DNA from: Desulfitibacter sp. BRH_c19 | Lineage (GTDB): Bacteria; Bacillota; DSM-16504; Desulfitibacterales; Desulfitibacteraceae | Direction of reading: 5' to 3' | NCBI GenBank assembly: GCA_001515945.1 | Contig: LOER01000041.1 | Location: 1 to 59,882 of the forward strand | Length of the DNA: 59,882 nt | Part shown: in pieces, positions 1 to 59,882 of the stretch | Layout of the letters: every line of letters starts with the position of its first letter | Numbering within the stretch: position 1 is the first letter of the stretch | Made by a program: the position numbers and the translations under genes | Notes under the pieces: generated by a model | Databases searched by the model: none | What the model was told of the DNA's origin: nothing | What the model saw: only the letters and a program-made list of their open reading frames with translations

Positions 1-250
1 CTTCAAGATTCTGCTGTCTTGCTTCAAGACCTTTTAGTCCCATTTCAAGATTCTGCTGTCCTGCTTCAAGATTCTGCTGTCTTGCTTCAAGACCTTTTAG
101 TCCCATTTCAAGATTCTGCTGTCCTGCTTCAAGATTCTGCTGTCTTGCTTCAAGACCTTTTAGTCCCATTTCAAGATTCTGCTGTCCTACTTCAAGATTC
201 TGCTGTCCTACCTCAAGATTCTGCTGACCTAATTCAAGATTTTTTTGTCC
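1..250. repeat. Tandem 63-bp repeat made of three 21-bp units
   Basis: The block CTTTTAGTCCCATTTCAAGA recurs at 31, 94 and 157, giving an exact 63-bp period; each period holds three 21-bp subunits. The period is a multiple of 21, so on the minus strand every copy adds whole heptads to the coiled coil without changing frame. Units nearest the gene start (about 180-250) are more diverged, which suggests the 63-bp blocks are the youngest expansion. Copy number is likely to vary between strains. Confidence 0.9.
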
Positions 251-328
251 TACTTTTAGTTCACCTACATCTTCAGTTAACTTGGCCACCTGTCTGGCAA
301 TTAGTTCAAGTAAGTCTCTATCTGTCAT
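1..328 (-). CDS. Heptad-repeat coiled-coil protein (3' end outside window)
   Basis: The minus strand reads from an ATG at 328 with a GGGGGTG ribosome site upstream and stays open to the window edge. It begins MTDRDLLELIARQVAKLTED and then becomes perfect seven-residue repeats of the types GQQNLEA, GLKGLEA and RQQNLEA. Leu and Glu recur at fixed heptad positions, as expected for a long coiled coil. No signal peptide or membrane segment is visible. The family is not recognised beyond small coiled-coil proteins common in Firmicutes. The C-terminal part lies outside the window, so its size and any terminal domain are unknown. Confidence 0.75.
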   Translation of the reverse strand, partial: MTDRDLLELIARQVAKLTEDVGELKVGQKNLELGQQNLEVGQQNLEVGQQNLEMGLKGLEARQQNLEAGQQNLEMGLKGLEARQQNLEAGQQNLEMGLKGLEARQQNLE

Positions 329-471
329 ATTATTATACACCCCCAAAACTCTTAATATAATAATAGGGTCCCTGCTAGATGTATATTTCCTTATTACGCC
401 AATTGTACACCATAAGCACAGTATAAGACTAGTATTTTTACCTATAATTTAGCTTTGGCTTAACGAGCTCA

Positions 472-3400
472 CTAATGTTTGTCCAGCATAAACAAATCCT
501 TGAGTTCCTTATTGGACATTTCACTAATTCTAGTTTCACCTGCTGTAACTGTCAATTCTGCTAGTTCCCTTTTATCTCCGATCATTTCATTTATTTTTTC
601 TTCAAAGGTACCTATACTAATCAGCCTGTGGACCATTACATTTTTCAGCTGTCCTATTCTGTAAGTCCTATCTGTAGCCTGGTCCTCGACTGCAGGATTC
701 CACCAGAGGTCATAATGGATTACATTTGAAGCAGCTGTGAGATTTAGACCTGTGCCTCCTGCCTTTAGAGACACTATCATGATCGGTGAACTTTCAGGAT
801 TATTTTGAAATTGATTTATCATTTCGTCACGCTTTTTACGGGTAAGACTTCCATGGAAAAAAAACGGTTCTACCTTCAGTTCATCCCTAAGGAGTTCTAG
901 TAGAAGCTCTCCCATTTCCTTGTATTGGGTAAAGACCAATACCTTTTCATTTTTCACGTTTAAGCTTTGAATCAGTTCCAGAGTTTTTAGGGCCTTACCT
1001 GAATGCTCTTTTTCTACAATTCCCTTTTTAGTATAGTGAACAGGGTGATTACAGATTTGCTTTAGTGAGGTTATGAGTTTAAATACTATTCCCCTTCTTT
1101 CTATACCTTCACTTTCCTCAACCTCTTTTAAAAGAGACTCGGTGACCTGCTGATACAGCGCTGCTTGCCCTTCGCTTAGATAACAATATTCATCCTTTAT
1201 TACTTTATCTGGTAGGTCTTTGATTACTGACTTATCGCTTTTAAGCCTTCTAAGGATAAAAGGCCCTGTGACATCCTTTAGCTTTTGAATCCTCTCTCCA
1301 TCCCTATATTTTTCAATAGGATTGGCAAAATGAACCTGAAAATCTTTCCTACGTCCCATAAATCCATAGTTAATAAAATCAAAAATGCTCCACAGCTCTA
1401 AAAGTCTGTTCTCAACAGGCGTTCCTGTCATGGCAATATAGGTAGAGGCCTTGATATCTTTAACAGCTCTGGTTTGTTCTGTATCAGGGTTTTTGATATT
1501 TTGCGCCTCATCAATAACAACCATTTCAAAGGGCCTTTTCTTGAACTTTGCCCTGTCTCCACGCAGGATACCATAGGAAGTGATAATTATATCTATATTT
1601 TTACTACTTAATTTACGAGTAGTTCCGTGATAGATTTCTACCTCAAGAGACGGAGCAAATTTTTCAAGTTCCTTACTCCAATTACCTATTAGTGTTGTTG
1701 GACATACAACCAGAACGGGTTTAGATAGCCTGCCTTCTTCCTTTAGCTTTAAGATTAAAGCTATAATCTGAACAGTTTTTCCTAGACCCATATCATCAGC
1801 TAGGCAGGAGCCTAATCCCCGTATTGCATTTCCATATAACCAGCTTAGACCCCTTTGCTGATAGGGTCGTAGCTCTGCCCTTAATCCTGTAGGCGGGGAT
1901 ATCTCTTCCTGAATACTTTTAGAATTTAGAGCATTTATCATCTTTTGGAATATCACGTCAGGTACAAAGTCAGCTTGCTGTGTTTCTCCACTAATGCCTG
2001 CCCGTAGAATTTCCATGGAGGACATCTTAGGTTCTGGTTTCTGGATCCTTCTTAGCATTCGTTCTATTTCTTCAGGCTTTAGAAGGAGATATTCATTCTT
2101 GTACTTGACTATTTTACCTGCATTTTTTACAAGCTCACGAAATTCTTTAGGTGATAGCAGCTTATCGCCTAGTGCTATTTGCCAGGAAAAATCAAGCATC
2201 TCCTCAAGGTTGAGATATGACATTGATGAAGAGGCTGTACCCTCTTTTGTTTTTGCTGAAATGGTCAGTCTTGGAGCCACCATTTTCTTTAGCTCTCGCG
2301 GAATCATCACACTAATTCCAAGCAAAGAAAGAATCTGATGGGTTTGTCCCAAGAATTCTGCCATTGCCTCTGAAGTAACCTCTGCACCCTTTTTCCCTTT
2401 AAATTGGAGAATGCTTTTCAATACCGGCAGATACTCCCCGGCAATTGTCAATTGTTTTGAGATCTCCCTACGCACTATAGGAGCTGGCATTGAGAATATT
2501 AGATCCTTGGTCTCTCCCTTGTTAGAAAAAACCCTTTTCAAAGGTAGTATGGGACCTAGTGGATCCCTCTTGTTCTCAACATCTACCAGCAATCTGAATT
2601 TCTCACTACCTTTTACAGGAAGGCCAATTTTAATAATAGGCGCCACGAGAGCAGGTTCAAGATTCAACCAGGCAAGCCAGTTTGCAATTGCTTTTCCCGT
2701 CTGCCTTTTCTCAAAGCTGTCTGCTTGATAGTGAATGCCATTAAAGAAGACTCCTGCGACTTCATCCCCAGGGTCAAGCTTTTGGTTGTTATAGCGGTAC
2801 ATGATCTGGGACAAAATTAACTGGATTACCTCTTCTATTGCTTCTTCCTCTAATAGTATGCTTTTTTCTTTTTTCTTATAGATTAAATCCGGAGGTAGTA
2901 GCTGCACCAGATATTTAATTATTTTTTGCAGGCTATTGGCCCTATCTAAGGGTCTGTAGCCTATCCTAAAGCTTCCGTTTTCATCTATTGATTTTACGAC
3001 GGGTACAAAGGCAGATGATTTGGTTAGGGCGCGAGCTACACTTGCCGTTGCACTTAAAAAATCTGCCCAGGGCGAGGTCTTTTCCTTTGGTAATTCTAAC
3101 GGAAGGGTTAAAAACAGATCTATTACTTCTTCTATGGGTACTATGATGCCCTTTTTTCTTTTTAAGGTTATTGTTCCAGCTTGAAACTGGGGAATGAAAA
3201 TGTTTTTTTCCTCACCTGTAAAGATTAAGGATTCCTTAGAACTTGAAACTTTACTAATAAAAAAAGAATACGGAGATTCGCTTTTTTCTGGATACAAAAG
3301 GGTTAGCCTTAAGTTTTTAAAAGAGTAGCCATTATCTATAAGCTCTATTTCTTCTACAGCTTTAGCACAGTTTTGATAAGCTTTAAGTAATTTCTTTTTA

Positions 3401-4116
3401 AAATCCTTTCCTTCATAAAAAAGAGGAGCATCGCTTAAAAGCGCAAAGATTTGTTCACCCTGCATATTATTTGCAATTGAGCTTAAATCAATATTTTCAA
3501 CACCACCGTTATTGAGGCCGTTAGGGATGTAATCACTGTATTTGGTAAAGAGCAATTCCTCATTATACTCTACCAATGGGTTGTCCTGGGAGTTGTATGA
3601 TACATTTTTTAACAAGTCTTCTTTATAGACGTTTCTTAGCTTAAATAATAGATATGGATCCTTATCTATTTCATTAGCTACTATATAGTAAACAGCTGCA
3701 AGGTGTTTGCACGGATTAGCCCAATCAGGACAGGAACACTGAGCCGCTATATCATTCCATGAATCCGGAAGAAGATGAACCCCCTGTTCATCTAATAATT
3801 CAAGAAGACTCTCCGGTAGCTTACCCATAGATAATTCTGAAGCTAAAAGGGGATTGTTCTCAATTAATTCTTGGATAGTCTCAATTTCTTGATCATTAAA
3901 TTTTTTAAGTCCTATCTCGACATTATATGGTCTGCGACGTGTTCCCTTGACCTTTGCCGTAATATTACCCTTTGTGGTTATTTCAATATGACTTACCCTA
4001 TCACCACTAGCATAGCTTCTACCCCTGGGCAATCTATTTGTATCACTATCTATTCTTTCAAGGGCTTCCACCCAGGCGTTTCCCCACCATGTTTTCCCAT
4101 ACTTTTTCCGTGCCAT
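472..4116 (-). CDS. SWIM zinc finger / SNF2-family helicase
   Basis: A 1214-residue Swi2/Snf2-type DNA-dependent ATPase of the bacterial SWIM-SNF2 class. Near the N-terminus is a SWIM zinc finger with Cys127, Cys129, Cys136 and His138. A long middle region precedes the helicase core: Walker A DDMGLGKTVQ near residue 774, DEAQ box IDEAQNIKNP near 865, the TGTPVENR motif, and a C-terminal helicase lobe ending in the arginine-finger region DRTYRIGQ. All core motifs look intact. Members are thought to remodel nucleic-acid/protein complexes; the substrate is unknown. It starts at an ATG preceded by GGGAGA and has no operon partner. Confidence 0.93.
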   Translation of the reverse strand: MARKKYGKTWWGNAWVEALERIDSDTNRLPRGRSYASGDRVSHIEITTKGNITAKVKGTRRRPYNVEIGLKKFNDQEIETIQELIENNPLLASELSMGKLPESLLELLDEQGVHLLPDSWNDIAAQCSCPDWANPCKHLAAVYYIVANEIDKDPYLLFKLRNVYKEDLLKNVSYNSQDNPLVEYNEELLFTKYSDYIPNGLNNGGVENIDLSSIANNMQGEQIFALLSDAPLFYEGKDFKKKLLKAYQNCAKAVEEIELIDNGYSFKNLRLTLLYPEKSESPYSFFISKVSSSKESLIFTGEEKNIFIPQFQAGTITLKRKKGIIVPIEEVIDLFLTLPLELPKEKTSPWADFLSATASVARALTKSSAFVPVVKSIDENGSFRIGYRPLDRANSLQKIIKYLVQLLPPDLIYKKKEKSILLEEEAIEEVIQLILSQIMYRYNNQKLDPGDEVAGVFFNGIHYQADSFEKRQTGKAIANWLAWLNLEPALVAPIIKIGLPVKGSEKFRLLVDVENKRDPLGPILPLKRVFSNKGETKDLIFSMPAPIVRREISKQLTIAGEYLPVLKSILQFKGKKGAEVTSEAMAEFLGQTHQILSLLGISVMIPRELKKMVAPRLTISAKTKEGTASSSMSYLNLEEMLDFSWQIALGDKLLSPKEFRELVKNAGKIVKYKNEYLLLKPEEIERMLRRIQKPEPKMSSMEILRAGISGETQQADFVPDVIFQKMINALNSKSIQEEISPPTGLRAELRPYQQRGLSWLYGNAIRGLGSCLADDMGLGKTVQIIALILKLKEEGRLSKPVLVVCPTTLIGNWSKELEKFAPSLEVEIYHGTTRKLSSKNIDIIITSYGILRGDRAKFKKRPFEMVVIDEAQNIKNPDTEQTRAVKDIKASTYIAMTGTPVENRLLELWSIFDFINYGFMGRRKDFQVHFANPIEKYRDGERIQKLKDVTGPFILRRLKSDKSVIKDLPDKVIKDEYCYLSEGQAALYQQVTESLLKEVEESEGIERRGIVFKLITSLKQICNHPVHYTKKGIVEKEHSGKALKTLELIQSLNVKNEKVLVFTQYKEMGELLLELLRDELKVEPFFFHGSLTRKKRDEMINQFQNNPESSPIMIVSLKAGGTGLNLTAASNVIHYDLWWNPAVEDQATDRTYRIGQLKNVMVHRLISIGTFEEKINEMIGDKRELAELTVTAGETRISEMSNKELKDLFMLDKH

Positions 4117-4426
4117 TGCGCTATCTCCCTTTTAGCTAGATTAACAAAATCATTCTTCTATAATTCACCTAAAGCTCTAAGAATCCTCTTGATAGTTTTT
4201 CCGAAAACCAAAAAATCACCCATTAGGTGAAAATTAAGCCAACATGAAGATTTTGTCAAGATTTGAATCATTGATAGGATAATTTATATTCATTGTAGAA
4301 GCATTATTTGTAGAAAAAATAGCCAAACTAGATTTGAAATCACTCAGCTAAAGATAATAGCATAATTTCTAGATTTATGTATCTTTTAGCATGGATGCTA
4401 ATACTATGATGGTAAGGAGGACAATC
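4117..4426. other. Divergent intergenic region, helicase / rubrerythrin
   Basis: This 310-base gap separates divergent genes and should hold both promoters, but no convincing -35/-10 pair was found. The only structure seen is a short hairpin, TCACC-CATTA-GGTGA at 4216-4230. On the minus strand a run of five to six T follows it, so it could act as a weak attenuator ahead of the helicase gene. Otherwise nothing is recognised. Confidence 0.4.
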
Positions 4427-4918
4427 ATGCCTATCACAAATGATTTAGAAGTAATTAAGCAAGCCATTGTAAATGAATTAGAAGGATACAATTTTTATAT
4501 GCTAGCAGCAGAAAAAGAAAGTAACCCTGAATCAAAGGAAGCATATATTCATTTTGCCAAAGAAGAAGAAAAGCATTTGACCTGGTTAAAGAAACTATAT
4601 AAATCCGTAAGCGAAGATACTGTAATCCTTAATCCTAGTGAGATGGAGGAAGTACCTTCCCCTCACATATTTAACTGGAATACTGCTGGAACAGAATCAG
4701 GTTCCTTAGCTGTATCAGTATTTGGAATTGCTATTCAGATGGAAAGATCAGCATCTGATTTCTATAAAAAAGCTGCTGCAGATACACAAATAGATGCTGC
4801 AAAAAATCTTTACTTAACCCTTGCTAAATGGGAAGAAGATCACCTTGCCAGCTTCGAAAAACATTATGACGACCTCAAAGAAGAATGGTGGCAACAACAA
4901 GGTTTTAGCCCATCATAA
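4427..4918 (+). CDS. Rubrerythrin-like ferritin-fold protein
   Basis: A 163-residue all-helical protein with paired ferritin-like iron-ligand motifs: ELEGYNFY and EEEKHL in the first half, ERSASDFY and EEDHL in the second. This is the ExxH-type di-iron arrangement of the rubrerythrin/ferritin-like family, which usually handles peroxide or iron under anaerobic conditions. No C-terminal rubredoxin CxxC domain is present, so it is a 'rubrerythrin-like' short form. The ATG at 4427 was chosen because AAGGAGG lies six bases upstream; the in-frame ATG at 4391 has no such site. It is a single-gene unit ending in strong hairpins. Confidence 0.85.
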   Translation: MPITNDLEVIKQAIVNELEGYNFYMLAAEKESNPESKEAYIHFAKEEEKHLTWLKKLYKSVSEDTVILNPSEMEEVPSPHIFNWNTAGTESGSLAVSVFGIAIQMERSASDFYKKAAADTQIDAAKNLYLTLAKWEEDHLASFEKHYDDLKEEWWQQQGFSPS

Positions 4919-4942
4919 AACAAAACTTTCAGCAATATCTCT

Positions 4943-5007
4943 GCAGGTCTATGATTAGACCTGCTTAATATAAAGCCTCAGGGACCTAATAAGTTCCTGA
5001 GGCTTTT
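4943..5007. terminator. Double hairpin, bidirectional terminator
   Basis: Two stem-loops lie between the convergent rubrerythrin-like and tatA genes. The first is GCAGGTCT/AGACCTGC (4943-4964). The second is a 12-bp stem, AGCCTCAGGGAC with GTTCCTGAGGCT (4974-5004), followed by TTTT on the plus strand and by T-rich sequence on the minus strand, so it can serve both genes. Confidence 0.85.
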
Positions 5008-5015
5008 AAGTACAC

Positions 5016-5267
5016 TTAAGACGGTTTGTCCTGATTCTCTTTAGTTTCTTTAATTTCTTTTTCTTCTTTTGCTTGAATTGTAACCTTATCTTTATCCTTA
5101 TCTCCATCATCACTAGTTATCGAATTCGCTGCACTCTTAAACTCTCTTAACCCCTTACCTACTGCTTTCCCAACCTCGGGTAGTTTACCAGGCCCAAAAA
5201 CAATCAAAGCAATGATAAGTATTAAAGCTATCTCCCATATACCTAGAGGTCCTATCATTCCGAACAT
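5016..5267 (-). CDS. tatA: Sec-independent translocase TatA/TatE-type protein
   Basis: This 83-residue protein has the TatA layout: one N-terminal membrane helix (GIWEIALILIIALIVFG), the hinge FGPGKLPEVGKAVGKG, an amphipathic helix LREFKSAANS, and a charged Lys/Glu tail. TatA oligomers form the pore of the twin-arginine pathway for folded proteins. A perfect AAAGGAGGTAATTTT ribosome site precedes the ATG. No tatC is adjacent, so the partner must be elsewhere. Confidence 0.93.
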   Translation of the reverse strand: MFGMIGPLGIWEIALILIIALIVFGPGKLPEVGKAVGKGLREFKSAANSITSDDGDKDKDKVTIQAKEEKEIKETKENQDKPS

Positions 5268-5457
5268 AAAATTACCTCCTTTAATTCTATATTATAGTTT
5301 AATATATTATTTCTTTTAAGGCTTATACTCTAAATTGTACACCATATCTGCATAAAAGAATAGTACTTTGATCAATTGTGTGGATTGTCAATTTTGGTAA
5401 TATTTTTACCACTACTTGTCATTTTTTATATTGAATTTTTATACTTTTTTTCTGTAA

Positions 5458-5744
5458 CTTGAAAAAACTACCTTATCACACTGGATATATCTAGCTGTGG
5501 TTATAACAGTTATAGTTTTGATGGTTTTTCGTAGAGATTTTGTATTACCCTGTATTGTAGGTATTTATTTGGACAGATAGCTTGTATTTGGGCTGGTGGA
5601 GGAACTTTAACAGCTTGGGCATTTGGTGTGGTAGCCGATGCTGGTATTGCAGGGGTAAGCCCCATGGATTTAGTCAGGCGAAATTTCATAGCTGTGATGT
5701 CTGGACTGTTATTAGCTACGATTGTGTCGATTATTATAATGTGA
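5458..5744 (+). pseudogene. Remnant of a membrane transporter-like gene
   Basis: Two plus-strand reading frames together spell the C-terminal end of a hydrophobic membrane protein. The first (5458-5578) reads WIYLAVVITVIVLMVFRR. The second frame (to the TGA at 5742-5744) reads IWAGGGTLTAWAFGVVADAG, then VSPMDLVRRNF and the helix VMSGLLLATIVSIIIM. A frameshift near 5570 separates them and no start region is present, so this is a decayed 3' fragment. The glycine-rich GGGTLT segment between helices suggests a secondary transporter, but the family was not identified. It ends one base before the stop codon of the convergent kinase gene. Confidence 0.6.
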
Positions 5745-5745
5745 T

Positions 5746-7155
5746 CTAGTCCTCAAATCGAAGAATCACTTCGGTTCCCTGACCTTCATTAGTATTTATA
5801 GTTAAAACACCACCTAAATTTTGTGCTCTAACCTTCATATTTGTTAAGCCCTTACTTTCAGGATTATTTTTTTGATATTCCTGCAAGTCAAAACCTTTCC
5901 CGTTGTCAATTATTTTAATAATTATATTATTATTACTTTCTCCAATGATAATCCTGCCCTCTGTAGCATCAGCATGTTTTATCATATTAAATAGTGCCTC
6001 TTGAACTATGTGGAATACATTATTTTCTTGTTTTTTATTTAGATATAGGCTGCCTTTTAAATTATCTATGAGATCAATATGCATCATTGATAAATTACGA
6101 AATTCAAGAATTAAATTTGACAACATCCGTTGTAGACTATCCTCTGATGTTTTGCCTAAATTTTTAATATAGCTTCTAAGTTCTGTTAATGTCTTATTAA
6201 GCCTTGTGTTCACATTTTCCAACTTTTCGTATACATTGACATTTACTTTTTCTTCTTTTTTAAGCATGGCTTGGCTTGCTTTTATCATCAGACCTGCAGC
6301 ATAAACCGATTGAATAACACCGTCATGTAAATCTATTGAAAATCGCTCCCGCTCTTTCATCAGCACACTTAGCTTCTCAGCTTCCTCCAGACGTCTACGT
6401 TGTTCTACATTGAAAATATTTATTGTCTTGATAATTGTATAAGCCATTAATAATCCCATTGCTACTCGGAAATGTTGAACAGGTAAACCAGTAAATTGTA
6501 AAAAAGTTGTACTATTTAAAACATTCCCAGGCCAAAAATCAACAGGAAACGTTATTAAGCCGGAAAAAAAGCCGTAAGCAGCAAATGTAATGGCTGCACC
6601 CAGACAACTATAATATGCTGATTTTAAATCCAAAGTTTTTAATGTAGGAAGCTGCAGGATTAAACCTACACTTACTAACACAGATCCGGGAAAAGCCAGC
6701 AAATATCTCGCCCAGGCAATGCTAGTGGCATTCCAAATCTTAAAACTTTCTGTTGGTATAATAATTAAATCTATTAGTATGAACTTAACAGCCCAAGCTA
6801 TTGCCAACAATATGGGTAAATATTTTAATCGAGAATACTTTCCCACAGAGGCAATTACCAGGTGCATACCAAACAAAAGTAGAAATGTAAAGGAAATTGT
6901 GACCGTCAATGCATCAATCAAGTGAAGTGTAAAAATGTCTAATAGAGTAATCTGATACATATAAAGCAATTTGGTAACTTTAGCCCATTCAGCAAAGGCT
7001 TGAAAAATTCCGAATCCTGATAAAAACCAAATTGGTTTAGCCAGAATGAAACTGCTATCTTTTCTGCCCTGAGAAGCAATTACAATGGCCATTGTAAAAA
7101 AAGCTAACCCATATAGAAAGTATATTATTATCATTTGAGCACTAAAAAGTTCCAT
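5746..7155 (-). CDS. Orphan membrane sensor histidine kinase (HisKA_3 type)
   Basis: A 469-residue kinase. Residues about 1-250 hold several predicted membrane helices resembling an integral sensor. A dimerisation/phospho-acceptor segment, ERERFSIDLHDGVIQSVYA near residue 275, carries the HisKA_3 motif with the phosphorylated His. The HATPase domain follows, with N-box EALFNMIKHA, G1 box DNGKGFD and G2 region GLTNMKVRA. This is the NarX/LiaS/DegS-like class that normally pairs with a LuxR-type response regulator, but none is in the window. The ligand is unknown. The start ATG has only a modest GGGG ribosome site. Confidence 0.9.
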   Translation of the reverse strand: MELFSAQMIIIYFLYGLAFFTMAIVIASQGRKDSSFILAKPIWFLSGFGIFQAFAEWAKVTKLLYMYQITLLDIFTLHLIDALTVTISFTFLLLFGMHLVIASVGKYSRLKYLPILLAIAWAVKFILIDLIIIPTESFKIWNATSIAWARYLLAFPGSVLVSVGLILQLPTLKTLDLKSAYYSCLGAAITFAAYGFFSGLITFPVDFWPGNVLNSTTFLQFTGLPVQHFRVAMGLLMAYTIIKTINIFNVEQRRRLEEAEKLSVLMKERERFSIDLHDGVIQSVYAAGLMIKASQAMLKKEEKVNVNVYEKLENVNTRLNKTLTELRSYIKNLGKTSEDSLQRMLSNLILEFRNLSMMHIDLIDNLKGSLYLNKKQENNVFHIVQEALFNMIKHADATEGRIIIGESNNNIIIKIIDNGKGFDLQEYQKNNPESKGLTNMKVRAQNLGGVLTINTNEGQGTEVILRFED

Positions 7156-7206
7156 TTTCTAACCCCACATACTAAATATAACTATTATATACCATTTTCT
7201 TATTTT

Positions 7207-7674
7207 TCACACACTATCGTTCTCCTTTTTACACCTAACCACCCTATCAATAAGGCAATACACTCCAACCCCAGCACTAGCCCCGGCACTATCAATGAGC
7301 ACATCCCTCAGTTCACCACTTCGCCCAATGATAAACAACTGATGGACCTCATCGCTCACAGCATAAAGAGCGCAAATTACTAGAGCTATACCTACACTCC
7401 GATATCCAGATACTCCACTTCTTCTCATAGCGTTGATCACTAACACTCCAAGTACTAAATAAGCAAAGAAATGGGCATTTTTTCTTATGATGTGATTGAA
7501 GCTTCCTATATCAAAATCAGCATTAGGAACAACTTTCTCTATAGTTTTTATAATAATCTCTGTTATTCCTGTACTTAGCTGGTCAGACTCTATTGCTGGC
7601 TGGTGTGATAAGTAAAATATCACTACCATAAATAAAACAACTAAGATCCAGGATAAAAATTTATTCATTGACAT
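7207..7674 (-). CDS. VanZ-like family membrane protein
   Basis: A 155-residue protein with an N-terminal helix followed by YLSHQP, the conserved RKNAHFFAYLVLG segment, and DEVHQLF plus GRSGELRDVLIDSAGA. These are the signature blocks of the VanZ-like family, named after the teicoplanin-resistance accessory protein; function in most bacteria is unknown. Three to four membrane helices are expected. ATG at 7674 has GATGGGA upstream. A truncated second copy lies at 9121-9316. Confidence 0.88.
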   Translation of the reverse strand: MSMNKFLSWILVVLFMVVIFYLSHQPAIESDQLSTGITEIIIKTIEKVVPNADFDIGSFNHIIRKNAHFFAYLVLGVLVINAMRRSGVSGYRSVGIALVICALYAVSDEVHQLFIIGRSGELRDVLIDSAGASAGVGVYCLIDRVVRCKKENDSV

Positions 7675-7716
7675 TTATATAGTTCCCATCTAGTTTAATC
7701 AGTTATTTTACCTTGC

Positions 7717-8060
7717 TTAGTCTCCGTGTCTAATAGTAGAGGTTAGCATATTGATTGCAATATTATTAAAACCGCCTTCAGGAATAATTATATCAGCATA
7801 TTTCTTTGAAGGCTCCACAAAAGCATCATGCATGGGCTTAACTGTCTTTTGATACTGCTCAATCACAGAATCTATTGTACGGCTCCGTTCTTTAATATCT
7901 CTAACTATTCGTCTCAAAACACGAATATCTGAATCAGTATCTACAAATACTTTTATGTCAAACATTTACGTAGCATTTCATTAGTTAGGACCATAATGCC
8001 TTCAACTACTATAATTGTTAACTAATCCACGCTCTGCGAGAGTCAAATCTGAACGATCTA
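7717..8060 (-). pseudogene. Decayed uridine kinase gene (udk copy A)
   Basis: This minus-strand stretch is almost identical to parts of the intact udk at 16818-17438. The C-terminal part is open (from [20 protein letters not shown] to STIRHGD), but most of the N-terminal half, including the Walker A P-loop, has been deleted: sequence jumps directly from the equivalent of the central region to the DLTLAERG-coding part. A further single-base change breaks the frame near 7968. The C-terminal residue differs from the intact copy (HGD versus HGA), marking the duplication edge. Confidence 0.88.
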
Positions 8061-8305
8061 AATAGTACGATTGTTTATATGCATTTTAATCCTGCTGGCA
8101 CATGTGATTATTTCTATATATTTAACTTTTCTTGTAGAAATTCCTGCTATTTTGATATAAATTAGCACATATGTCAAAAATAACTCGGAGATATTTGAAA
8201 AGTGTCATTCGGCAATTCAATAGCTCTCTAATGGATTAAAAAAAGAATAAACCAAAAGTTTTCACATCGAAAGCCATGAATATGTCAAACGAAACGTCCC
8301 GCTTT
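7725..8305. repeat. Segmental duplication, copy A (decayed) of 16826-17637
   Basis: From about 7725 to 8305 the sequence matches 16826-17637 at high identity in the same orientation, including the udk coding region, its upstream region (ATATATTTAACTTTTCTTGT and neighbours) and the terminal motif TATGTCAAACGAAACGTCCC at 8281. At least two internal deletions and one replaced block (about 8170-8255) distinguish copy A. This covers the apparent gene gap between 7966 and 8456; nothing else was recognised there except a ribosome site before 8457. Confidence 0.88.
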
Positions 8306-8456
8306 CATCCCTTCTTACTTTTTCCAAACATATGTTCTATTTATGCCTGTTTTCTGCTATAATTAAATTATGTTAATAGTATTTGTTGTAAGCATAACTG
8401 TAAATGTTCTATCACCAAACCATTTGTGGTAAAATAAGATAGAAAGGAAGAATATT

Positions 8457-9048
8457 ATGACAGTTAGACAGGTTAACCCTCTTAATGATTTTATTTTTAA
8501 AAAACTATTGGGAGAAGAAGATTCAAAAGATAACCTCATCGCCTTTCTAAACGCAGTTCTTGACCCAGTCGATAGAAAAAAATTAGTTTCTTTAGAAATA
8601 GTTGACAACAAGGAACTTACTAAAGAACTTGTCGAAGACAAAACTGGAAGATTAGATGTTAGAGCTAAAACAGCGGACGGGAAAAATTTCACACACAAAG
8701 ATCTTGAAAACAACCCATTACATAGATGGTTATATTTCTTTGACAAATCCATTACTGATGAAACAAGAAAGGAGATTGCAGACATGGATGACGCTATTAA
8801 AAAGACTAATAAGAAACTTGAGCGATGAGACTGCAATGGCCCTTTATGAGGCACGACAGAATTCTTTACATGAAAGAGCTAATATGATCAGTACCGCCAA
8901 GGCTCAAGGTAGGGCTGAAGGTAGAACTGAAAGCAAAAAAGAATTAGCTATTGCAGCTTTTAAAAATGGACTCTCAATTGAAGTAATTTCTAATATTACA
9001 GGCCTTGATATGAAAGAATTAGAGAAACTCAAGGCTCAAATTGAATAA
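8457..9048 (+). pseudogene. Broken PD-(D/E)XK nuclease family transposase gene
   Basis: The N-terminal part reads VNPLNDFIFKKLLGEEDSKD and later GRLDVRAKTADGK. The C-terminal part reads SLHERANMISTAKAQGRAEG, the typical tail of the Rpn/YhgA-like PDDEXK_2 family ('PD-(D/E)XK nuclease family transposase'). About 100 residues that should follow 'TADGK' are missing, and a one-base frameshift near 8820 separates the two reading frames. Family members are usually about 300 residues, so this copy is inactive. It retains a good ribosome site (AAAGGAAG) and its own terminator. Confidence 0.8.
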
Positions 9049-9058
9049 CAACTAATTT

Positions 9059-9101
9059 ATGCTTTCTTCTTTAGGTCTAGAGGAAAGCATTTTTATTTTT
9101 C
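9059..9101 (+). terminator. Rho-independent terminator
   Basis: A 12-bp stem, ATGCTTTCTTCT with AGAGGAAAGCAT (one G-U pair), and an 8-base loop are followed by TTTTTATTTTT. It lies just behind the broken nuclease gene. Confidence 0.85.
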
Positions 9102-9120
9102 TAAATCCCTATCTGGGAAT

Positions 9121-9316
9121 GGGCATTTTTTCTTATGATGTGATTGAAGCTTCCTATATCAAAATTCACATTAGAAGCAACTTTTTCCACGGCTTTTACA
9201 ATAGCCTCAGTTATTCCTGTGCTCAGTTGGTTAGACTCTGTTGCTGGCTGGTGTGATAGGTAGAAGATTAACACCATCCAGAGAATTACAATTGTCCAGG
9301 AAAGATTTTTAGTGAA
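9121..9316 (-). pseudogene. VanZ-like gene fragment (second copy)
   Basis: On the minus strand this reads LIFYLSHQPATESNQLSTGI and then NFDIGSFNHIIRKNAHS, closely matching residues about 5-70 of the intact VanZ-like protein at 7207-7674. No start codon is kept and the C-terminal two thirds are gone, replaced at about 9121 by unrelated sequence. It is a diverged, truncated duplicate lying between the broken nuclease gene and the TnpB element. Confidence 0.85.
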
Positions 9317-9640
9317 CCTCTCCCACTTTCACCTATCGGCTTAGAAGTGGGAGCTTCTTAAGTGCAAAAAGCCTTAAGAACTTTTCCTGCTTCATAGATT
9401 TCGCAACCTACTTTCTCCACAGGCTCTACCCGTAGTCCCTACGGTGATTTATTTATCCGATGACTACCGCCACTAGCCTTGCATGGGTTCAGCTATATCA
9501 ACAAGTTGACAAGTTTCACTCCAAGACTCCTATCTTCTACAAGTGGGAGATAAGTGGCGCTACGTCCCTGGATAACGGTTTCTAAAACTCAGATGGAGTC
9601 AAAACTCCACCTGAGTTAAGAATCCTGTTTATGCAATCTC
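9313..9640 (-). ncRNA. Candidate omegaRNA / right-end structured region of the TnpB element
   Basis: About 310 bases lie between the tnpB stop and the element end, on the tnpB sense strand. They can form a 14-bp hairpin (9586-9599 with 9604-9617, loop of 4) directly behind the stop, a CCGTAG/CTACGG stem at about 9431-9445, and the terminal CTCCCAC hairpin. In characterised IS200/IS605 elements the TnpB guide RNA derives from this position, with the guide taken from sequence just beyond the right end. The position fits; transcription and processing are inferred. Confidence 0.5.
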
Positions 9641-10744
9641 TGCAATTTCTAATAATCCCTGCTTTAGTATATTTAGGCTTGCATTTTTATCCCTGTCTAT
9701 ATCTTTGGTATGACAATTAGGACAATCCCATTTTCTAGTGTTTAGTGGTATTTCATCCAGAACATGGCAACAGTAATAACAGGTTTTAGAGCTTGGATAC
9801 CATCTATCTATTTTATGGATTGTTTTTCCATACCATTTTGCTTTGTATTCTAGAAAGGAATAAAACTTATACCAGCTGGCATCTGCTATGTCTTTTGATA
9901 GTTTATGATTCTTTATCATATTTTTTATTACTAGGTCTTCTAGGATTATGATTTGGTTTTCGTCTATAATCCTTTTTGATAGCTTATGTAGAGAGTCGGC
10001 TCTTTGTTGTTTTACTTTTTCGTGAAGTTTTGCAACCTTCTTTTTAGCCTTGTACCAGTTATTGCTGTACTTTTGTTTGTGACTCAAGCTTCTTTGTTCT
10101 CTTGCTAGTTTTTCCAGGGTTTTCTTTAGGTATTTTGGGTTTTCTATTTTTTCTCCACTAGATAGTGTGGCAAAGTGGGTTATTCCCAGGTCAATGCCTA
10201 TTTTACCTTTAGCTTTAGCTTTTTTATCTGTTGGCTTGATATTTGCTTCTGTAATAATAGATACAAAGTATTTTCCTGTGGGTGATTTGGATATTGTGGT
10301 ACTTATTATTCTGCCTTGTACATATCTATGGACTTTAGCTTCAATCCATTGTAGTTTTGGTAGTTTTATTGTATTTTTCTTGATTTGGATGTTGTTATTT
10401 ACATAGTTTACTGTATAGGTTTTTTTGTTATTCTTTTTATTTTTGAACTTGGGAAATCCTATGCTTTTGTCTCTAAAGAAGTTTTTGAAGGCCTTGTCCA
10501 GGTTTCTAAGTGACATTTGTAAGGATGTGCTGTCTACTTCTTTTAGCCATATGAATTCTTTTTTTAGTATTGGTAATTGGTTTTGCTGGTCAATATAGCC
10601 AATGCTTTTACCCTGATTTTTATATAGGTCTATCCTTTGGGCCAAGAAATAATTGTAGATAAACCTACTGCAGCCAAAGGTTTTTTCTATTGTTTGTATT
10701 TGTTCTTTGTTGGGATATATTCTAATTTTATAGGCCTTGTTCAT
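9629..10744 (-). CDS. tnpB: RNA-guided endonuclease TnpB family protein
   Basis: A 371-residue TnpB of normal length. It has the N-terminal helix-turn-helix/wedge region (MNKAYKIRIYPNKEQ), and RuvC motifs GIDLGI (Asp185), ILEDL (Glu269) and DIDRDKNAS (Asp350/352). A zinc ribbon carries Cys322, Cys325, Cys341 and Cys344. All catalytic and zinc residues are present, so the protein may be active. TnpB is an RNA-guided DNA nuclease that favours retention of its element and is ancestral to Cas12. Start 10744 is chosen because GGAAGGTG lies upstream; the longer frame to 10795 has no such site. Confidence 0.93.
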   Translation of the reverse strand: MNKAYKIRIYPNKEQIQTIEKTFGCSRFIYNYFLAQRIDLYKNQGKSIGYIDQQNQLPILKKEFIWLKEVDSTSLQMSLRNLDKAFKNFFRDKSIGFPKFKNKKNNKKTYTVNYVNNNIQIKKNTIKLPKLQWIEAKVHRYVQGRIISTTISKSPTGKYFVSIITEANIKPTDKKAKAKGKIGIDLGITHFATLSSGEKIENPKYLKKTLEKLAREQRSLSHKQKYSNNWYKAKKKVAKLHEKVKQQRADSLHKLSKRIIDENQIIILEDLVIKNMIKNHKLSKDIADASWYKFYSFLEYKAKWYGKTIHKIDRWYPSSKTCYYCCHVLDEIPLNTRKWDCPNCHTKDIDRDKNASLNILKQGLLEIAEIA

Positions 10745-11075
10745 TTTTAACACCTTCCAAAGTTCTCTATGGGTTACCTGCTTATATTGTACCAAACATA
10801 TGTTCTTTTGGAAAGTGTTGCATGTGTATTAGTGGTAATTTTTTTGGTTTATTCGCTTTGTCCAGCGAATTGGCAATTCATCTCCACCTTACGTTTTACT
10901 TAGAAGATGGAGACTTCTTGCCTAGGGTCGGTTAAATGACACAGATAACAGTTCCTTTTATCATATAAGTTTAAGCTCTCTATTAACACTCAATATCAAG
11001 ATCCTCATAGTCTTGCCCTCTTACCCTATAGGAATTGCTCCCAATCACGCCTACCATATAGAATCCTAATCGTTA
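10745..11075. other. Left end of the TnpB element and non-coding flank
   Basis: The first 190 bases are the left end of the TnpB element, ending in the TCTCCACC...GGTGGAGA-type hairpin near 10888-10922; a nearly identical piece is found at 16717-16775. From about 10940 to 11075 no gene, terminator or repeat was recognised. Confidence 0.6.
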
Positions 11076-11366
11076 CTACCAGATCTTATGATTTTCTAAT
11101 ATAACTTTTTGGAATTCAGGTGAGATCCTGTTAAAATCTATAATGTCGACTCTAAACGGAAGATCGGAGTTTTGAAACTCATCCTTAATATCCGCTAGGA
11201 GTAAAAGGTCTATTTTATCTGGTCCTCTTAAGGCTATATCTAAATCAGAATGCTCATGAGTATTCCCGTTGACTCGAGAACCGAATACTAAAACCTCAAA
11301 ATCATGAACATAGTTTTTGAGGATATTTTTAACTAGTTGTAGTTCTTTTTCACTTAATTTAATCAT
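11076..11366 (-). CDS. MNT-type nucleotidyltransferase (minimal, HI0073-like)
   Basis: A 96-residue minimal nucleotidyltransferase with FGSRVNG followed by HSDLDIAL (Gly29, Ser30, Asp41, Asp43) and the third acid in RVDIID (Asp74), the complete MNT catalytic set. The ATG at 11366 overlaps the end of the upstream HEPN gene by eight bases and has GGAGGC just before it, so translation is probably coupled; the longer reading frame to 11402 would sit inside that gene. Such proteins act with HEPN partners as toxin-antitoxin or anti-phage modules, where the MNT protein modifies and silences the HEPN RNase. That role is inferred from family. Confidence 0.88.
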   Translation of the reverse strand: MIKLSEKELQLVKNILKNYVHDFEVLVFGSRVNGNTHEHSDLDIALRGPDKIDLLLLADIKDEFQNSDLPFRVDIIDFNRISPEFQKVILENHKIW

Positions 11367-11778
11367 TACGAGCCTCCAATGCCTTAAGTAAATAAGTGGC
11401 ATCTTCTAAAAAATCGTTGGTAATAGAATATATCTCATCTGCTACTTCTCTATTATAAGTATGTGAGGTGGTATTTCTAAGCTCGTGATAACGAACCCAT
11501 GAAGAAAAATCGGATATCAGCTTTTGCTCAAGTGCATTTCTAAATAATTCTTTTCTTGATGCCCCATCCAATAGTCCTGGCATAAGATTCAATTCAAGCC
11601 ATCGTTTCATAAACTTCCAACAGAGTTCATAGGTAAACTCAAAGTTTTGAATAACACCAGCCTTAATAACCTCTTCCTCTTCAACTGATATATTGCTTAT
11701 AGCTAGTCTTTCACCTGTAAAGCCTAGAGCCCTCTCTAGTGATAAAACTGCTTTCCTTAAGCTACTTAAATCCAACAT
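11359..11778 (-). CDS. HEPN-domain partner (HI0074-like, MNT substrate-binding family)
   Basis: This 139-residue helical protein belongs to the HI0074 family ('nucleotidyltransferase substrate-binding protein'), a HEPN-fold group. It contains EFTYELCWKFMK and the RNTTSH segment (Arg101, His106), which fits the R-x4-H motif of HEPN RNases. It precedes and overlaps the MNT gene, the usual order for HI0074/HI0073 pairs, and opposite to the MntA-HepT order of the modules near 53-54 kb. It is probably the toxic RNase component, but activity is not shown by sequence alone. Confidence 0.87.
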   Translation of the reverse strand: MLDLSSLRKAVLSLERALGFTGERLAISNISVEEEEVIKAGVIQNFEFTYELCWKFMKRWLELNLMPGLLDGASRKELFRNALEQKLISDFSSWVRYHELRNTTSHTYNREVADEIYSITNDFLEDATYLLKALEARND

Positions 11779-11880
11779 GTTTCCACCTCATTTCTAAAAG
11801 TTATGTACAACATTTCTTCGGCTAAAATAACCTTTTGTAGGTATAGTATAACACAAATGAAAATATTGTAAGTCATCCTG

Positions 11881-12095
11881 CCACTACAAAATATGCCCTA
11901 TTATGAAATAGGAGGGAGATAAGTGGTACTAAGCCCCTGGATAACGGTTTCCCTAAAGGATTAGCTCAGCTACGCCAAACAAGTTGGCAAGTTTCGCTCT
12001 ATAATATTCATGGAGTCATTCAGTGAAACTTAGTTGGGTGCTTTTCCCTGAACTCTAGTTGAACTCATCCTGTGGGAAACTCCACCTGAAGTTAA
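11881..12095 (-). mobile_element. Scrambled remnants of the TnpB-element right end
   Basis: GGGAGATAAGTGG and CCTGGATAACGGTTT at 11910-11960 match 9544-9581 of the TnpB element. AACAAGTTGGCAAGTTTCGC near 11979 matches 9499-9520, and AAACTCCACCTGA near 12078 matches the hairpin behind tnpB. The order differs from the full element, so at least two truncated right ends are juxtaposed here. No tnpB is associated. The last piece overlaps the 3' end of the FapA gene. Confidence 0.75.
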
Positions 12096-14069
12096 ATTAT
12101 TTATTTTAATCTTCCCTTCAACCCCAACATACATCTTTACTCTTTCCATTTCCTCTTCAAAAAGATACGACTGGTTACCTAGTCGAACGATGGTTTCGGG
12201 ATGAACCTTATTTAAGGTAACAATGGCTTTATCAGATGTCTTTATTTTGATCTTGCCGGCAGACATACCTTCGGAACCTGCTTCATCCACAAGAATATCT
12301 TGGTTAGCAAGCATCTCACCACCTCTAAAGGTTCCATTGACTCTAATCTGTTTGCCTGCTATCAAAGAAGATTGATAACAGCCCTGACCGCCTACAATAA
12401 TGTTACAATTGGTTTCAAGGATACTACCCTGAGCATAAGAACAATAGATATCACATGCTTCCTCGGGGATAGCTTCCAAAATCTTAGTTATATTTTGATT
12501 TTTTTCACGGATGCTATTAACCTCATCATATATAGAAATATCCTTCCTCCACCTACTGGAAATTAAATTTTTAATAGCTGGTACTAAATCTTTAATTGTA
12601 GATGGAAATGGTATATCCTGTTCCTCTATGATAGAAATATATTCATTAAGAAGCTTTTCAAGTTCTGCTTTTTTGTAATCAATTAAATACACTACAATTT
12701 CATTAAGATATACTTCATCTAGCTTATTTTCATGTAGTGAGTACTCTCTAACTCTGATTGATTCCTTCATAATCCAATCCAATATTTCGTCCAACTTATC
12801 TAACAGTTTACTAACCCTGTTATAAAATGACGTTAATCCTCCCGCGCGAACTTTGCTTCCAAAAAATTTGCCTCTGCAAAATATTTTCCCGCCAGCCTGA
12901 ATGACTGCATCCGCTGCGTTCCCCATAATCGTAATTTCTCCATAGGCAGCCACTTGCATAGTTTCCTTGACATTACCAAGTATCATGAGGTCACCTTCAA
13001 AGCGTAGGTTACCGCTCTTAATGTCCACATCGCCAGGATGTATCATGCATTTAACAATTTTTATATATTTTTTTCTATAACCTTCTAACACAGGCCTTCC
13101 AGATATAGTGGCAATAGCCTTGCATCCATCATCACTAATTTTCACTCCATCTTTTACCTGCAGGTATGCTTCTTTAATAGGTTTTGGCAAAATATCTTTT
13201 CCTGTAACGTCCTTTCCAGGAAGACCCTCTTGCGCTGGATGCAAAACTGCCAGCACTTCTCCTTCCCGTACACCGGGAAAAGTATATCGTTCCCAGTAAT
13301 TCACCCATTCCTCTTCTCCATATTTTATCTCAACAGGTTCGCACTGAAACATATATTCCACAAAACCATCTTTGCCCTGATGCACAGGCTGCCCTCTTGC
13401 TACTACCCACCAATCTCCGTCGGCAGCGGCTATAGCTTTTTGTATTTCATTATGGTCAATACCAAAGGATACACCATAAGCCTGTAAAGCTTCTTCAACT
13501 TCGGTAAAGGTAATAACTCTTTTTTCAATCTTCTGCTGATGAGTGATCAATTGAAGCACATTTTGCCTGCTCTGGTCAACTAGTTGATGAAAAATAGTAA
13601 TTTGAGGGGTAATTCTAACTCCCGCAATAAGATTATCTTTGGAAATCTCAACCTCTAATTTTGCCTCTCCTATATTCTTAATAAGTTCAACTTCAACTTC
13701 CTCATCCTCACCTACTTGCCTAGATCCACGTGTTGGTACTCCATTTACACGCAGTATAGCTCCCGCTGCCGGAATAATCACCGCCTTTTTTCTCCCACCA
13801 CTTGGACCGTATACTTTAAGCACGCCTTCACTTATTTCAGCCATTCCGTCTTGTTCGCGTTCTTGTTGTTTTTGATAGCCCCTACTTTGGCCAGCATTTA
13901 TGATTACTTTTATAGTAGCTGGCTTCCTAAAAAATCCCCAAAAACCTCTTCGCCCTTTAGTTAGTATTTCAGTATGCATTATTGATTCATGTTCTTCAAG
14001 AAGATTTTGAACCACCATATGCGCTTCTTTTAAATTATCCCCATGAACTAATACCTCTCTTTTCTTCAA
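12030..14069 (-). CDS. FapA/DUF342-family protein with Jag-like N-terminus
   Basis: About 679 residues. The N-terminal ~60 residues (VLVHGDNLKEAHMVVQNLL, GRRGFWGFFRKPA) resemble the Jag N-terminal domain. A long DUF342/FapA region follows, with a polymer-forming beta-helix part (DVDIKSGNLRFEGDL, GNAADAVIQAGGKIFCRG) interrupted by a coiled coil. The role is unsettled; relatives affect flagellar or surface functions. A TTG at 14069 is the preferred start because AGGAGG lies eight bases upstream, while the GTG at 14078 overlaps that site. The last ~17 codons come from a mobile-element remnant. The c-di-GMP-related element upstream and the HD-GYP gene before it suggest c-di-GMP control. Confidence 0.85.
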   Translation of the reverse strand: MKKREVLVHGDNLKEAHMVVQNLLEEHESIMHTEILTKGRRGFWGFFRKPATIKVIINAGQSRGYQKQQEREQDGMAEISEGVLKVYGPSGGRKKAVIIPAAGAILRVNGVPTRGSRQVGEDEEVEVELIKNIGEAKLEVEISKDNLIAGVRITPQITIFHQLVDQSRQNVLQLITHQQKIEKRVITFTEVEEALQAYGVSFGIDHNEIQKAIAAADGDWWVVARGQPVHQGKDGFVEYMFQCEPVEIKYGEEEWVNYWERYTFPGVREGEVLAVLHPAQEGLPGKDVTGKDILPKPIKEAYLQVKDGVKISDDGCKAIATISGRPVLEGYRKKYIKIVKCMIHPGDVDIKSGNLRFEGDLMILGNVKETMQVAAYGEITIMGNAADAVIQAGGKIFCRGKFFGSKVRAGGLTSFYNRVSKLLDKLDEILDWIMKESIRVREYSLHENKLDEVYLNEIVVYLIDYKKAELEKLLNEYISIIEEQDIPFPSTIKDLVPAIKNLISSRWRKDISIYDEVNSIREKNQNITKILEAIPEEACDIYCSYAQGSILETNCNIIVGGQGCYQSSLIAGKQIRVNGTFRGGEMLANQDILVDEAGSEGMSAGKIKIKTSDKAIVTLNKVHPETIVRLGNQSYLFEEEMERVKMYVGVEGKIKINNLTSGGVSHRMSSTRVQGKAPN

Positions 14070-14090
14070 TTTGATCACCTCCTACTACTG

Positions 14091-14150
14091 TTGATATTCA
14101 TACTATGCTTTGCGTCATCACCTTTAGGCGATTTTGCCTTTATCAATTAG
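14091..14150 (-). promoter_or_regulatory. Shortened c-di-GMP-I (GEMM) riboswitch-like element
   Basis: The RNA-sense strand contains GGCAAA, a perfect 6-bp hairpin ATCGCC-TAAA-GGTGAT (14117-14132) and GACGCAAAGC, which are the ligand-core and P2 sequences of class I c-di-GMP riboswitches. TTGATA (14141-14146) can pair with TATCAA (14091-14096) as P1. The second arm, with its CTAAAC/GGTAGC-type tetraloop receptor, is absent: only about a dozen bases separate GCAAAGC from the closing strand. The element lies immediately before the FapA ribosome site, so any control would be translational. It may be a decayed riboswitch or a minimal variant. Confidence 0.55.
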
Positions 14151-14167
14151 TATTTTTTTGTCCTATA

Positions 14168-15064
14168 TTATTCAGCTGATTTTGTCTCTGATAAAAGTAA
14201 GACCTCAAAAAAGTCATTAACTAAACAAGGGTCAAATTGTGTACCTGTACAGCAGGCCAGTTCAGAAATTGCTTCATCTCTAATCCTAGCAGCCCTATAG
14301 GGTCTATCGTTAGTAATAGCATCAAAAGCATCTACAATAGCAAGTATTCTGCACTCAATAGGCACTTCTTCTCCTTTTAAACCGGCTGGATATCCATGTC
14401 CATCCCATCTTTCATGATGTTTTAGGATTAACTCTGCAATTCTACTCAATGTAGGAAATCTTTTAGCAATATGATATCCCTTGATAGGATGCATTTTCAT
14501 TATTATCCACTCATCCTCAGTCAAAGGTCCTTTTTTGAATAAGATTGAGTCTGGTACTCCCACTTTTCCTATATCGTGAACTCGTGCTAAAAGTGATAAA
14601 TCCGACAACTGTGTTAAAGAAAGACCCACTCTTTGTCCAACACTTAAGCAAAGATTCTCCAATCTTGTCGCATGTCCATTGGCAACATAGTCACGTTCTG
14701 ACAAAACAGCCAGTAATCCATCAACTAGCTGTTCCTGGACATTCTCTAAAGAATAAAGGTTTGTTGCTTTAGTTTTGGTCCAGTTAAGCTGGTTTTCCCC
14801 CATTTCTGCTAATATATCTACGAATAAATTATAGAAATAATTAATTTCTCCTAAGTTTACAGTTTCCTGTGGTTGATCTACAACGACTTTTGCCATTACC
14901 TTACCTGCTACGGAGATAGGAAATTCTAAAATAGCTTGGGTCTTATGAATATCAGCACCCTCTTCATAAAGTTCACAGGATACACCAGTTATTTTTCGAT
15001 GAGAACTTAAAAGTTTTTCCAGCTTTGTTACGTCAATAAATTGGGCTAATAATTTAAAATTCAT
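14168..15064 (-). CDS. HD-GYP domain protein with PocR-like sensory N-terminus
   Basis: A 298-residue protein. Residues 1-~95 (FIDVTKLEKLLSSHRKITGV) resemble a PocR-type sensory domain. The C-terminal HD-GYP domain is complete: VHDIGKVGVPDSIL, HHERWDGHGYP and DAFDAITNDRPYR. HD-GYP enzymes hydrolyse cyclic di-GMP using a metal centre. The ATG at 15064 is taken as the start (GGAGG five bases upstream); a longer open frame runs back through the terminator and into the riboswitch and is not real. A c-di-GMP riboswitch in its leader suggests feedback by the enzyme's own substrate. FapA follows 98 bases later. Confidence 0.92.
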   Translation of the reverse strand: MNFKLLAQFIDVTKLEKLLSSHRKITGVSCELYEEGADIHKTQAILEFPISVAGKVMAKVVVDQPQETVNLGEINYFYNLFVDILAEMGENQLNWTKTKATNLYSLENVQEQLVDGLLAVLSERDYVANGHATRLENLCLSVGQRVGLSLTQLSDLSLLARVHDIGKVGVPDSILFKKGPLTEDEWIIMKMHPIKGYHIAKRFPTLSRIAELILKHHERWDGHGYPAGLKGEEVPIECRILAIVDAFDAITNDRPYRAARIRDEAISELACCTGTQFDPCLVNDFFEVLLLSETKSAE

Positions 15065-15138
15065 TTTTTCCTCCATCAATACCAAACTTTTCATTAAAAT
15101 TGACATTACAATTTTTAATACTTTATCTTTTTTAGACA

Positions 15139-15176
15139 TTAAAAATAAATAACCTGTCCTTAAATAAAGGGCAGGT
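15139..15176 (-). terminator. Riboswitch expression-platform terminator
   Basis: A 10-bp stem, ACCTGCCCTT with AAGGACAGGT (one G-U pair), loop of five, is followed on the minus strand by TTATTTATTTTT. It lies between the riboswitch and the HD-GYP start, so ligand binding probably decides between termination and read-through. Whether binding turns the gene on or off cannot be told by eye. Confidence 0.85.
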
Positions 15177-15189
15177 AAATTCACGTGCA

Positions 15190-15280
15190 ATTTGCAACCT
15201 GGCAATCATAGCTTATTAATTGATTTAAGCCTTAGACCCATAGTTTTGCAGTCATTACCTTTCGGTAATTTTGCCCTTAA
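15190..15280 (-). promoter_or_regulatory. Class I cyclic-di-GMP riboswitch (GEMM-I)
   Basis: Minus-strand RNA reads GGGCAAA, hairpin ATTACC-GAAA-GGTAAT (GNRA loop), GACTGCAAAACTATGGGTCT, a variable P3 arm, then GCCAGGTTGC. These blocks match the clostridial form of the c-di-GMP-I aptamer, including the tetraloop and its receptor side. It sits about 130 bases before the HD-GYP gene and is followed by a terminator hairpin. Confidence 0.93.
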
Positions 15281-15322
15281 AAATACTAAAATTCTCATAT
15301 TAATTTTTAGTATAATATTTAT

Positions 15323-15715
15323 TTACGAAAGCTCTTTTTCAATGTTCTGTAAAAAAAGAATCGATCCATGCAGAGATTTTGTTTCAAGGCAAATATCTGC
15401 AGCAAGGCTTAACACTTTACACCCCGATACCTTCTCCACTTCTAAGAATAAGTGTGGCTTAATGTGTGCATAGATTTTTTCTCTAATGCGTAAAACCTCC
15501 TCTCTTCCGCCGGAAATCCTTAGTAGTGTATCCTCTAAGGGGGTTATTATTTTTGAACAGTAAAAAGTAACAATATTTCTATGTACCTTGACCCAAACCT
15601 CCTCAGGTCCTTTTCCATAGTGTTTTAAGTGAATTTGTACAGCAAGCTTTTTTAATTCTTTTTCCAGTTCGGACGGTGACTCAACCAAAGTAAGTATGCC
15701 CCCCAATGAGTGCAC
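15323..15715 (-). CDS. DUF2294 / MpsC-like family protein
   Basis: About 130 residues with the pattern of the DUF2294 family, now linked to MpsC-type proteins: HLKHYGKGPEEVWVKVHRNI, a central LRISGGREEVLRIREKI segment, and a C-terminal ADICLETKSL. Function is not established; some relatives act with inorganic carbon or membrane-potential systems. The frame opens at GTG 15715, but a TTG at 15688 spaced behind GGGGGG is an equally good start. A terminator-like hairpin stands in its leader. The gene ends just before the HD-GYP riboswitch. Confidence 0.7.
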   Translation of the reverse strand: MHSLGGILTLVESPSELEKELKKLAVQIHLKHYGKGPEEVWVKVHRNIVTFYCSKIITPLEDTLLRISGGREEVLRIREKIYAHIKPHLFLEVEKVSGCKVLSLAADICLETKSLHGSILFLQNIEKELS

Positions 15716-15788
15716 AAAAATGAATTGTAATTTTATTTTGCTTAATTTAATTACATTAAAAATATTTATACATTAAAATTAAAAATGT

Positions 15789-15836
15789 AAAAAAACACAC
15801 TAAATTATACTGTACAATACAATATAATTTGGTGTG
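15789..15836 (-). terminator. Strong terminator/attenuator hairpin before the DUF2294 gene
   Basis: A 14-bp stem (15796-15809 with 15823-15836, one G-U pair) has a 13-base loop and is followed on the minus strand by seven T. No minus-strand gene ends just upstream, since the YefM/YoeB pair is on the plus strand. It is therefore more likely an attenuator in the leader of the DUF2294 gene than an ordinary terminator. Confidence 0.75.
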
Positions 15837-16069
15837 CTTAGATCCAAATTAATCTCAAGCCTCAAACCAAATAAGCTTCTGAGGAAGTACCTACTTAAAG
15901 CACTTACCCCATTTAAGTAACCATATTTTTTTGCTTTAGGTATACTAATGTTGTTTGATTTCCTATGATACTTTCATTTTTCGACATTTTTCCTTAAAAT
16001 CCTTCCTTTATATTAATTTTTTCCATTTTTTATACTTATTATATGGTTGTAAATTTAATACTCTAAGCA
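15837..16069. other. Intergenic region with possible structured leader
   Basis: On the minus strand about 100 bases ahead of the attenuator can form ACTTAAA/TTTAAGT and CCTCA/TGAGG stems (about 15850-15925). This could be a regulatory leader for the DUF2294 gene, but it does not match a riboswitch class I recognise. From about 15930 to 16069 nothing else is evident. Confidence 0.35.
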
Positions 16070-16098
16070 TTGACGTACATAATCATGTACAGTATAAT
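16070..16098 (+). promoter_or_regulatory. Promoter and operator of the YefM/YoeB module
   Basis: TTGACG (16070-16075), a 17-base spacer and a perfect TATAAT (16093-16098) make a near-consensus sigma-A promoter. The spacer holds an inverted repeat, GTACAT-AATC-ATGTAC (16075-16090), and a TGTACA core at 16086-16091. TGTACA is the known recognition core of YefM-type antitoxins, so this should be the autorepression operator. Confidence 0.85.
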
Positions 16099-16119
16099 TA
16101 TATACGAGGTGATCGGATT

Positions 16120-16377
16120 ATGAAAACCATACCAGTTACTAACGCTAGACAGAATATATTTAACATAATTGAACAAACCATTCACAATTCTGAACCCATA
16201 CAAATAACTAGCAAAAAAGGTGATGTTGTAATGTTGAGTTTAGATGATTGGGCATCTATCCAAGAAACACTATTTCTTTTATCAATACCAGGTATGAGGG
16301 AAAGCATTTTAGAAGGTTCTAAAGAGGCCGTTGAAGATTGTAAATCTTTGGAGGATATAGGATGGAATTTAGAGTAG
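16120..16377 (+). CDS. yefM: Phd/YefM-family antitoxin
   Basis: An 85-residue antitoxin beginning MKTIPVTNARQNIFNIIEQT, followed by PIQITSKKGDVVMLSLDDW, the DNA-binding and dimerisation core of the YefM/Phd family. The acidic C-terminal tail would wrap the toxin. The ATG at 16120 has GAGGTGATCGG upstream; the frame further upstream to 15955 runs through the promoter and is not coding. It overlaps the toxin gene by 16 bases. Confidence 0.93.
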   Translation: MKTIPVTNARQNIFNIIEQTIHNSEPIQITSKKGDVVMLSLDDWASIQETLFLLSIPGMRESILEGSKEAVEDCKSLEDIGWNLE

Positions 16378-16625
16378 TTTTTACAAAACAGGCTGCAAAA
16401 GAAGCTAAAAAGTTGGAAGCCTCGGGGTTGGATAAAAAAGCAAAAAAGTTGTTAAAGCTTTTAATGAAAAACCCTTACCAAACTCCTCTAGCTTATAAAA
16501 AACTCTCAGGTGATTTAAATAACTTTTATTCAAGAAGAATAAATATACAGCATAGGATGGCTTATGAGATTTTAGAGGAAGAACAAGTAATCAAAGTCCT
16601 AAGAATGTGGACCCACTATGAATAA
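16362..16625 (+). CDS. yoeB: Txe/YoeB-family mRNA-cleaving toxin
   Basis: An 87-residue RelE-fold toxin with the YoeB C-terminal signature YSRRINIQHRMAYEIL and the terminal WTHYE containing the catalytic His-Tyr pair. YoeB cleaves mRNA in the ribosomal A site and is neutralised by YefM. It overlaps yefM, indicating coupled translation. Both genes look intact. The pair sits inside a zone of duplicated and mobile sequence. Confidence 0.93.
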   Translation: MEFRVVFTKQAAKEAKKLEASGLDKKAKKLLKLLMKNPYQTPLAYKKLSGDLNNFYSRRINIQHRMAYEILEEEQVIKVLRMWTHYE

Positions 16626-16636
16626 ACACAACCTTA

Positions 16637-16790
16637 TATGTCAAACGAAACATCCCTCCACTTTGCCACACTATCTAGTGGAGAAAAAATAGAAAACCCT
16701 TTGGAAAGTGTTTCCTGTGCAATTCATCTCCACCTTACGTTTTACTTAGAAGATGGAGACTTCTTGCCTAGGGTTGGTTAAATCAGAACT
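16637..16790. mobile_element. Mosaic remnant of the TnpB element
   Basis: TATGTCAAACGAAACATCCC (16637) is followed by CCACTTTGCCACACTATCTA and onward to about 16700, which is the reverse complement of tnpB around 10137-10180. From about 16704 the sequence switches to the left end of the element in the same orientation as the full copy, with GGAAAGTGTT, then CAATTCATCTCCACCTTACG, through TTGCCTAGGG to about 16775. An inverted internal piece joined to a left end shows rearrangement after or during transposition. Confidence 0.75.
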
Positions 16791-16817
16791 TGGCCTGATG
16801 TTTGGCATAATGCACAC

Positions 16818-17438
16818 CTAGGCCCCGTGTCTAATAGTAGAGGTTAGCATATTGATTGCAATATTATTAAAACCGCCTTCAGGAATAATTATGTCAGCAT
16901 ATTTCTTTGAAGGCTCCACAAAAGCATCGTGCATTGGCTTAACTGTCTCTTGATACTGCTCAATCACAGAATCTATTGTACGGCTCCGTTCTTTAATATC
17001 TCTAACTATTCGTCTCAAAACACGAATATCTGAATCAGTATCTACAAATACTTTTATGTCAAACATTTCACGTAGCATTTCATTAGTTAGGACCATAATG
17101 CCTTCAACAACTATAATTGATTTAGGGTTAATCATAACAGTTTTGTCTAAACGAGTGTGGGTAGAAAAATCGTAGATGGGTATCTTAACAGCCTTGCCGT
17201 GACGCAGTTGCCGCAAATGATCTACCAGCAAATCATTTTCAAAAGCGTCAGGGTGGTCAAAGTTAACTAATCCACGCTCTGCGAGAGTCAAATCTGAACG
17301 ATCTAAATAGTACGAATCTTGGGCAATCAGAGCAACTTGGTTGATTCCTAGTGATTCCACAATAGCATTTGCCACAGTACTTTTACCAGAGCCTGTCCCA
17401 CCTGCAATCCCAACAACAATCAATTTCAACCCCTCCAA
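16818..17438 (-). CDS. udk: Uridine kinase
   Basis: A 206-residue P-loop kinase. GGTGSGKSTVAN forms Walker A. It also has QDSYYLDRSDLTLAERG, FDHPDAFENDLL and IPIYDFSTHTR (nucleoside-binding region), and VVEGIMVL with [10 protein letters not shown]. This is the complete uridine/cytidine kinase pattern, which phosphorylates uridine in pyrimidine salvage. Length is normal. It lies in the copy B repeat, whose decayed twin is at 7717-8060, and stands between a mobile-element remnant and the CdaR-like gene. Confidence 0.94.
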   Translation of the reverse strand: MEGLKLIVVGIAGGTGSGKSTVANAIVESLGINQVALIAQDSYYLDRSDLTLAERGLVNFDHPDAFENDLLVDHLRQLRHGKAVKIPIYDFSTHTRLDKTVMINPKSIIVVEGIMVLTNEMLREMFDIKVFVDTDSDIRVLRRIVRDIKERSRTIDSVIEQYQETVKPMHDAFVEPSKKYADIIIPEGGFNNIAINMLTSTIRHGA

Positions 17439-17637
17439 GCTAAATAGTACAATCGTTTATATGCATTTAATCCTGCTGGCACATGTGATTTATTTCTATA
17501 TATTTAACTTTTCTTGTAGAAATTCCTGCTATTTTGATATAAATTAGCACATATGTCAGCTTTTTATCCTTTTCAATTAAACCAAAAGTTTTCACATCGA
17601 AAACCATGAATATGTCAAACGAAACGTCCCGCTGTCA
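16826..17637. repeat. Segmental duplication, copy B (intact udk)
   Basis: This is the undamaged member of the duplicated segment also seen at 7725-8305. It runs from just inside the udk stop to TATGTCAAACGAAACGTCCC at 17611-17630, which abuts the last codons of the CdaR-like gene. A near-identical 20-base motif at 16637 lies on its other side, so the segment is bracketed by a short direct repeat. Confidence 0.85.
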
Positions 17638-18816
17638 TCTTTCTTCTAACTTATTTATTTTTAAACATACATAAAGCTTAACCGCATCATAAAAAGACAA
17701 CGGGTCAAGACCTGTTTGTTCTGTTATCTTATTTAACCTGTATGTTAAGGAATTTCGATGTAAAAACAGTTTTTTAGCAGCTTCACTAACATTTAGGTTA
17801 CTATCAAATAAAGCACCCAGTGTTTTTTCCATCTCATTCCAGTATTTACTATCAAGGTTTTGTGTCGCTCCCAAAAAAGAATTAATTATATTCTTTTTCA
17901 TTAAGTCGTCAATACTATTTAAAGTTCTTTCTAAGAGTAAATCTTCAATATGAAGAATATTAGATGTACTCTCCATCCTTTCACCTAAAAAAAGTGCATC
18001 AGAAGCTTCTTGGTAGGAAATCTTCAGGTTTAACCAGTGGATTTGCGAGCTGCCAATTCCTACCCGAGCATCAAAACCTTTTTTCCTTAAGCTATCAATA
18101 AGGATGCCTAAATCCGTTTTAATCGAAGATGTATTTTTAACCTGGTTATTTATCCTTTTCAAAATTAAAAATCTTACATTCCCCATAGAAAGTATTAAAT
18201 CTTCATCATGATCATAATGTTTCTCTAATATTTTTAATACTTCATCTCTATATATTTGCTTTTGAAGCAAATCACTTAAATTTTCTTTAAATTCCGGCAT
18301 TTTTAACAACTCTATTATTATTACCTGCCTTGACAAAAGCACATCAATGCCAAGGTTTTTTCCTCTTTCAATAAATAATTCTAAATCCTCCCCAAATTGC
18401 CCTAATGCAAGGTTTTTTATAAAATTATTCTGAGCACCTTTTTCTGCTCTTAGCTGATTGGTCAAAAAATCCTGTCTGAGCATCATTTCCGTTGTCATTT
18501 TTACTAGAGCACCATAATTTCTAACTTCCTCTGGATCACCGCTCATACCAACCACACCAATTATTTTATCGTTAAATTGGATTGGATACAAAATACCTGG
18601 TTGAACACCTTTGTATTTTTTAGCCTTCTCTATGGAAAACTCATCACTAATTCCAGATCCAATAACTTCATAGGCACCTTCATGGAAAGTATTTAGACGT
18701 TCTTTTTGCCCAGAAGCAATTATATAACCAGTATCATCAAAAATGTTTATGTTAAACTTAATAATTTCCTTGGTCTTTTCCACTATTTCTTGTGCTAGTT
18801 CCTGCGTCAGCTGCAT
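17635..18816 (-). CDS. CdaR/PucR-type transcriptional regulator (sugar-diacid family)
   Basis: A 393-residue regulator. The N-terminal diacid-recognition domain (LTQELAQEIVEKTKEII, DTGYIIASG, GVVGMSGDPEEVRNYG) is followed by a GGDEF-like degenerate middle region and a C-terminal PucR helix-turn-helix (VSEAAKKLFLHRNSLTYRLN). CdaR-type proteins activate carboxylate or diacid uptake and catabolism. Start 18816 has GAGGAGG nine bases upstream, unlike the ATG at 18861. It lies downstream of, and in the same direction as, the TRAP operon and probably controls it. Its stop touches the edge of the udk repeat. Confidence 0.87.
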   Translation of the reverse strand: MQLTQELAQEIVEKTKEIIKFNINIFDDTGYIIASGQKERLNTFHEGAYEVIGSGISDEFSIEKAKKYKGVQPGILYPIQFNDKIIGVVGMSGDPEEVRNYGALVKMTTEMMLRQDFLTNQLRAEKGAQNNFIKNLALGQFGEDLELFIERGKNLGIDVLLSRQVIIIELLKMPEFKENLSDLLQKQIYRDEVLKILEKHYDHDEDLILSMGNVRFLILKRINNQVKNTSSIKTDLGILIDSLRKKGFDARVGIGSSQIHWLNLKISYQEASDALFLGERMESTSNILHIEDLLLERTLNSIDDLMKKNIINSFLGATQNLDSKYWNEMEKTLGALFDSNLNVSEAAKKLFLHRNSLTYRLNKITEQTGLDPLSFYDAVKLYVCLKINKLEER

Positions 18817-18880
18817 TATATCATCCTCCTCGATATAACCATATTTTTTCTCTATTATCAAAAGATAATCCTTTAGAAAA

Positions 18881-18907
18881 GAAAAAAAAGCTCAAATTAA
18901 TGAGCTT
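18881..18907 (-). terminator. Terminator of the TRAP operon
   Basis: On the minus strand AAGCTCA-TTAATT-TGAGCTT is followed by at least six T. It separates dctM from the CdaR-like gene. Confidence 0.8.
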
Positions 18908-18944
18908 AAAGTGAAGAGGTTTTCTGAAATTCTCTTTTTTTATT

Positions 18945-20234
18945 TTAATTAAAGAAAAGTGAAGGTATCCAAGTAGCCAATTGCGGAAATAAAATTATTA
19001 GTAACAAGGTAATACCTAAAGGTATTAGATAAGGTGCAGCTGCTCTTGTTACCCTCGAAACCGAGATCTTTGCCACATCACTCATCACAAAAAGGCATAT
19101 ACCAAATGGAGGTGTAATTATACCAATTACTAAGGCTAAAATAAACACTACCGAGAAGTGGATAACATCTATGCCTGCCATGTGTACCACAGGTAGAATA
19201 ATGGGTGTCATTAGTAATATTGCCGCAGTAGTATCCAAAAATGCCCCTACTGCTAAAGCCATTAAAGCAATAATTATTAATAAGCCTACTTCGCTGGTAG
19301 TGATGCCAGTTAAGGTCTGAGCAATGAGTTGAGGCAAACCGCCTAGCGTCAATACCCAACTAAAGAATCCCGCAATTGCAAAAATGAACATAAAGACTCC
19401 CGTCATTTCTACAACGTCTTTTAAGGTATCCCATAATTTCCTTAGAGTTAGCTCTTTGTACACTATTCCTAAAATTATGGCATAATCAATGGCTAATACA
19501 GCAGCTTCTGTAGGAGTTACTACCCCTAAGAGAATGCCCCCTAAAATTATTACTGGAGTCAAAAGTGGAAAGAAAGCTCTTAAAAAAGATTTTAATACTT
19601 GTGCTGATGGCACCCTAGTAATTGGCCAGCTTCTACCTTCTTCAGTATATTTAGCTTTCCAGTATACAAAACCCATAATACTTAGTCCACATAGTATCCC
19701 TGGTATAATGCCGGCCAAAAAGAGCCTTCCGATAGATATTTCTGCTGAGGCGCCTAAAACAACCATTACGACACTCGGTGGAATAATTGGCCCAATTACT
19801 GATGAAGCAGCAGTAAGTCCTGCAGCAAAATCAGTAGTATATCCTGCCTTCTTCATCATTTTTAGTTCTACCTGCCCTAATCCGCCGGTATCACCTATAG
19901 CTGTACCAGACATAGAGGCAAAGAGCATACTCGCCAAGGCATTAGAATGGGCAATCCCCCCAGGAAAACGTCCCACTAATCCAACTGCAAAATCAAAGAT
20001 TCTATCAGTCACTCCCGCACTATTCATCATTCTACCAGATAGCAAAAATGCTGGTAATGCTAATAGAATAAAACTAAATAGTGACCCTGTCATTCTATGA
20101 CTAATTATTTCAATTGGTGCTGAAGGATTTAGGAAAAGATAGCTTAGGGTAGATACCCCCATAGCAAAAGCAATTGGTACACCAAGAACCATTAGAATTA
20201 GAAATAAACCAATTAATGCTATTACTATAGTCAA
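18945..20234 (-). CDS. dctM: TRAP transporter large permease (DctM)
   Basis: A 429-residue, highly hydrophobic protein with about 12 helices and DctM signatures: LLALPAFLLSGRMMNSAGV, ASMSGTAIGDTGGLG, GPIIPPSVVMVV, and TPPFGICLFV near the end. It is the Na+- or H+-coupled membrane subunit of a tripartite ATP-independent periplasmic transporter. It is the last gene of uroD-like/dctP/dctQ/dctM, 35 bases after dctQ. Length is normal. Confidence 0.94.
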   Translation of the reverse strand: MTIVIALIGLFLILMVLGVPIAFAMGVSTLSYLFLNPSAPIEIISHRMTGSLFSFILLALPAFLLSGRMMNSAGVTDRIFDFAVGLVGRFPGGIAHSNALASMLFASMSGTAIGDTGGLGQVELKMMKKAGYTTDFAAGLTAASSVIGPIIPPSVVMVVLGASAEISIGRLFLAGIIPGILCGLSIMGFVYWKAKYTEEGRSWPITRVPSAQVLKSFLRAFFPLLTPVIILGGILLGVVTPTEAAVLAIDYAIILGIVYKELTLRKLWDTLKDVVEMTGVFMFIFAIAGFFSWVLTLGGLPQLIAQTLTGITTSEVGLLIIIALMALAVGAFLDTTAAILLMTPIILPVVHMAGIDVIHFSVVFILALVIGIITPPFGICLFVMSDVAKISVSRVTRAAAPYLIPLGITLLLIILFPQLATWIPSLFFN

Positions 20235-20269
20235 AGGTTATGGCCTCCCTTCTTTAAATCAGTTGTTTA

Positions 20270-20794
20270 TTATATTTCTGCACTTCTTGAAGAAGTTTTA
20301 GAGGCCTTAGTACCTCTTTCAATTATTTCTAAGTTTCGATAAATGTAGACTAGTACCATATATATCCCGGATATTAATGGTGCAAGGTAATAAACGCTTC
20401 TCGGGATATTAAGTGCAACGCTAAAGTGAGTCCTCGTCATAGTTTGCAACTTAATGGCTCCAAAAATCATTACGCATAAGAACACTAAAATAAACAAGTT
20501 AAGAACAAACTCCAGTATTATGACTGTTTTAGGGGAAAGCTTTTGTGGCAATAAGTCTATTGCCACATGCTTATTCTTTGCGGTTGAAACAGCTGCTCCA
20601 AAAAATGCTATCCAAACGAATAAGAATACCCCTAATTCCTCAGTCCAGGTAAATGGAGAGTTAAAAACATAGCGACTGATAATGCCTAGAGTAATGGTAA
20701 CTATGACTATAGCTAAACAAATAGCTCCTAAAGTTACTTGAATTTTTAATCCCAGATCTATTATTGTTTTTAGCCCATTTTTTAAAACCCTCAT
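20270..20794 (-). CDS. dctQ: TRAP transporter small permease (DctQ)
   Basis: A 174-residue protein with four membrane helices and the DctQ pattern: RYVFNSPFTWTEELGVFLFV, then FFGAAVSTAKNKHVAIDLLP, and a C-terminal YYLAPLISGIYMVL. It pairs with DctM in the membrane. It begins 27 bases after the dctP stop with a GGAGGAA ribosome site. Confidence 0.93.
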   Translation of the reverse strand: MRVLKNGLKTIIDLGLKIQVTLGAICLAIVIVTITLGIISRYVFNSPFTWTEELGVFLFVWIAFFGAAVSTAKNKHVAIDLLPQKLSPKTVIILEFVLNLFILVFLCVMIFGAIKLQTMTRTHFSVALNIPRSVYYLAPLISGIYMVLVYIYRNLEIIERGTKASKTSSRSAEI

Positions 20795-20821
20795 TATTTA
20801 TTCCTCCTGAAAAGAGACTGT

Positions 20822-21850
20822 TTACTTGAGACCCTGAATTTGCTCAAATAATCCCTTTGCCCAAACTCCTTCATCTTCTAGCTTTGTTGCTGTTTCAACC
20901 ATAACATTAACAAAAGGCTCGATATCTACATCTTCAATAATTATAGCATCTTCACTCTTTAATTTTTCAACTGTTTCAGCAAGACTACTACTTACTTGGT
21001 CACTATACCATTCTCCTGCTTCAGCAGCTGCTTCAACTAATGCTTGTTGTTGATTCTCACTCATTCCCTGAAATACATCTTCATTAATCATAACAGCTAG
21101 ATTATCTCTAATATGATTAGTCATTGTAATATAAGGTGCACCTTCATGAAACTTCATTGAGTAAACGGCATCTAATGGTCCTTCAGCAGCATCTACTACA
21201 CCTTGACTCAATGCCAGATATACTTCACCCCACGCAATCTGTGTCGGATTGGCTCCTAGTGCACTAACAGATTCAAGATAAGTTCTAATCTCTGGTACTC
21301 TCATTTTCAATCCACTCATATCTTCTAGTGAATTGATTGGACTCTTAGAAACCATTACACGAGGTGCTCTCAAATAACCTTGATCTATTACTCTAACGTT
21401 TCTTTCTTGCAAAAACTCTTCTTCAACTTTAGCCATTAGTTCGTCATTCAGATAGGTTTTAAAGTGTTCTTCATCAGAAAATGCAAAAAACAAACTGTCC
21501 ACCTGCTTATCAGGTACAAACTGGGCTATAAATGAAGCTGCATCAATGAACATATCTTGAGAACCCATCATAACTCCTTCCATCTGACTAATGGCATCTC
21601 CCAACTGGGAAGCAGGGTAAACTTCTATTTCTAATGATCCACCACTTTTTTCTGCAACTAATTCCGCCATTTTGTGCATTGCCTTGGTAGTCGCATCCTC
21701 AGTTGATTGGATACCTCCATAGCTTAAGGTTACCTTGGTCTCCTCAACAGGACCATTATTACCATCAGTATCAGCACATCCAAAGGTTAAAACTGTTCCT
21801 AAACTAAGAAGCAAAACTAGTGCAAACATCTTAAACGATTGTCTTTTCAA
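20822..21850 (-). CDS. dctP: TRAP transporter solute-binding lipoprotein (DctP)
   Basis: A 342-residue DctP-family binding protein. The signal peptide ends in LTFGC with Cys25 as lipid anchor, as expected in a monoderm. The mature part has KMAELVAEKSGGSLEIEVYP, LGDAISQMEGVMMGSQDMF, and LKMRVPE, whose Arg normally binds the substrate carboxylate. The ligand is thus probably an organic acid. The operon context (URO-D-fold enzyme, CdaR-like regulator) does not narrow it further. Confidence 0.93.
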   Translation of the reverse strand: MKRQSFKMFALVLLLSLGTVLTFGCADTDGNNGPVEETKVTLSYGGIQSTEDATTKAMHKMAELVAEKSGGSLEIEVYPASQLGDAISQMEGVMMGSQDMFIDAASFIAQFVPDKQVDSLFFAFSDEEHFKTYLNDELMAKVEEEFLQERNVRVIDQGYLRAPRVMVSKSPINSLEDMSGLKMRVPEIRTYLESVSALGANPTQIAWGEVYLALSQGVVDAAEGPLDAVYSMKFHEGAPYITMTNHIRDNLAVMINEDVFQGMSENQQQALVEAAAEAGEWYSDQVSSSLAETVEKLKSEDAIIIEDVDIEPFVNVMVETATKLEDEGVWAKGLFEQIQGLK

Positions 21851-21874
21851 TTTAATTCCTCCCCTTGTTTGTAA

Positions 21875-22924
21875 TTATTTTTTATTAAAAGTATCTGCTG
21901 CATCAACAATGGCTCTTACGTTTTCTATTGTTGTTCCAGGCGCTAACCCTCCTCCACCAGATAATAGAAATCCTCCTCCAGCTGCTCCCTGCTCCAATGC
22001 CTTGGTTGCTACATTATAAATTTCAATGGGTGTTTTCTTTTGAACTACTTTAACGGGATCAAGATTACCCATTAAACAAATTTTATCACCCAGTTCTTTT
22101 TTTATATCAGCTACTGGATCTGCCCCAAAATTATATATATTAAATCCCATGTCAGGCAATTTATTATACACATGGCTGGATCGTCCTTCATTATGCCAAA
22201 GCCTGTATTGTGGATAACTAAACTCCTGGAATATCCTTTTTAAATAAGGCTTAAAAAACTCATCAAAGTGACTAGGCGAAAGTTGAGTACCTACATGGTC
22301 AACAATAAATAACCTATTGAGCTGACCATTAACTTTTTCTTGAGCTTTTATCCAAGTAATTATTCCTTCTGTTACTATATCCAAAAGTCTATGAACCATC
22401 TCAGTATTAATGAAAAAATCTATAAAAAACTTGTCATATCCTCTTAACATGGCAGCAGTTTCGATAGGTCCAATAGTAAAGGCATGCCCTTCGAAGTAGC
22501 CATAGTCTTTGATTAGATTTGGTTGAGCATTTTTCCTTAAGTAAGTCCATTCCTCTAATACTTTGGGCATCAGTCCATCGGTAGATGGATCTATCTGCTT
22601 TAGCTTTAATACATCATTAATCTCATGTAAGCATCCATGTGCATAGGGAGCATCATCTTCCATCCATTGTATATCTGCACCGAAGGCCGACGCTTCAACT
22701 ACAACCCCATAGTCAGGAAAAATCCCAGGGAACAAGATAGCTTCAGGAAAAGTCTCTTGCAATTTAGTTAATACATCCAGCTTGATATCTGGATCCTGAT
22801 AGTATTCCTTGCAATTTACTCCCATCATACTTGGCATCCAAGGAGCAACATCCCATAATGCTACAGGTACTGGATAAACTTCTTCATGATTAACTGCTTT
22901 ATTTAATCTATCTAAAAGATTCAT
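21875..22924 (-). CDS. URO-D superfamily protein (methyltransferase-like fold)
   Basis: A 349-residue member of the uroporphyrinogen-decarboxylase superfamily, which also includes MtaA/MtbA corrinoid methyltransferases. Seen segments include FEGHAFTIGPIETAAMLRGY, LRGYDKFFIDFF, NIYNFGADPVADIKKELG, MGNLDP and LAPGT. The His-x-Cys and later Cys zinc ligands of MtaA/MtbA are not there: the sites read WHNEG and SGGGGLAPGT. It is the first gene of the TRAP operon, with AGGAGGGG before the ATG, so it probably acts on the imported compound. True heme-pathway HemE is unlikely in this context. Confidence 0.8.
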   Translation of the reverse strand: MNLLDRLNKAVNHEEVYPVPVALWDVAPWMPSMMGVNCKEYYQDPDIKLDVLTKLQETFPEAILFPGIFPDYGVVVEASAFGADIQWMEDDAPYAHGCLHEINDVLKLKQIDPSTDGLMPKVLEEWTYLRKNAQPNLIKDYGYFEGHAFTIGPIETAAMLRGYDKFFIDFFINTEMVHRLLDIVTEGIITWIKAQEKVNGQLNRLFIVDHVGTQLSPSHFDEFFKPYLKRIFQEFSYPQYRLWHNEGRSSHVYNKLPDMGFNIYNFGADPVADIKKELGDKICLMGNLDPVKVVQKKTPIEIYNVATKALEQGAAGGGFLLSGGGGLAPGTTIENVRAIVDAADTFNKK

Positions 22925-23051
22925 TGAATCCCCTCCTGTATATCCTCCATATTATTAATAATTCCATTGTTAATAATATTACTTATCACCAGCAATTTTT
23001 CCTTCGGCATATTGCATAGATAACGCCAAGACATTTACAGTATTTTTTGAC

Positions 23052-23083
23052 AATTTGCACAATTGACACCCTAGGTGCAAATT
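23052..23083. promoter_or_regulatory. Inverted repeat upstream of the TRAP operon
   Basis: AATTTGCAC (23052-23060) and GTGCAAATT (23075-23083) form a perfect 9-bp inverted repeat with a 14-base spacer, about 130 bases before the URO-D-like gene. Its symmetry suggests a site for a dimeric regulator; the CdaR-type protein encoded behind the operon is the obvious candidate. It also adjoins the galU terminator. Confidence 0.4.
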
Positions 23084-23113
23084 TAAAAAGCCCACCACAT
23101 TTAAGTGATGGGC
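23084..23113 (-). terminator. Terminator behind galU
   Basis: The minus strand reads GCCCATCAC-TTAAAT-GTGGTGGGC followed by TTTTTAAATTT. It closes the ugd-galU unit. Confidence 0.85.
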
Positions 23114-23126
23114 CTAAAATACACAC

Positions 23127-24044
23127 TCAGCTCTTTTCCTTACCTACTGCAACCTCGTCAACTATCGCTGCTTTAGTCTCCTTTTCAACGATCCCCGTTA
23201 AGTATTTAAGAAAATCTTCTCTCAGCTCATTTCTTTTTAATGCAAATTCCACAGTAGCTTGTAAAAAACCAAGTTTGTCTCCTACATCGTATCTTTTGCC
23301 TTTAAATTTATAAGCGTACATGGCCTCTTCCCCTGCTAACTCCATTAATGCATCGGTAAGCTGAATCTCTCCACCCTTTCCTGGTTTAGTATTTTCAAGA
23401 ATGCCAAATATTTTAGAATTAATAATATATCTACCTAAAATAGCAATGTTTGAGGGGGCTTCTTCTACAGAAGGCTTTTCAACTAGGTCTTTTACCTTAT
23501 ATACCCTATCCTCTATCTGGTGCCCTTTTACTATTCCATATTTATTTACATCTTCTGTGGGCACTTCCTGGACACCTAGAATAGTTACTTTATACTGTTC
23601 ATACATCTCAATCATTTGCTTTAAGCAAGGTGGCTCTCCATCCACAATATCATCACCTAAGAGTACTGCAAAGGGCTCATTTCCTATAAAGCTCTTAGCA
23701 CAGTAAATAGCATGTCCTAGACCCTTAGCCTCTTTTTGCCTTATATAGTGAATATTTACCATGTCTGAAATTTTCCTTACTTCTTCAAGTAAGTCCATTT
23801 TTCCTTTTTTCTCAAGTTCAAGTTCTAACTCTATAGACCTATCAAAATGATTTTCAATCGATGTCTTATTTCTTCCAGTAATAATCAGGATTTCTTCTAT
23901 TCCAGAAGCCACAGCTTCTTCGATGATAAATTGAAGAGTAGGCTTGTCCACTATTGGTAGCATCTCTTTAGGTTGGGCCTTTGTAGCCGGTAAAAATCGT
24001 GTCCCTAATCCTGCTGCTGGTATAATTGCCTTACGTACTTGCAT
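23127..24044 (-). CDS. galU: UTP--glucose-1-phosphate uridylyltransferase
   Basis: A 305-residue enzyme with the nucleotide-binding start KAIIPAAGLGTRFLPATKAQ and PKEMLPIVDKP, followed by HYIRQKEAKGLGHAI, LLGDDIVDGEPPCL and VEKPSVEEAPSNIAILGRY. It makes UDP-glucose for polysaccharide synthesis. The ATG at 24044 has TAGGAGGA upstream; the longer frame to 24167 lies inside ugd and is not used. It is transcribed after ugd with a 13-base gap, and together they supply UDP-glucose and UDP-glucuronate. Confidence 0.95.
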   Translation of the reverse strand: MQVRKAIIPAAGLGTRFLPATKAQPKEMLPIVDKPTLQFIIEEAVASGIEEILIITGRNKTSIENHFDRSIELELELEKKGKMDLLEEVRKISDMVNIHYIRQKEAKGLGHAIYCAKSFIGNEPFAVLLGDDIVDGEPPCLKQMIEMYEQYKVTILGVQEVPTEDVNKYGIVKGHQIEDRVYKVKDLVEKPSVEEAPSNIAILGRYIINSKIFGILENTKPGKGGEIQLTDALMELAGEEAMYAYKFKGKRYDVGDKLGFLQATVEFALKRNELREDFLKYLTGIVEKETKAAIVDEVAVGKEKS

Positions 24045-24057
24045 TGGTTGGTTCCTC

Positions 24058-25224
24058 CTAATCCCTACTAAATATATCTCTAGTATACACCTTATCTGCA
24101 ACATCTTTAATATCATCTGATAATCTATTTGCCACAATAACATCTGACATTTTCTTAAACTCATCAAAGTCTTTAATTACTCTAGAATTATAGAATTCAT
24201 CTTCCTCAAGCGCAGGCTCATATACTACTACTTCGATACCCTTAGCTTTAATCCTCTTCATAACTCCTTGAATAGCTGACTGTCTAAAGTTATCAGAATC
24301 CATTTTCATAGTAAGTCTATAGATACCTACTTTCTTAGGCTTCTTTGCTATTATCCTATGAGCAATATGGTCTTTTCTTGTCCTATTAGAATCAACGATT
24401 GCTGCCATAATATTATTTGGAACATCAGCATAATTGGCAAGAAGTTGTTTGGTATCTTTCGGAAGACAGTAACCTCCATAACCGAAAGAGGGGTTATTGT
24501 AGTGACCACCTATTCGTGGGTCGAGGCATACACCTTCAATAATTTGTTGGGTATCTAATCCTCTAATTTCTGCATATGAATCCAGTTCATTAAAGAAGGC
24601 TACTCTCATGGCAAGATAGGTGTTGGCAAATAATTTGATCGCTTCTGCTTCTGTTGAATTGGTAAACAAAACATCAATATCTTCTTTTAGAGCACCCTCT
24701 GCTAAAAGATCAGCAAACTTCTTAGCTCTTTCTGACTGCTCACCTACTATAATTCGTGAAGGAAATAAATTATCATATAAGGCCTTACCTTCTCTTAAAA
24801 ATTCTGGTGAGAAGATTATGTTCTCTGTATTAAACTTCTCTCTTACTTCTATCGTAAAGCCTACAGGTACTGTCGACTTAATAATCATTACCGCATCAGA
24901 ATTGATGGATAGGACATTGGCAATCACAGATTCAACCGTTTTAGTATTAAAGTAGTTCTTCTCTGGGTCATAATTGGTAGGTGTAGAGATGATAATATAC
25001 TCTGCATCTTTGAAAGCTTCATAATTGTCTGTTGATGCAGTTAAGTTTAATTCTTTTGTGGCTAAAAACTCCTCAATCTCTGCATCTGCAATTGGAGACT
25101 TTCTATTGTTAATCATGTCTACTTTTTCTTGGATTATATCCAAAGCGATTACTTCATTATGTTGGGCTAAAAGTACTGCATTTGATAACCCCACATAGCC
25201 TGTTCCTGCTATTGCTATTTTCAT
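24058..25224 (-). CDS. ugd: UDP-glucose 6-dehydrogenase family protein
   Basis: About 388 residues. [20 protein letters not shown] is the NAD-binding start. It also has [36 protein letters not shown] and the catalytic-Cys loop [15 protein letters not shown]. This short-form dehydrogenase oxidises UDP-glucose (or a close nucleotide sugar) to the uronate. ATG 25224 is spaced correctly from GGGGG; ATG 25233 is too close. It lies between the broken epimerase gene and galU. Confidence 0.93.
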
Positions 25225-25289
25225 TTTGAGCATACCCCCTTGTACTTATTTGTTATTAAATTATATCTAATTCGTTTAATTAATTGCAT

Positions 25290-26308
25290 CTATTTGTAGC
25301 ATTGTAACTTACAATCCTTATACCACTCTACAAACTTCAATAGACCCTCTTCAATACTAGTAGATGGTTTAAAGTTAATATCCTTTTCAAGATCAGATAC
25401 ATCAGCATAGGTTCTCATTACATCTCCTGGCTGGATGTCCATATAAACCTTCTCTGCCTCTTTACCAAGAGCCTTTTCTAAAGCATTGATGAATCTCATA
25501 AGCCTTACTGGATTATTGTTTCCGATGTTGTAAATCTTGTAAGGTGCAAAGCTTGTACTTAAGTCATCCACACTTTCATCACCAGTCCTTATTGGTAACT
25601 GGTGCCTTATCAATAAGCTTCACGATGCCTTCTACAATGTCATCAATAAAAGTGAAGTCTCTTTCCATCTTTCCGTGATTGAAGACTTTGATAGGCTTGC
25701 CTGCTAAGATGTCTTTCGTGAATGATAAGTAAGCCATATCCGGTCTACTATAAGGTCCATAAACTGTGAAGAATCTAAGACCAGTTGTTGGGATACGATA
25801 AAGATGGCTATATGTATGGGCCATCAGCTTATTTGACTTTTTCGTAACAGCGTAGAGAGATACTGGATGATCCACATTTTGATTTGTAGAAAATGGGTGC
25901 TACCTTATTACCACCATAGACAGAGCTTGATGAAGCATAAAGTAGATGCTTTACTAGGTAGTTTCTGCATGCTTCAAGGATATTCATAAATCCAATTAGG
26001 TTAGAACCCACATAAGCATAGAGATTCTCAATAGAGTACCTCACTCCTGCTTGAGCCGCTAAATTTATGACTTGAGTTGGATTCTATTGGGTGAATATGC
26101 TGTCGACTTCAGCTTTATTTTTTAAATCTACTTTATGAAACTCAAGGTTGTCGTGTTGTTTTAGTCAGTCTAGTCTAGACTGCTTAAGACTTGGATCATA
26201 ATAGTCGTTTAAGTTATCAATCCCAATTACTTGATAGGATTGATCTAGTAATTTTTTTAAAGGTGGAAACCTATGAAGCCGGCTGCACCTGATATTAGTA
26301 TTTTTCAT
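25290..26308 (-). pseudogene. Broken UDP-glucuronate 4-epimerase-like gene
   Basis: Four reading-frame pieces in order match an NAD-dependent sugar epimerase of the CapI/GalE type: [20 protein letters not shown]; then [20 protein letters not shown] with [13 protein letters not shown]; then [20 protein letters not shown] (catalytic Tyr-x3-Lys) with [19 protein letters not shown]; and the C-terminal NIGNNNPVRLMRFINALE. Frameshifts and stops separate the pieces and the N-terminal glycine motif is garbled. With ugd it would have made UDP-galacturonate. The 5' end sits about 100 bases from the IS110 element. Confidence 0.88.
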
Positions 26309-26417
26309 GTTTATAACCATTCCTTTCGCTTCGCTCAAGGCACAAAACGTAATGAAATGTCTTGGCTTCGAGCTACTCATTCTATTATTCTATAGCCATA
26401 GGGATAACAGTTAACTA

Positions 26418-26612
26418 CAAATCACGGGGAGGTGAGTGGGCTACTCCAATTTGGATGGACCGCATGTTTATATGTGTAGATTGCCTTTCCAAGCACAAAT
26501 AAGTGTGACATAAGAGCACGCAGACTTATCTTTGTATAAACATTACTCATTTATTGCTGGGCAATCAGTCAATGCTGTCTATTCCTGTAATTCTTTGAAA
26601 GGGGTTTTACCT
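26418..26612 (+). ncRNA. Candidate bridge-RNA region of the IS110 element
   Basis: In IS110-group elements the left non-coding end is transcribed from the rejoined circle junction into a bridge RNA with two loops that pair to target and donor DNA. This segment is at the right place and size (about 195 bases) and has small stem-loop possibilities such as CACA-AATAA-GTGTG near 26489-26502. No structure was proven by eye. Confidence 0.35.
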
Positions 26613-27854
26613 ATGGCTTTAAAAATTATTTACCCAATCTGTTGTGGAGTTGATGTCCACAAAACTTTTGTTGTTGCTTGTATTGCATCTACCAACAAAG
26701 GTGTTACTACCTACAAACGCCATCGCTTTTCTACCTATACAAAAGGGCTGAAAGAGCTGTCACAGTGGCTTTGTGAGAATAACTGTAAGGATGTTTGTAT
26801 GGAATCTACCGGAAAGTACTGGATTCCAGTATTTAATGTTCTTGAAGATTCCTGTAACATAACTCTGGCACATCCCAAATATGTCAAGGCAATCCGTGGC
26901 AAGAAAACTGACAAAAAAGACGCTAAATGGATTGCCGATCTATTCAAGCATGACCTTATAGCTGGAAGCTTTATGCCTCCTCTTGCTATCAGGCAGCTTC
27001 GTGACCTTATGCGATACCGTTTTAAACTGACTAACTTTATGTCAAGCGAGAAAAACCGTCTTCAAAACTCTTTAACCGTTTCCAATATTCAGCTTGCTAA
27101 CGTTGTTTCTGATACTTTTGGCAAAAGTTCCATGAACATTATTGAAAGAATTTTGCTAAATCCTTTGGATAAAAGTTTTGACATAGAACCTCTCATTCAC
27201 GGTTCTATGAAAGATAAACTACCAGAACTCGAGCTTGCCATCGATGGTTTTATCACGCCTGAACAAGCTGAAAAAATTAAAGTTATCAAACAACACTACG
27301 AAGATCTTAAGTCTCGTAAAGATGATCTTGAAAGAATTATTCTTATTCTTTCCGCGCCCTACTCTGAAGAAATTAATCTGATATTAACTGTTCCGTCCTT
27401 TAAAAACATCTTTTCAGCTATAACAGTAATCTCTGAAATAGGCGTCAATATGGACGTGTTCCCGACAGCTAAGCATCTATGCTCCTGGGCAGGGCTTACA
27501 CCTACCAATAACGAAAGTGCCGGAAAGAAAAAGTCAGTAAGGATTTCAAGGGCCGGTTGTTACATTAAGCCGCTTCTGGTACAGTGTGCTACCGCTGTAG
27601 TTAAAAGCGATAAGCATCCTGAAATCCGTAACCGCTACTTAAGAATTAAAACGCGTCGTGGTCATAAAAAGGCAATTATTGCTATTGCAAGAATGCTACT
27701 TACGGCTATTTACAATATCCTCAAAAAGAAGGAACCGTACAATGCTGATTTGTATAGACAATCCGATGTTCTTCCAGTAAACCGTGAAATCACGGTAGAG
27801 CAAGCATTACTATTGGCAAAAAATCAAGGTTACCGTATTATGGCTGCGTCTTGA
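26613..27854 (+). CDS. IS110-family DEDD recombinase/transposase
   Basis: A 413-residue protein. The N-terminal RuvC-like DEDD domain has CGVDVHKTFVVACIA, CMESTGKYW and KTDKKDAKWIADLF. The C-terminal Transposase_20 domain has VPSFKNIFSAITVISEIGV, WAGLTPTNNESAGKKKS and the Ser-containing IKPLLVQCATAVVKS. Full length and undamaged, so possibly active. The ATG at 26613 has GAAAGGGG upstream; the frame to 26532 has none. Confidence 0.95.
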   Translation: MALKIIYPICCGVDVHKTFVVACIASTNKGVTTYKRHRFSTYTKGLKELSQWLCENNCKDVCMESTGKYWIPVFNVLEDSCNITLAHPKYVKAIRGKKTDKKDAKWIADLFKHDLIAGSFMPPLAIRQLRDLMRYRFKLTNFMSSEKNRLQNSLTVSNIQLANVVSDTFGKSSMNIIERILLNPLDKSFDIEPLIHGSMKDKLPELELAIDGFITPEQAEKIKVIKQHYEDLKSRKDDLERIILILSAPYSEEINLILTVPSFKNIFSAITVISEIGVNMDVFPTAKHLCSWAGLTPTNNESAGKKKSVRISRAGCYIKPLLVQCATAVVKSDKHPEIRNRYLRIKTRRGHKKAIIAIARMLLTAIYNILKKKEPYNADLYRQSDVLPVNREITVEQALLLAKNQGYRIMAAS

Positions 27855-27979
27855 TTTCTGGTTAATCAAGGTCTTTTTAAGTCATTAACTGATGGCTTAT
27901 TTGCTATGCCCTTTTAATTTGCAGGTACCCTAGTTAACTATTTCAGGCTTAAGTGCTCCTTACTTTTATCGTAAAAACT

Positions 27980-29173
27980 CTATCTTATCAATTCTTTAAT
28001 CACTTTCACTAAGCCTAATTTAGTTGCTAGCTTTTTTACAATTGATCTAAATTTTCTTTTAACTGTTATTGATAACTTATCAGCACAGTACATTTTTACT
28101 AATCCATCAAATGATAATGAATCTAAATTTTTCAAAAAATTATCCCGGTTTGTATTAGGTATAGGGGATTTAATCGCTGCAGAGTTATATTTAACAGCTT
28201 CATTACTATCCACTTCTTGATATAACATACCATCCTTTATTTCTTCAAATAAGGCTTGACCAGTTTGACTATTAACAAATACCAATGAGGTTCCCTTATC
28301 GTCATCCATTTCAGGCAATATATTTTGAATTCCCCAAAAATCTGCAAGTGTAATATCACTCTGACGATTCAGTCCCTTAAATTCACACTCATGGCAAGAA
28401 GGTCTTACACAAACATCTTTCAAAAATGCCCTCATATATAAATCTTTACGTAAATTTTGACGATACTCTGTATTGTTCTTGAATAAGAATGATACAGAGT
28501 ATCGCTTCCAGCCTTCATCCTTTCGCCTGAAAGCGATTCTTTGTGTTTGTGAACCCGCTTCAGTTTCACGATATTCTACATACTTTCTCCATACTTTTGG
28601 CGAAGGTACTCCATGACAAATTATATCTATAGTTACTAGATTATCATATATTTTCCCAAGATAAGACTTCAATCCTGCTATCTGACAAGGCGTACCCGCA
28701 AACAAAACCTTTCGTCCTGCATCTAAAAATTCTTTAGCTTGATTATATGAATTGCCGATCTTACTTTGTAAATATTTAGATCCTCTAAGCTTACTAAGCT
28801 CTTCTTTTGTTTCAGAAAATTCATGTTCTAATTCACATTTATCATTAAAGCTCGCGCCAAAAACAACTCCACATTGATCAATCATTATTTCTGCAATCAA
28901 TGAAAATATTCCGCCTGAAGAGCTATCCAACCTAATCGTTTCATTATTATTAATACAAGAATACGCAGTCGGATTATTGTCTACTTCTGCTTTATTGATT
29001 ATTGGACATACATCTATACATCTATTACAGTTAATACATAAATTATAATCAACTATTGGATATAAAAACCCTTCTTGATCTGACTCCATAGAAATACAAC
29101 TTTTAGGGCATATACTCATACATGCATGACATCCCATACAATCTTTTTTATTTTCTATTTTCTTATCTATCAT
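27980..29173 (-). CDS. Coenzyme F420 hydrogenase/dehydrogenase beta-like iron-sulfur protein
   Basis: A 397-residue protein with two [4Fe-4S] clusters near the N-terminus (CMGCHACMSICP and CINCNRCIDVCP) and an FrhB/FdhB-like domain: SSGGIFSLIAE, FAGTPCQIAGLKSYLG and IDIICHGVPSPKVW. Proteins of this type occur in bacterial polysaccharide loci next to pyruvyltransferases; their reaction there is not known and F420 itself may not be used. It follows the flippase gene and is the last gene before the IS110 insertion. Confidence 0.9.
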   Translation of the reverse strand: MIDKKIENKKDCMGCHACMSICPKSCISMESDQEGFLYPIVDYNLCINCNRCIDVCPIINKAEVDNNPTAYSCINNNETIRLDSSSGGIFSLIAEIMIDQCGVVFGASFNDKCELEHEFSETKEELSKLRGSKYLQSKIGNSYNQAKEFLDAGRKVLFAGTPCQIAGLKSYLGKIYDNLVTIDIICHGVPSPKVWRKYVEYRETEAGSQTQRIAFRRKDEGWKRYSVSFLFKNNTEYRQNLRKDLYMRAFLKDVCVRPSCHECEFKGLNRQSDITLADFWGIQNILPEMDDDKGTSLVFVNSQTGQALFEEIKDGMLYQEVDSNEAVKYNSAAIKSPIPNTNRDNFLKNLDSLSFDGLVKMYCADKLSITVKRKFRSIVKKLATKLGLVKVIKELIR

Positions 29174-29203
29174 ATTAATACCACCAATCGATAATTCATT
29201 AGA

Positions 29204-30721
29204 TTATTTTCTTATTACTAGTCTTTTTATTGGATTTCCTATCAAGTCTTTCTCAGATTGATTCATTCCAATAAGCCACATTGAAATGCTAAAAACTATA
29301 ACATAAACTATTCCAAACCCTAAAAAATTAACTAATTTGTATAAATCAATAAATCTATTTATCATAATACCTACTAATACTGGTATTACTAAAGCAGGGA
29401 CAAAACTAAGTATCTTTTTCCAAAAGAATTTCATATCTAATCCTACCTTGTTATGGTAATACCAATTCATAATAAGTCCATTTCCAATTATAAGTGCTAC
29501 AGCTGTACCAATTGCCGCACCAACTCCACCGAACATTTTTGATAGTGGAATAGTTATGCCTAAATTTGCTAAAGCAATAAAAAAGTATACCCAAGACCTA
29601 AATTTATGTATGTTTTGTGCGCGTTGTATTTCTATGCCTATATTTTGAATAAGTGGAATAGTGACAGGAATTACAAGTAATAATACTATTGGATATGAAT
29701 TGTCATAATTATTACCTGCCCACAAATTAATAAAAGGTCTTCCAAAGAAAACTAAGCCACTTGAAATTAAGGAAAGCAGGATAAACTGAACTCTTCCAAT
29801 CTTCGTAAACAATTTTGTTAAATCATCATTATTTACAGAGTTTGCCACTAATCTATGCACCCTAGGAATAAACACACTTGATATCGCCGTAGCTATTGAT
29901 AAATAATAAGTGTTCAATTGTGATGCCAATCCATATACTGCCACAGAAACTGTTCCATAAAATCTTCCTAAAATAAACTTGTCTACATTCCAGTTAATTT
30001 GATCTATTAATAAGTTTATAAAAATAAATGAAGAAAACACAGTCATTTCTTTCATCAGCCTTAAATCAAAGTCACTAAAAGAAAATCTCATTTTAAGTTT
30101 TTTAATACAATAGATTGCGTTAGCTATCTCAATCGTAATATTTAGAAATGTAGTTGCAACAACCATCCCTACTGAGCCATATCCTAGAATTAGTAAAGGT
30201 AAGACAACGAAAGGATTAGCTACTGTTTTTATCATTTGAACTAGTTTTTGAAACACAAATTTTTCATTTGCTGTTATATGTGAGGTAAAGACTATGTTAG
30301 GAAAAGATATTGCTAAATTAATTACAAGAATCAGCATCAATATTTTTGCTCTAGATAATTCTACACTTGTCAACTCGGAACCAAATATTGTTTCAGTATT
30401 AATTGCTAATATCGTTCCAGAAATTACGGCTATCAATCCTATTACAGAAAAAATAATTAAAAACATACCGTTCAAAGTAGTAATTTTTTCTCTATCTTCT
30501 TGAACTTTATACCTTGAATAGTACCGCATATAAGCACTGCCAAACCCAAAGTTTAATACGCCTAAATAAGCGACAACAGATGCAACTAGATTATAAAGAC
30601 CATATTCACTTTGTCCCAACAACCTTAACATTAGGGGGGTATAAATTATGGAAACAATATATCCTAAACCCATAGACATATATGATAAGGCAGCTCCGGC
30701 CTTTAGTTGATTTACTTTCAT
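29204..30721 (-). CDS. Wzx-like polysaccharide flippase
   Basis: A 505-residue MOP-superfamily protein with about 14 helices, beginning LKAGAALSYMSMGLGYIVSI and containing YSRYKVQEDREK, the NWNVDKFILGRFYG helix region and WAGNNYDNSYPIVLLLV. It would move lipid-linked repeat units across the membrane. It starts four bases after the pyruvyltransferase stop, so translation is probably coupled. Confidence 0.92.
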   Translation of the reverse strand: MKVNQLKAGAALSYMSMGLGYIVSIIYTPLMLRLLGQSEYGLYNLVASVVAYLGVLNFGFGSAYMRYYSRYKVQEDREKITTLNGMFLIIFSVIGLIAVISGTILAINTETIFGSELTSVELSRAKILMLILVINLAISFPNIVFTSHITANEKFVFQKLVQMIKTVANPFVVLPLLILGYGSVGMVVATTFLNITIEIANAIYCIKKLKMRFSFSDFDLRLMKEMTVFSSFIFINLLIDQINWNVDKFILGRFYGTVSVAVYGLASQLNTYYLSIATAISSVFIPRVHRLVANSVNNDDLTKLFTKIGRVQFILLSLISSGLVFFGRPFINLWAGNNYDNSYPIVLLLVIPVTIPLIQNIGIEIQRAQNIHKFRSWVYFFIALANLGITIPLSKMFGGVGAAIGTAVALIIGNGLIMNWYYHNKVGLDMKFFWKKILSFVPALVIPVLVGIMINRFIDLYKLVNFLGFGIVYVIVFSISMWLIGMNQSEKDLIGNPIKRLVIRK

Positions 30722-30724
30722 GGT

Positions 30725-31846
30725 CTAATTCGCATCCTTAGTCTCCAAAGACTTTTTTAAATAGTCTAGTGCCTTTTTTCTTTCGACATCTAATATCTGA
30801 GATACATGAGAAAAATCAATTTTGAATACATCATCTCCCCATGACATGTTCTCAACTTTCCTAGAATTCAATTTGAATTTATTTAAAAGTGTATCAATTC
30901 TAGAATACATTGAAGTAGAACCTATCCTTTCAAACACTATAAAAGGCTTTTCTAAAAGTATTGAAAAAACTGCTCCATGAAATGAATCTGTACAAAATAT
31001 ACTACAGTCATTAATATAACCTATAAATTCACTAGGACCTGTCCTATAAGTTTCCTTTTCTCTAATATCCCCCAAGTTAATTTCTTCCAACTTATTTTCT
31101 TTAACAATATTTTTGATTTGTCTTTTATAATTATCTGGTATACCACCTAAGAAATAGGTTAATAAATATTTACCCTTGGGCTTGTTACCAGCTTCTTTAG
31201 CAATAGACAGCCATTTATCCTTGGTAAGGAGTAATGTTGGATCAACTAATACTGGTGCCTGCCTTCCAGTTAGTTTCTTTATTATCTTAGCACCATCATC
31301 TTCCCTAACAGATAACTTATGCATACCAGAAAGGCATTTTTTGTAGTTTTCTATATATTCCGGTTTAATTTCAGACACACCAAAACTTGGTGCATAGGCT
31401 ATTCTTTTATGTTTTTCTGCGAAGGTTAGAAAATAAATAGAGGAACCATGAAGATTTTGTGGATTCCAAACCTGATCACTCCCGGTAACAAAATAATCAT
31501 ATCGTTCAGATAAGTTTCCTGAAATATCACTTTTAGAAATAGCATAGTCAGTTTCTTTTATGTAGTTTAAAGTAAAGCTTTTAAATTCTTCAGTTCTTTT
31601 TGCAATAGTATCTTTTCTTATATTTCTCCAAATTCTATAGTAAGTTTTAATATATATATCTTTAATACTATTCTTTCTTAGATTATTAATTCTTTTTGCT
31701 AGGCTTGCCCCACCTTTTGCTCTATCATTAATAATTGTCTCACAATAAAACCCCAAATTTTCTAGCACTTCTTGCATTGCATAATTTTGCAATCTATTGC
31801 CATAATTAAAATAACCATTCAATGTTAATATTGCAATTTTCCTCAT
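30725..31846 (-). CDS. Polysaccharide pyruvyl transferase family protein
   Basis: A 373-residue protein of the pyruvyl transferase (CsaB-like) fold: KIAILTLNGYFNYGNRLQNY, FVTGSDQVWNP, APVLVDPTLLL, and the SFHGAVFSILLEKP donor/acceptor loop. It should attach a pyruvate ketal to a sugar of the surface polymer. Start 31846 has GGAGCAGAGCT; the frame to 31891 has no site. The neighbour two genes on is the F420-hydrogenase-beta-like protein, a recurrent pairing. Confidence 0.9.
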   Translation of the reverse strand: MRKIAILTLNGYFNYGNRLQNYAMQEVLENLGFYCETIINDRAKGGASLAKRINNLRKNSIKDIYIKTYYRIWRNIRKDTIAKRTEEFKSFTLNYIKETDYAISKSDISGNLSERYDYFVTGSDQVWNPQNLHGSSIYFLTFAEKHKRIAYAPSFGVSEIKPEYIENYKKCLSGMHKLSVREDDGAKIIKKLTGRQAPVLVDPTLLLTKDKWLSIAKEAGNKPKGKYLLTYFLGGIPDNYKRQIKNIVKENKLEEINLGDIREKETYRTGPSEFIGYINDCSIFCTDSFHGAVFSILLEKPFIVFERIGSTSMYSRIDTLLNKFKLNSRKVENMSWGDDVFKIDFSHVSQILDVERKKALDYLKKSLETKDAN

Positions 31847-31893
31847 AGCTCTGCTCCTGTTATTCTCTGAATTTTTTATAATTAACGCCATTA

Positions 31894-33081
31894 TTATCCA
31901 TATTTTTTGATTCTTTCTAAAAATTTGGCTGCTAAATCTTCATGATTTAAGGCACTTGCAGTATCTATTGCATTATATATGATTCTTTTTTTATCTTTTA
32001 TGTTTAGCGTAATTGCTTTTTCTAAATTTACTTTTAAATTCTCTACGTCATCTGGAACACACAAAAAACCATTTTCATCATCAATTATAACTCCATCAAT
32101 TCCCTCACCCTTAGAGCCTATGGTTATACATCCTTTTGCCATGGCTTCTACATAGACTAATCCAAATGTTTCGGGTGAACTGACCATTGCAAATATATCT
32201 GCTTCTTCCATTAACGCTAGTGTTTCATCCCTAGTTTTTTCACCTTCAAAATAAATATAATCTTCACTCCCTAGTGCTTTAACTTGCTTTTCTAGCCTTA
32301 TCCGTTCAGGTCCATCTCCTATAATTTTCAGTATATAACCTTTTTTGTCTTTTATTCGTACAAATGCATTTATTAGTACATCTACTTTTTTTAATTTTTT
32401 CAAACTAGATGCAATAATAATAATTTTATTAGGATTTGCAATTTTTCTTTCTAACTTATTACTATTTATAATATCTGTTTTATTAATTCCAAATAATATC
32501 TTATAGTAATCTTTTTCATTTTTATTTCCACCATATAATTTTAAAAAGTTTTCTTTGATTTTTTTTGATCTAAAAACTATTTTATCTACATTTTGATCAG
32601 TATTTATAAATCTTTTATAATTTTTATTCTTAGATAGATAAACTATATCAGAATTGTGTAAGCTTGCTAATAAAACACTATGACATGCCCTTGCAACTAA
32701 TTCCCCTATATAAATCGATGGATTTAACATATCACATATTATTATATCTGGGTTACCCTCGTTATTTATTGTTTTTATGATTTTCTTTGAGACGAGTCTT
32801 ATATCTTTATTCCGATAACTTATTTTAGGAATTTTAGGTATAGGTACTCTGTAAATATTGACATTATCTAAAATAAAACTTTCTTCATACGCAAACTGAT
32901 TCATTATCTTTGTTTTTTTTAAACATTTAAATATATTAGGGTAATATGGCCATAGTCTTATTACTTTTAATTCATTTTTTTTAACCCATTCCTTTGCAAA
33001 ATTATGTACGGCATGTGTGGCTTGTATATTAGATTGATTTACATACCCAGGATATAGTGTTGTAATTAAAAGTATCCTCAT
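31894..33081 (-). CDS. Glycosyltransferase family 4 protein
   Basis: A 395-residue GT-B enzyme. The N-terminal part has ILLITTLYPGYVNQSNIQAT. The C-terminal nucleotide-sugar half has IGDGPERIRLEKQVKALG, YFEGEKTRDETLALMEEADI and the EX7E-type SSPETFGLVYVEAMAKG. Sugar specificity is unknown. The start at 33081 has GAGGGG upstream. Confidence 0.92.
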   Translation of the reverse strand: MRILLITTLYPGYVNQSNIQATHAVHNFAKEWVKKNELKVIRLWPYYPNIFKCLKKTKIMNQFAYEESFILDNVNIYRVPIPKIPKISYRNKDIRLVSKKIIKTINNEGNPDIIICDMLNPSIYIGELVARACHSVLLASLHNSDIVYLSKNKNYKRFINTDQNVDKIVFRSKKIKENFLKLYGGNKNEKDYYKILFGINKTDIINSNKLERKIANPNKIIIIASSLKKLKKVDVLINAFVRIKDKKGYILKIIGDGPERIRLEKQVKALGSEDYIYFEGEKTRDETLALMEEADIFAMVSSPETFGLVYVEAMAKGCITIGSKGEGIDGVIIDDENGFLCVPDDVENLKVNLEKAITLNIKDKKRIIYNAIDTASALNHEDLAAKFLERIKKYG

Positions 33082-33141
33082 TCTTATTCCCCTCATAGAT
33101 ATAATATTGTTTCTATATATTAAAATATTTTAGTATTTGAA

Positions 33142-34413
33142 TTATATTTTCTTGGTGATTTTATTATCAGGTATTAAAGCTGCCAAAATCATTATTAAAG
33201 GCATAATTTGAAAACAATTGTAAATAATAGCTGGTATCATATATACTGCACTTCCAGTTAATATGGAAAAATATAGATATTTAAAAGAATTACCTTTACT
33301 TTTAATAACGGGAAATATAAAAATGAAAACAATATAAATCGTACCTATAATTCCATATCTTTTTAAAAATAGCAACCACTCATTATCTACTGAGTGTTCA
33401 TATTCAATTGACTTAGCAGGTCCTAGCCCAAATATTGGACTACTTTTGAAGCGTACAATATGTTCTTCCCAATTTGAGAGTCTTGCTTGAAAACTTGAAT
33501 CTGCTCCTATATTAATCCCCCTCATAAGTCTCCAAGTAAGCTCTTGGGGCAGGAAGTTGAATATTATAATGCCGATAATTATTAAAAATACAACGGAAAA
33601 GATAACAACTTTTACTACTTTTAAATCAACATTTCCTTGAAGAAAATTACTTATATTAGATTTAAATACATATAAAAAGGTAAACATTATTATACCAACA
33701 CTCATAAAAAGAAATCCACTTCTAGATAGGGTCATAAGTACTCCAACAATAAACACCATCATATATAAGATATTCTTTTTCTCTTTGGTATTTAAATATA
33801 AACCCCAAGACAATACAGCCCCTATTCCTGGCATAACTGCATATTCATTAGGATTAGATGTCATGCCAATTACTCTTGGAAAAGGATAATTATTAACTAA
33901 AGTTCTAAATTGGGTAGGTGCTATTATTTGAACGTATTTTTCATTTAGATTAAATAAATTAAAGTATTGTTGAGTCGCAATTGCCACAGATATTAATAAA
34001 ATAAAAATTGTAAATTTTAAAACTTTAAGCTTATCTTTTTCATTTTTAAATGTCAATAAAGTAATTAAATAAATTCCAAGATAAATAAAAATTTTATATA
34101 ACTCAAAGTAATCCCTAGGTATAACCTTTACTCCCTTAACCGAACCCACCACTATGGAAATAATTATAAAAAAAGAGAAACATAGATATAGAACTGGAAA
34201 CTTTATATTTTGTCTATTTATTCCAGTTTTCTTTCTTAACATTAGTTTCATGTACAAAAAAATTGCATAAATAACTACTACAATTTGTTCTACTCTAAAT
34301 GCTGGTATGCTAGTAATTCTAATATCAGGAATTAATATTACTGAAAAGATTATTATATAAATCATCCACAGGTTATTGGATGAATGTTTTTCATAATTAT
34401 GCCTACCTATCAT
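33142..34413 (-). CDS. Wzy/O-antigen ligase-like polymerase
   Basis: A 423-residue membrane protein with about 10-12 helices and a Wzy_C-type region (MRGINIGADSSFQARLSNWE, then SSPIFGLGPAKS). It would polymerise or ligate polysaccharide repeat units. Its ATG overlaps the stop of the preceding broken glycosyltransferase by four bases (ATGA), showing the former operon order. AGGAGAA precedes the start. Confidence 0.88.
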   Translation of the reverse strand: MIGRHNYEKHSSNNLWMIYIIIFSVILIPDIRITSIPAFRVEQIVVVIYAIFLYMKLMLRKKTGINRQNIKFPVLYLCFSFFIIISIVVGSVKGVKVIPRDYFELYKIFIYLGIYLITLLTFKNEKDKLKVLKFTIFILLISVAIATQQYFNLFNLNEKYVQIIAPTQFRTLVNNYPFPRVIGMTSNPNEYAVMPGIGAVLSWGLYLNTKEKKNILYMMVFIVGVLMTLSRSGFLFMSVGIIMFTFLYVFKSNISNFLQGNVDLKVVKVVIFSVVFLIIIGIIIFNFLPQELTWRLMRGINIGADSSFQARLSNWEEHIVRFKSSPIFGLGPAKSIEYEHSVDNEWLLFLKRYGIIGTIYIVFIFIFPVIKSKGNSFKYLYFSILTGSAVYMIPAIIYNCFQIMPLIMILAALIPDNKITKKI

Positions 34414-35537
34414 AAAATTCTCCTATATTCCATAATTATTTTTTTAGCAACAGCTTCTGATGAAAACTTTTCTTTTATTTCTGTCGCTATGCTCTTCCTG
34501 TCATCTACATTGTTGTACATATATCTCATAGCTTCTATTAATTCATTTTTATCATCCACTTCAATTAATAAACCATTTTTATCATTAATAAATATTTCTG
34601 GTCCTCCACATTTAGTAGCTATAACTGGAACTCCCATAGCCATTGTTTCTATATAAGCCACGGCCAAATGTTTCGGACTGAGATGCTAATACAAAACAGT
34701 CGCTTTCCTTTAATTTTTTTGATATTTGCTCCCTTGAACATAGTCCCATTAATCTCACCTGAAAATTAAATTATACTTACTTATTAATTCTTCTAACATT
34801 TTTCGTTTAGGGCCTTGTCCAAATATAGTTAATGTTACATTTGGATTTTTATTAAAAGCCTTGTAAAATGCTTCTATTGTTAGATCCATTCTTTTTATAT
34901 CAATTAAATTTCCTGTAGAAACAAAATTAAATATATTATTTGTATGTTTATCCTCATAATGAAATATTTTTAAATCCACTATATTAGGTATGTACGTAGA
35001 ACTAATATTAAACTTTTTCTTTATTACGTCTCCTAAAGATGGACTAACCACAATTAAAGAATCTGCATTTTTATAAACTATTTTTGCCATTTTATGCAAT
35101 TCCTCACTTATAATTTCCTTGTTAATTTGAGATGAATGTTCTGTTATGACTAGGGGTATTCCGGTTTTATCCTTCAGTTTAGATGCAGAATATGCAGATC
35201 TAGTAAAATGAGCATGTAATACATCAGGTTTTCCTTGTTCTTTAACTATTACTTTGAATAATATATTTAAAACTAAGTCGCTAAATATCCTAAGTATTCT
35301 TTTAGGCACTCTACCTAAAGAAATATTTAGAGAATAGATATATACCCCATCATTTTTTTCTTTAACTATACCCCATTTTCTCCACCTGCGAAATGAACGT
35401 AAATCAATAACTGCGTAAACTACTTTATGACCTTGTTCTCTTAGTGCTTTGGCCTGATCAAATTCGAATATGCAATTTGTTTTATATATATTTGTTGGAT
35501 ACCTCTTGTTATAAATAATGTGTACATACTTAACCTC
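34410..35537 (-). pseudogene. Frameshifted glycosyltransferase family 4 gene
   Basis: Three or more frames together spell one GT4 enzyme. The N-terminus reads VKYVHIIYNKRYPTNIYKTN, with the presumed ATG at about 35537 one frame off. The middle (to 34755) has PDVLHAHFTRSAYSASKLKD and FVSTGNLIDIKRMDL. Then SREQISKKLKESDCFVLASQ lies in another frame, and AYIETMAMGVPVIATKCGGP in the last (34410-34667). At least three single-base shifts are needed. Unlike the flanking intact genes this cannot make a full protein unless the shifts are sequencing errors. Confidence 0.85.
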
Positions 35538-35606
35538 ATTTATATTAGATTATAGTATACTTCATACTTAATACATAATTCCTATTATAAATTTAGATCT
35601 AAACCA

Positions 35607-36722
35607 TCATACAATTTGAGAATATAGATTGATATACTCCTGTGATATTTTAGTCCAATCAAATTTATGTGCATTTTTAATGCAATTGTTAGATATATTA
35701 TCATAATTAATTATAATATCTTGGATTCTACCTGCAATTTCTTCATAATTAAAACAATCTACATTATAGCCTACTTCACCTTCTTCAAACCGCCCATCAA
35801 ATCCTTGTCCTCTAGTATAAATAACAGGCAACCCTTGACTCATTGCTTCAGGATAGACCAAGCCAAATGTTTCAGTTATTGACGGCATGATAAAGATATT
35901 ATTTTCTCGATATATTTTAAGGAGCTTTTCTTTTGGAATAGGAGAAACATATTTTACAAAATCGTATGCAATAATTTCTTCATAGATTTCTTTGTCAGCT
36001 ATTTTACCGACTACAGTAAAACGGATATCATAGCCTTTTTTTCTAAGGATTTGTATTGCCTTAATTGTTGCTAAAACATTTTTCCGCTTACTTACTGCAC
36101 CTACATGTAACAGCCTGATTTTTACTTTTGATTCTATAATTCTTAAAGAACTTATATTTTCTAACCAAAATTTACTAATTCCATTAGGTATAACATGTGA
36201 TTTTAACAATACTGTGTTTTTATACTTGTCTTTTACATATTTATTAATTACTTTATCTCTATATGAGCTTGATAAAAATACAATTCCATCAGCTTGCTTT
36301 AATATTTTATTGCCCAAACTCCTTAAGTGAATCATCTTTTCAAAAAATGTATTAACATCTGTATCTCTAACTGCAACTATATATGGAATTCCGTATTTCT
36401 CTTTTATTTTCATTGCAATATAACCATTTGAAAACAAAGAGTGTGCATGTAAACAGCCGTATTTATTTACATCAATCTTTTTTGTGATATTTTTAAGTAT
36501 TTTTATATGTTTAACATGGAATACATATCTGTCAACTTCATTATAACATTCAACTTTTTTTACATGTTCATCATTTTCATATTGACATTCTTCTCTTGCA
36601 ACATATCCCCTTGATACCGGAACATAAGTAAATACATCTAATTGCTGTTCTAGTAAAGATCGCTGCAATTGTTTATGAACAGTAGAACTATAATAATATG
36701 AGTTAATATTTAATACCTTCAT
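35607..36722 (-). CDS. Glycosyltransferase family 4 protein
   Basis: A 371-residue GT4 enzyme: MKVLNINSYYYSSTVHKQLQ, CLHAHSLFSNGYIAMKIKEK, a donor half with VGAVSKRKNVLATIKAIQIL, and SITETFGLVYPEAMSQG. It is complete. A paralogous N-terminal stump, sharing the HAHSLFSNGYIA block, lies at 38106-38594 beyond the IS3 remnant. Confidence 0.92.
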   Translation of the reverse strand: MKVLNINSYYYSSTVHKQLQRSLLEQQLDVFTYVPVSRGYVAREECQYENDEHVKKVECYNEVDRYVFHVKHIKILKNITKKIDVNKYGCLHAHSLFSNGYIAMKIKEKYGIPYIVAVRDTDVNTFFEKMIHLRSLGNKILKQADGIVFLSSSYRDKVINKYVKDKYKNTVLLKSHVIPNGISKFWLENISSLRIIESKVKIRLLHVGAVSKRKNVLATIKAIQILRKKGYDIRFTVVGKIADKEIYEEIIAYDFVKYVSPIPKEKLLKIYRENNIFIMPSITETFGLVYPEAMSQGLPVIYTRGQGFDGRFEEGEVGYNVDCFNYEEIAGRIQDIIINYDNISNNCIKNAHKFDWTKISQEYINLYSQIV

Positions 36723-36764
36723 AATAGAAACCTACCCATTCGTCATCATTTCCTTTTCTCAAAT

Positions 36765-37035
36765 TTATCTCGTACTCTCCGCTTTTTCCCAAAAGGGCTT
36801 AGATTTACCCGTTAATTGATTATAAGTGCCAACTATTTGTGCGATTAAAGTCATACAGTAATAGTAAGGATAATAAAATAATTTATTGGTAAATCCAAAT
36901 ATTAATTTCATAAGTGCTAAAATATAAAAAACGGTCTGTACTAAAAAAGTCAACATAAAAAATTGAGGCATTCTCCATTTTCTGGACACCGTTTCGTGAG
37001 CATACCTTAGCATTACATTAGGTTTTACTTATTTA
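36765..37035 (-). pseudogene. C-terminal stump of a membrane glycosyltransferase-like gene
   Basis: The minus strand reads LRYAHETVSRKWRMPQFFML, then two hydrophobic stretches (FLVQTVFYILALMKLIF and YYPYYYCMTLIAQIV), ending in WEKAESTR. This resembles the membrane-anchored tail of a family 2-type glycosyltransferase, but the assignment is tentative. Upstream of about 37035 an in-frame stop and unrelated sequence begin, next to the IS3 remnant, so the catalytic part is missing. Confidence 0.55.
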
Positions 37036-37139
37036 ACCCTAATAGCTCACATTTTCTATGGTTTGGAAATTTGCTTTGGATATTATACTTAAATTTCAAG
37101 CAATACTAAGGGGAAATGCGCCCTTGACATCACAAAAAA

Positions 37140-38105
37140 TTTAAGTTCCCTTATAATTAGGCAAATCTTCCAATGTATTTTTATGCTACAAGATCTTCAG
37201 TAAAGATTTTCTTATATGCTGCCGGCGTAATCCAGCCTAATGCTGCATGCCGTCTCTGTCTGTTATAATAGACCTAAATATATTCAAAGATAACCTGTTT
37301 AGCTTCATCTCTGTTTTTAAAATAATAAAAACTGGTACATTCACATTTTAAACAGCTAAAGAAATTCTCTGCTGGAGCATTATCATAAGGATTGCCCTTA
37401 CGACTCATACTTTGCCTTATATGGTTATTTTTTAGAAGGCTCTTGAAATCATTAGAACAGTATTGGCTACCTCTATCAGAGTGAAATATTAGTCCTAATT
37501 TAGGGGTTTCTCTTCTAAGTGCCATTTTCATAGCGTTTATTACGAGCTCTTTGGTTATTCTATATCCTATGGCATAGCCTACTACATCTTTAGTGCATAG
37601 ATCTTTTACTATGGCTGTATATAGCCATCCCTCTTCAGTCCAATTATATGTGATATCTCCTACCCATACAGTATTAGGTAGGTCTGCATTAAAGTCTTGT
37701 TCCAATAGGTTTGGAGCTACTGGTAAATTATGCTTGCTGTTGGTAGTTGCTTTCCATTTAGCTTTACGCTTTGATTTGATGCCGTTTCCTTTCATTAATC
37801 GATATACTGCCCCACGGCTACATGGTATAGCTTCTTTTACTTCGGTACAGATAGGGTCTACTCCCCATACTGGGTGCTTGATATGTGTTTGCTTAATGAT
37901 ACCAAGGATTTTCTTGTGTTTTTTATCTCTATTAGATAGGGGCCTATCTATCCAGTCGTAGTAACCGCTCCGGGATACTTTTAAAAGATTGCACATTTTC
38001 TCCACAGAATGCCTGGATGCATGAGCTTTGATAAACTCATATTTCTTACTAACTGTAGCTGCTCCTATGGTTTTACGAAAATGGCTACCGACTTTTTTAG
38101 GACAT
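37140..38105 (-). mobile_element. Truncated IS3-family element
   Basis: It contains the orfB region and the last codons of orfA (LKKSVAIFVKP, stop) in the overlapping frame typical of IS3, but orfA is otherwise missing: at about 38105 the sequence changes to a glycosyltransferase fragment. The other end lies somewhere in 37030-37180 and was not defined. The element separates two unrelated glycosyltransferase stumps. Confidence 0.8.
37186..38075 (-). pseudogene. IS3-family OrfB transposase, interrupted by a stop
   Basis: The integrase-like DDE domain is recognisable: VWVGDITYNW (first Asp), LIFHSDRGSQYCSND (second Asp), NPYDNAPAENFFSCLK (Glu). An in-frame TAG after IFEYI at 37274 cuts off the conserved tail VYYNRQRRHAALGWITPAAY, which continues in the same frame to a TAA at 37186. 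N-terminally KYEFIKAHASRHSVEKMCNL is readable up to about 38075. With orfA missing as well, the element is dead. Confidence 0.88.
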
Positions 38106-38594
38106 CTACCGTATCATTAGCATCTTCATGACTTTGTCTCTATATGCTTTTGACAAAAAGATTATCCTGTCTGCATTTTCTAGTATTTGAACTCCTAGCC
38201 TTCTTAAATGAATCATATACTTGAAGAATATGTTTACATCTGTATTCCTAACAGCAACGATGTACGGTTTCCCAAATTTTCGTTTCAAATTTAGGGCAAT
38301 ATATCCATTAGAAAATAATGAATGCGCATGAACAACCGAATAATCATTAATTCTATATTGTCTTACAGCGTCTTTAAAAATCTTAATGTGTTTTAAATGA
38401 AATATCAATCTGTCGTACTTTCCATGATTTTTTCTTATATTTGTATACTTCCCAAGATTGATATCAGTTTGTTTATAGGATTATGATACAGGCACAAAGA
38501 CATCAATATCAAGGCCACTATCAATTTGTTTGTCGAATAAATTTTTGTAAAATGTACTCCCACTATAATATGAAATGATATGCAGTATCTTCAT
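38106..38594 (-). pseudogene. N-terminal stump of a glycosyltransferase family 4 gene
   Basis: It starts at an ATG (38594) with MKILHIISYYSGSTFYKNLF, has an in-frame TAA after VFVPVS, then continues HLKHIKIFKDAVRQYRINDY, VVHAHSLFSNGYIALNLK and ADRIIFLSKAYRDKV until it stops abruptly at the IS3 remnant near 38105. It is a clear paralogue of the first ~160 residues of the gene at 35607-36722. Both a nonsense change and the truncation disable it. Confidence 0.87.
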
Positions 38595-38623
38595 GCTTGT
38601 CTCCTCTTCACGGCTTTAATTTC

Positions 38624-39943
38624 CTATAATCTCCAGTAACTATAGCCTTTTTCTTCAATCTCTTTTCTATCTAATATACTTCTGACATCAATAAGCACTT
38701 TATTTTCATTATCAAAATCGACATATAAGGAATCTATTTCATCCCAACTCATTTGTTTAAATATATCATGAGCAACAGCTAGTACTAAACAATCAGCATT
38801 TTCAACTTCTTTAATATCAACTATATCAATACCATATTCACACTTTGCTTCGTCTGCATCAGCTTCTGGGTCTACAACTATAGGATCGATGCCATACTCC
38901 TTTAAACTATCAATGATATCTATTACTTTTGAGTTTCTTGTATCCGGGGTGTTTTCTTTAAATGTCATTCCAAGTATAACAATTTTTGACTGCTTGACCA
39001 CTTTGTTGGCTAAAATCAACTTTTTGATAATAGCATCTGCTACGAACTTGCCCATTCCGTCATTAATTTTCCTTCCTGATAATATAATCTGACTGTGATA
39101 ACCTAGTTTTTCGGCTTCATATACAAAATAGTATGGATCAACACCAATACAATGACCTCCAACAAGCCCTGGATAGAACTTAAGCGCATTCCATTTTGTG
39201 TTCATTGCATCAATGACCTCTTTTGTATCAATTCCCATACGATCAAACACCATTGCAAGCTCGTTCATAAAAGCGATATTAATATCTCGTTGGCTGTTCT
39301 CTACAACTTTTGCAGCCTCTGCTACTTTAATTGAATTAGCTCTATGTACACCCGCTTCAATTACCAACTCATATACTTTTGTTATATCTTCGAGGCTTTC
39401 GGCATCCATTCCCGATACAATTTTTACTATCTTCTCGAGTGTATTTACCTTATCACCTGGATTTATTCTTTCAGGAGAATATCCAATCTTAAAACCAACA
39501 CCACATTTTAAACCTGATTCTTTCTCCAAAATTGGTACGCATATATCCTCGGTAACACCTGGATATACTGTGGATTCATAAACTACAATAGATCCTTTGG
39601 TTAGATTTCGACCAACAATACAGCTCGCTCCTTCAACCGGAGATAAGTCTGGCGTTTTATCAGAATTAATTGGTGTGGGAACTGCTACAACGTGAAACTT
39701 AGCCTCTCTGAGTTTAGTTTCATCTGCTGTAAATTCTACTGTAGTTCTATTAATTTCCTCATTGCCTACTTCATTAGTAGGATCAATTCCTGATTTATAT
39801 AATTCTATCTTCTTTTCATTCAGATCAAAGCCTATTACGTTCACTTTCTTTGCAAATGCAACTGCTATTGGCATACCAACGTAACCCAAGCCGATAATAG
39901 CAATTTTTTCTTCTTTTTTTACTAACTTTTCATATAGATTCAT
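38624..39943 (-). CDS. UDP-N-acetyl-hexosamine 6-dehydrogenase-type enzyme (WbpA/TviB-like)
   Basis: A 439-residue nucleotide-sugar dehydrogenase. IAIIGLGYVGMPIAVAFAKK binds NAD; VAVPTPINSDKTPDLSPV, VVYESTVYPGVTEDIC, KIGYSPERINPGDK and the catalytic GLVGGHCIGVDPYYF follow. It is longer than ugd at 24058 and matches the UDP-GlcNAc/UDP-ManNAc/UDP-GalNAc dehydrogenase group, so it probably supplies an aminouronate. Start 39943 has AGGAGAGG; the frame to 39973 lacks it. Confidence 0.9.
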   Translation of the reverse strand: MNLYEKLVKKEEKIAIIGLGYVGMPIAVAFAKKVNVIGFDLNEKKIELYKSGIDPTNEVGNEEINRTTVEFTADETKLREAKFHVVAVPTPINSDKTPDLSPVEGASCIVGRNLTKGSIVVYESTVYPGVTEDICVPILEKESGLKCGVGFKIGYSPERINPGDKVNTLEKIVKIVSGMDAESLEDITKVYELVIEAGVHRANSIKVAEAAKVVENSQRDINIAFMNELAMVFDRMGIDTKEVIDAMNTKWNALKFYPGLVGGHCIGVDPYYFVYEAEKLGYHSQIILSGRKINDGMGKFVADAIIKKLILANKVVKQSKIVILGMTFKENTPDTRNSKVIDIIDSLKEYGIDPIVVDPEADADEAKCEYGIDIVDIKEVENADCLVLAVAHDIFKQMSWDEIDSLYVDFDNENKVLIDVRSILDRKEIEEKGYSYWRL

Positions 39944-39959
39944 TATAACCTCTCCTTGT

Positions 39960-41207
39960 TTATACGCTTTCAATTAGATCAACCAGATTATTCGTTAATT
40001 TACTAAAGTCAAATTCGTAGGCAGCTCGTCTTGCGTTCTGTCCCATTAGAAAATTTTCCTTTTCATCTTCACACGCTTTTAGAACTGCCTTAGCTATTTC
40101 TTCTGCGCTTTGGACTGGAGCACTTATACCACAATTATATTTATCACATATGCTATAACCTGTTGAATACGTCTGAACTATGCACTTACCCGCAGCTAAA
40201 TACTCGAAAAATTTATTTTGACTTTGTCCGTATTTATCTAGCGAAGTACTAGAATTATGAAGTATATTTACGTAAGCCTTTTTCAATACGTATGGAATAA
40301 ACTTTTTTTCTACCCGGCCTTTGAAAGTTATATTATTGATTCCTTCATCCTTACACCTTCGCTCAAGCACTTCACATTCATCGCCGGATCCATATAATAA
40401 AAATCTAATTTGAGCATGCCCTTTTTCTTGGATTATTTTGGCCGCGTCTAATAAAAGGCCTAAATTATTCACTTTTCCTATTGAACCAGCATAAATAATA
40501 TTTTTATAATTTCGATTATCTAAGTCTGGATCAACTATCTTATTTTCTTCACTATTCCGGTCAAAAGAGTCAACAATAACTCCATTACTAATGTGTTTTA
40601 CTTTTTCAAGATCAATCTGCTTATCCCATCCTCGATCTGAGATATATTCTTTGCCGCCTTCCCAGGTCATAATGATCGAATTCGCATTTTTATAAATCCA
40701 TTTCTCGCCCTGATAGAGTACCCTAGCAATAACACTATTACGTTTTAATGATCCATAAGCCACTATGCTTTCCGGCCACAAATCTCTAACTTCACATATA
40801 CATGGAATGCCTAATTTCTTAGCAAACTTGATCCCTGCTACTAAAGTCAATGGATGGACACTTGAGGCAAGAATAACATCTGGTTTACCATGCGTTTTTG
40901 CATATTCCCTTGCCACCGCAAAAATATTTCTATAGAAAGCGATCATATTCAAAATACGCTTCTTGCCATTCCCTTTATAGTCGGGAGCTTTAACAAACAC
41001 AAAAGGTATATCATTTTTTGGCTCAGTAATATATTTCTCCCCTTTGGTGTCTATGTTTTCATTAGAAAAATGATTAGTTGACGCACAAAAAATTGTAGGT
41101 TTGTACCCCAATTTAATTAAGTATTCTGCAAACCAATAGTGCCTTCCGGCCTTATCAAAATACATATTAGTTGCGTAATGATTCCATATCCAAACATTCT
41201 GCTTCAT
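39960..41207 (-). CDS. Glycosyltransferase family 4 protein (WbuB-like)
   Basis: A 415-residue GT4 enzyme: MKQNVWIWNHYATNMYFDKA, then CEVRDLWPESIVAYGSLKRN, WIYKNANSIIMTWEGGKEYI, YAGSIGKVNNLGLLLDAAKI and a final nucleotide-binding part. The RDLWPES block is typical of the WbuB-like group that transfers deoxyamino sugars. Its ATG has GAGGAGAG nearby. It lies just 4 bases after the acetyltransferase stop. Confidence 0.9.
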   Translation of the reverse strand: MKQNVWIWNHYATNMYFDKAGRHYWFAEYLIKLGYKPTIFCASTNHFSNENIDTKGEKYITEPKNDIPFVFVKAPDYKGNGKKRILNMIAFYRNIFAVAREYAKTHGKPDVILASSVHPLTLVAGIKFAKKLGIPCICEVRDLWPESIVAYGSLKRNSVIARVLYQGEKWIYKNANSIIMTWEGGKEYISDRGWDKQIDLEKVKHISNGVIVDSFDRNSEENKIVDPDLDNRNYKNIIYAGSIGKVNNLGLLLDAAKIIQEKGHAQIRFLLYGSGDECEVLERRCKDEGINNITFKGRVEKKFIPYVLKKAYVNILHNSSTSLDKYGQSQNKFFEYLAAGKCIVQTYSTGYSICDKYNCGISAPVQSAEEIAKAVLKACEDEKENFLMGQNARRAAYEFDFSKLTNNLVDLIESV

Positions 41208-41211
41208 ACCG

Positions 41212-41829
41212 CTATACTCTCCTCGCCGGAACCCCAACATATGTCCCTGGTTCAGTAATATCCTTAACCACTACAGCACCTGCACCCACTTTACACTCAC
41301 TACAGATGTTTAAGTTATTACTTACTATACTTCCAATCCCGAGCCAGGACCTTCTGCCTATACATACGGCACCGGCCAGATTAGCCCCAGGGGAAATATG
41401 CACATAATCTTCAATCACACTGTCATGATCCAAAGTCGCTCCCGTGTTTACAATGCAGCCTTTTCCAATATGAGTAGAACTGTTAATTACAACTCCTGCC
41501 ATAATAGCTGTTCCTGTTCCGATCTCAACATCGGTTCCAATGACTGCACTTGGATGTATTAGAGTCGCCATAGAGGCACCTTCTATTTTAAGCCTTTCTT
41601 GCGTCTTCTCTCTTGTAGCGTTATTACCGATAGCCACAAAGATAGCTGCATCTTTTAGGTATGTAAAAGCATCATCAGACTTACCGATGACTTTAAGCCC
41701 CATACATGACTTAATTGAATCATCATCGTCTAGAAATGCTATGCTTTGCCATTTATCCATTTTTATTGCGATGTCAGCGACTACTTTTCCATGTCCACTA
41801 GCACCTATAATCAAAAGTTTTTCTTTCAT
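41212..41829 (-). CDS. pglD: Sugar O/N-acetyltransferase of the PglD/NeuD family
   Basis: A 205-residue protein. A Rossmann-like N-terminus (KLLIIGASGHGKVVADIAIK) is followed by a left-handed beta-helix of hexapeptide repeats (HPSAVIGTDVEIGTGTAIMA, GKGCIVNTGATLDHD with the catalytic His, VHISPGANLAG). In the bacillosamine pathway PglD acetylates the 4-amino sugar. Adjacent PglC- and PglE-like genes support this role. Confidence 0.9.
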   Translation of the reverse strand: MKEKLLIIGASGHGKVVADIAIKMDKWQSIAFLDDDDSIKSCMGLKVIGKSDDAFTYLKDAAIFVAIGNNATREKTQERLKIEGASMATLIHPSAVIGTDVEIGTGTAIMAGVVINSSTHIGKGCIVNTGATLDHDSVIEDYVHISPGANLAGAVCIGRRSWLGIGSIVSNNLNICSECKVGAGAVVVKDITEPGTYVGVPARRV

Positions 41830-41862
41830 GGCTACACTCTTTCCTCTCGGTTGGTTATTTCT

Positions 41863-42495
41863 CTAATGATTTAAGCTTCTTCCTTTGAAAGGTTCCATTG
41901 TTGCTGCAGAATCTGAGTTGATTCCTTCCCTAACAAAAACCTTTTTGATCGTAAGGAAAATAATCTTCCAATCCCCAATAAAAGAAACATTGTCTACATA
42001 CTCAACATCCAGATTAAACTTATCTTCCCAGCTAATAGCGTTTCTTCCGCTTACTTGCGCAAGACCCGAAAGCCCTGGTCTTACTTCATGCCTTCGTTTT
42101 TGGTGATCGCTATACAGTGGTAAGTATTGAACTAATAAAGGCCTGGGACCCACAACGGCTATATCTCCTCGAACTATGTTCCATAACTCGGGAAGTTCAT
42201 CTAAGCTTGTAGTTCTCAAAAGTTTTCCAAACCTCGTTAACCTTACACTATCAGGCAGTAATTCACCATTCTCGTCTTTTACATCTGTCATAGTTCTAAA
42301 TTTATACATAGTGAAGATCTTCTCTTTGAACCCTGGTCGCTCTTGCTTAAAAATGATAGGACGGCCAAGCTTTGTTCTCACCAGGGTTGCTACGATAAGC
42401 AAAACTGGGCTTAATACAATAAGTGCTGCCAAGGAGAGGATGAAATCTTGGGGCCTTTTGATTAATCTTTCATACAAACCTCTTTTACGATCCAT
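41863..42495 (-). CDS. pglC: Initiating phosphoglycosyl transferase (PglC-like)
   Basis: About 210 residues of the bacterial sugar-transferase fold in its short, monotopic form: one N-terminal re-entrant helix (RPQDFILSLAALIVLSPVLL), then PIIFKQERPGFKEKIFTMYK, FRTMTD, TSLDELPELWNIV and VVGPRPLLVQYLPLYS. The Asp-Glu pair is catalytic. It puts the first sugar phosphate on undecaprenyl phosphate. Start 42495 sits after GGGAG. It follows the aminotransferase directly. Confidence 0.93.
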   Translation of the reverse strand: MDRKRGLYERLIKRPQDFILSLAALIVLSPVLLIVATLVRTKLGRPIIFKQERPGFKEKIFTMYKFRTMTDVKDENGELLPDSVRLTRFGKLLRTTSLDELPELWNIVRGDIAVVGPRPLLVQYLPLYSDHQKRRHEVRPGLSGLAQVSGRNAISWEDKFNLDVEYVDNVSFIGDWKIIFLTIKKVFVREGINSDSAATMEPFKGRSLNH

Positions 42496-42497
42496 AT

Positions 42498-43613
42498 TTA
42501 CTCCCACAACCCCTTAACAATCCCACATATGTTCTCAAGATCTCCATCCGTCATCTTTGTATCGGATGGCAAGCACACCCCATTCTCAAAGAGCTTTTCA
42601 CTTACATCTGAACCAATATAATTATACTCAGCGAAGAACGGTTGCATGTGCATCGGCTTCCACATAGGTCTTGACTCGATATTCTCTTTCTCTAATGCTT
42701 CCATCATATCAAGAGGTCTTACTTTCCCATTCAACGTCATGACACTCAGCCAGTAGTTTGGCTCATTCCAGTCATTGATTGGCATGAATTCAACGCCTTC
42801 AAATCCACCAAATTCTCGCTTATAATATTCAAAGATATATTTCTTCTTAGCCACTCTCTGATCTAATACTTTTAATTGACCTCTACCAATCCCAGCAACG
42901 ACATTGCTCATACGGTAATTGAACCCTAATTCGCTATGCTGATAGTACCTTGCTGCATCTCTGGATTGGGTAGACCAGAATCTAACTTTCTTAATCTTTT
43001 CTTCATCATCAGAAACTAGCATCCCTCCACCAGAAGTAGTGATGATCTTATTTCCATTAAAACTGAATACACCAAATTCACCAAAGGTTCCAGTATGTTT
43101 TCCTTTGTAATAAGCACCTAAAGATTCAGCTGCATCCTCAATTACTGGCACATTGTACTTCTCACAAATTGCCATGATCTTATCCATATCCGCAGATAAA
43201 CCATATAAATGCACAACTAAAACAGCCTTTACTTTATCACCATACTTTTCGAAGGCTACCTCTAATGCTTTAGGACACATATTCCAAGTTTCGTAATCGC
43301 TATCAATAAATACAGGAGTTGCATTTTGATAGATAATTGGATTGGCTGTAGCAGAAAAAGTAAGGGTAGGACAGAATACGATATCCCCTTCACCAACACC
43401 AAAAGATTTAAGGGCTAAATGGATTGCTCCAGTTCCAGAAGTTAGCGCTGCAGCATGTTTTGAACCAACTTTAGATGCTAGTTCTTTCTCAAATTCATTT
43501 ACATTCGGACCTAGTGGTGCTACCCAGTTTGTGTCAAACGCTTCTTGTACATATTGCATTTCATAACCTTCATCACTCATGTGTGGGGATGAGAGGTAGA
43601 TTTTTTTTTGCAT
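42498..43613 (-). CDS. pglE: DegT/DnrJ/EryC1/StrS aminotransferase (PglE-like)
   Basis: A 371-residue PLP enzyme. IYLSSPHMSDEGYEMQYVQE is the PglE-like N-terminus. AALTSGTGAIHLALKSFGVG, VIEDAAESLGAYYKGKHTG and FSFNGNKIITTSGGGML, with the PLP-binding Lys, follow. In this setting it should aminate a UDP-4-keto-6-deoxy-GlcNAc made by the PglF-type dehydratase. CTGGAGG precedes the ATG. Confidence 0.92.
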   Translation of the reverse strand: MQKKIYLSSPHMSDEGYEMQYVQEAFDTNWVAPLGPNVNEFEKELASKVGSKHAAALTSGTGAIHLALKSFGVGEGDIVFCPTLTFSATANPIIYQNATPVFIDSDYETWNMCPKALEVAFEKYGDKVKAVLVVHLYGLSADMDKIMAICEKYNVPVIEDAAESLGAYYKGKHTGTFGEFGVFSFNGNKIITTSGGGMLVSDDEEKIKKVRFWSTQSRDAARYYQHSELGFNYRMSNVVAGIGRGQLKVLDQRVAKKKYIFEYYKREFGGFEGVEFMPINDWNEPNYWLSVMTLNGKVRPLDMMEALEKENIESRPMWKPMHMQPFFAEYNYIGSDVSEKLFENGVCLPSDTKMTDGDLENICGIVKGLWE

Positions 43614-43758
43614 TTTCCAAAACCTCCAGTTCTTTTGGTTCCCCTAAAGTTATTGGTGAATACCAATTCATCGCACCTCGGAAAGTGAATTTCATATAGT
43701 TTTCAGAATACAGGTATCAGAATAAGGTCTATAAAATAAAAATCTTAACTATTTCATA

Positions 43759-46050
43759 TTACCTATTCCACCAAGCTTCTTGCATGTTGCTAATTGCATG
43801 GAAGTTGTTCTCAAATTCTGGGTGCTCTGCTTGAGCCCTTTCATAAAGCTCAGCCATTTCTTGGTTTTGGCCTTGTCTTTCTTTTAGAAGTGCAAGCCAC
43901 CATAATGCTTCATTATTGCTCTTGACAGCTACATTGAAATACTCCTCAGCTATTTTAAGATTATCAGTAAAGTAATTTCCTATCCCAGCATATAGGTAAA
44001 TATCCGCTGAAGCTCTAAGTCTATTACTCCTCCACAGGCTGTTTTCCCATTCCCCCAATGACCCCATTTTGGCTGATATTTGGTCTGGGATAGTACTTGC
44101 CTTATTCAGGTATGCTTCAGCTAAGTCATAGTCACCACTTTCCATTGACATGATTGCTCCATAATAATACATCTGGGCAAGATCATTCCATGTTTCCTGG
44201 TGCCACCTATTGCTATCTCTGGAAAGCTCCATGTACTCAACTGCTTTGTCTATATTATCTAAATTAAAATAAATCTGAGAGGCCTTTTTATATACTTCTG
44301 AATTATATTTATCTCTTTCAACTGCTGCTAATAAATACTCCTCTGCTTTCACTTCTTCTCCTTGACTTAGATAGAAATTAGCAAGATCTATTCTATAGCT
44401 CGCTGCAAATGGGTCATAGGTTCTTGCCTTTTCAAAATAGTTGATAGTAGCCTCCATGTTGCCAGAGCGATATGCCTCTAAGCCCTTACTAGCATTGCTG
44501 CTTGCGATAGCTAAAGTAATGGGCAAAACTAATTGCAAAATAATGAATACTGCAGACAGGACAACTACAGGAACTGTAGCCCCTTTAAACCATGTTTTAT
44601 TCGGATACTGCTGACTATATATACCTGCCGTTATTCCAAAGAGAACAAAGAGTACTATGGTAACTGCACTTAAGGAAAAGTCAAAATCAATAAAGGCATG
44701 GGCTCCCAAAGATATGACACCTACCATAAGTGCCCATTGGATATTCTTTAGATTATCATCTACAACCTTTAAAAGCCTGAAGCCCATATATAACATGGCA
44801 AACCAAAGACCTACAAAAAAGGTTAAACCTACATAACCAACCTGCATCAATGTCTGAGCAAAGTCATTGTGTACCTGGGTACTTTGATAGTAATAGCCCT
44901 GGAAGTGGTGATAGGATGCCTCCCAGGCTCCTCCCCCTAAGCCAAAGATAGGGCTTTCTTTAACCATCTTGAACGCCTCTAAGGGCCAATACACCCTTGA
45001 ACCTAAACTACTATCATCAAGAGATATTGTTGCAAGCCTGTTTGTAATATCTTCTGGCAAAACATACTGCCAGCCTAAAAAGCTTATGGCTATTAAAACT
45101 ATCATGACAACTAATAAGATTTTACCCTGGGGTAATTCAGACTTTATAATCCCCTTTTCTCTTATTATATTTAATCCAAGCTGAGCAACGATTACTACAG
45201 CTAAACCAATAAAAAACCAAAGCCATGCAAGTCCGATTTTATCCTCAACAATATTAGGAATAAGTCCATTATTTGCAATTAAAGAACCAAGCAATACAAA
45301 TACCCAGAAAAAAAATGCCTCAATCCTGTATTTTAACCATGGATTAGCCAAGGTTAAAACTAGCATAATTGGTAATAGTAAAAACGCACCCCTTGAGTTA
45401 GTCCCAAAAAACACAACCATCATAATATATGTTAAAACTATATATCCATATTTATAATGCTTCTTTGAGTTCTGCCATAAGCCTAGGGCTAAGATCGATA
45501 CTGCCAAAAGATAGCTTGCTAGTGTATTCGGGTATTGCAAGGTAGAATATATACGATTATCCACAAATCCGTCCTTAATACTGATCCAATCCATAGCACT
45601 AAAAATACCCGCCAAGGCTACACCAACTGCACTAAGGATAATTACATTAAGCAGCGAAACACTACTTTTGTAATCAATAACAAGTCTGCTGGCAAGCCAG
45701 AAAACATTAAAATACAACATGTACTTTATAATCTCTACTATAGCAAGTTTTTGGTTAACTGCTCCGAAATAAGCTATGATATAGCTTAATAAAAGACCTA
45801 GTACAAACCAGTCTAGTGGATTGTTGAGAATATCCACCCCTTCATCTTTTACTTTAACAAACCACCATAGGCTAAAAACAATGAGTGCAAATATTAATGC
45901 TGTATTTTGTTCAGTATTAAAAAATAAGCCTCTAAAATATGGAGGTAAAAATATTAATCCCCATAGACCCACAAATGCCAGCCAATAAAGAAAGCTATCT
46001 TTTTGTTCTCTTGTGTCAATCTTTTTTCTTTCTCTTTTCCCCTGTTTCAT
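43759..46050 (-). CDS. O-antigen ligase-like membrane protein with TPR-like tail
   Basis: A 763-residue protein. About 12-13 helices fill residues 1-500, with a Wzy_C-type loop (TISLDDSSLGSRVYWPLEAF, then SPIFGLGGGAWEASYHHFQG). A C-terminal soluble part of about 240 residues has TPR-like repeats (YFEKARTYDPFAASYRIDLA, EEYLLAAVERDKYNSEVYKK, EEYFNVAVKSNNEALWWLAL). Such ligase/TPR fusions may transfer glycans to proteins or lipids. It stands between the PglF- and PglE-like genes, so it may use the bacillosamine-type glycan. Confidence 0.88.
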   Translation of the reverse strand: MKQGKRERKKIDTREQKDSFLYWLAFVGLWGLIFLPPYFRGLFFNTEQNTALIFALIVFSLWWFVKVKDEGVDILNNPLDWFVLGLLLSYIIAYFGAVNQKLAIVEIIKYMLYFNVFWLASRLVIDYKSSVSLLNVIILSAVGVALAGIFSAMDWISIKDGFVDNRIYSTLQYPNTLASYLLAVSILALGLWQNSKKHYKYGYIVLTYIMMVVFFGTNSRGAFLLLPIMLVLTLANPWLKYRIEAFFFWVFVLLGSLIANNGLIPNIVEDKIGLAWLWFFIGLAVVIVAQLGLNIIREKGIIKSELPQGKILLVVMIVLIAISFLGWQYVLPEDITNRLATISLDDSSLGSRVYWPLEAFKMVKESPIFGLGGGAWEASYHHFQGYYYQSTQVHNDFAQTLMQVGYVGLTFFVGLWFAMLYMGFRLLKVVDDNLKNIQWALMVGVISLGAHAFIDFDFSLSAVTIVLFVLFGITAGIYSQQYPNKTWFKGATVPVVVLSAVFIILQLVLPITLAIASSNASKGLEAYRSGNMEATINYFEKARTYDPFAASYRIDLANFYLSQGEEVKAEEYLLAAVERDKYNSEVYKKASQIYFNLDNIDKAVEYMELSRDSNRWHQETWNDLAQMYYYGAIMSMESGDYDLAEAYLNKASTIPDQISAKMGSLGEWENSLWRSNRLRASADIYLYAGIGNYFTDNLKIAEEYFNVAVKSNNEALWWLALLKERQGQNQEMAELYERAQAEHPEFENNFHAISNMQEAWWNR

Positions 46051-46081
46051 TTGGCTTCCCCCAATTTATCTATTATATAAA

Positions 46082-47944
46082 TCATCCTATTTTCTCGGCC
46101 CTATTTTCTTCGCGAAAGTCTGGCAAAAATGCCTTTAAAAATTTAATAGTTTTATTATTATCAGTTGGGTATTTACCAGCACGTAGATCGGCCATAGTTT
46201 TTTCTATTAAGCTGTCATTGAGATGGTTTGGCTTTGCAACAAAAATCCTTTTATGAGTTGTGGAATTTACTCCTTCTTCTGCAGTTAGAAGTTCTTCGTA
46301 TAGCTTTTCTCCAGGGCGAATTCCCGTGACAACAATCTCAATATCCTTTCCAGGTTCTAACCCTGAAAGTTTGATAAGACTCTTGGCTAAATCCATAATC
46401 CTAACTGGTTCACCCATATCTAATACAAATACTTCTCCACCTTTTGCCATTGCTCCAGCTTGTATAACAAGCTGAACTGCCTCAGGTATGGTCATAAAAT
46501 ATCTAATCATTTCCTCATGGGTTACAGTAATTGGTCCACCCTCTGCTATTTGCTTTTTAAATAAGGGCACCACACTTCCTCTACTACCAAGCACATTACC
46601 AAAACGCACAGCAACAAAGTTTGTTCTGCTGGTTTTGTCCAAATGCTGAATAAACATTTCTGCTACCCTTTTACTTGCACCCATGACACTACTAGGATTG
46701 ACAGCTTTATCTGTTGAGATTAAAACGAATTTTTTTGTTCCGCAAAGGTCAGCTGCATAAGCAGTATTATATGTTCCACGCACATTGTTCTTAATTGCTT
46801 CTTCAGGATTGGCCTCCATCAGGGGAACATGTTTATGAGCAGCAGCATGAAAGACCACTTGTGGGTTATATGCCTTAAATATTTGCTCTATTGCCTGCTT
46901 ATCCTTAACATCTTTGGTTAGGGGAAGTATTTCAAGATGAGGATTTGTTTGTCTAAGTTCCATTTCTATGTCATACATGTTATTTTCACAGTTATCAATC
47001 AATAGTAATTTTGATGGCTCAAAAGTAATTATCTGCCTGCACAGCTCTGAACCTATAGAGCCCCCTGCTCCTGTCACAAGAACCACCTGATTTTTTAGAT
47101 ATTGACATATTTCTTCTAGATCTACCTTAACAGGATCTCTACCGAGCAGGTCTTCAACCTGCACTTCTCTAATATGATTAACAGTAATATTACCTTCTAC
47201 AAGGTCATAAATTCCTGGCAGGGTTTTTACTACTGCCTCTGTAGTATGACATATATCAACTATTTCCCTTATCTCACTACCTTGTGCTGAGGGGATTGCT
47301 AAAATGATTTCTTCAACCCCAAGTTTTTGAACTACTTCAGGAATTTTATCTCTACCGCCTAATACTCTTAACCCTAAAACCCGCAAATTTTGTTTATCCT
47401 TATCGTCATCAATAAAACCTACGATTTTGATTTCTTCTTTATAATGTCTTCTTAACTCTTTGGTAATGATTACTCCAGAATCTCCAGCCCCTATAATGAG
47501 AATATGCTTGCCTCCATTTTTAAAAATATTGTAAAGGTGATCATCTCTAAGCAGCCTCCATGCAAGCCGAGACCCTCCTACAATCAAAATAATGAGCATC
47601 CAGCTTAATATAAAGACGCTTCTTGGTAAGGGCAGACTCCCACCTTCTATAACAAAATAGGTTAGAGAAATGTTAATAATGGTACCTGCTGTAACTGCAT
47701 AAACAATGCTTATTAGTTCACCAATACTAGCATATTTCCAAACTCGATTGTATAAACCAAATAAATAAAAGCAAACTATGCGAATTACAGTAAAGATAGG
47801 GGCAAGATTTAAAAATGATTCCAAATACTGAGCAGGGATAGTACTTACCCCTTCAAAACGTATTATTAATGCTAAGAATAACGCAGCATTGACAAAAATA
47901 ATATCAATTAATATTAAAGCAAATGTACGTAAGTATTTAAACAT
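46082..47944 (-). CDS. pglF: PglF/CapD-type UDP-sugar 4,6-dehydratase
   Basis: A 620-residue protein: four N-terminal helices, a first Rossmann domain (HILIIGAGDSGVIITKELRR) and a catalytic SDR domain with VVLVTGAGGSIGSELCRQI, VVFHAAAHKHVPLMEANPEE and VLISTDKAVNPSSVMGASKR. The Thr-Asp-Lys/SSVMGASK arrangement is typical of PglF/FlaA1-type UDP-GlcNAc 4,6-dehydratases. It would start bacillosamine synthesis for PglE, PglD and PglC. GAGGTG precedes the ATG. Confidence 0.9.
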   Translation of the reverse strand: MFKYLRTFALILIDIIFVNAALFLALIIRFEGVSTIPAQYLESFLNLAPIFTVIRIVCFYLFGLYNRVWKYASIGELISIVYAVTAGTIINISLTYFVIEGGSLPLPRSVFILSWMLIILIVGGSRLAWRLLRDDHLYNIFKNGGKHILIIGAGDSGVIITKELRRHYKEEIKIVGFIDDDKDKQNLRVLGLRVLGGRDKIPEVVQKLGVEEIILAIPSAQGSEIREIVDICHTTEAVVKTLPGIYDLVEGNITVNHIREVQVEDLLGRDPVKVDLEEICQYLKNQVVLVTGAGGSIGSELCRQIITFEPSKLLLIDNCENNMYDIEMELRQTNPHLEILPLTKDVKDKQAIEQIFKAYNPQVVFHAAAHKHVPLMEANPEEAIKNNVRGTYNTAYAADLCGTKKFVLISTDKAVNPSSVMGASKRVAEMFIQHLDKTSRTNFVAVRFGNVLGSRGSVVPLFKKQIAEGGPITVTHEEMIRYFMTIPEAVQLVIQAGAMAKGGEVFVLDMGEPVRIMDLAKSLIKLSGLEPGKDIEIVVTGIRPGEKLYEELLTAEEGVNSTTHKRIFVAKPNHLNDSLIEKTMADLRAGKYPTDNNKTIKFLKAFLPDFREENRAEKIG

Positions 47945-48068
47945 ATGTATGGCACCTCAATAATCTATGTAATAACAAACCGCTACAAGAATTTCTACAA
48001 AAAGTTACTTAATTCCTGCTAGGTTTTACAGGTATTCTTAAACCCTCTGTATTTTAACTGGAAGAACT

Positions 48069-48099
48069 AAAAAATCATCCATTCTTTATAAACGGATGA
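48069..48099 (-). terminator. Terminator behind the small ORF
   Basis: The minus strand reads TCATCC, a 13-base loop, GGATGA, then six T. It lies between the 52-residue ORF and the PglF-type gene, so these are separate or attenuated transcripts. Confidence 0.7.
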
Positions 48100-48111
48100 A
48101 TTTTCTTTGCC

Positions 48112-48270
48112 TTATTTATATTGAATATTCACCTTGCTATTAATTATAAGCTTTATGGCATTAAAAGGTGTTAAATCCACCACATCAAGATTGTTTTTTC
48201 TTAAAAGGGCCTCTTCTCTTAGCTTCTGCTTTTTTCTCTCACGCTGCTTCTTTCTATCAGGGTGTGCCAT
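48112..48270 (-). CDS. Small basic protein, unknown (52 residues)
   Basis: A short open frame starts at ATG 48270 with a very good TAGGAGGG ribosome site eight bases upstream. It encodes MAHPDRKKQRERKKQKLREE, then ALLRKNNLDVVDLTPFNAIK and LIINSKVNIQYK. The first half is a Lys/Arg-rich helix; the second half is hydrophobic with a VDLTPFNA element. It is followed by a terminator. I do not recognise a family. The strong ribosome site, gap placement and own terminator argue that it is a real gene. Confidence 0.65.
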   Translation of the reverse strand: MAHPDRKKQRERKKQKLREEALLRKNNLDVVDLTPFNAIKLIINSKVNIQYK

Positions 48271-48395
48271 GATTATGCCCTCCTATCTTGATATGGAATA
48301 CCACTTTTTACCGTATATTGTACTTTCTATATTGATCATGATTATCCTGCCTGTAACTATTATCAAATTCAGCAGTTTTTCCCAACATACCCAGG

Positions 48396-49679
48396 TCAGG
48401 CGCTTAGTTTAGTTTTGTTTGGATCACTATTTATCCAGAATTCACGGAAGAATACTACAAATGCTCCGACCATTATTCCAAGCACTCCTGCTATTGCCAC
48501 ATTAAGCATTTTTCTAGGGGCAATAGGGTTCTCAGGTATTTGTGCTGATGCCATAATAGATACTGTATTGTCCCCCATTTCAGCCGTTGCAGCTATTCTT
48601 GTTTCTTCATATTTATTAGCAAAGGACTGGTATGTACTACGCAAGGTATCTACCTTTTGTTCTAGCTGTTCATGTACTGTTATTTTTTCTGCATATTCTT
48701 TTTGAAGCTCTTCTAACTGTCTTGAAATTACATCGATTTCTCTTTCTAACCCCGATAATTCTGCTTTTGCTTGAGCCATTGAAATATTGTCTGAACTTAT
48801 TATCTGTGTAAGATTTATATGTACTGGGTTTACCTCTTCTGTCTCTATAGAAATATCACTTAAAGAAGCAGTATCCTTACCATCAGTATCTCTTATCAAA
48901 CCAGCTAAAAGGGGATCGTCGATAACTGATTTTTTTACTATTAATACCTCAGGGGTACTTGCCTGTTCTTCTTTAGCCTTGTTTGAATGGGCATATAGCT
49001 GTTCTAGCTCCAGTTCTTTATTAACCATTGATGTCTTAAAGTTTGTAAGCATGCTTAGCTTAGAGCCAATCTCTGCGCTTAACTCATCCACTCCAGGGGA
49101 TCTAGCTAAAAACTCCTGCATCTCAGCAACGGCTATATCTAGCTTTTCATTTTCTATTTCCATTTGAGTTTGTAGTATGGATGCTGATTGGCCCATCCTC
49201 TGCTTATTCTGTTCATTTACAAAAGAAATAAATTCCTGTGAAAGTATGTTTGCTATTTCGGCGGCCTTTGCAGGATCAGTATCTATTACAGAAATCTCAA
49301 GCAAATTAGTATTTGTTACATTTGCTACACTAATCTTATCTGCAAACCTTGCAGGAGACATCTCTTCTTCAAAATCTAGTTTATCAACCACATTTTGAAG
49401 GATCTCTGGATTTTTAATTTGAGCTTTTATTGTTTCTAAATTCATTGTAGGATACTGTGACAAGGAATCTAACAAAACTGATATTGGATTATCAGATTCT
49501 GTTGATTGAATATTTGGTTGATTGACCATAAGTGAAGTTTTGGCCTGATATGTAGGTGTGAGAACAAAAAAGCTAAGTACGCCACTTATTAAGACTGCCA
49601 TAACTGTAATAACGGATATAATTACCTTGCCTCGTAAAAGTGTTTCTATAAGTTCTCGTAAATTTATTTCCTCTTCCAT
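48396..49679 (-). CDS. Wzz/YveK-type chain-length determinant protein (copy 1)
   Basis: A 427-residue membrane protein: short cytoplasmic start MEEEINLRELIETLLRGK, first helix (ISVITVMAVLISGVLSFFVL), a long extracellular coiled-coil region, and a second helix (VAIAGVLGIMVGAFVVFFRE) with the upstream Pro-rich ENPIAPRKMLN motif. This is the Wzz/polysaccharide co-polymerase fold controlling chain length. No tyrosine-kinase domain is fused and no kinase gene is next to it. It is a tandem paralogue of the gene at 49828-51120. Confidence 0.92.
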   Translation of the reverse strand: MEEEINLRELIETLLRGKVIISVITVMAVLISGVLSFFVLTPTYQAKTSLMVNQPNIQSTESDNPISVLLDSLSQYPTMNLETIKAQIKNPEILQNVVDKLDFEEEMSPARFADKISVANVTNTNLLEISVIDTDPAKAAEIANILSQEFISFVNEQNKQRMGQSASILQTQMEIENEKLDIAVAEMQEFLARSPGVDELSAEIGSKLSMLTNFKTSMVNKELELEQLYAHSNKAKEEQASTPEVLIVKKSVIDDPLLAGLIRDTDGKDTASLSDISIETEEVNPVHINLTQIISSDNISMAQAKAELSGLEREIDVISRQLEELQKEYAEKITVHEQLEQKVDTLRSTYQSFANKYEETRIAATAEMGDNTVSIMASAQIPENPIAPRKMLNVAIAGVLGIMVGAFVVFFREFWINSDPNKTKLSA

Positions 49680-49810
49680 AACTTTAACAACTCCTAAGAT
49701 TCGACTGTTTCTGCATCAATAGAAGTTATTCTATATGATTAGTACATTTCCTGCCTAAAACTTGTGTTTTTTCCATAGATTACCCATATAGTTTTAGTCG
49801 AGCACATACT

Positions 49811-49850
49811 TAAAAAGCCGCAGGGCCTTAAACGGCTTGATTCTGCGACT
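49811..49850 (-). terminator. Terminator overlapping the end of Wzz copy 2
   Basis: The minus strand forms AGTCGCAG/CTGCGGCT (one G-U pair) followed by five T. The stop codon of the upstream wzz-like gene (49828-49830) lies inside the hairpin loop. Confidence 0.75.
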
Positions 49851-51120
49851 TTTTGTTCGGATTACTATTTATCCAAAATTCACGGAGGAATACTACAAAG
49901 ACTCCAATCATTATACCTAATACCCCTGCTATAGCTAGGTTGAGTTTTTTATTGGGCGCTATAGGATTTTCAGGCACCTGTGCTGAAGCCAAAATAGTTA
50001 CAGTATTGTCACCCATTTCAGCAGATGCAGCAATTCTAGCTTCCTCATATTTGTTGGCAAAGGCCTGGTATGTACCACTTAGGGTATTGACCTTCTGTTC
50101 AAGCTGATCATGTAAAGTTCTCTTCTCAGCATATTGTGCATTAAGCTTATCTAATTGTACTTTTAATTCTCTTATTTCGCGATTTAAACCGGTCAATTCG
50201 GTTTCAATCTGCGAAATCGATATTTTATCAAAGCTAACTGTTTCTGAAAGAAACACATATGATGGATTAATTTCTTCTGTTTCCAACTCTATTTTGCTTA
50301 AAGAACTAGTATCCATATCTTCTGTATCTTGTATTAAGCCTGATAATAAAGGATCATCAATTACAGACTTTTTAGTTACTAATGTCATGGGAGTTTGCTC
50401 TAGTTCTTTTTGTGCACTTGATAAGCTAGCTTGTAGCTTTTCAAGCTCAATTTGCTGACTTACTATAGTTGTTTTGAATTCAGTTAACTGCATTAATTTA
50501 GCATTAATATCGTAGCTCAATTCCTCTACTCCTGGAGATTGAGACAAAAACGTCTTCATTTCTTCTACAGCTTCATCCAGCTTTTCACCTTCTATTTGTA
50601 TCTGCTTTTCCAAGAAGGATACTGACTGATTCATCCTATCTTTGTTTTGATCATTAATGAACTTAATGAATTCCTGGGACAATATGCTGGCCATTTCTGC
50701 TGCAAAAGCAGGGTCTTTATCATTGACTGAGATCTCCATAAGGCTTGTGTCTTTTACAATCTGCACATCTATTTTTTGTTCAAGACCTGTCAATGTCAAT
50801 TCTTCGTCATTAGTCTGTAGCATGTCAAGAGCAGCTCGTAGTAGATCAGGGTTTATTACCTGGGAACGAAGAGTCTCCATTGTCATGGTAGGATATTGGG
50901 AAATTGATTCTAAAAATACTGATAAACTGCTGTCAGCGTCCTGGCGACTGATATTTGGCAGATTAATTAAAAGTGTTGTTTTCGCCTGATAAGTAGGTGA
51001 TAAAATAATAAAGCTGAAGACTCCACTTATTAACACCGCCACTATTGTAATTATAGCAATAAATACTTTTCCCCGGATTAGTACTTCGATTATTTCTCGT
51101 AAATTGATTTCTTCCTCCAT
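49828..51120 (-). CDS. Wzz/YveK-type chain-length determinant protein (copy 2)
   Basis: A 430-residue paralogue of the neighbouring gene with the same layout: MEEEINLREIIEVLIRGK, helix one, a coiled-coil ectodomain (IEGEKLDEAVEEMKTFLSQS, ELTGLNREIRELKVQLDKLN), ENPIAPNKKLN and helix two. The ATG at 51120 aligns with the start of copy 1; the GTG at 51132 is less likely. The upstream regions of both copies share TACTAATCAT followed by a -10-like box, so gene and promoter were duplicated together. Confidence 0.92.
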   Translation of the reverse strand: MEEEINLREIIEVLIRGKVFIAIITIVAVLISGVFSFIILSPTYQAKTTLLINLPNISRQDADSSLSVFLESISQYPTMTMETLRSQVINPDLLRAALDMLQTNDEELTLTGLEQKIDVQIVKDTSLMEISVNDKDPAFAAEMASILSQEFIKFINDQNKDRMNQSVSFLEKQIQIEGEKLDEAVEEMKTFLSQSPGVEELSYDINAKLMQLTEFKTTIVSQQIELEKLQASLSSAQKELEQTPMTLVTKKSVIDDPLLSGLIQDTEDMDTSSLSKIELETEEINPSYVFLSETVSFDKISISQIETELTGLNREIRELKVQLDKLNAQYAEKRTLHDQLEQKVNTLSGTYQAFANKYEEARIAASAEMGDNTVTILASAQVPENPIAPNKKLNLAIAGVLGIMIGVFVVFLREFWINSNPNKKSQNQAV

Positions 51121-51294
51121 AGCCTTGACCACTCCCTGAATTCATGTGTTGCTCCATCAATATCAATTATACATGATTAGTATATTGCTTGTCTTATACA
51201 TTTTTTACCTTTTTATGATTTATTTATTTTATAGGTTAGTTAGACGTGGAGTGGGAAAATTTGTTCCTGTGAAAGGAAGAAGCTATATGCCTTA

Positions 51295-51855
51295 CTAACA
51301 TTCACTACAAATAATGCAGTTCTTTTTTTCTTTCGCTTTATATAGTGCTTCGTCAGCTATTTTTATAAATTGCTCTAGTTCGAGCTCCTCTTGTTTTTTT
51401 GTGGATGCTATGCCCATGCTAACAGTTATTTTGCAAGTTACATTCTCACAAGAAAAAGAAAAATTCTCTACAGTACTTTTGATTCTGTTAGAAATTTTAA
51501 CTGCTTCTCTAACATCTGTACGAAAAAGTACTACTGCAAATTCCTCTCCTCCCCACCTGACTACTAGGTCACTATCCCTTGTATTACTCTTCAGTATCCT
51601 GGCAAATTGCTTTAGTACCTGATCTCCTACTGGATGACCATATATGTCATTGACATCCTTGAAGTTATCAATATCAATTAAAATCAGAAATACCGGTCTT
51701 TTTCGCTTCAACTCTGCCATTTTCTTATAGAAATATCTCCTTGTGTAAAGGTCAGTCAGCATATCAGTATGTGCTTTCTTATATAGATGCTTAATTATAA
51801 TTACAAAACATATGATGATAATCATTTGAATTATAGCTAAAGCAGTCCATATCAT
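51295..51855 (-). CDS. GGDEF-domain diguanylate cyclase
   Basis: A 186-residue protein: one N-terminal membrane helix, then a GGDEF domain (DMLTDLYTRRYFYKKM, LILIDIDNFKDVNDIYGHPV, WGGEEFAVVLFR). The signature is GGEEF at residues 102-106, and the RxxD inhibitory site is RDSD five residues before it, so product inhibition is expected. It synthesises c-di-GMP. Its ATG overlaps the stop of the Spo0E-like gene (ATGA), implying coupled translation. Confidence 0.94.
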   Translation of the reverse strand: MIWTALAIIQMIIIICFVIIIKHLYKKAHTDMLTDLYTRRYFYKKMAELKRKRPVFLILIDIDNFKDVNDIYGHPVGDQVLKQFARILKSNTRDSDLVVRWGGEEFAVVLFRTDVREAVKISNRIKSTVENFSFSCENVTCKITVSMGIASTKKQEELELEQFIKIADEALYKAKEKKNCIICSEC

Positions 51856-52013
51856 TTTTCAGCATCCTCCTCTTCCTTCTTTTCTATATAATATTGAACA
51901 ATATACTTGTCCATTTTTTGACTGATTTTTAAGAGGATATTTTTACTCATATTCATATTAACAGCATTAACAAGTATTTTTCTTGCTATTTCTATTCTAG
52001 TTGATAAACCCAC
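51852..52013 (-). CDS. Spo0E-like aspartyl-phosphate phosphatase (53 residues)
   Basis: A small frame starts at GTG 52013 with AGAGGAG upstream and ends in a TGA overlapping the GGDEF start. It contains ILLKISQKMDKYIVQYYIEK, matching the Spo0E family core (Ser-x-x-hydrophobic-Asp-x-x-Ile-x-x-Tyr). Spo0E proteins remove phosphate from Spo0A and delay sporulation. The overlap with a diguanylate cyclase gene suggests shared control of sporulation and c-di-GMP. It is a confident family call despite the size. Confidence 0.8.
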   Translation of the reverse strand: MGLSTRIEIARKILVNAVNMNMSKNILLKISQKMDKYIVQYYIEKKEEEDAEK

Positions 52014-52149
52014 CTTATCACTCCTCTAAAACACCTGCAATAATTTTACATTAAATCAAAGCTATTTGCAAATAATAAATATATGCTAATAGCACATTCA
52101 GGTATTATCTAAAGTTCGATAAAGTAGCCTCAGGCGAGGAGTGGATAAA

Positions 52150-52539
52150 ATGGTAGGTGACAAAGATATAGATCTCAAGGCGATTGGACAAAGAATACGG
52201 GGAGAAAGAGAAAAGCTAGGTCTTTCACGAGAGAAATTTGCAGAGATTATTGGGCTTTCAGACTACTATGTTGGACAATTAGAACGTGGAGAAAGGCAAA
52301 TGAGTCTTCCTGTTTTGGTTAAAATCAGTAAGCATTTGCGGGAATCTTTGGATTACCTGATCTTTGGAGCTGTTAACCAGGATGCTAGTTATTTCTTGGA
52401 AGGTAATGATCATTATGGGGTATCTAACGGTAATATGGATAAGAGCAAGGAGATTAATGTTTTACTAGACAAGTGTTCAGATACGGAGCTAGAGCTAATT
52501 TATAAGGTTATAAGAACAATACTTCCTTATTTAAGCTAA
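52150..52539 (+). CDS. XRE/SinR-like transcriptional regulator
   Basis: About 129 residues. The N-terminal helix-turn-helix (AIGQRIRGEREKLGLSREKF, DYYVGQLERGERQMSL, SKHLRESLDYLIFG) is of the XRE type. The C-terminal part (DKCSDTELELIYKVIRTILP) may dimerise. The ATG at 52150 has AGGAG eight bases upstream. It is divergent from the Spo0E-like/GGDEF pair across a 136-base gap and may regulate it. Confidence 0.9.
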   Translation: MVGDKDIDLKAIGQRIRGEREKLGLSREKFAEIIGLSDYYVGQLERGERQMSLPVLVKISKHLRESLDYLIFGAVNQDASYFLEGNDHYGVSNGNMDKSKEINVLLDKCSDTELELIYKVIRTILPYLS

Positions 52540-52544
52540 ATTTA

Positions 52545-52745
52545 CAAATAATCATTAATATATTTCATATAACTCTTATAATATGACAATGTTTCCTTTA
52601 TAGATTTGTGTACTGTAGCGCTTATTTATTTCAATAAATGAAGAATAGTAATGTCCTTATGTTCCATGAGCTCAGAATAGTATGTATGCAATGACAATAG
52701 TTTTTACAAGAGGATCTTCTAGAGAGACGAGGCGTATACCTCTCC
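52545..52745 (-). pseudogene. Deleted relic copy of the hepT-mntA-pfkA junction
   Basis: Four collinear pieces match 53735-53820, 53918-53940, 54068-54125 and 54709-54750. They are the hepT 3' end, two inner hepT pieces and part of the pfkA 3' region. Sequence between them was deleted. One piece has TATGTATGCAATGACAATAG where the main copy has TATGTATCAATGACAATAG; the extra base restores the hepT reading frame. Confidence 0.85.
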
Positions 52746-52782
52746 CCCATTTCTAAATCAATGTACCTATCTCCTTGATTTC

Positions 52783-53199
52783 TTAGTTCCCGGTACCTTT
52801 ATTAATTAGCTTTTTTGTAAATACCTTTAGATCATCTAAATTATTATCAATAATTTTCTCTATAACTTCCAAATTTAAAGTTTGATAGTCATGAACAGCA
52901 ATATTTCGAAAACCTACCATTGCTTTCAAGCGGTCTGCTAAACTTTCGTCAATCAATTTATCCTTACAAAGCAAATCAAAAACTTCACGACTGCTTTGTG
53001 GAAGACCTAACTTTTTTTCTGAGACAACATGCATTGCCAAGTCAATACTTGCTTCGCAAGCCCTTTGTATATTTAATATTATTGAATCCTGTTTTGTATA
53101 ATTTTCCAGGTTCTTTGAATTGTTATTGTATTCCTCATGTATCCTTGCAATACATCGCTCAATTACTTGAACTTTATTAATAATAATATCCCTATCCAT
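52783..53199 (-). CDS. hepT: HepT-type HEPN RNase toxin (DUF86)
   Basis: A 138-residue helical protein of the DUF86/HepT family with the catalytic R-x4-H-x-Y motif at Arg98, His103 and Tyr105 (FRNIAVHDY). HepT is the toxin of the type VII HepT/MntA system. ATG 53199 has AAAGAGG upstream and overlaps the mntA stop by eight bases. Gene order (antitoxin first) is the usual one for this type. Confidence 0.92.
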   Translation of the reverse strand: MDRDIIINKVQVIERCIARIHEEYNNNSKNLENYTKQDSIILNIQRACEASIDLAMHVVSEKKLGLPQSSREVFDLLCKDKLIDESLADRLKAMVGFRNIAVHDYQTLNLEVIEKIIDNNLDDLKVFTKKLINKGTGN

Positions 53200-53602
53200 A
53201 TATATTACCTCTTTCCTTAATTTTCTCCAAGATAGGTTTTCGCTCTTCATTTAATCGGACATATTTTTTTAAAACCACTATCTCAAAAAGCTTTCTTCTT
53301 TTTTCATTATTACAGTAAATGACCTTACCAGAACTAATAACTTGGGCTTGAAAGACTGTGGAAGCTTGATCTAAATCAACCAAATCAACTTCTCTCCCTA
53401 AAATATCTGCTAAACCTTGAGCAATTAGAAATATTTCATAGTTGTCTAGTTTCTTATCGCTTAAAAAACCTAAATCTACATCACTATCTGCCCTCATATA
53501 TCCCTTAGCAACAGAGCCGAATAAAATAATTAGATAAGGATCTACTTTTTCCAGAAGGTAATTTATAATAGATTCAATTTTATTTTTATCTAATTTAACC
53601 AT
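53192..53602 (-). CDS. mntA: MntA-type nucleotidyltransferase antitoxin
   Basis: A 136-residue minimal nucleotidyltransferase: FGSVAKGYMRADSDVDLGF (Gly29, Ser30, Asp41, Asp43) and EVDLVDLD (Asp73) form the complete active site. MntA transfers AMP residues to the tyrosine of the HepT R-x4-H-x-Y motif and inactivates it. It is transcribed first and overlaps hepT. Confidence 0.92.
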   Translation of the reverse strand: MVKLDKNKIESIINYLLEKVDPYLIILFGSVAKGYMRADSDVDLGFLSDKKLDNYEIFLIAQGLADILGREVDLVDLDQASTVFQAQVISSGKVIYCNNEKRRKLFEIVVLKKYVRLNEERKPILEKIKERGNIYG

Positions 53603-53731
53603 AAAATCGCCTCTCTATGGTCTCTTTCTACCATTATTTTACACTAGAGTAGGTTGGTAAGCAAGTCAGGTATTGTTTTAGTTTCGCTGGTACTTGTTAA
53701 TTTAAAGTGCCAGCTTTTTACTGTTCATAAG

Positions 53732-54156
53732 CTAAGTTTTCAAATAATCATTAATATATTTCATATAACTCTTATAATATGACAATGTTTCCTTTATAGA
53801 TTTGTGTACTGTAGCATCATTTATTTTCTGATATTCATGAACTATAACGTTCCTTAGACCTGTAGAAGGAGCAATCTTAAGGGCAAATTCCATGGGTAAA
53901 ACATTAGCCTCAGCCAACTCAATAAAGGAAGAATAGTAATCAACTGTAGGACCAAATTCCAAGCCTTTTAATAGCATATTGTTAATATTAGTAGCTACTT
54001 CAACAATTAATTGAATTAATCTCTCTACAGTCCTTTTATAAAGCTTATTCCCTAGATATTCTTCATAATTAATGTCCTTAAGTTCCATGAGCTCAGAATA
54101 GTATGTATCAATGACAATAGTTTTTCTTGAATAATTTCAATTTCAACCTTGCCCAT
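53732..54156 (-). pseudogene. Second HepT-type HEPN gene, frameshifted
   Basis: It starts at ATG 54156, overlapping its mntA by 14 bases, with MGKVEIEIIQEKLLSL, then loses frame after about 16-20 codons. The rest (from MELKDINYEEYLGNKLYKRT) continues in another frame to 53732 and keeps the R-x4-H-x-Y motif (LRNVIVHEY). A one-base deletion near 54109 explains this. With one base restored the product would be about 141 residues, normal for HepT. An internal ATG at 54088 could still give a short product. Confidence 0.85.
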
Positions 54157-54583
54157 TCATTAACTCCCCCAGTTTATTTTCAAAATACTCCTGTCGCATA
54201 ACTCTGAATTTTTTAGTATCATAGTAATACCTATAGCAATAAAGTCTATACCTTTCAAGTAGTCCTTGAGTCTTCTCATATAAAAGCCTACCTTTAGTGG
54301 CAACTTCAAATTTTAACAAGCCTGAAGCGTAATGCAGGTCGATCAAATCCAGTTTACTATATTTAATTATACTTGAAAGCTCATTTAAGAAACCCAGCAT
54401 TTGGTCCTCTTTAATGGGAACCTCAGTTAGAAAAGCTATGTCTATATCACTTTCACCATGCAAGAACTTATCTGTTCCAAAGCTCCCTATAACGACCAGC
54501 AACTCAATTTTATGTTTCTTAATAAACCTTTTATTATCCGTAATAGCTGTTTTTATTCCCCTTAAATCATCCACTTTTTTCAC
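54143..54583 (-). CDS. Second MntA-type nucleotidyltransferase
   Basis: A 146-residue protein with IGSFGTDKFLHGESDIDIAF (Gly33, Ser34, Asp46, Asp48) and KLDLIDLHYAS as third acidic site. It appears intact although its HepT partner is frameshifted. The C-terminal part (RYRLYCYRYYYDTKKF) is rich in Tyr and Arg. An antitoxin left behind after loss of the toxin is a likely reading. Confidence 0.87.
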   Translation of the reverse strand: MKKVDDLRGIKTAITDNKRFIKKHKIELLVVIGSFGTDKFLHGESDIDIAFLTEVPIKEDQMLGFLNELSSIIKYSKLDLIDLHYASGLLKFEVATKGRLLYEKTQGLLERYRLYCYRYYYDTKKFRVMRQEYFENKLGELMNGQG

Positions 54584-54662
54584 TCAGATTTTACACCTGC
54601 TTTCTATCTTTTATATAATTATTGTACCATAAAATGGGTATTCGTACACTTTTCTTCGGCTT

Positions 54663-55751
54663 TTACTTTTGCCCTTCCCCAAAAGACAGACCTATTTCTC
54701 GGCATGTTTTTACAAGGGGATCTTCTAGCGAGACGAGGCGTATACCTTTAACCTCTTCCAATGGAATGCTTACAATTTTATTATCTCTTAGTGCTACCAT
54801 TTCTCCGAATCTTTCATCAGCAGCTAGCTCTGCTGCTTTAGCTCCTAGTTGAGTGGCAAAGACCCTGTCAAAGCTATTAGGAGAGCCGCCCCGCTGCAGA
54901 TGCCCGAGAATAGTTGCTCTGGATTCTATTCCTGTATAGTCTTCAATTATCTTAGCCAGCCAGTTACTGATCCCGCCTAACCTTGGGATATTAAAGATAT
55001 CCTTTGGTATTCCTGATTGAATAATTTGATCCCCAGTCAGATTTTTAACTCCCTCTGCTACTATAATCAAGCTGAAGTTTTTACCACGAGCTATTCTTTC
55101 TTGAATAGTCTTATTTATTACCTCGAGAGTATAGGGGATTTCAGGTATGAGGATGATATCAGCTCCCCCTGCCATGCCTGCATGAAGAGCAATCCAGCCT
55201 GCATCCCGGCCCATTACTTCTAAGATCATTACCCTGTGATGAGATTCTGCAGTTGTGTGTAATCTATCCAATGCCTGTGTTGCAACATCAACGGCAGTAT
55301 TAAATCCAAAGGTCATTTCTGTCCCGACGATATCATTATCTATGGTCTTGGGAACTCCTATTATTTTAATATCAGTTCTGGCTGATATTTCATTGGCAAG
55401 CCTCATGGAACCATCACCACCTATAACTACTAGGCAATCCAACCCTAAGCTATTGTAGTTTTCTTTGATTACCTCAGACATATCTACAAATACTTCTTTT
55501 CCTTCTATAATCTGCTTGAACTTGAAAGGATTATCTCTGTTGGTTGTACCCAAAATTGTTCCACCACGTGCTAAGATGCCTGATACACTATCATGATTTA
55601 GAGAAATATATCTATTTTCTATCAACCCTTTAAAGCCATCTTTAAAACCAAATATCTTATCACCCCGGTAAAGCCCTGATCTTGTTATCGCTCTAATTAC
55701 TGCATTTAGACCAGGACAATCTCCCCCACCTGTCAATACTCCTATACGCAT
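54663..55751 (-). CDS. pfkA: 6-phosphofructokinase
   Basis: A 362-residue enzyme: MRIGVLTGGGDCPGLNAVIR, GGTILGTTNRDNP, VIGGDGSMRLANEI, PKTIDNDIVGTEMTFGFNTA, EVMGRDAGWIALHAG and LGHLQRGGSPNSFDR. The GGDGS (not GGDDS) sequence indicates ATP rather than pyrophosphate as phosphoryl donor. Length and motifs fit the group III-type phosphofructokinases of Clostridia. Start 55751 follows GGTGGGGGAG. Its 3' part is also present as a scrap at 52706-52742. Confidence 0.93.
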   Translation of the reverse strand: MRIGVLTGGGDCPGLNAVIRAITRSGLYRGDKIFGFKDGFKGLIENRYISLNHDSVSGILARGGTILGTTNRDNPFKFKQIIEGKEVFVDMSEVIKENYNSLGLDCLVVIGGDGSMRLANEISARTDIKIIGVPKTIDNDIVGTEMTFGFNTAVDVATQALDRLHTTAESHHRVMILEVMGRDAGWIALHAGMAGGADIILIPEIPYTLEVINKTIQERIARGKNFSLIIVAEGVKNLTGDQIIQSGIPKDIFNIPRLGGISNWLAKIIEDYTGIESRATILGHLQRGGSPNSFDRVFATQLGAKAAELAADERFGEMVALRDNKIVSIPLEEVKGIRLVSLEDPLVKTCREIGLSFGEGQK

Positions 55752-55833
55752 AGTTTCTCCCCCACCTTTCATCTTTTGTCAATACTAGCATAAAGGAAGG
55801 GTAAACAGCAATACTTAACCCACATTAACTAAA

Positions 55834-55858
55834 ACAGCCCCTAAGGATAAGGGGCTGT
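55834..55858 (-). terminator. Terminator behind the copper-amine-oxidase-N lipoprotein gene
   Basis: ACAGCCCCT/AGGGGCTGT form a 9-bp stem; on the minus strand TTTTAGT follows. It separates the lipoprotein gene from pfkA. Confidence 0.8.
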
Positions 55859-55890
55859 CGGCTTTTTGTATGAATTTGTTTGTGAATATT

Positions 55891-57510
55891 TTAATTGGAA
55901 TTTACAGGACCCGCTGATCCTGTAATAGTGATTTGGCGAACATCTGGTAGCCAATCCACAGAAAATCCTAGTGCTTCACTAATAAATCTTACAGGTACAA
56001 CAGTTCTGCCATCTTTAAGAATAGGAGGAGTATCTAAGGTGATTTCTTCTCCATCAATAATCGCTTTTGTGCTGTCTATATACAATGTAATTTCTGTGTC
56101 TTGAGTGATATAACTAACACTTCTATCAGTCGCATTCCAATCTATTGAAGCACCAAGTTGTTCTCCTATAAATCTAAAGGGTACTAAGGTTCTGCCATTC
56201 CTCATAAAAGGTGGTACATCCAGTATCATGGGTGAGCCATCAACAATAGCCTGCCCTTGCTCAAGGGTTAAAACTAAGGATTTCTCTGTATTTTGTGCAG
56301 ATTCTATCTCATCTATTATGGTTCGAAGCTGTTCAAGGGTCATTACATTATCTGTTGGAACGTTGACAGTAACACTCTGCAAGGGTACTAAGGTTTGGTC
56401 AATTTTAAACTCTACGTTAAACATTTCTTGTTGAGTAAACTGGTCAACATATCTAAAGCTTGTCTGTAGTGAGGTTTGGTAACTTTCATCTTCTAATTTT
56501 TCAAAGGCCACCATGGTATTGAAATTATTAAGAATATCCTTATATTCTGGACCTGCCACTTCAGCCCGAAACTCTCTTAAGTCTTCCTTAATCATTTCTT
56601 CGTTTGTAGTAACTTCCACTACCATCATATCCATTGTTCCTTTTATTTGCTCTTTTAGGTATACTGGATCCTCTTCTAATAGTATGGATAGGTCATTAAT
56701 TACTTCATCATCTGTAGCATCTATATAATCCTTTACATACATAGATAGCTCTTCAATATTATCTACGCTATATTCAATTAATGATATTAGAACAATCGCT
56801 AAGTCTTCAAGGTCGAAGGTAACAGTATACTTATTATTACCTCCTTCTACAATGTCCATGGAGTAATTATCATAAACATTTTTAATTAAGCCGTCTATAA
56901 AGTCATCAAAATATTTTTGGGTTGTTTTTGCCTTAACTGGATCATAGTACTTCATTAAAACATCCACTTGTTCTGGATCTTGCATGTCATAAATTAACAT
57001 CTCTTCTATATCTTTAAGGTCAATGGACAGATATTGGGTGCCCTCAAATATCTCCTTAACCATGTTCATATCATCTTCACTAAAGGTTTCTTCATCCATG
57101 AATATCTGTGCAAAGCTAAAGAGTTGCTCTATATCTATGTAGATGGTCTCTTGATTGTAGATTAAGGTGAAAAAATCAGTTGTTTCTTGATTATCTTTAT
57201 TTTTAAGCATAAGAATTAGGGAGCCTTGCTGTTCATCCAAATCCCACTCACTTAAATATGCAATATTATTCTCACCCAAAAATGCCTCTATTTTTTGCAT
57301 AGTAATCAGTTCACCTATATTCATTTCTGATGTAGCCAATTCATCGACAGATATATTAATTTCAATTTCTCCAGATTGCTCGTATTTGGTCAGCTGTTTC
57401 ATTTCGTTAATCATTTTATACAGTCCTAGTTCCGCTGTGCTACACCCAATAGTAAAACTCATAATCATTACAATAGCTAAAATTAAACTTAATAATTTCT
57501 TACCCTTCAC
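55891..57510 (-). CDS. Lipoprotein with C-terminal copper-amine-oxidase-N domains
   Basis: A 539-residue secreted protein. The signal peptide (KKLLSLILAIVMIMSFTIGC) ends with a lipobox Cys23. A ~380-residue unknown domain follows, then two stalk-type copper amine oxidase N-terminal units: VPPFMRNGRTLVPFRFIGEQ and TPPILKDGRTVVPVRFISEA. These domains are common on clostridial surface proteins and do not imply oxidase activity. The GTG at 57510 has GGAGGGG; the ORF to 57555 runs into the riboswitch terminator. A c-di-GMP riboswitch controls it. Confidence 0.88.
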   Translation of the reverse strand: MKGKKLLSLILAIVMIMSFTIGCSTAELGLYKMINEMKQLTKYEQSGEIEINISVDELATSEMNIGELITMQKIEAFLGENNIAYLSEWDLDEQQGSLILMLKNKDNQETTDFFTLIYNQETIYIDIEQLFSFAQIFMDEETFSEDDMNMVKEIFEGTQYLSIDLKDIEEMLIYDMQDPEQVDVLMKYYDPVKAKTTQKYFDDFIDGLIKNVYDNYSMDIVEGGNNKYTVTFDLEDLAIVLISLIEYSVDNIEELSMYVKDYIDATDDEVINDLSILLEEDPVYLKEQIKGTMDMMVVEVTTNEEMIKEDLREFRAEVAGPEYKDILNNFNTMVAFEKLEDESYQTSLQTSFRYVDQFTQQEMFNVEFKIDQTLVPLQSVTVNVPTDNVMTLEQLRTIIDEIESAQNTEKSLVLTLEQGQAIVDGSPMILDVPPFMRNGRTLVPFRFIGEQLGASIDWNATDRSVSYITQDTEITLYIDSTKAIIDGEEITLDTPPILKDGRTVVPVRFISEALGFSVDWLPDVRQITITGSAGPVNSN

Positions 57511-57541
57511 TTCATCCCCTCCATTTTTTAATGCAAAATAA

Positions 57542-57572
57542 AATCTCATAAGCAACGTTTGCCCATGAGATT
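57542..57572 (-). terminator. Riboswitch-linked terminator
   Basis: AATCTCAT/ATGAGATT form an 8-bp outer stem with an inner GCAA/TTGC stem, followed on the minus strand by TTATTTTG. It lies between the riboswitch and the GTG start, as an expression platform should. Confidence 0.8.
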
Positions 57573-57595
57573 CATCATACCTTTAAGAAAAACAT

Positions 57596-57672
57596 CCGGC
57601 AACCTGGCAGTCTTAACTCTGAAAGTCTTAGACCCATAGTTTTGCGTCCTTACTTTTCAGTAAGTTTGCTTT
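57596..57672 (-). promoter_or_regulatory. Class I cyclic-di-GMP riboswitch (GEMM-I)
   Basis: The minus-strand RNA reads AGCAAA, hairpin CTTACT-GAAA-AGTAAG, GGACGCAAAACTATGGGTCT, a short P3 arm, and GACTGCCAGGTTGCCGG. It shares GCAAAACTATGGGTCTAAG and GCCAGGTTGC with the riboswitch at 15190-15280. It should make the downstream lipoprotein respond to c-di-GMP through the adjacent terminator. Confidence 0.93.
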
Positions 57673-57726
57673 TTCATGTTCGTATAGAAATTTAGCATAA
57701 TATGTTAAATTACCCTACCTATGCTA

Positions 57727-57755
57727 ATAATATTAAATTAACTATATGAAGTCAA
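57727..57755 (-). promoter_or_regulatory. Promoter of the riboswitch-lipoprotein transcript
   Basis: The minus strand has TTGACT (57755-57750), exactly 17 bases, then TATTAT (57732-57727). The spacing is ideal for sigma-A and the site lies about 55 bases before the riboswitch core. Confidence 0.7.
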
Positions 57756-57775
57756 GGAAAAATTTTCACGATAAT

Positions 57776-57910
57776 TTAAAGAGTTTCTTCAATTGGTTCT
57801 GCATATTCTAGGGTATCTAGGGTTTTTGCAAGGACTGTTGCTAGTTCTGCCCTTGTAAAAGTATCGTTTGGATGGAACATTTGATTGTCTTTATGAGAAA
57901 GTGAATAATT
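57776..57910 (-). pseudogene. C-terminal fragment of an SLH-domain protein
   Basis: The minus strand reads KDNQMFHPNDTFTRAELATV followed by LAKTLDTLEYAEPIEETL and a TAA at 57776-57778. 'F-x-P-N-D-x-F-T-R-A-E-L-A' is the core of an S-layer homology repeat. No start codon or upstream domain is present: plus-strand CotF sequences begin just beyond. It is the 3' scrap of a lost cell-wall-anchored protein. Confidence 0.75.
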
Positions 57911-57951
57911 TAATTATAGTAATCCAAAAATAGAGATAGGAGGTGATATTA

Positions 57952-58428
57952 GTGCCAGTACAACTATCTCAGAAAGAGAGAATGCTGTTACAAGATCAAA
58001 AAAAGCATGAGGAAATATGTATTCAAAAGTACAATCAGTATGCAAACCAAGTGCAAGATCCACAATTGAAGCAGCTTTTTCAAACATACGCTAAGCAGGA
58101 ACAACAGCATAAGGATACTGTAAATCAAATTTTAAATGGTCAGGTTCCACAAATGTCTCAGCAACAAAATCAGCAGGCTACCAATCAATCTACGGGATAT
58201 CAAGCAGGTGGGCAGGGAAAAATGCAAGGTGCAATGGGCAATGCAGATGATGCAGCATTATGCCAGGATATGTTGATGACTGAAAAGTTTGTTTCCGGCA
58301 GTTATGATGATACAATCTTTCAGTTTAATGACAGCAGCGCCCGTCAAGCCCTTAATCACATCCAAAAGGAAGAGCAGCAGCATGGAGAAGGTATACAGCA
58401 ATATATGCAACAGAACAATTTGAATTAA
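57952..58428 (+). CDS. CotF-family spore coat protein
   Basis: About 158 residues. The N-terminal helical part (LSQKERMLLQDQKKHEEICI, QLKQLFQTYAKQEQQHKDTV) is followed by a Gln-rich linker and the CotF core (DDAALCQDMLMTEKFVSGSY, then DDTIFQFNDSSARQALNHIQ). CotF-like proteins are found in the endospore coat. The GTG at 57952 follows AGGAGG by eight bases. It indicates a spore-former. Confidence 0.9.
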   Translation: MPVQLSQKERMLLQDQKKHEEICIQKYNQYANQVQDPQLKQLFQTYAKQEQQHKDTVNQILNGQVPQMSQQQNQQATNQSTGYQAGGQGKMQGAMGNADDAALCQDMLMTEKFVSGSYDDTIFQFNDSSARQALNHIQKEEQQHGEGIQQYMQQNNLN

Positions 58429-58433
58429 GAAAA

Positions 58434-58480
58434 ACAGCCCCTTACGGATTAGAAACGTAAAATGGTCCGCAAGAGGCTGT
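58434..58480. terminator. Bidirectional terminator
   Basis: ACAGCC/GGCTGT, CTT/AAG and CGGA/TCCG stack into one long stem with small mismatches. TTCTTATTTT follows on the plus strand. It lies between the convergent cotF-like and glycosidase genes. Confidence 0.75.
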
Positions 58481-58494
58481 TCTTATTTTGCTGC

Positions 58495-59882
58495 TTATAA
58501 CACTATTTCAATTGATATTTCAAATAAATTATTAATGTCATCTATTCCTACATATGTTACGCCACTATGGTTAATTGGTGCATTGCTCAGTTCTTTGATA
58601 CCATTTGGTGTCTGAACTGTACTGTCTCCAATAGTCAAATGTCTCTCGCCAATTTGAGAGTCAATTATCAGTTTGTTATCATCCTTATTCCACTTAATCC
58701 TCCAGGCAAACAGATCAGCTACATCTCTAATACTTATCATAGTCACACCATTAAGTGATATACATTTGGGATAAAATATTTCTAACGGCTCCTGGTCAGA
58801 CACTATAAATCCTTGAAAAGGCTGTTTTTGATATACTACCTCTCGGGATAGTTCTACTGTATAGGGCAAAATTATTTGCAAATCACTTAGGTTCATATAT
58901 ATTCTATCTTGATGGATAAAAGGGTTTGATGAAAGCACAATTTTTTCCCCATTAATGGTTGTCTCTTTTGTCCCAATAGTTAAGCTCACCGCACCGGGGT
59001 AATCCTTACATTTAAACTCAATTTTTCCCAAATCAAAAGACGGCTTTATCCCCTGACTTTCTAGAACAGGTCCTAATGGTACATAAACTTTATCACCATC
59101 TACAATTAGATAGGATGATAGCTCTACACTCTTACCCTCTACCATAATATCTACAGTATTATCCAAAAACTCGGATAGATAATAGTCATCACTTATAACC
59201 TGTTTGTATGTATCAAGTATTACTTCATTAGCTGTTAATGAATAGTTATTAATTCTTCTATCTACAGGTGCATTAGCTAGGTTGTTTACATTGAAATAAT
59301 AGACAGATTTTACCCTAGGATACCTGTCCATTAATCCATTATACATTCTTAACATCTTATCCTGTGCCCAATCAATATAATAATTGCCATCAGTAACTGT
59401 ATAGTGTGTTACTCCCCACTCGGAGATTTGTATTGGCTTACGGTCACTAAATGATTGATATACATAGTCTAACAGTTCTAACGGATCCTCATCTGCAGCA
59501 TAGTCATTAATATCGTTGTTGTGGTACACAACATTATATATATTTACACCGACCCAATCCACATAGTCATCTCCTGGATAGTAATCCTTTATATTAGCCT
59601 GCGGAAAGGTGAAGACTGTCCATACCATTGCCACGTTAGGGGCTTCTTCCTTCATAACCTGATGAACCAGACGCCATTTTTCTATATACTTATCAGGGTC
59701 ACCATGATAGGCACTCCAATTTCCATTCATTTCCGAGCCATAACGTAGAAAAATAGGTACATTACTCGCTGCTGCATCCTTTGCAAAGCTGCGAAGGTAT
59801 TCGTCATCCTGCACAGCATCTAAGCCATCGTTTGGTTCCCAAGCAATCTGAGGTATCGCTCCCACACTTTTTAGTTCCTCTA
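58495..59882 (-). CDS. GH26-like glycosidase with copper-amine-oxidase-N domain (5' end outside window)
   Basis: At least 462 residues are visible; the frame is open to the right edge (EELKSVGAIPQIAWEP), so the start and any signal peptide are outside. The TIM-barrel part has FLRYGSEMNGNWSAYHG (acid/base Glu) and KPIQISEWGVTHY (nucleophile Glu), as in glycoside hydrolase family 26. The C-terminal ~220 residues form stalk-type copper-amine-oxidase-N-like units (KVYVPLGPVLESQGI, RIYMNLSDLQIILPY). The substrate could be a beta-mannan or the cell's own exopolysaccharide. Confidence 0.85.
   Translation of the reverse strand, partial: EELKSVGAIPQIAWEPNDGLDAVQDDEYLRSFAKDAAASNVPIFLRYGSEMNGNWSAYHGDPDKYIEKWRLVHQVMKEEAPNVAMVWTVFTFPQANIKDYYPGDDYVDWVGVNIYNVVYHNNDINDYAADEDPLELLDYVYQSFSDRKPIQISEWGVTHYTVTDGNYYIDWAQDKMLRMYNGLMDRYPRVKSVYYFNVNNLANAPVDRRINNYSLTANEVILDTYKQVISDDYYLSEFLDNTVDIMVEGKSVELSSYLIVDGDKVYVPLGPVLESQGIKPSFDLGKIEFKCKDYPGAVSLTIGTKETTINGEKIVLSSNPFIHQDRIYMNLSDLQIILPYTVELSREVVYQKQPFQGFIVSDQEPLEIFYPKCISLNGVTMISIRDVADLFAWRIKWNKDDNKLIIDSQIGERHLTIGDSTVQTPNGIKELSNAPINHSGVTYVGIDDINNLFEISIEIVL

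Follow-up and report, generated by a model that had tools for sequence, protein, structure and literature searches.

The HD-GYP-fapA operon and its riboswitch

The window, the whole stretch of 59,882 nucleotides analysed here, carries on its minus strand an operon in which an HD-GYP gene precedes fapA. The upstream gene (14168..15064) encodes a c-di-GMP phosphodiesterase-like protein (Pfam HD_5, E = 1.7e-35) with both catalytic motifs, HDIGK and HHERWDGHGYP; its likely start is the ATG at 15064, with GGAGG just ahead. According to its Pfam matches (PF20250, E = 9.5e-36; PF03961, E = 5.1e-23), fapA (12030..14078) combines a Jag_N-like N-terminus, FapA_N and the FapA beta-solenoid. Its Shine-Dalgarno (SD) sequence AGGAGG is located at 14078..14083 and is followed 8 bases downstream by the likely start codon TTG (14069-14067). 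The two genes are separated by a spacer of 89 bases.

As noted in an earlier reading of the sequence alone, the leader of the HD-GYP gene contains a full c-di-GMP-I riboswitch (15190..15285, minus strand; RF01051, 71.8 bits). On its 3' side, the hairpin ACCUGCCCUUUAUUUAAGGACAGGU (15152..15176, minus strand; -15.8 kcal/mol, z -1.96) runs into a U-rich stretch and represents a probable attenuator; a strict terminator scan did not list this hairpin. The arrangement of the predicted hairpin and the U-rich stretch suggests that the full riboswitch works by transcription attenuation.

A second full c-di-GMP-I riboswitch of the window (57595-57680, minus strand; 80.7 bits) lies just upstream of a gene for a secreted-looking protein of 554 amino acids (55891-57555), which shows a weak match to an amine-oxidase model at its C-terminus. 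The window also contains an ORF for a TnpB-type RNA-guided nuclease (9629-10795, minus strand; NCBIfam IS200_TnpB, 474 bits). Another contig of the same genome (C23:55053-55780; L046 2053-2778) harbors a fapA pseudogene fragment with 77% DNA identity to window positions 12092-12806, which comprises only the 3' part of the gene, is interrupted by stops and a frameshift and has neither a leader nor the 5' part. A protein search for close fapA relatives in a collection of genome contigs found none.

An intact P2 domain in the fapA leader

The element considered here lies on the minus strand (14148-14090), which the sequence-only reading had left unstated. Its leader sequence UUGAUAAAGGCAAAAUCGCCUAAAGGUGAUGACGCAAAGCAUAGUAUGAAUAUCAACAGUAGUAGGAGGUGAUCAAAUUG is located 20 bases past the HD-GYP stop codon and directly 5' of the fapA ribosome site, so that the element adjoins AGGAGG (14083-14078) as had been proposed. 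A scan with the Rfam covariance model RF01051 assigned it 33.0 bits, below the gathering score of 35, with an E-value of 4.8e-5 for the 251 bases scanned and 1.8e-4 genome-wide. Among all RF01051 matches in the genome it takes rank 11, behind ten full riboswitches at 65-89 bits, and the next match below scores 16.6 bits.

The P2 domain of a c-di-GMP-I riboswitch is intact (14107..14138, minus strand) and reads GGCAAA-AUCGCC-UAAA-GGUGAU-GACGCAAAGC, with six of six stem pairs. The pattern GGCAAA-N16-GACGCAAAGC is matched without a mismatch at 14138-14107, where even with two mismatches allowed the window would be expected to hold 0.02 matches, and the P2 pairs reach a probability of 0.83-0.86 in the predicted ensemble. 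The P2 hairpin that the sequence-only reading had recognised is thus present, together with the equivalents of G20, C44 and A47-A49 (position numbering per PMC3764141). Because of this perfect P2 match and the distance between 33.0 bits and the next genome match at 16.6, the homology of the 5' half of the element to c-di-GMP-I riboswitches is real.

The UAAA loop of the hairpin was considered as a sign of decay and rejected. Among 398 genomes of the phylum, 27 contain P2 domains with a base other than G at the first loop position, 40 domains in all; one of them is a chance coding-like sequence and 31 others were read with their tails. Only the window element lacks P3 among these 31, and L218 shows a P3 with a 3' end that looks degenerate. 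UAAA loops with a receptor also occur in full riboswitches elsewhere. Judging from these sequences, UAAA is a tolerated loop variant and not a defect, and it is therefore uninformative on decay.

The P3 arm, the ligand pocket and P1

In c-di-GMP-I riboswitches, G20, A47, A48 and C92 play key roles in recognising the ligand, and the conserved core includes a pair between G83 of P3 and C44 of P2 (PMC3764141). The pocket is the P2-P3 junction, and the Cd1 mutants C81A and A24-26U have lost binding (PMC9262584). In the alignment of the element to RF01051, the P3 stretch is skipped, with 12 bases in place of 40 model positions, in agreement with the earlier description of a tetraloop-receptor arm that has shrunk to about a dozen bases. 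The tail of 24 bases (AUAGUAUGAAUAUCAACAGUAGUA; 14083..14106, minus strand), in which P3 and the pocket's 3' side would be expected, has no P3. A 3'-half profile derived from 35 full riboswitches (AUGA-nn-GCC-RGGYU-RCC) did not separate this tail from shuffled ones (P = 0.47), and its alignment to 39 short natural P3 tails remained at chance level (P = 0.53). By profile and by alignment against shuffles, the tail thus contains no detectable P3 3' strand and no context of G83 or C92, and the 3' half is absent. There is no P3 arm in which a bulged G83 could pair with C44; the C92 position in J3-1 is aligned to a U within a tail that has no 3'-half context, and the C in UAUCAA sits within the proposed P1. 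The pentamer UAUGA, which resembles the 3' half of the receptor and was considered as a residual P3 3' strand, is not above chance. The docking of a GNRA loop into a P3 receptor, typical of type I, has no counterpart either, as the loop is UAAA and the tetraloop receptor is missing. The ligand-core sequences that had been reported are therefore found on the 5' side, with C92 and the G83 of P3 undetectable on the 3' side. Tail length points in the same direction: AAAGC and GGAGG are 24 bases apart here, and the shortest natural translational c-di-GMP-I tail found to hold P3 and C92 has 31 bases, a minimum that leaves out two shorter tails as pattern accidents with GGAGG inside P3.

The closing P1 fared less well than the P2 hairpin. 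Its proposed arms, UUGAUA (14141..14146, minus strand) and UAUCAA (14091..14096, minus strand), are complementary, but the best duplex between flank and tail (-5.1 kcal/mol) is also attained in 5.6% of mono-shuffles and, for GC-matched stretches taken from the window, in 10%, and pairing beyond chance was not found (P = 0.056 and 0.10). The flanks are A/U-rich, and UACUA can also pair with UAGUA beside the SD. In the predicted ensemble, UUGAUA/UAUCAA competes with AUACUA/UAGUAU at a probability of about 0.2-0.25 each. P1 is not established by these predictions; such a helix is needed in Vc2 but not in Cd1 (PMC9262584). An isolated fold of 71 bases is better than shuffles (z = -2.45), while 116 bases of leader yield a z of only -1.10, and the fapA SD is predicted to be mostly accessible (unpaired probability 0.4-0.9 per base). 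Taken together, the earlier observation is confirmed for the P2 core, the loss of P3 and the genomic context, and not confirmed for the closing P1 and the 3' ligand core.

Related operons and the search for similar elements

The nearest relatives of fapA (G031, G246 and G294) share 48-49% identity, and an HD-GYP gene lies upstream of fapA in all three operons. For G031, which shows the same layout, a full riboswitch before the HD-GYP gene was confirmed. The HD-GYP-fapA spacers of all three contain no riboswitch sequence. Since the HD-GYP proteins of these operons share only about 40% identity in the catalytic domain, orthology of the whole operon is likely rather than certain. In other genomes, full c-di-GMP-I riboswitches directly precede fapA (L039/G036, L206/G010 and G050), so the downstream gene is the same as for the window element but the aptamers are full. 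On the basis of these sequences, fapA is a recurrent target of the c-di-GMP-I riboswitch.

Two pattern scans and a covariance-model comparison were applied to the search for further P3-less elements. Across the 398 genomes of the phylum, GGCAAA..GACGCAAAGC with AGGAGG 8-36 bases further on was matched 12 times; judged from the matched sequence, only the window's match reads as lacking P3, and the others are coding-like or have an ordinary P3 with AGGAGG within it or immediately behind it. A similar pattern with an added start codon, which covers SD-adjacent elements of set P2 length and misses others, was run over 84,980 GTDB species and yielded 101 stretches. No P3-less aptamer was found among the 80 loci listed and read; two of these are chance matches without a P2 stem, and all genuine aptamers among them carry P3. 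Viral contigs gave no match. In 21 relatives, RF01051 matches were either full (at least 45 bits) or noise (18 bits or less), with nothing intermediate like the 33-bit half. Within the genomes covered, the locus with the P3-less element is carried by one genome only, and the element is not conserved in relatives. One half of what, according to the sequence-only reading, would speak against it was a core that is not conserved in the fapA leaders of relatives, and this half was found: the three closest spacers have no element, and the phylum genomes and the 80 loci read from the GTDB scan yielded no P3-less relative.

The GTDB scan also returned three P3-less candidates (L092, L132 and L150) that were rejected, since they read as long or ordinary P3 arms. 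L092 and L132 are triple tandem c-di-GMP-I aptamer arrays in two MAGs of uncultured bacteria, in which the second aptamer has a long P3. In L119 and L136 (also L109), GGAGG lies in the 3' strand of P3, and an ATG follows closely in L119; because of this position, these aptamers may themselves contain the ribosome site.

Comparison with known c-di-GMP-I riboswitches

The element resembles type I riboswitches (Vc2, Cd1; RF01051, GEMM-I) in its complete P2 domain, in G20, C44 and A47-A49 and in its location in the leader of a c-di-GMP operon. It differs from them in the lack of the P3 arm, the tetraloop receptor, G83 and a recognisable C92, and in an unsupported P1. With the translational type II riboswitches of short P3 (for example L089, L095, L138, L147 and L120, L122 from Rossellomorea), it shares an SD directly behind the aptamer, and the P2 domains of L120 and L122 differ from it at 3 of 32 positions. 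However, type II riboswitches retain C92 and a short P3 complete with its 3' strand, and they span at least 31 bases from AAAGC to GGAGG, compared with 24 in the element. A set of short-P3 translational c-di-GMP-I riboswitches from Rossellomorea and Bacillus (L108, L114, L120, L122, L151, L164), all with the SD directly behind, likewise differs from the element at 3 of 32 P2 positions.

Since the published pocket is the P2-P3 junction and the element lacks P3, G83 and C92, binding of c-di-GMP in the canonical way is not expected. We regard the element as a truncated derivative of the c-di-GMP-I family and do not claim membership among its functional riboswitches, because P3 and C92 were looked for and not found and the gathering score was not reached.

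Origin and possible roles of the element

The sequence-only reading had left a choice between a minimal translational riboswitch and a decaying one; the lack of P3 and the absence of the element from spacers and surveys favour decay. Most probably, the element is what remains of a fapA riboswitch that was truncated recently and no longer functions, while the intact riboswitch ahead of the HD-GYP gene still controls the operon. A broken leftover is most likely because the element lacks the half needed to complete the pocket, and none of the relatives found has kept such a P2 half. The element would then be the surviving 5' half, the P2 domain, of a c-di-GMP-I riboswitch once located directly before fapA, and such an ancestral fapA riboswitch is plausible given the full riboswitches that directly precede fapA in other genomes. 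One deletion that brought the P2 hairpin to the ribosome-binding site would most simply explain the loss of the P3 arm and of the pocket's 3' side. With it, c-di-GMP sensing by the element was probably lost; translation of fapA from the operon mRNA would be constitutive, leaving the intact attenuator-type riboswitch at the entry of the operon as the only point of c-di-GMP control. A recent duplication of the HD-GYP riboswitch was rejected as the source, as its P2 (AUUACC-GAAA-GGUAAU, GACUGCAAAAC) is clearly different. One finding stands against a relic: the P2 domain shows no deviation from the variants of full riboswitches, which old, unconstrained decay would not leave. The truncation would therefore be recent, or the hairpin has been kept for some reason.

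A rival reading is a minimal working translational switch derived from c-di-GMP-I, in which P2 and a pseudo-P1 bind a ligand weakly or in an altered way and gate the ribosome site of fapA. Here UUGAUA/UAUCAA, lengthened by UACUA/UAGUA beside the SD, would alternate with AUACUA/UAGUAU. The intact G20, A47-A49 and C44, the position against the SD, the two flank pairings, which exclude each other and have similar predicted weights, and the 71-base fold (z = -2.45) agree with such a switch. It is nevertheless unlikely, as P3, G83 and C92 are absent, P1 does not exceed chance, the SD is predicted to be mostly accessible within a leader that folds at z -1.10 over 116 bases, and no relative appeared in any search run (398 phylum genomes, 80 of 101 GTDB stretches, 21 relatives). 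That a P3-less derivative senses a cyclic dinucleotide or a breakdown product through P2 and a rebuilt junction, thereby gating fapA translation, appears quite improbable. Such sensing would add a second, internal control point for fapA within an operon already under a c-di-GMP riboswitch, and ligand binding by the element would overturn the view of the P2-P3 junction as the minimal pocket.

Alternatively, a hairpin of riboswitch origin may have been co-opted and kept for a function that needs no ligand, such as stabilising the intercistronic region or marking a processing boundary between the HD-GYP and fapA mRNA. A fully paired P2 stem of predicted stability (0.83-0.86) within the 89-base spacer suits this role, which would also explain why the P2 half alone is intact; yet a stem would suffice for it, whereas the GGCAAA and GACGCAAAGC flanks are also perfect, and the hairpin is absent from the spacers of relatives. 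We consider this improbable as well. An assembly error or strain polymorphism, with a full riboswitch in the living genome from which the assembly dropped about 30 bases of the P3 arm, would account for a perfect P2 half without P3 at a locus seen in one genome only. However, ten other riboswitches are intact in the same assembly, and a clean deletion of the P3 arm is insufficient because the P3 3' strand and C92 are also missing from the tail, leaving this explanation with very little probability.

If the element is a relic, it would represent a clear example of riboswitch loss in an operon that retains a switch of its own at the first gene. It would also offer a useful negative control for those c-di-GMP-I features that are thought to be indispensable, namely P3 with G83, and C92.
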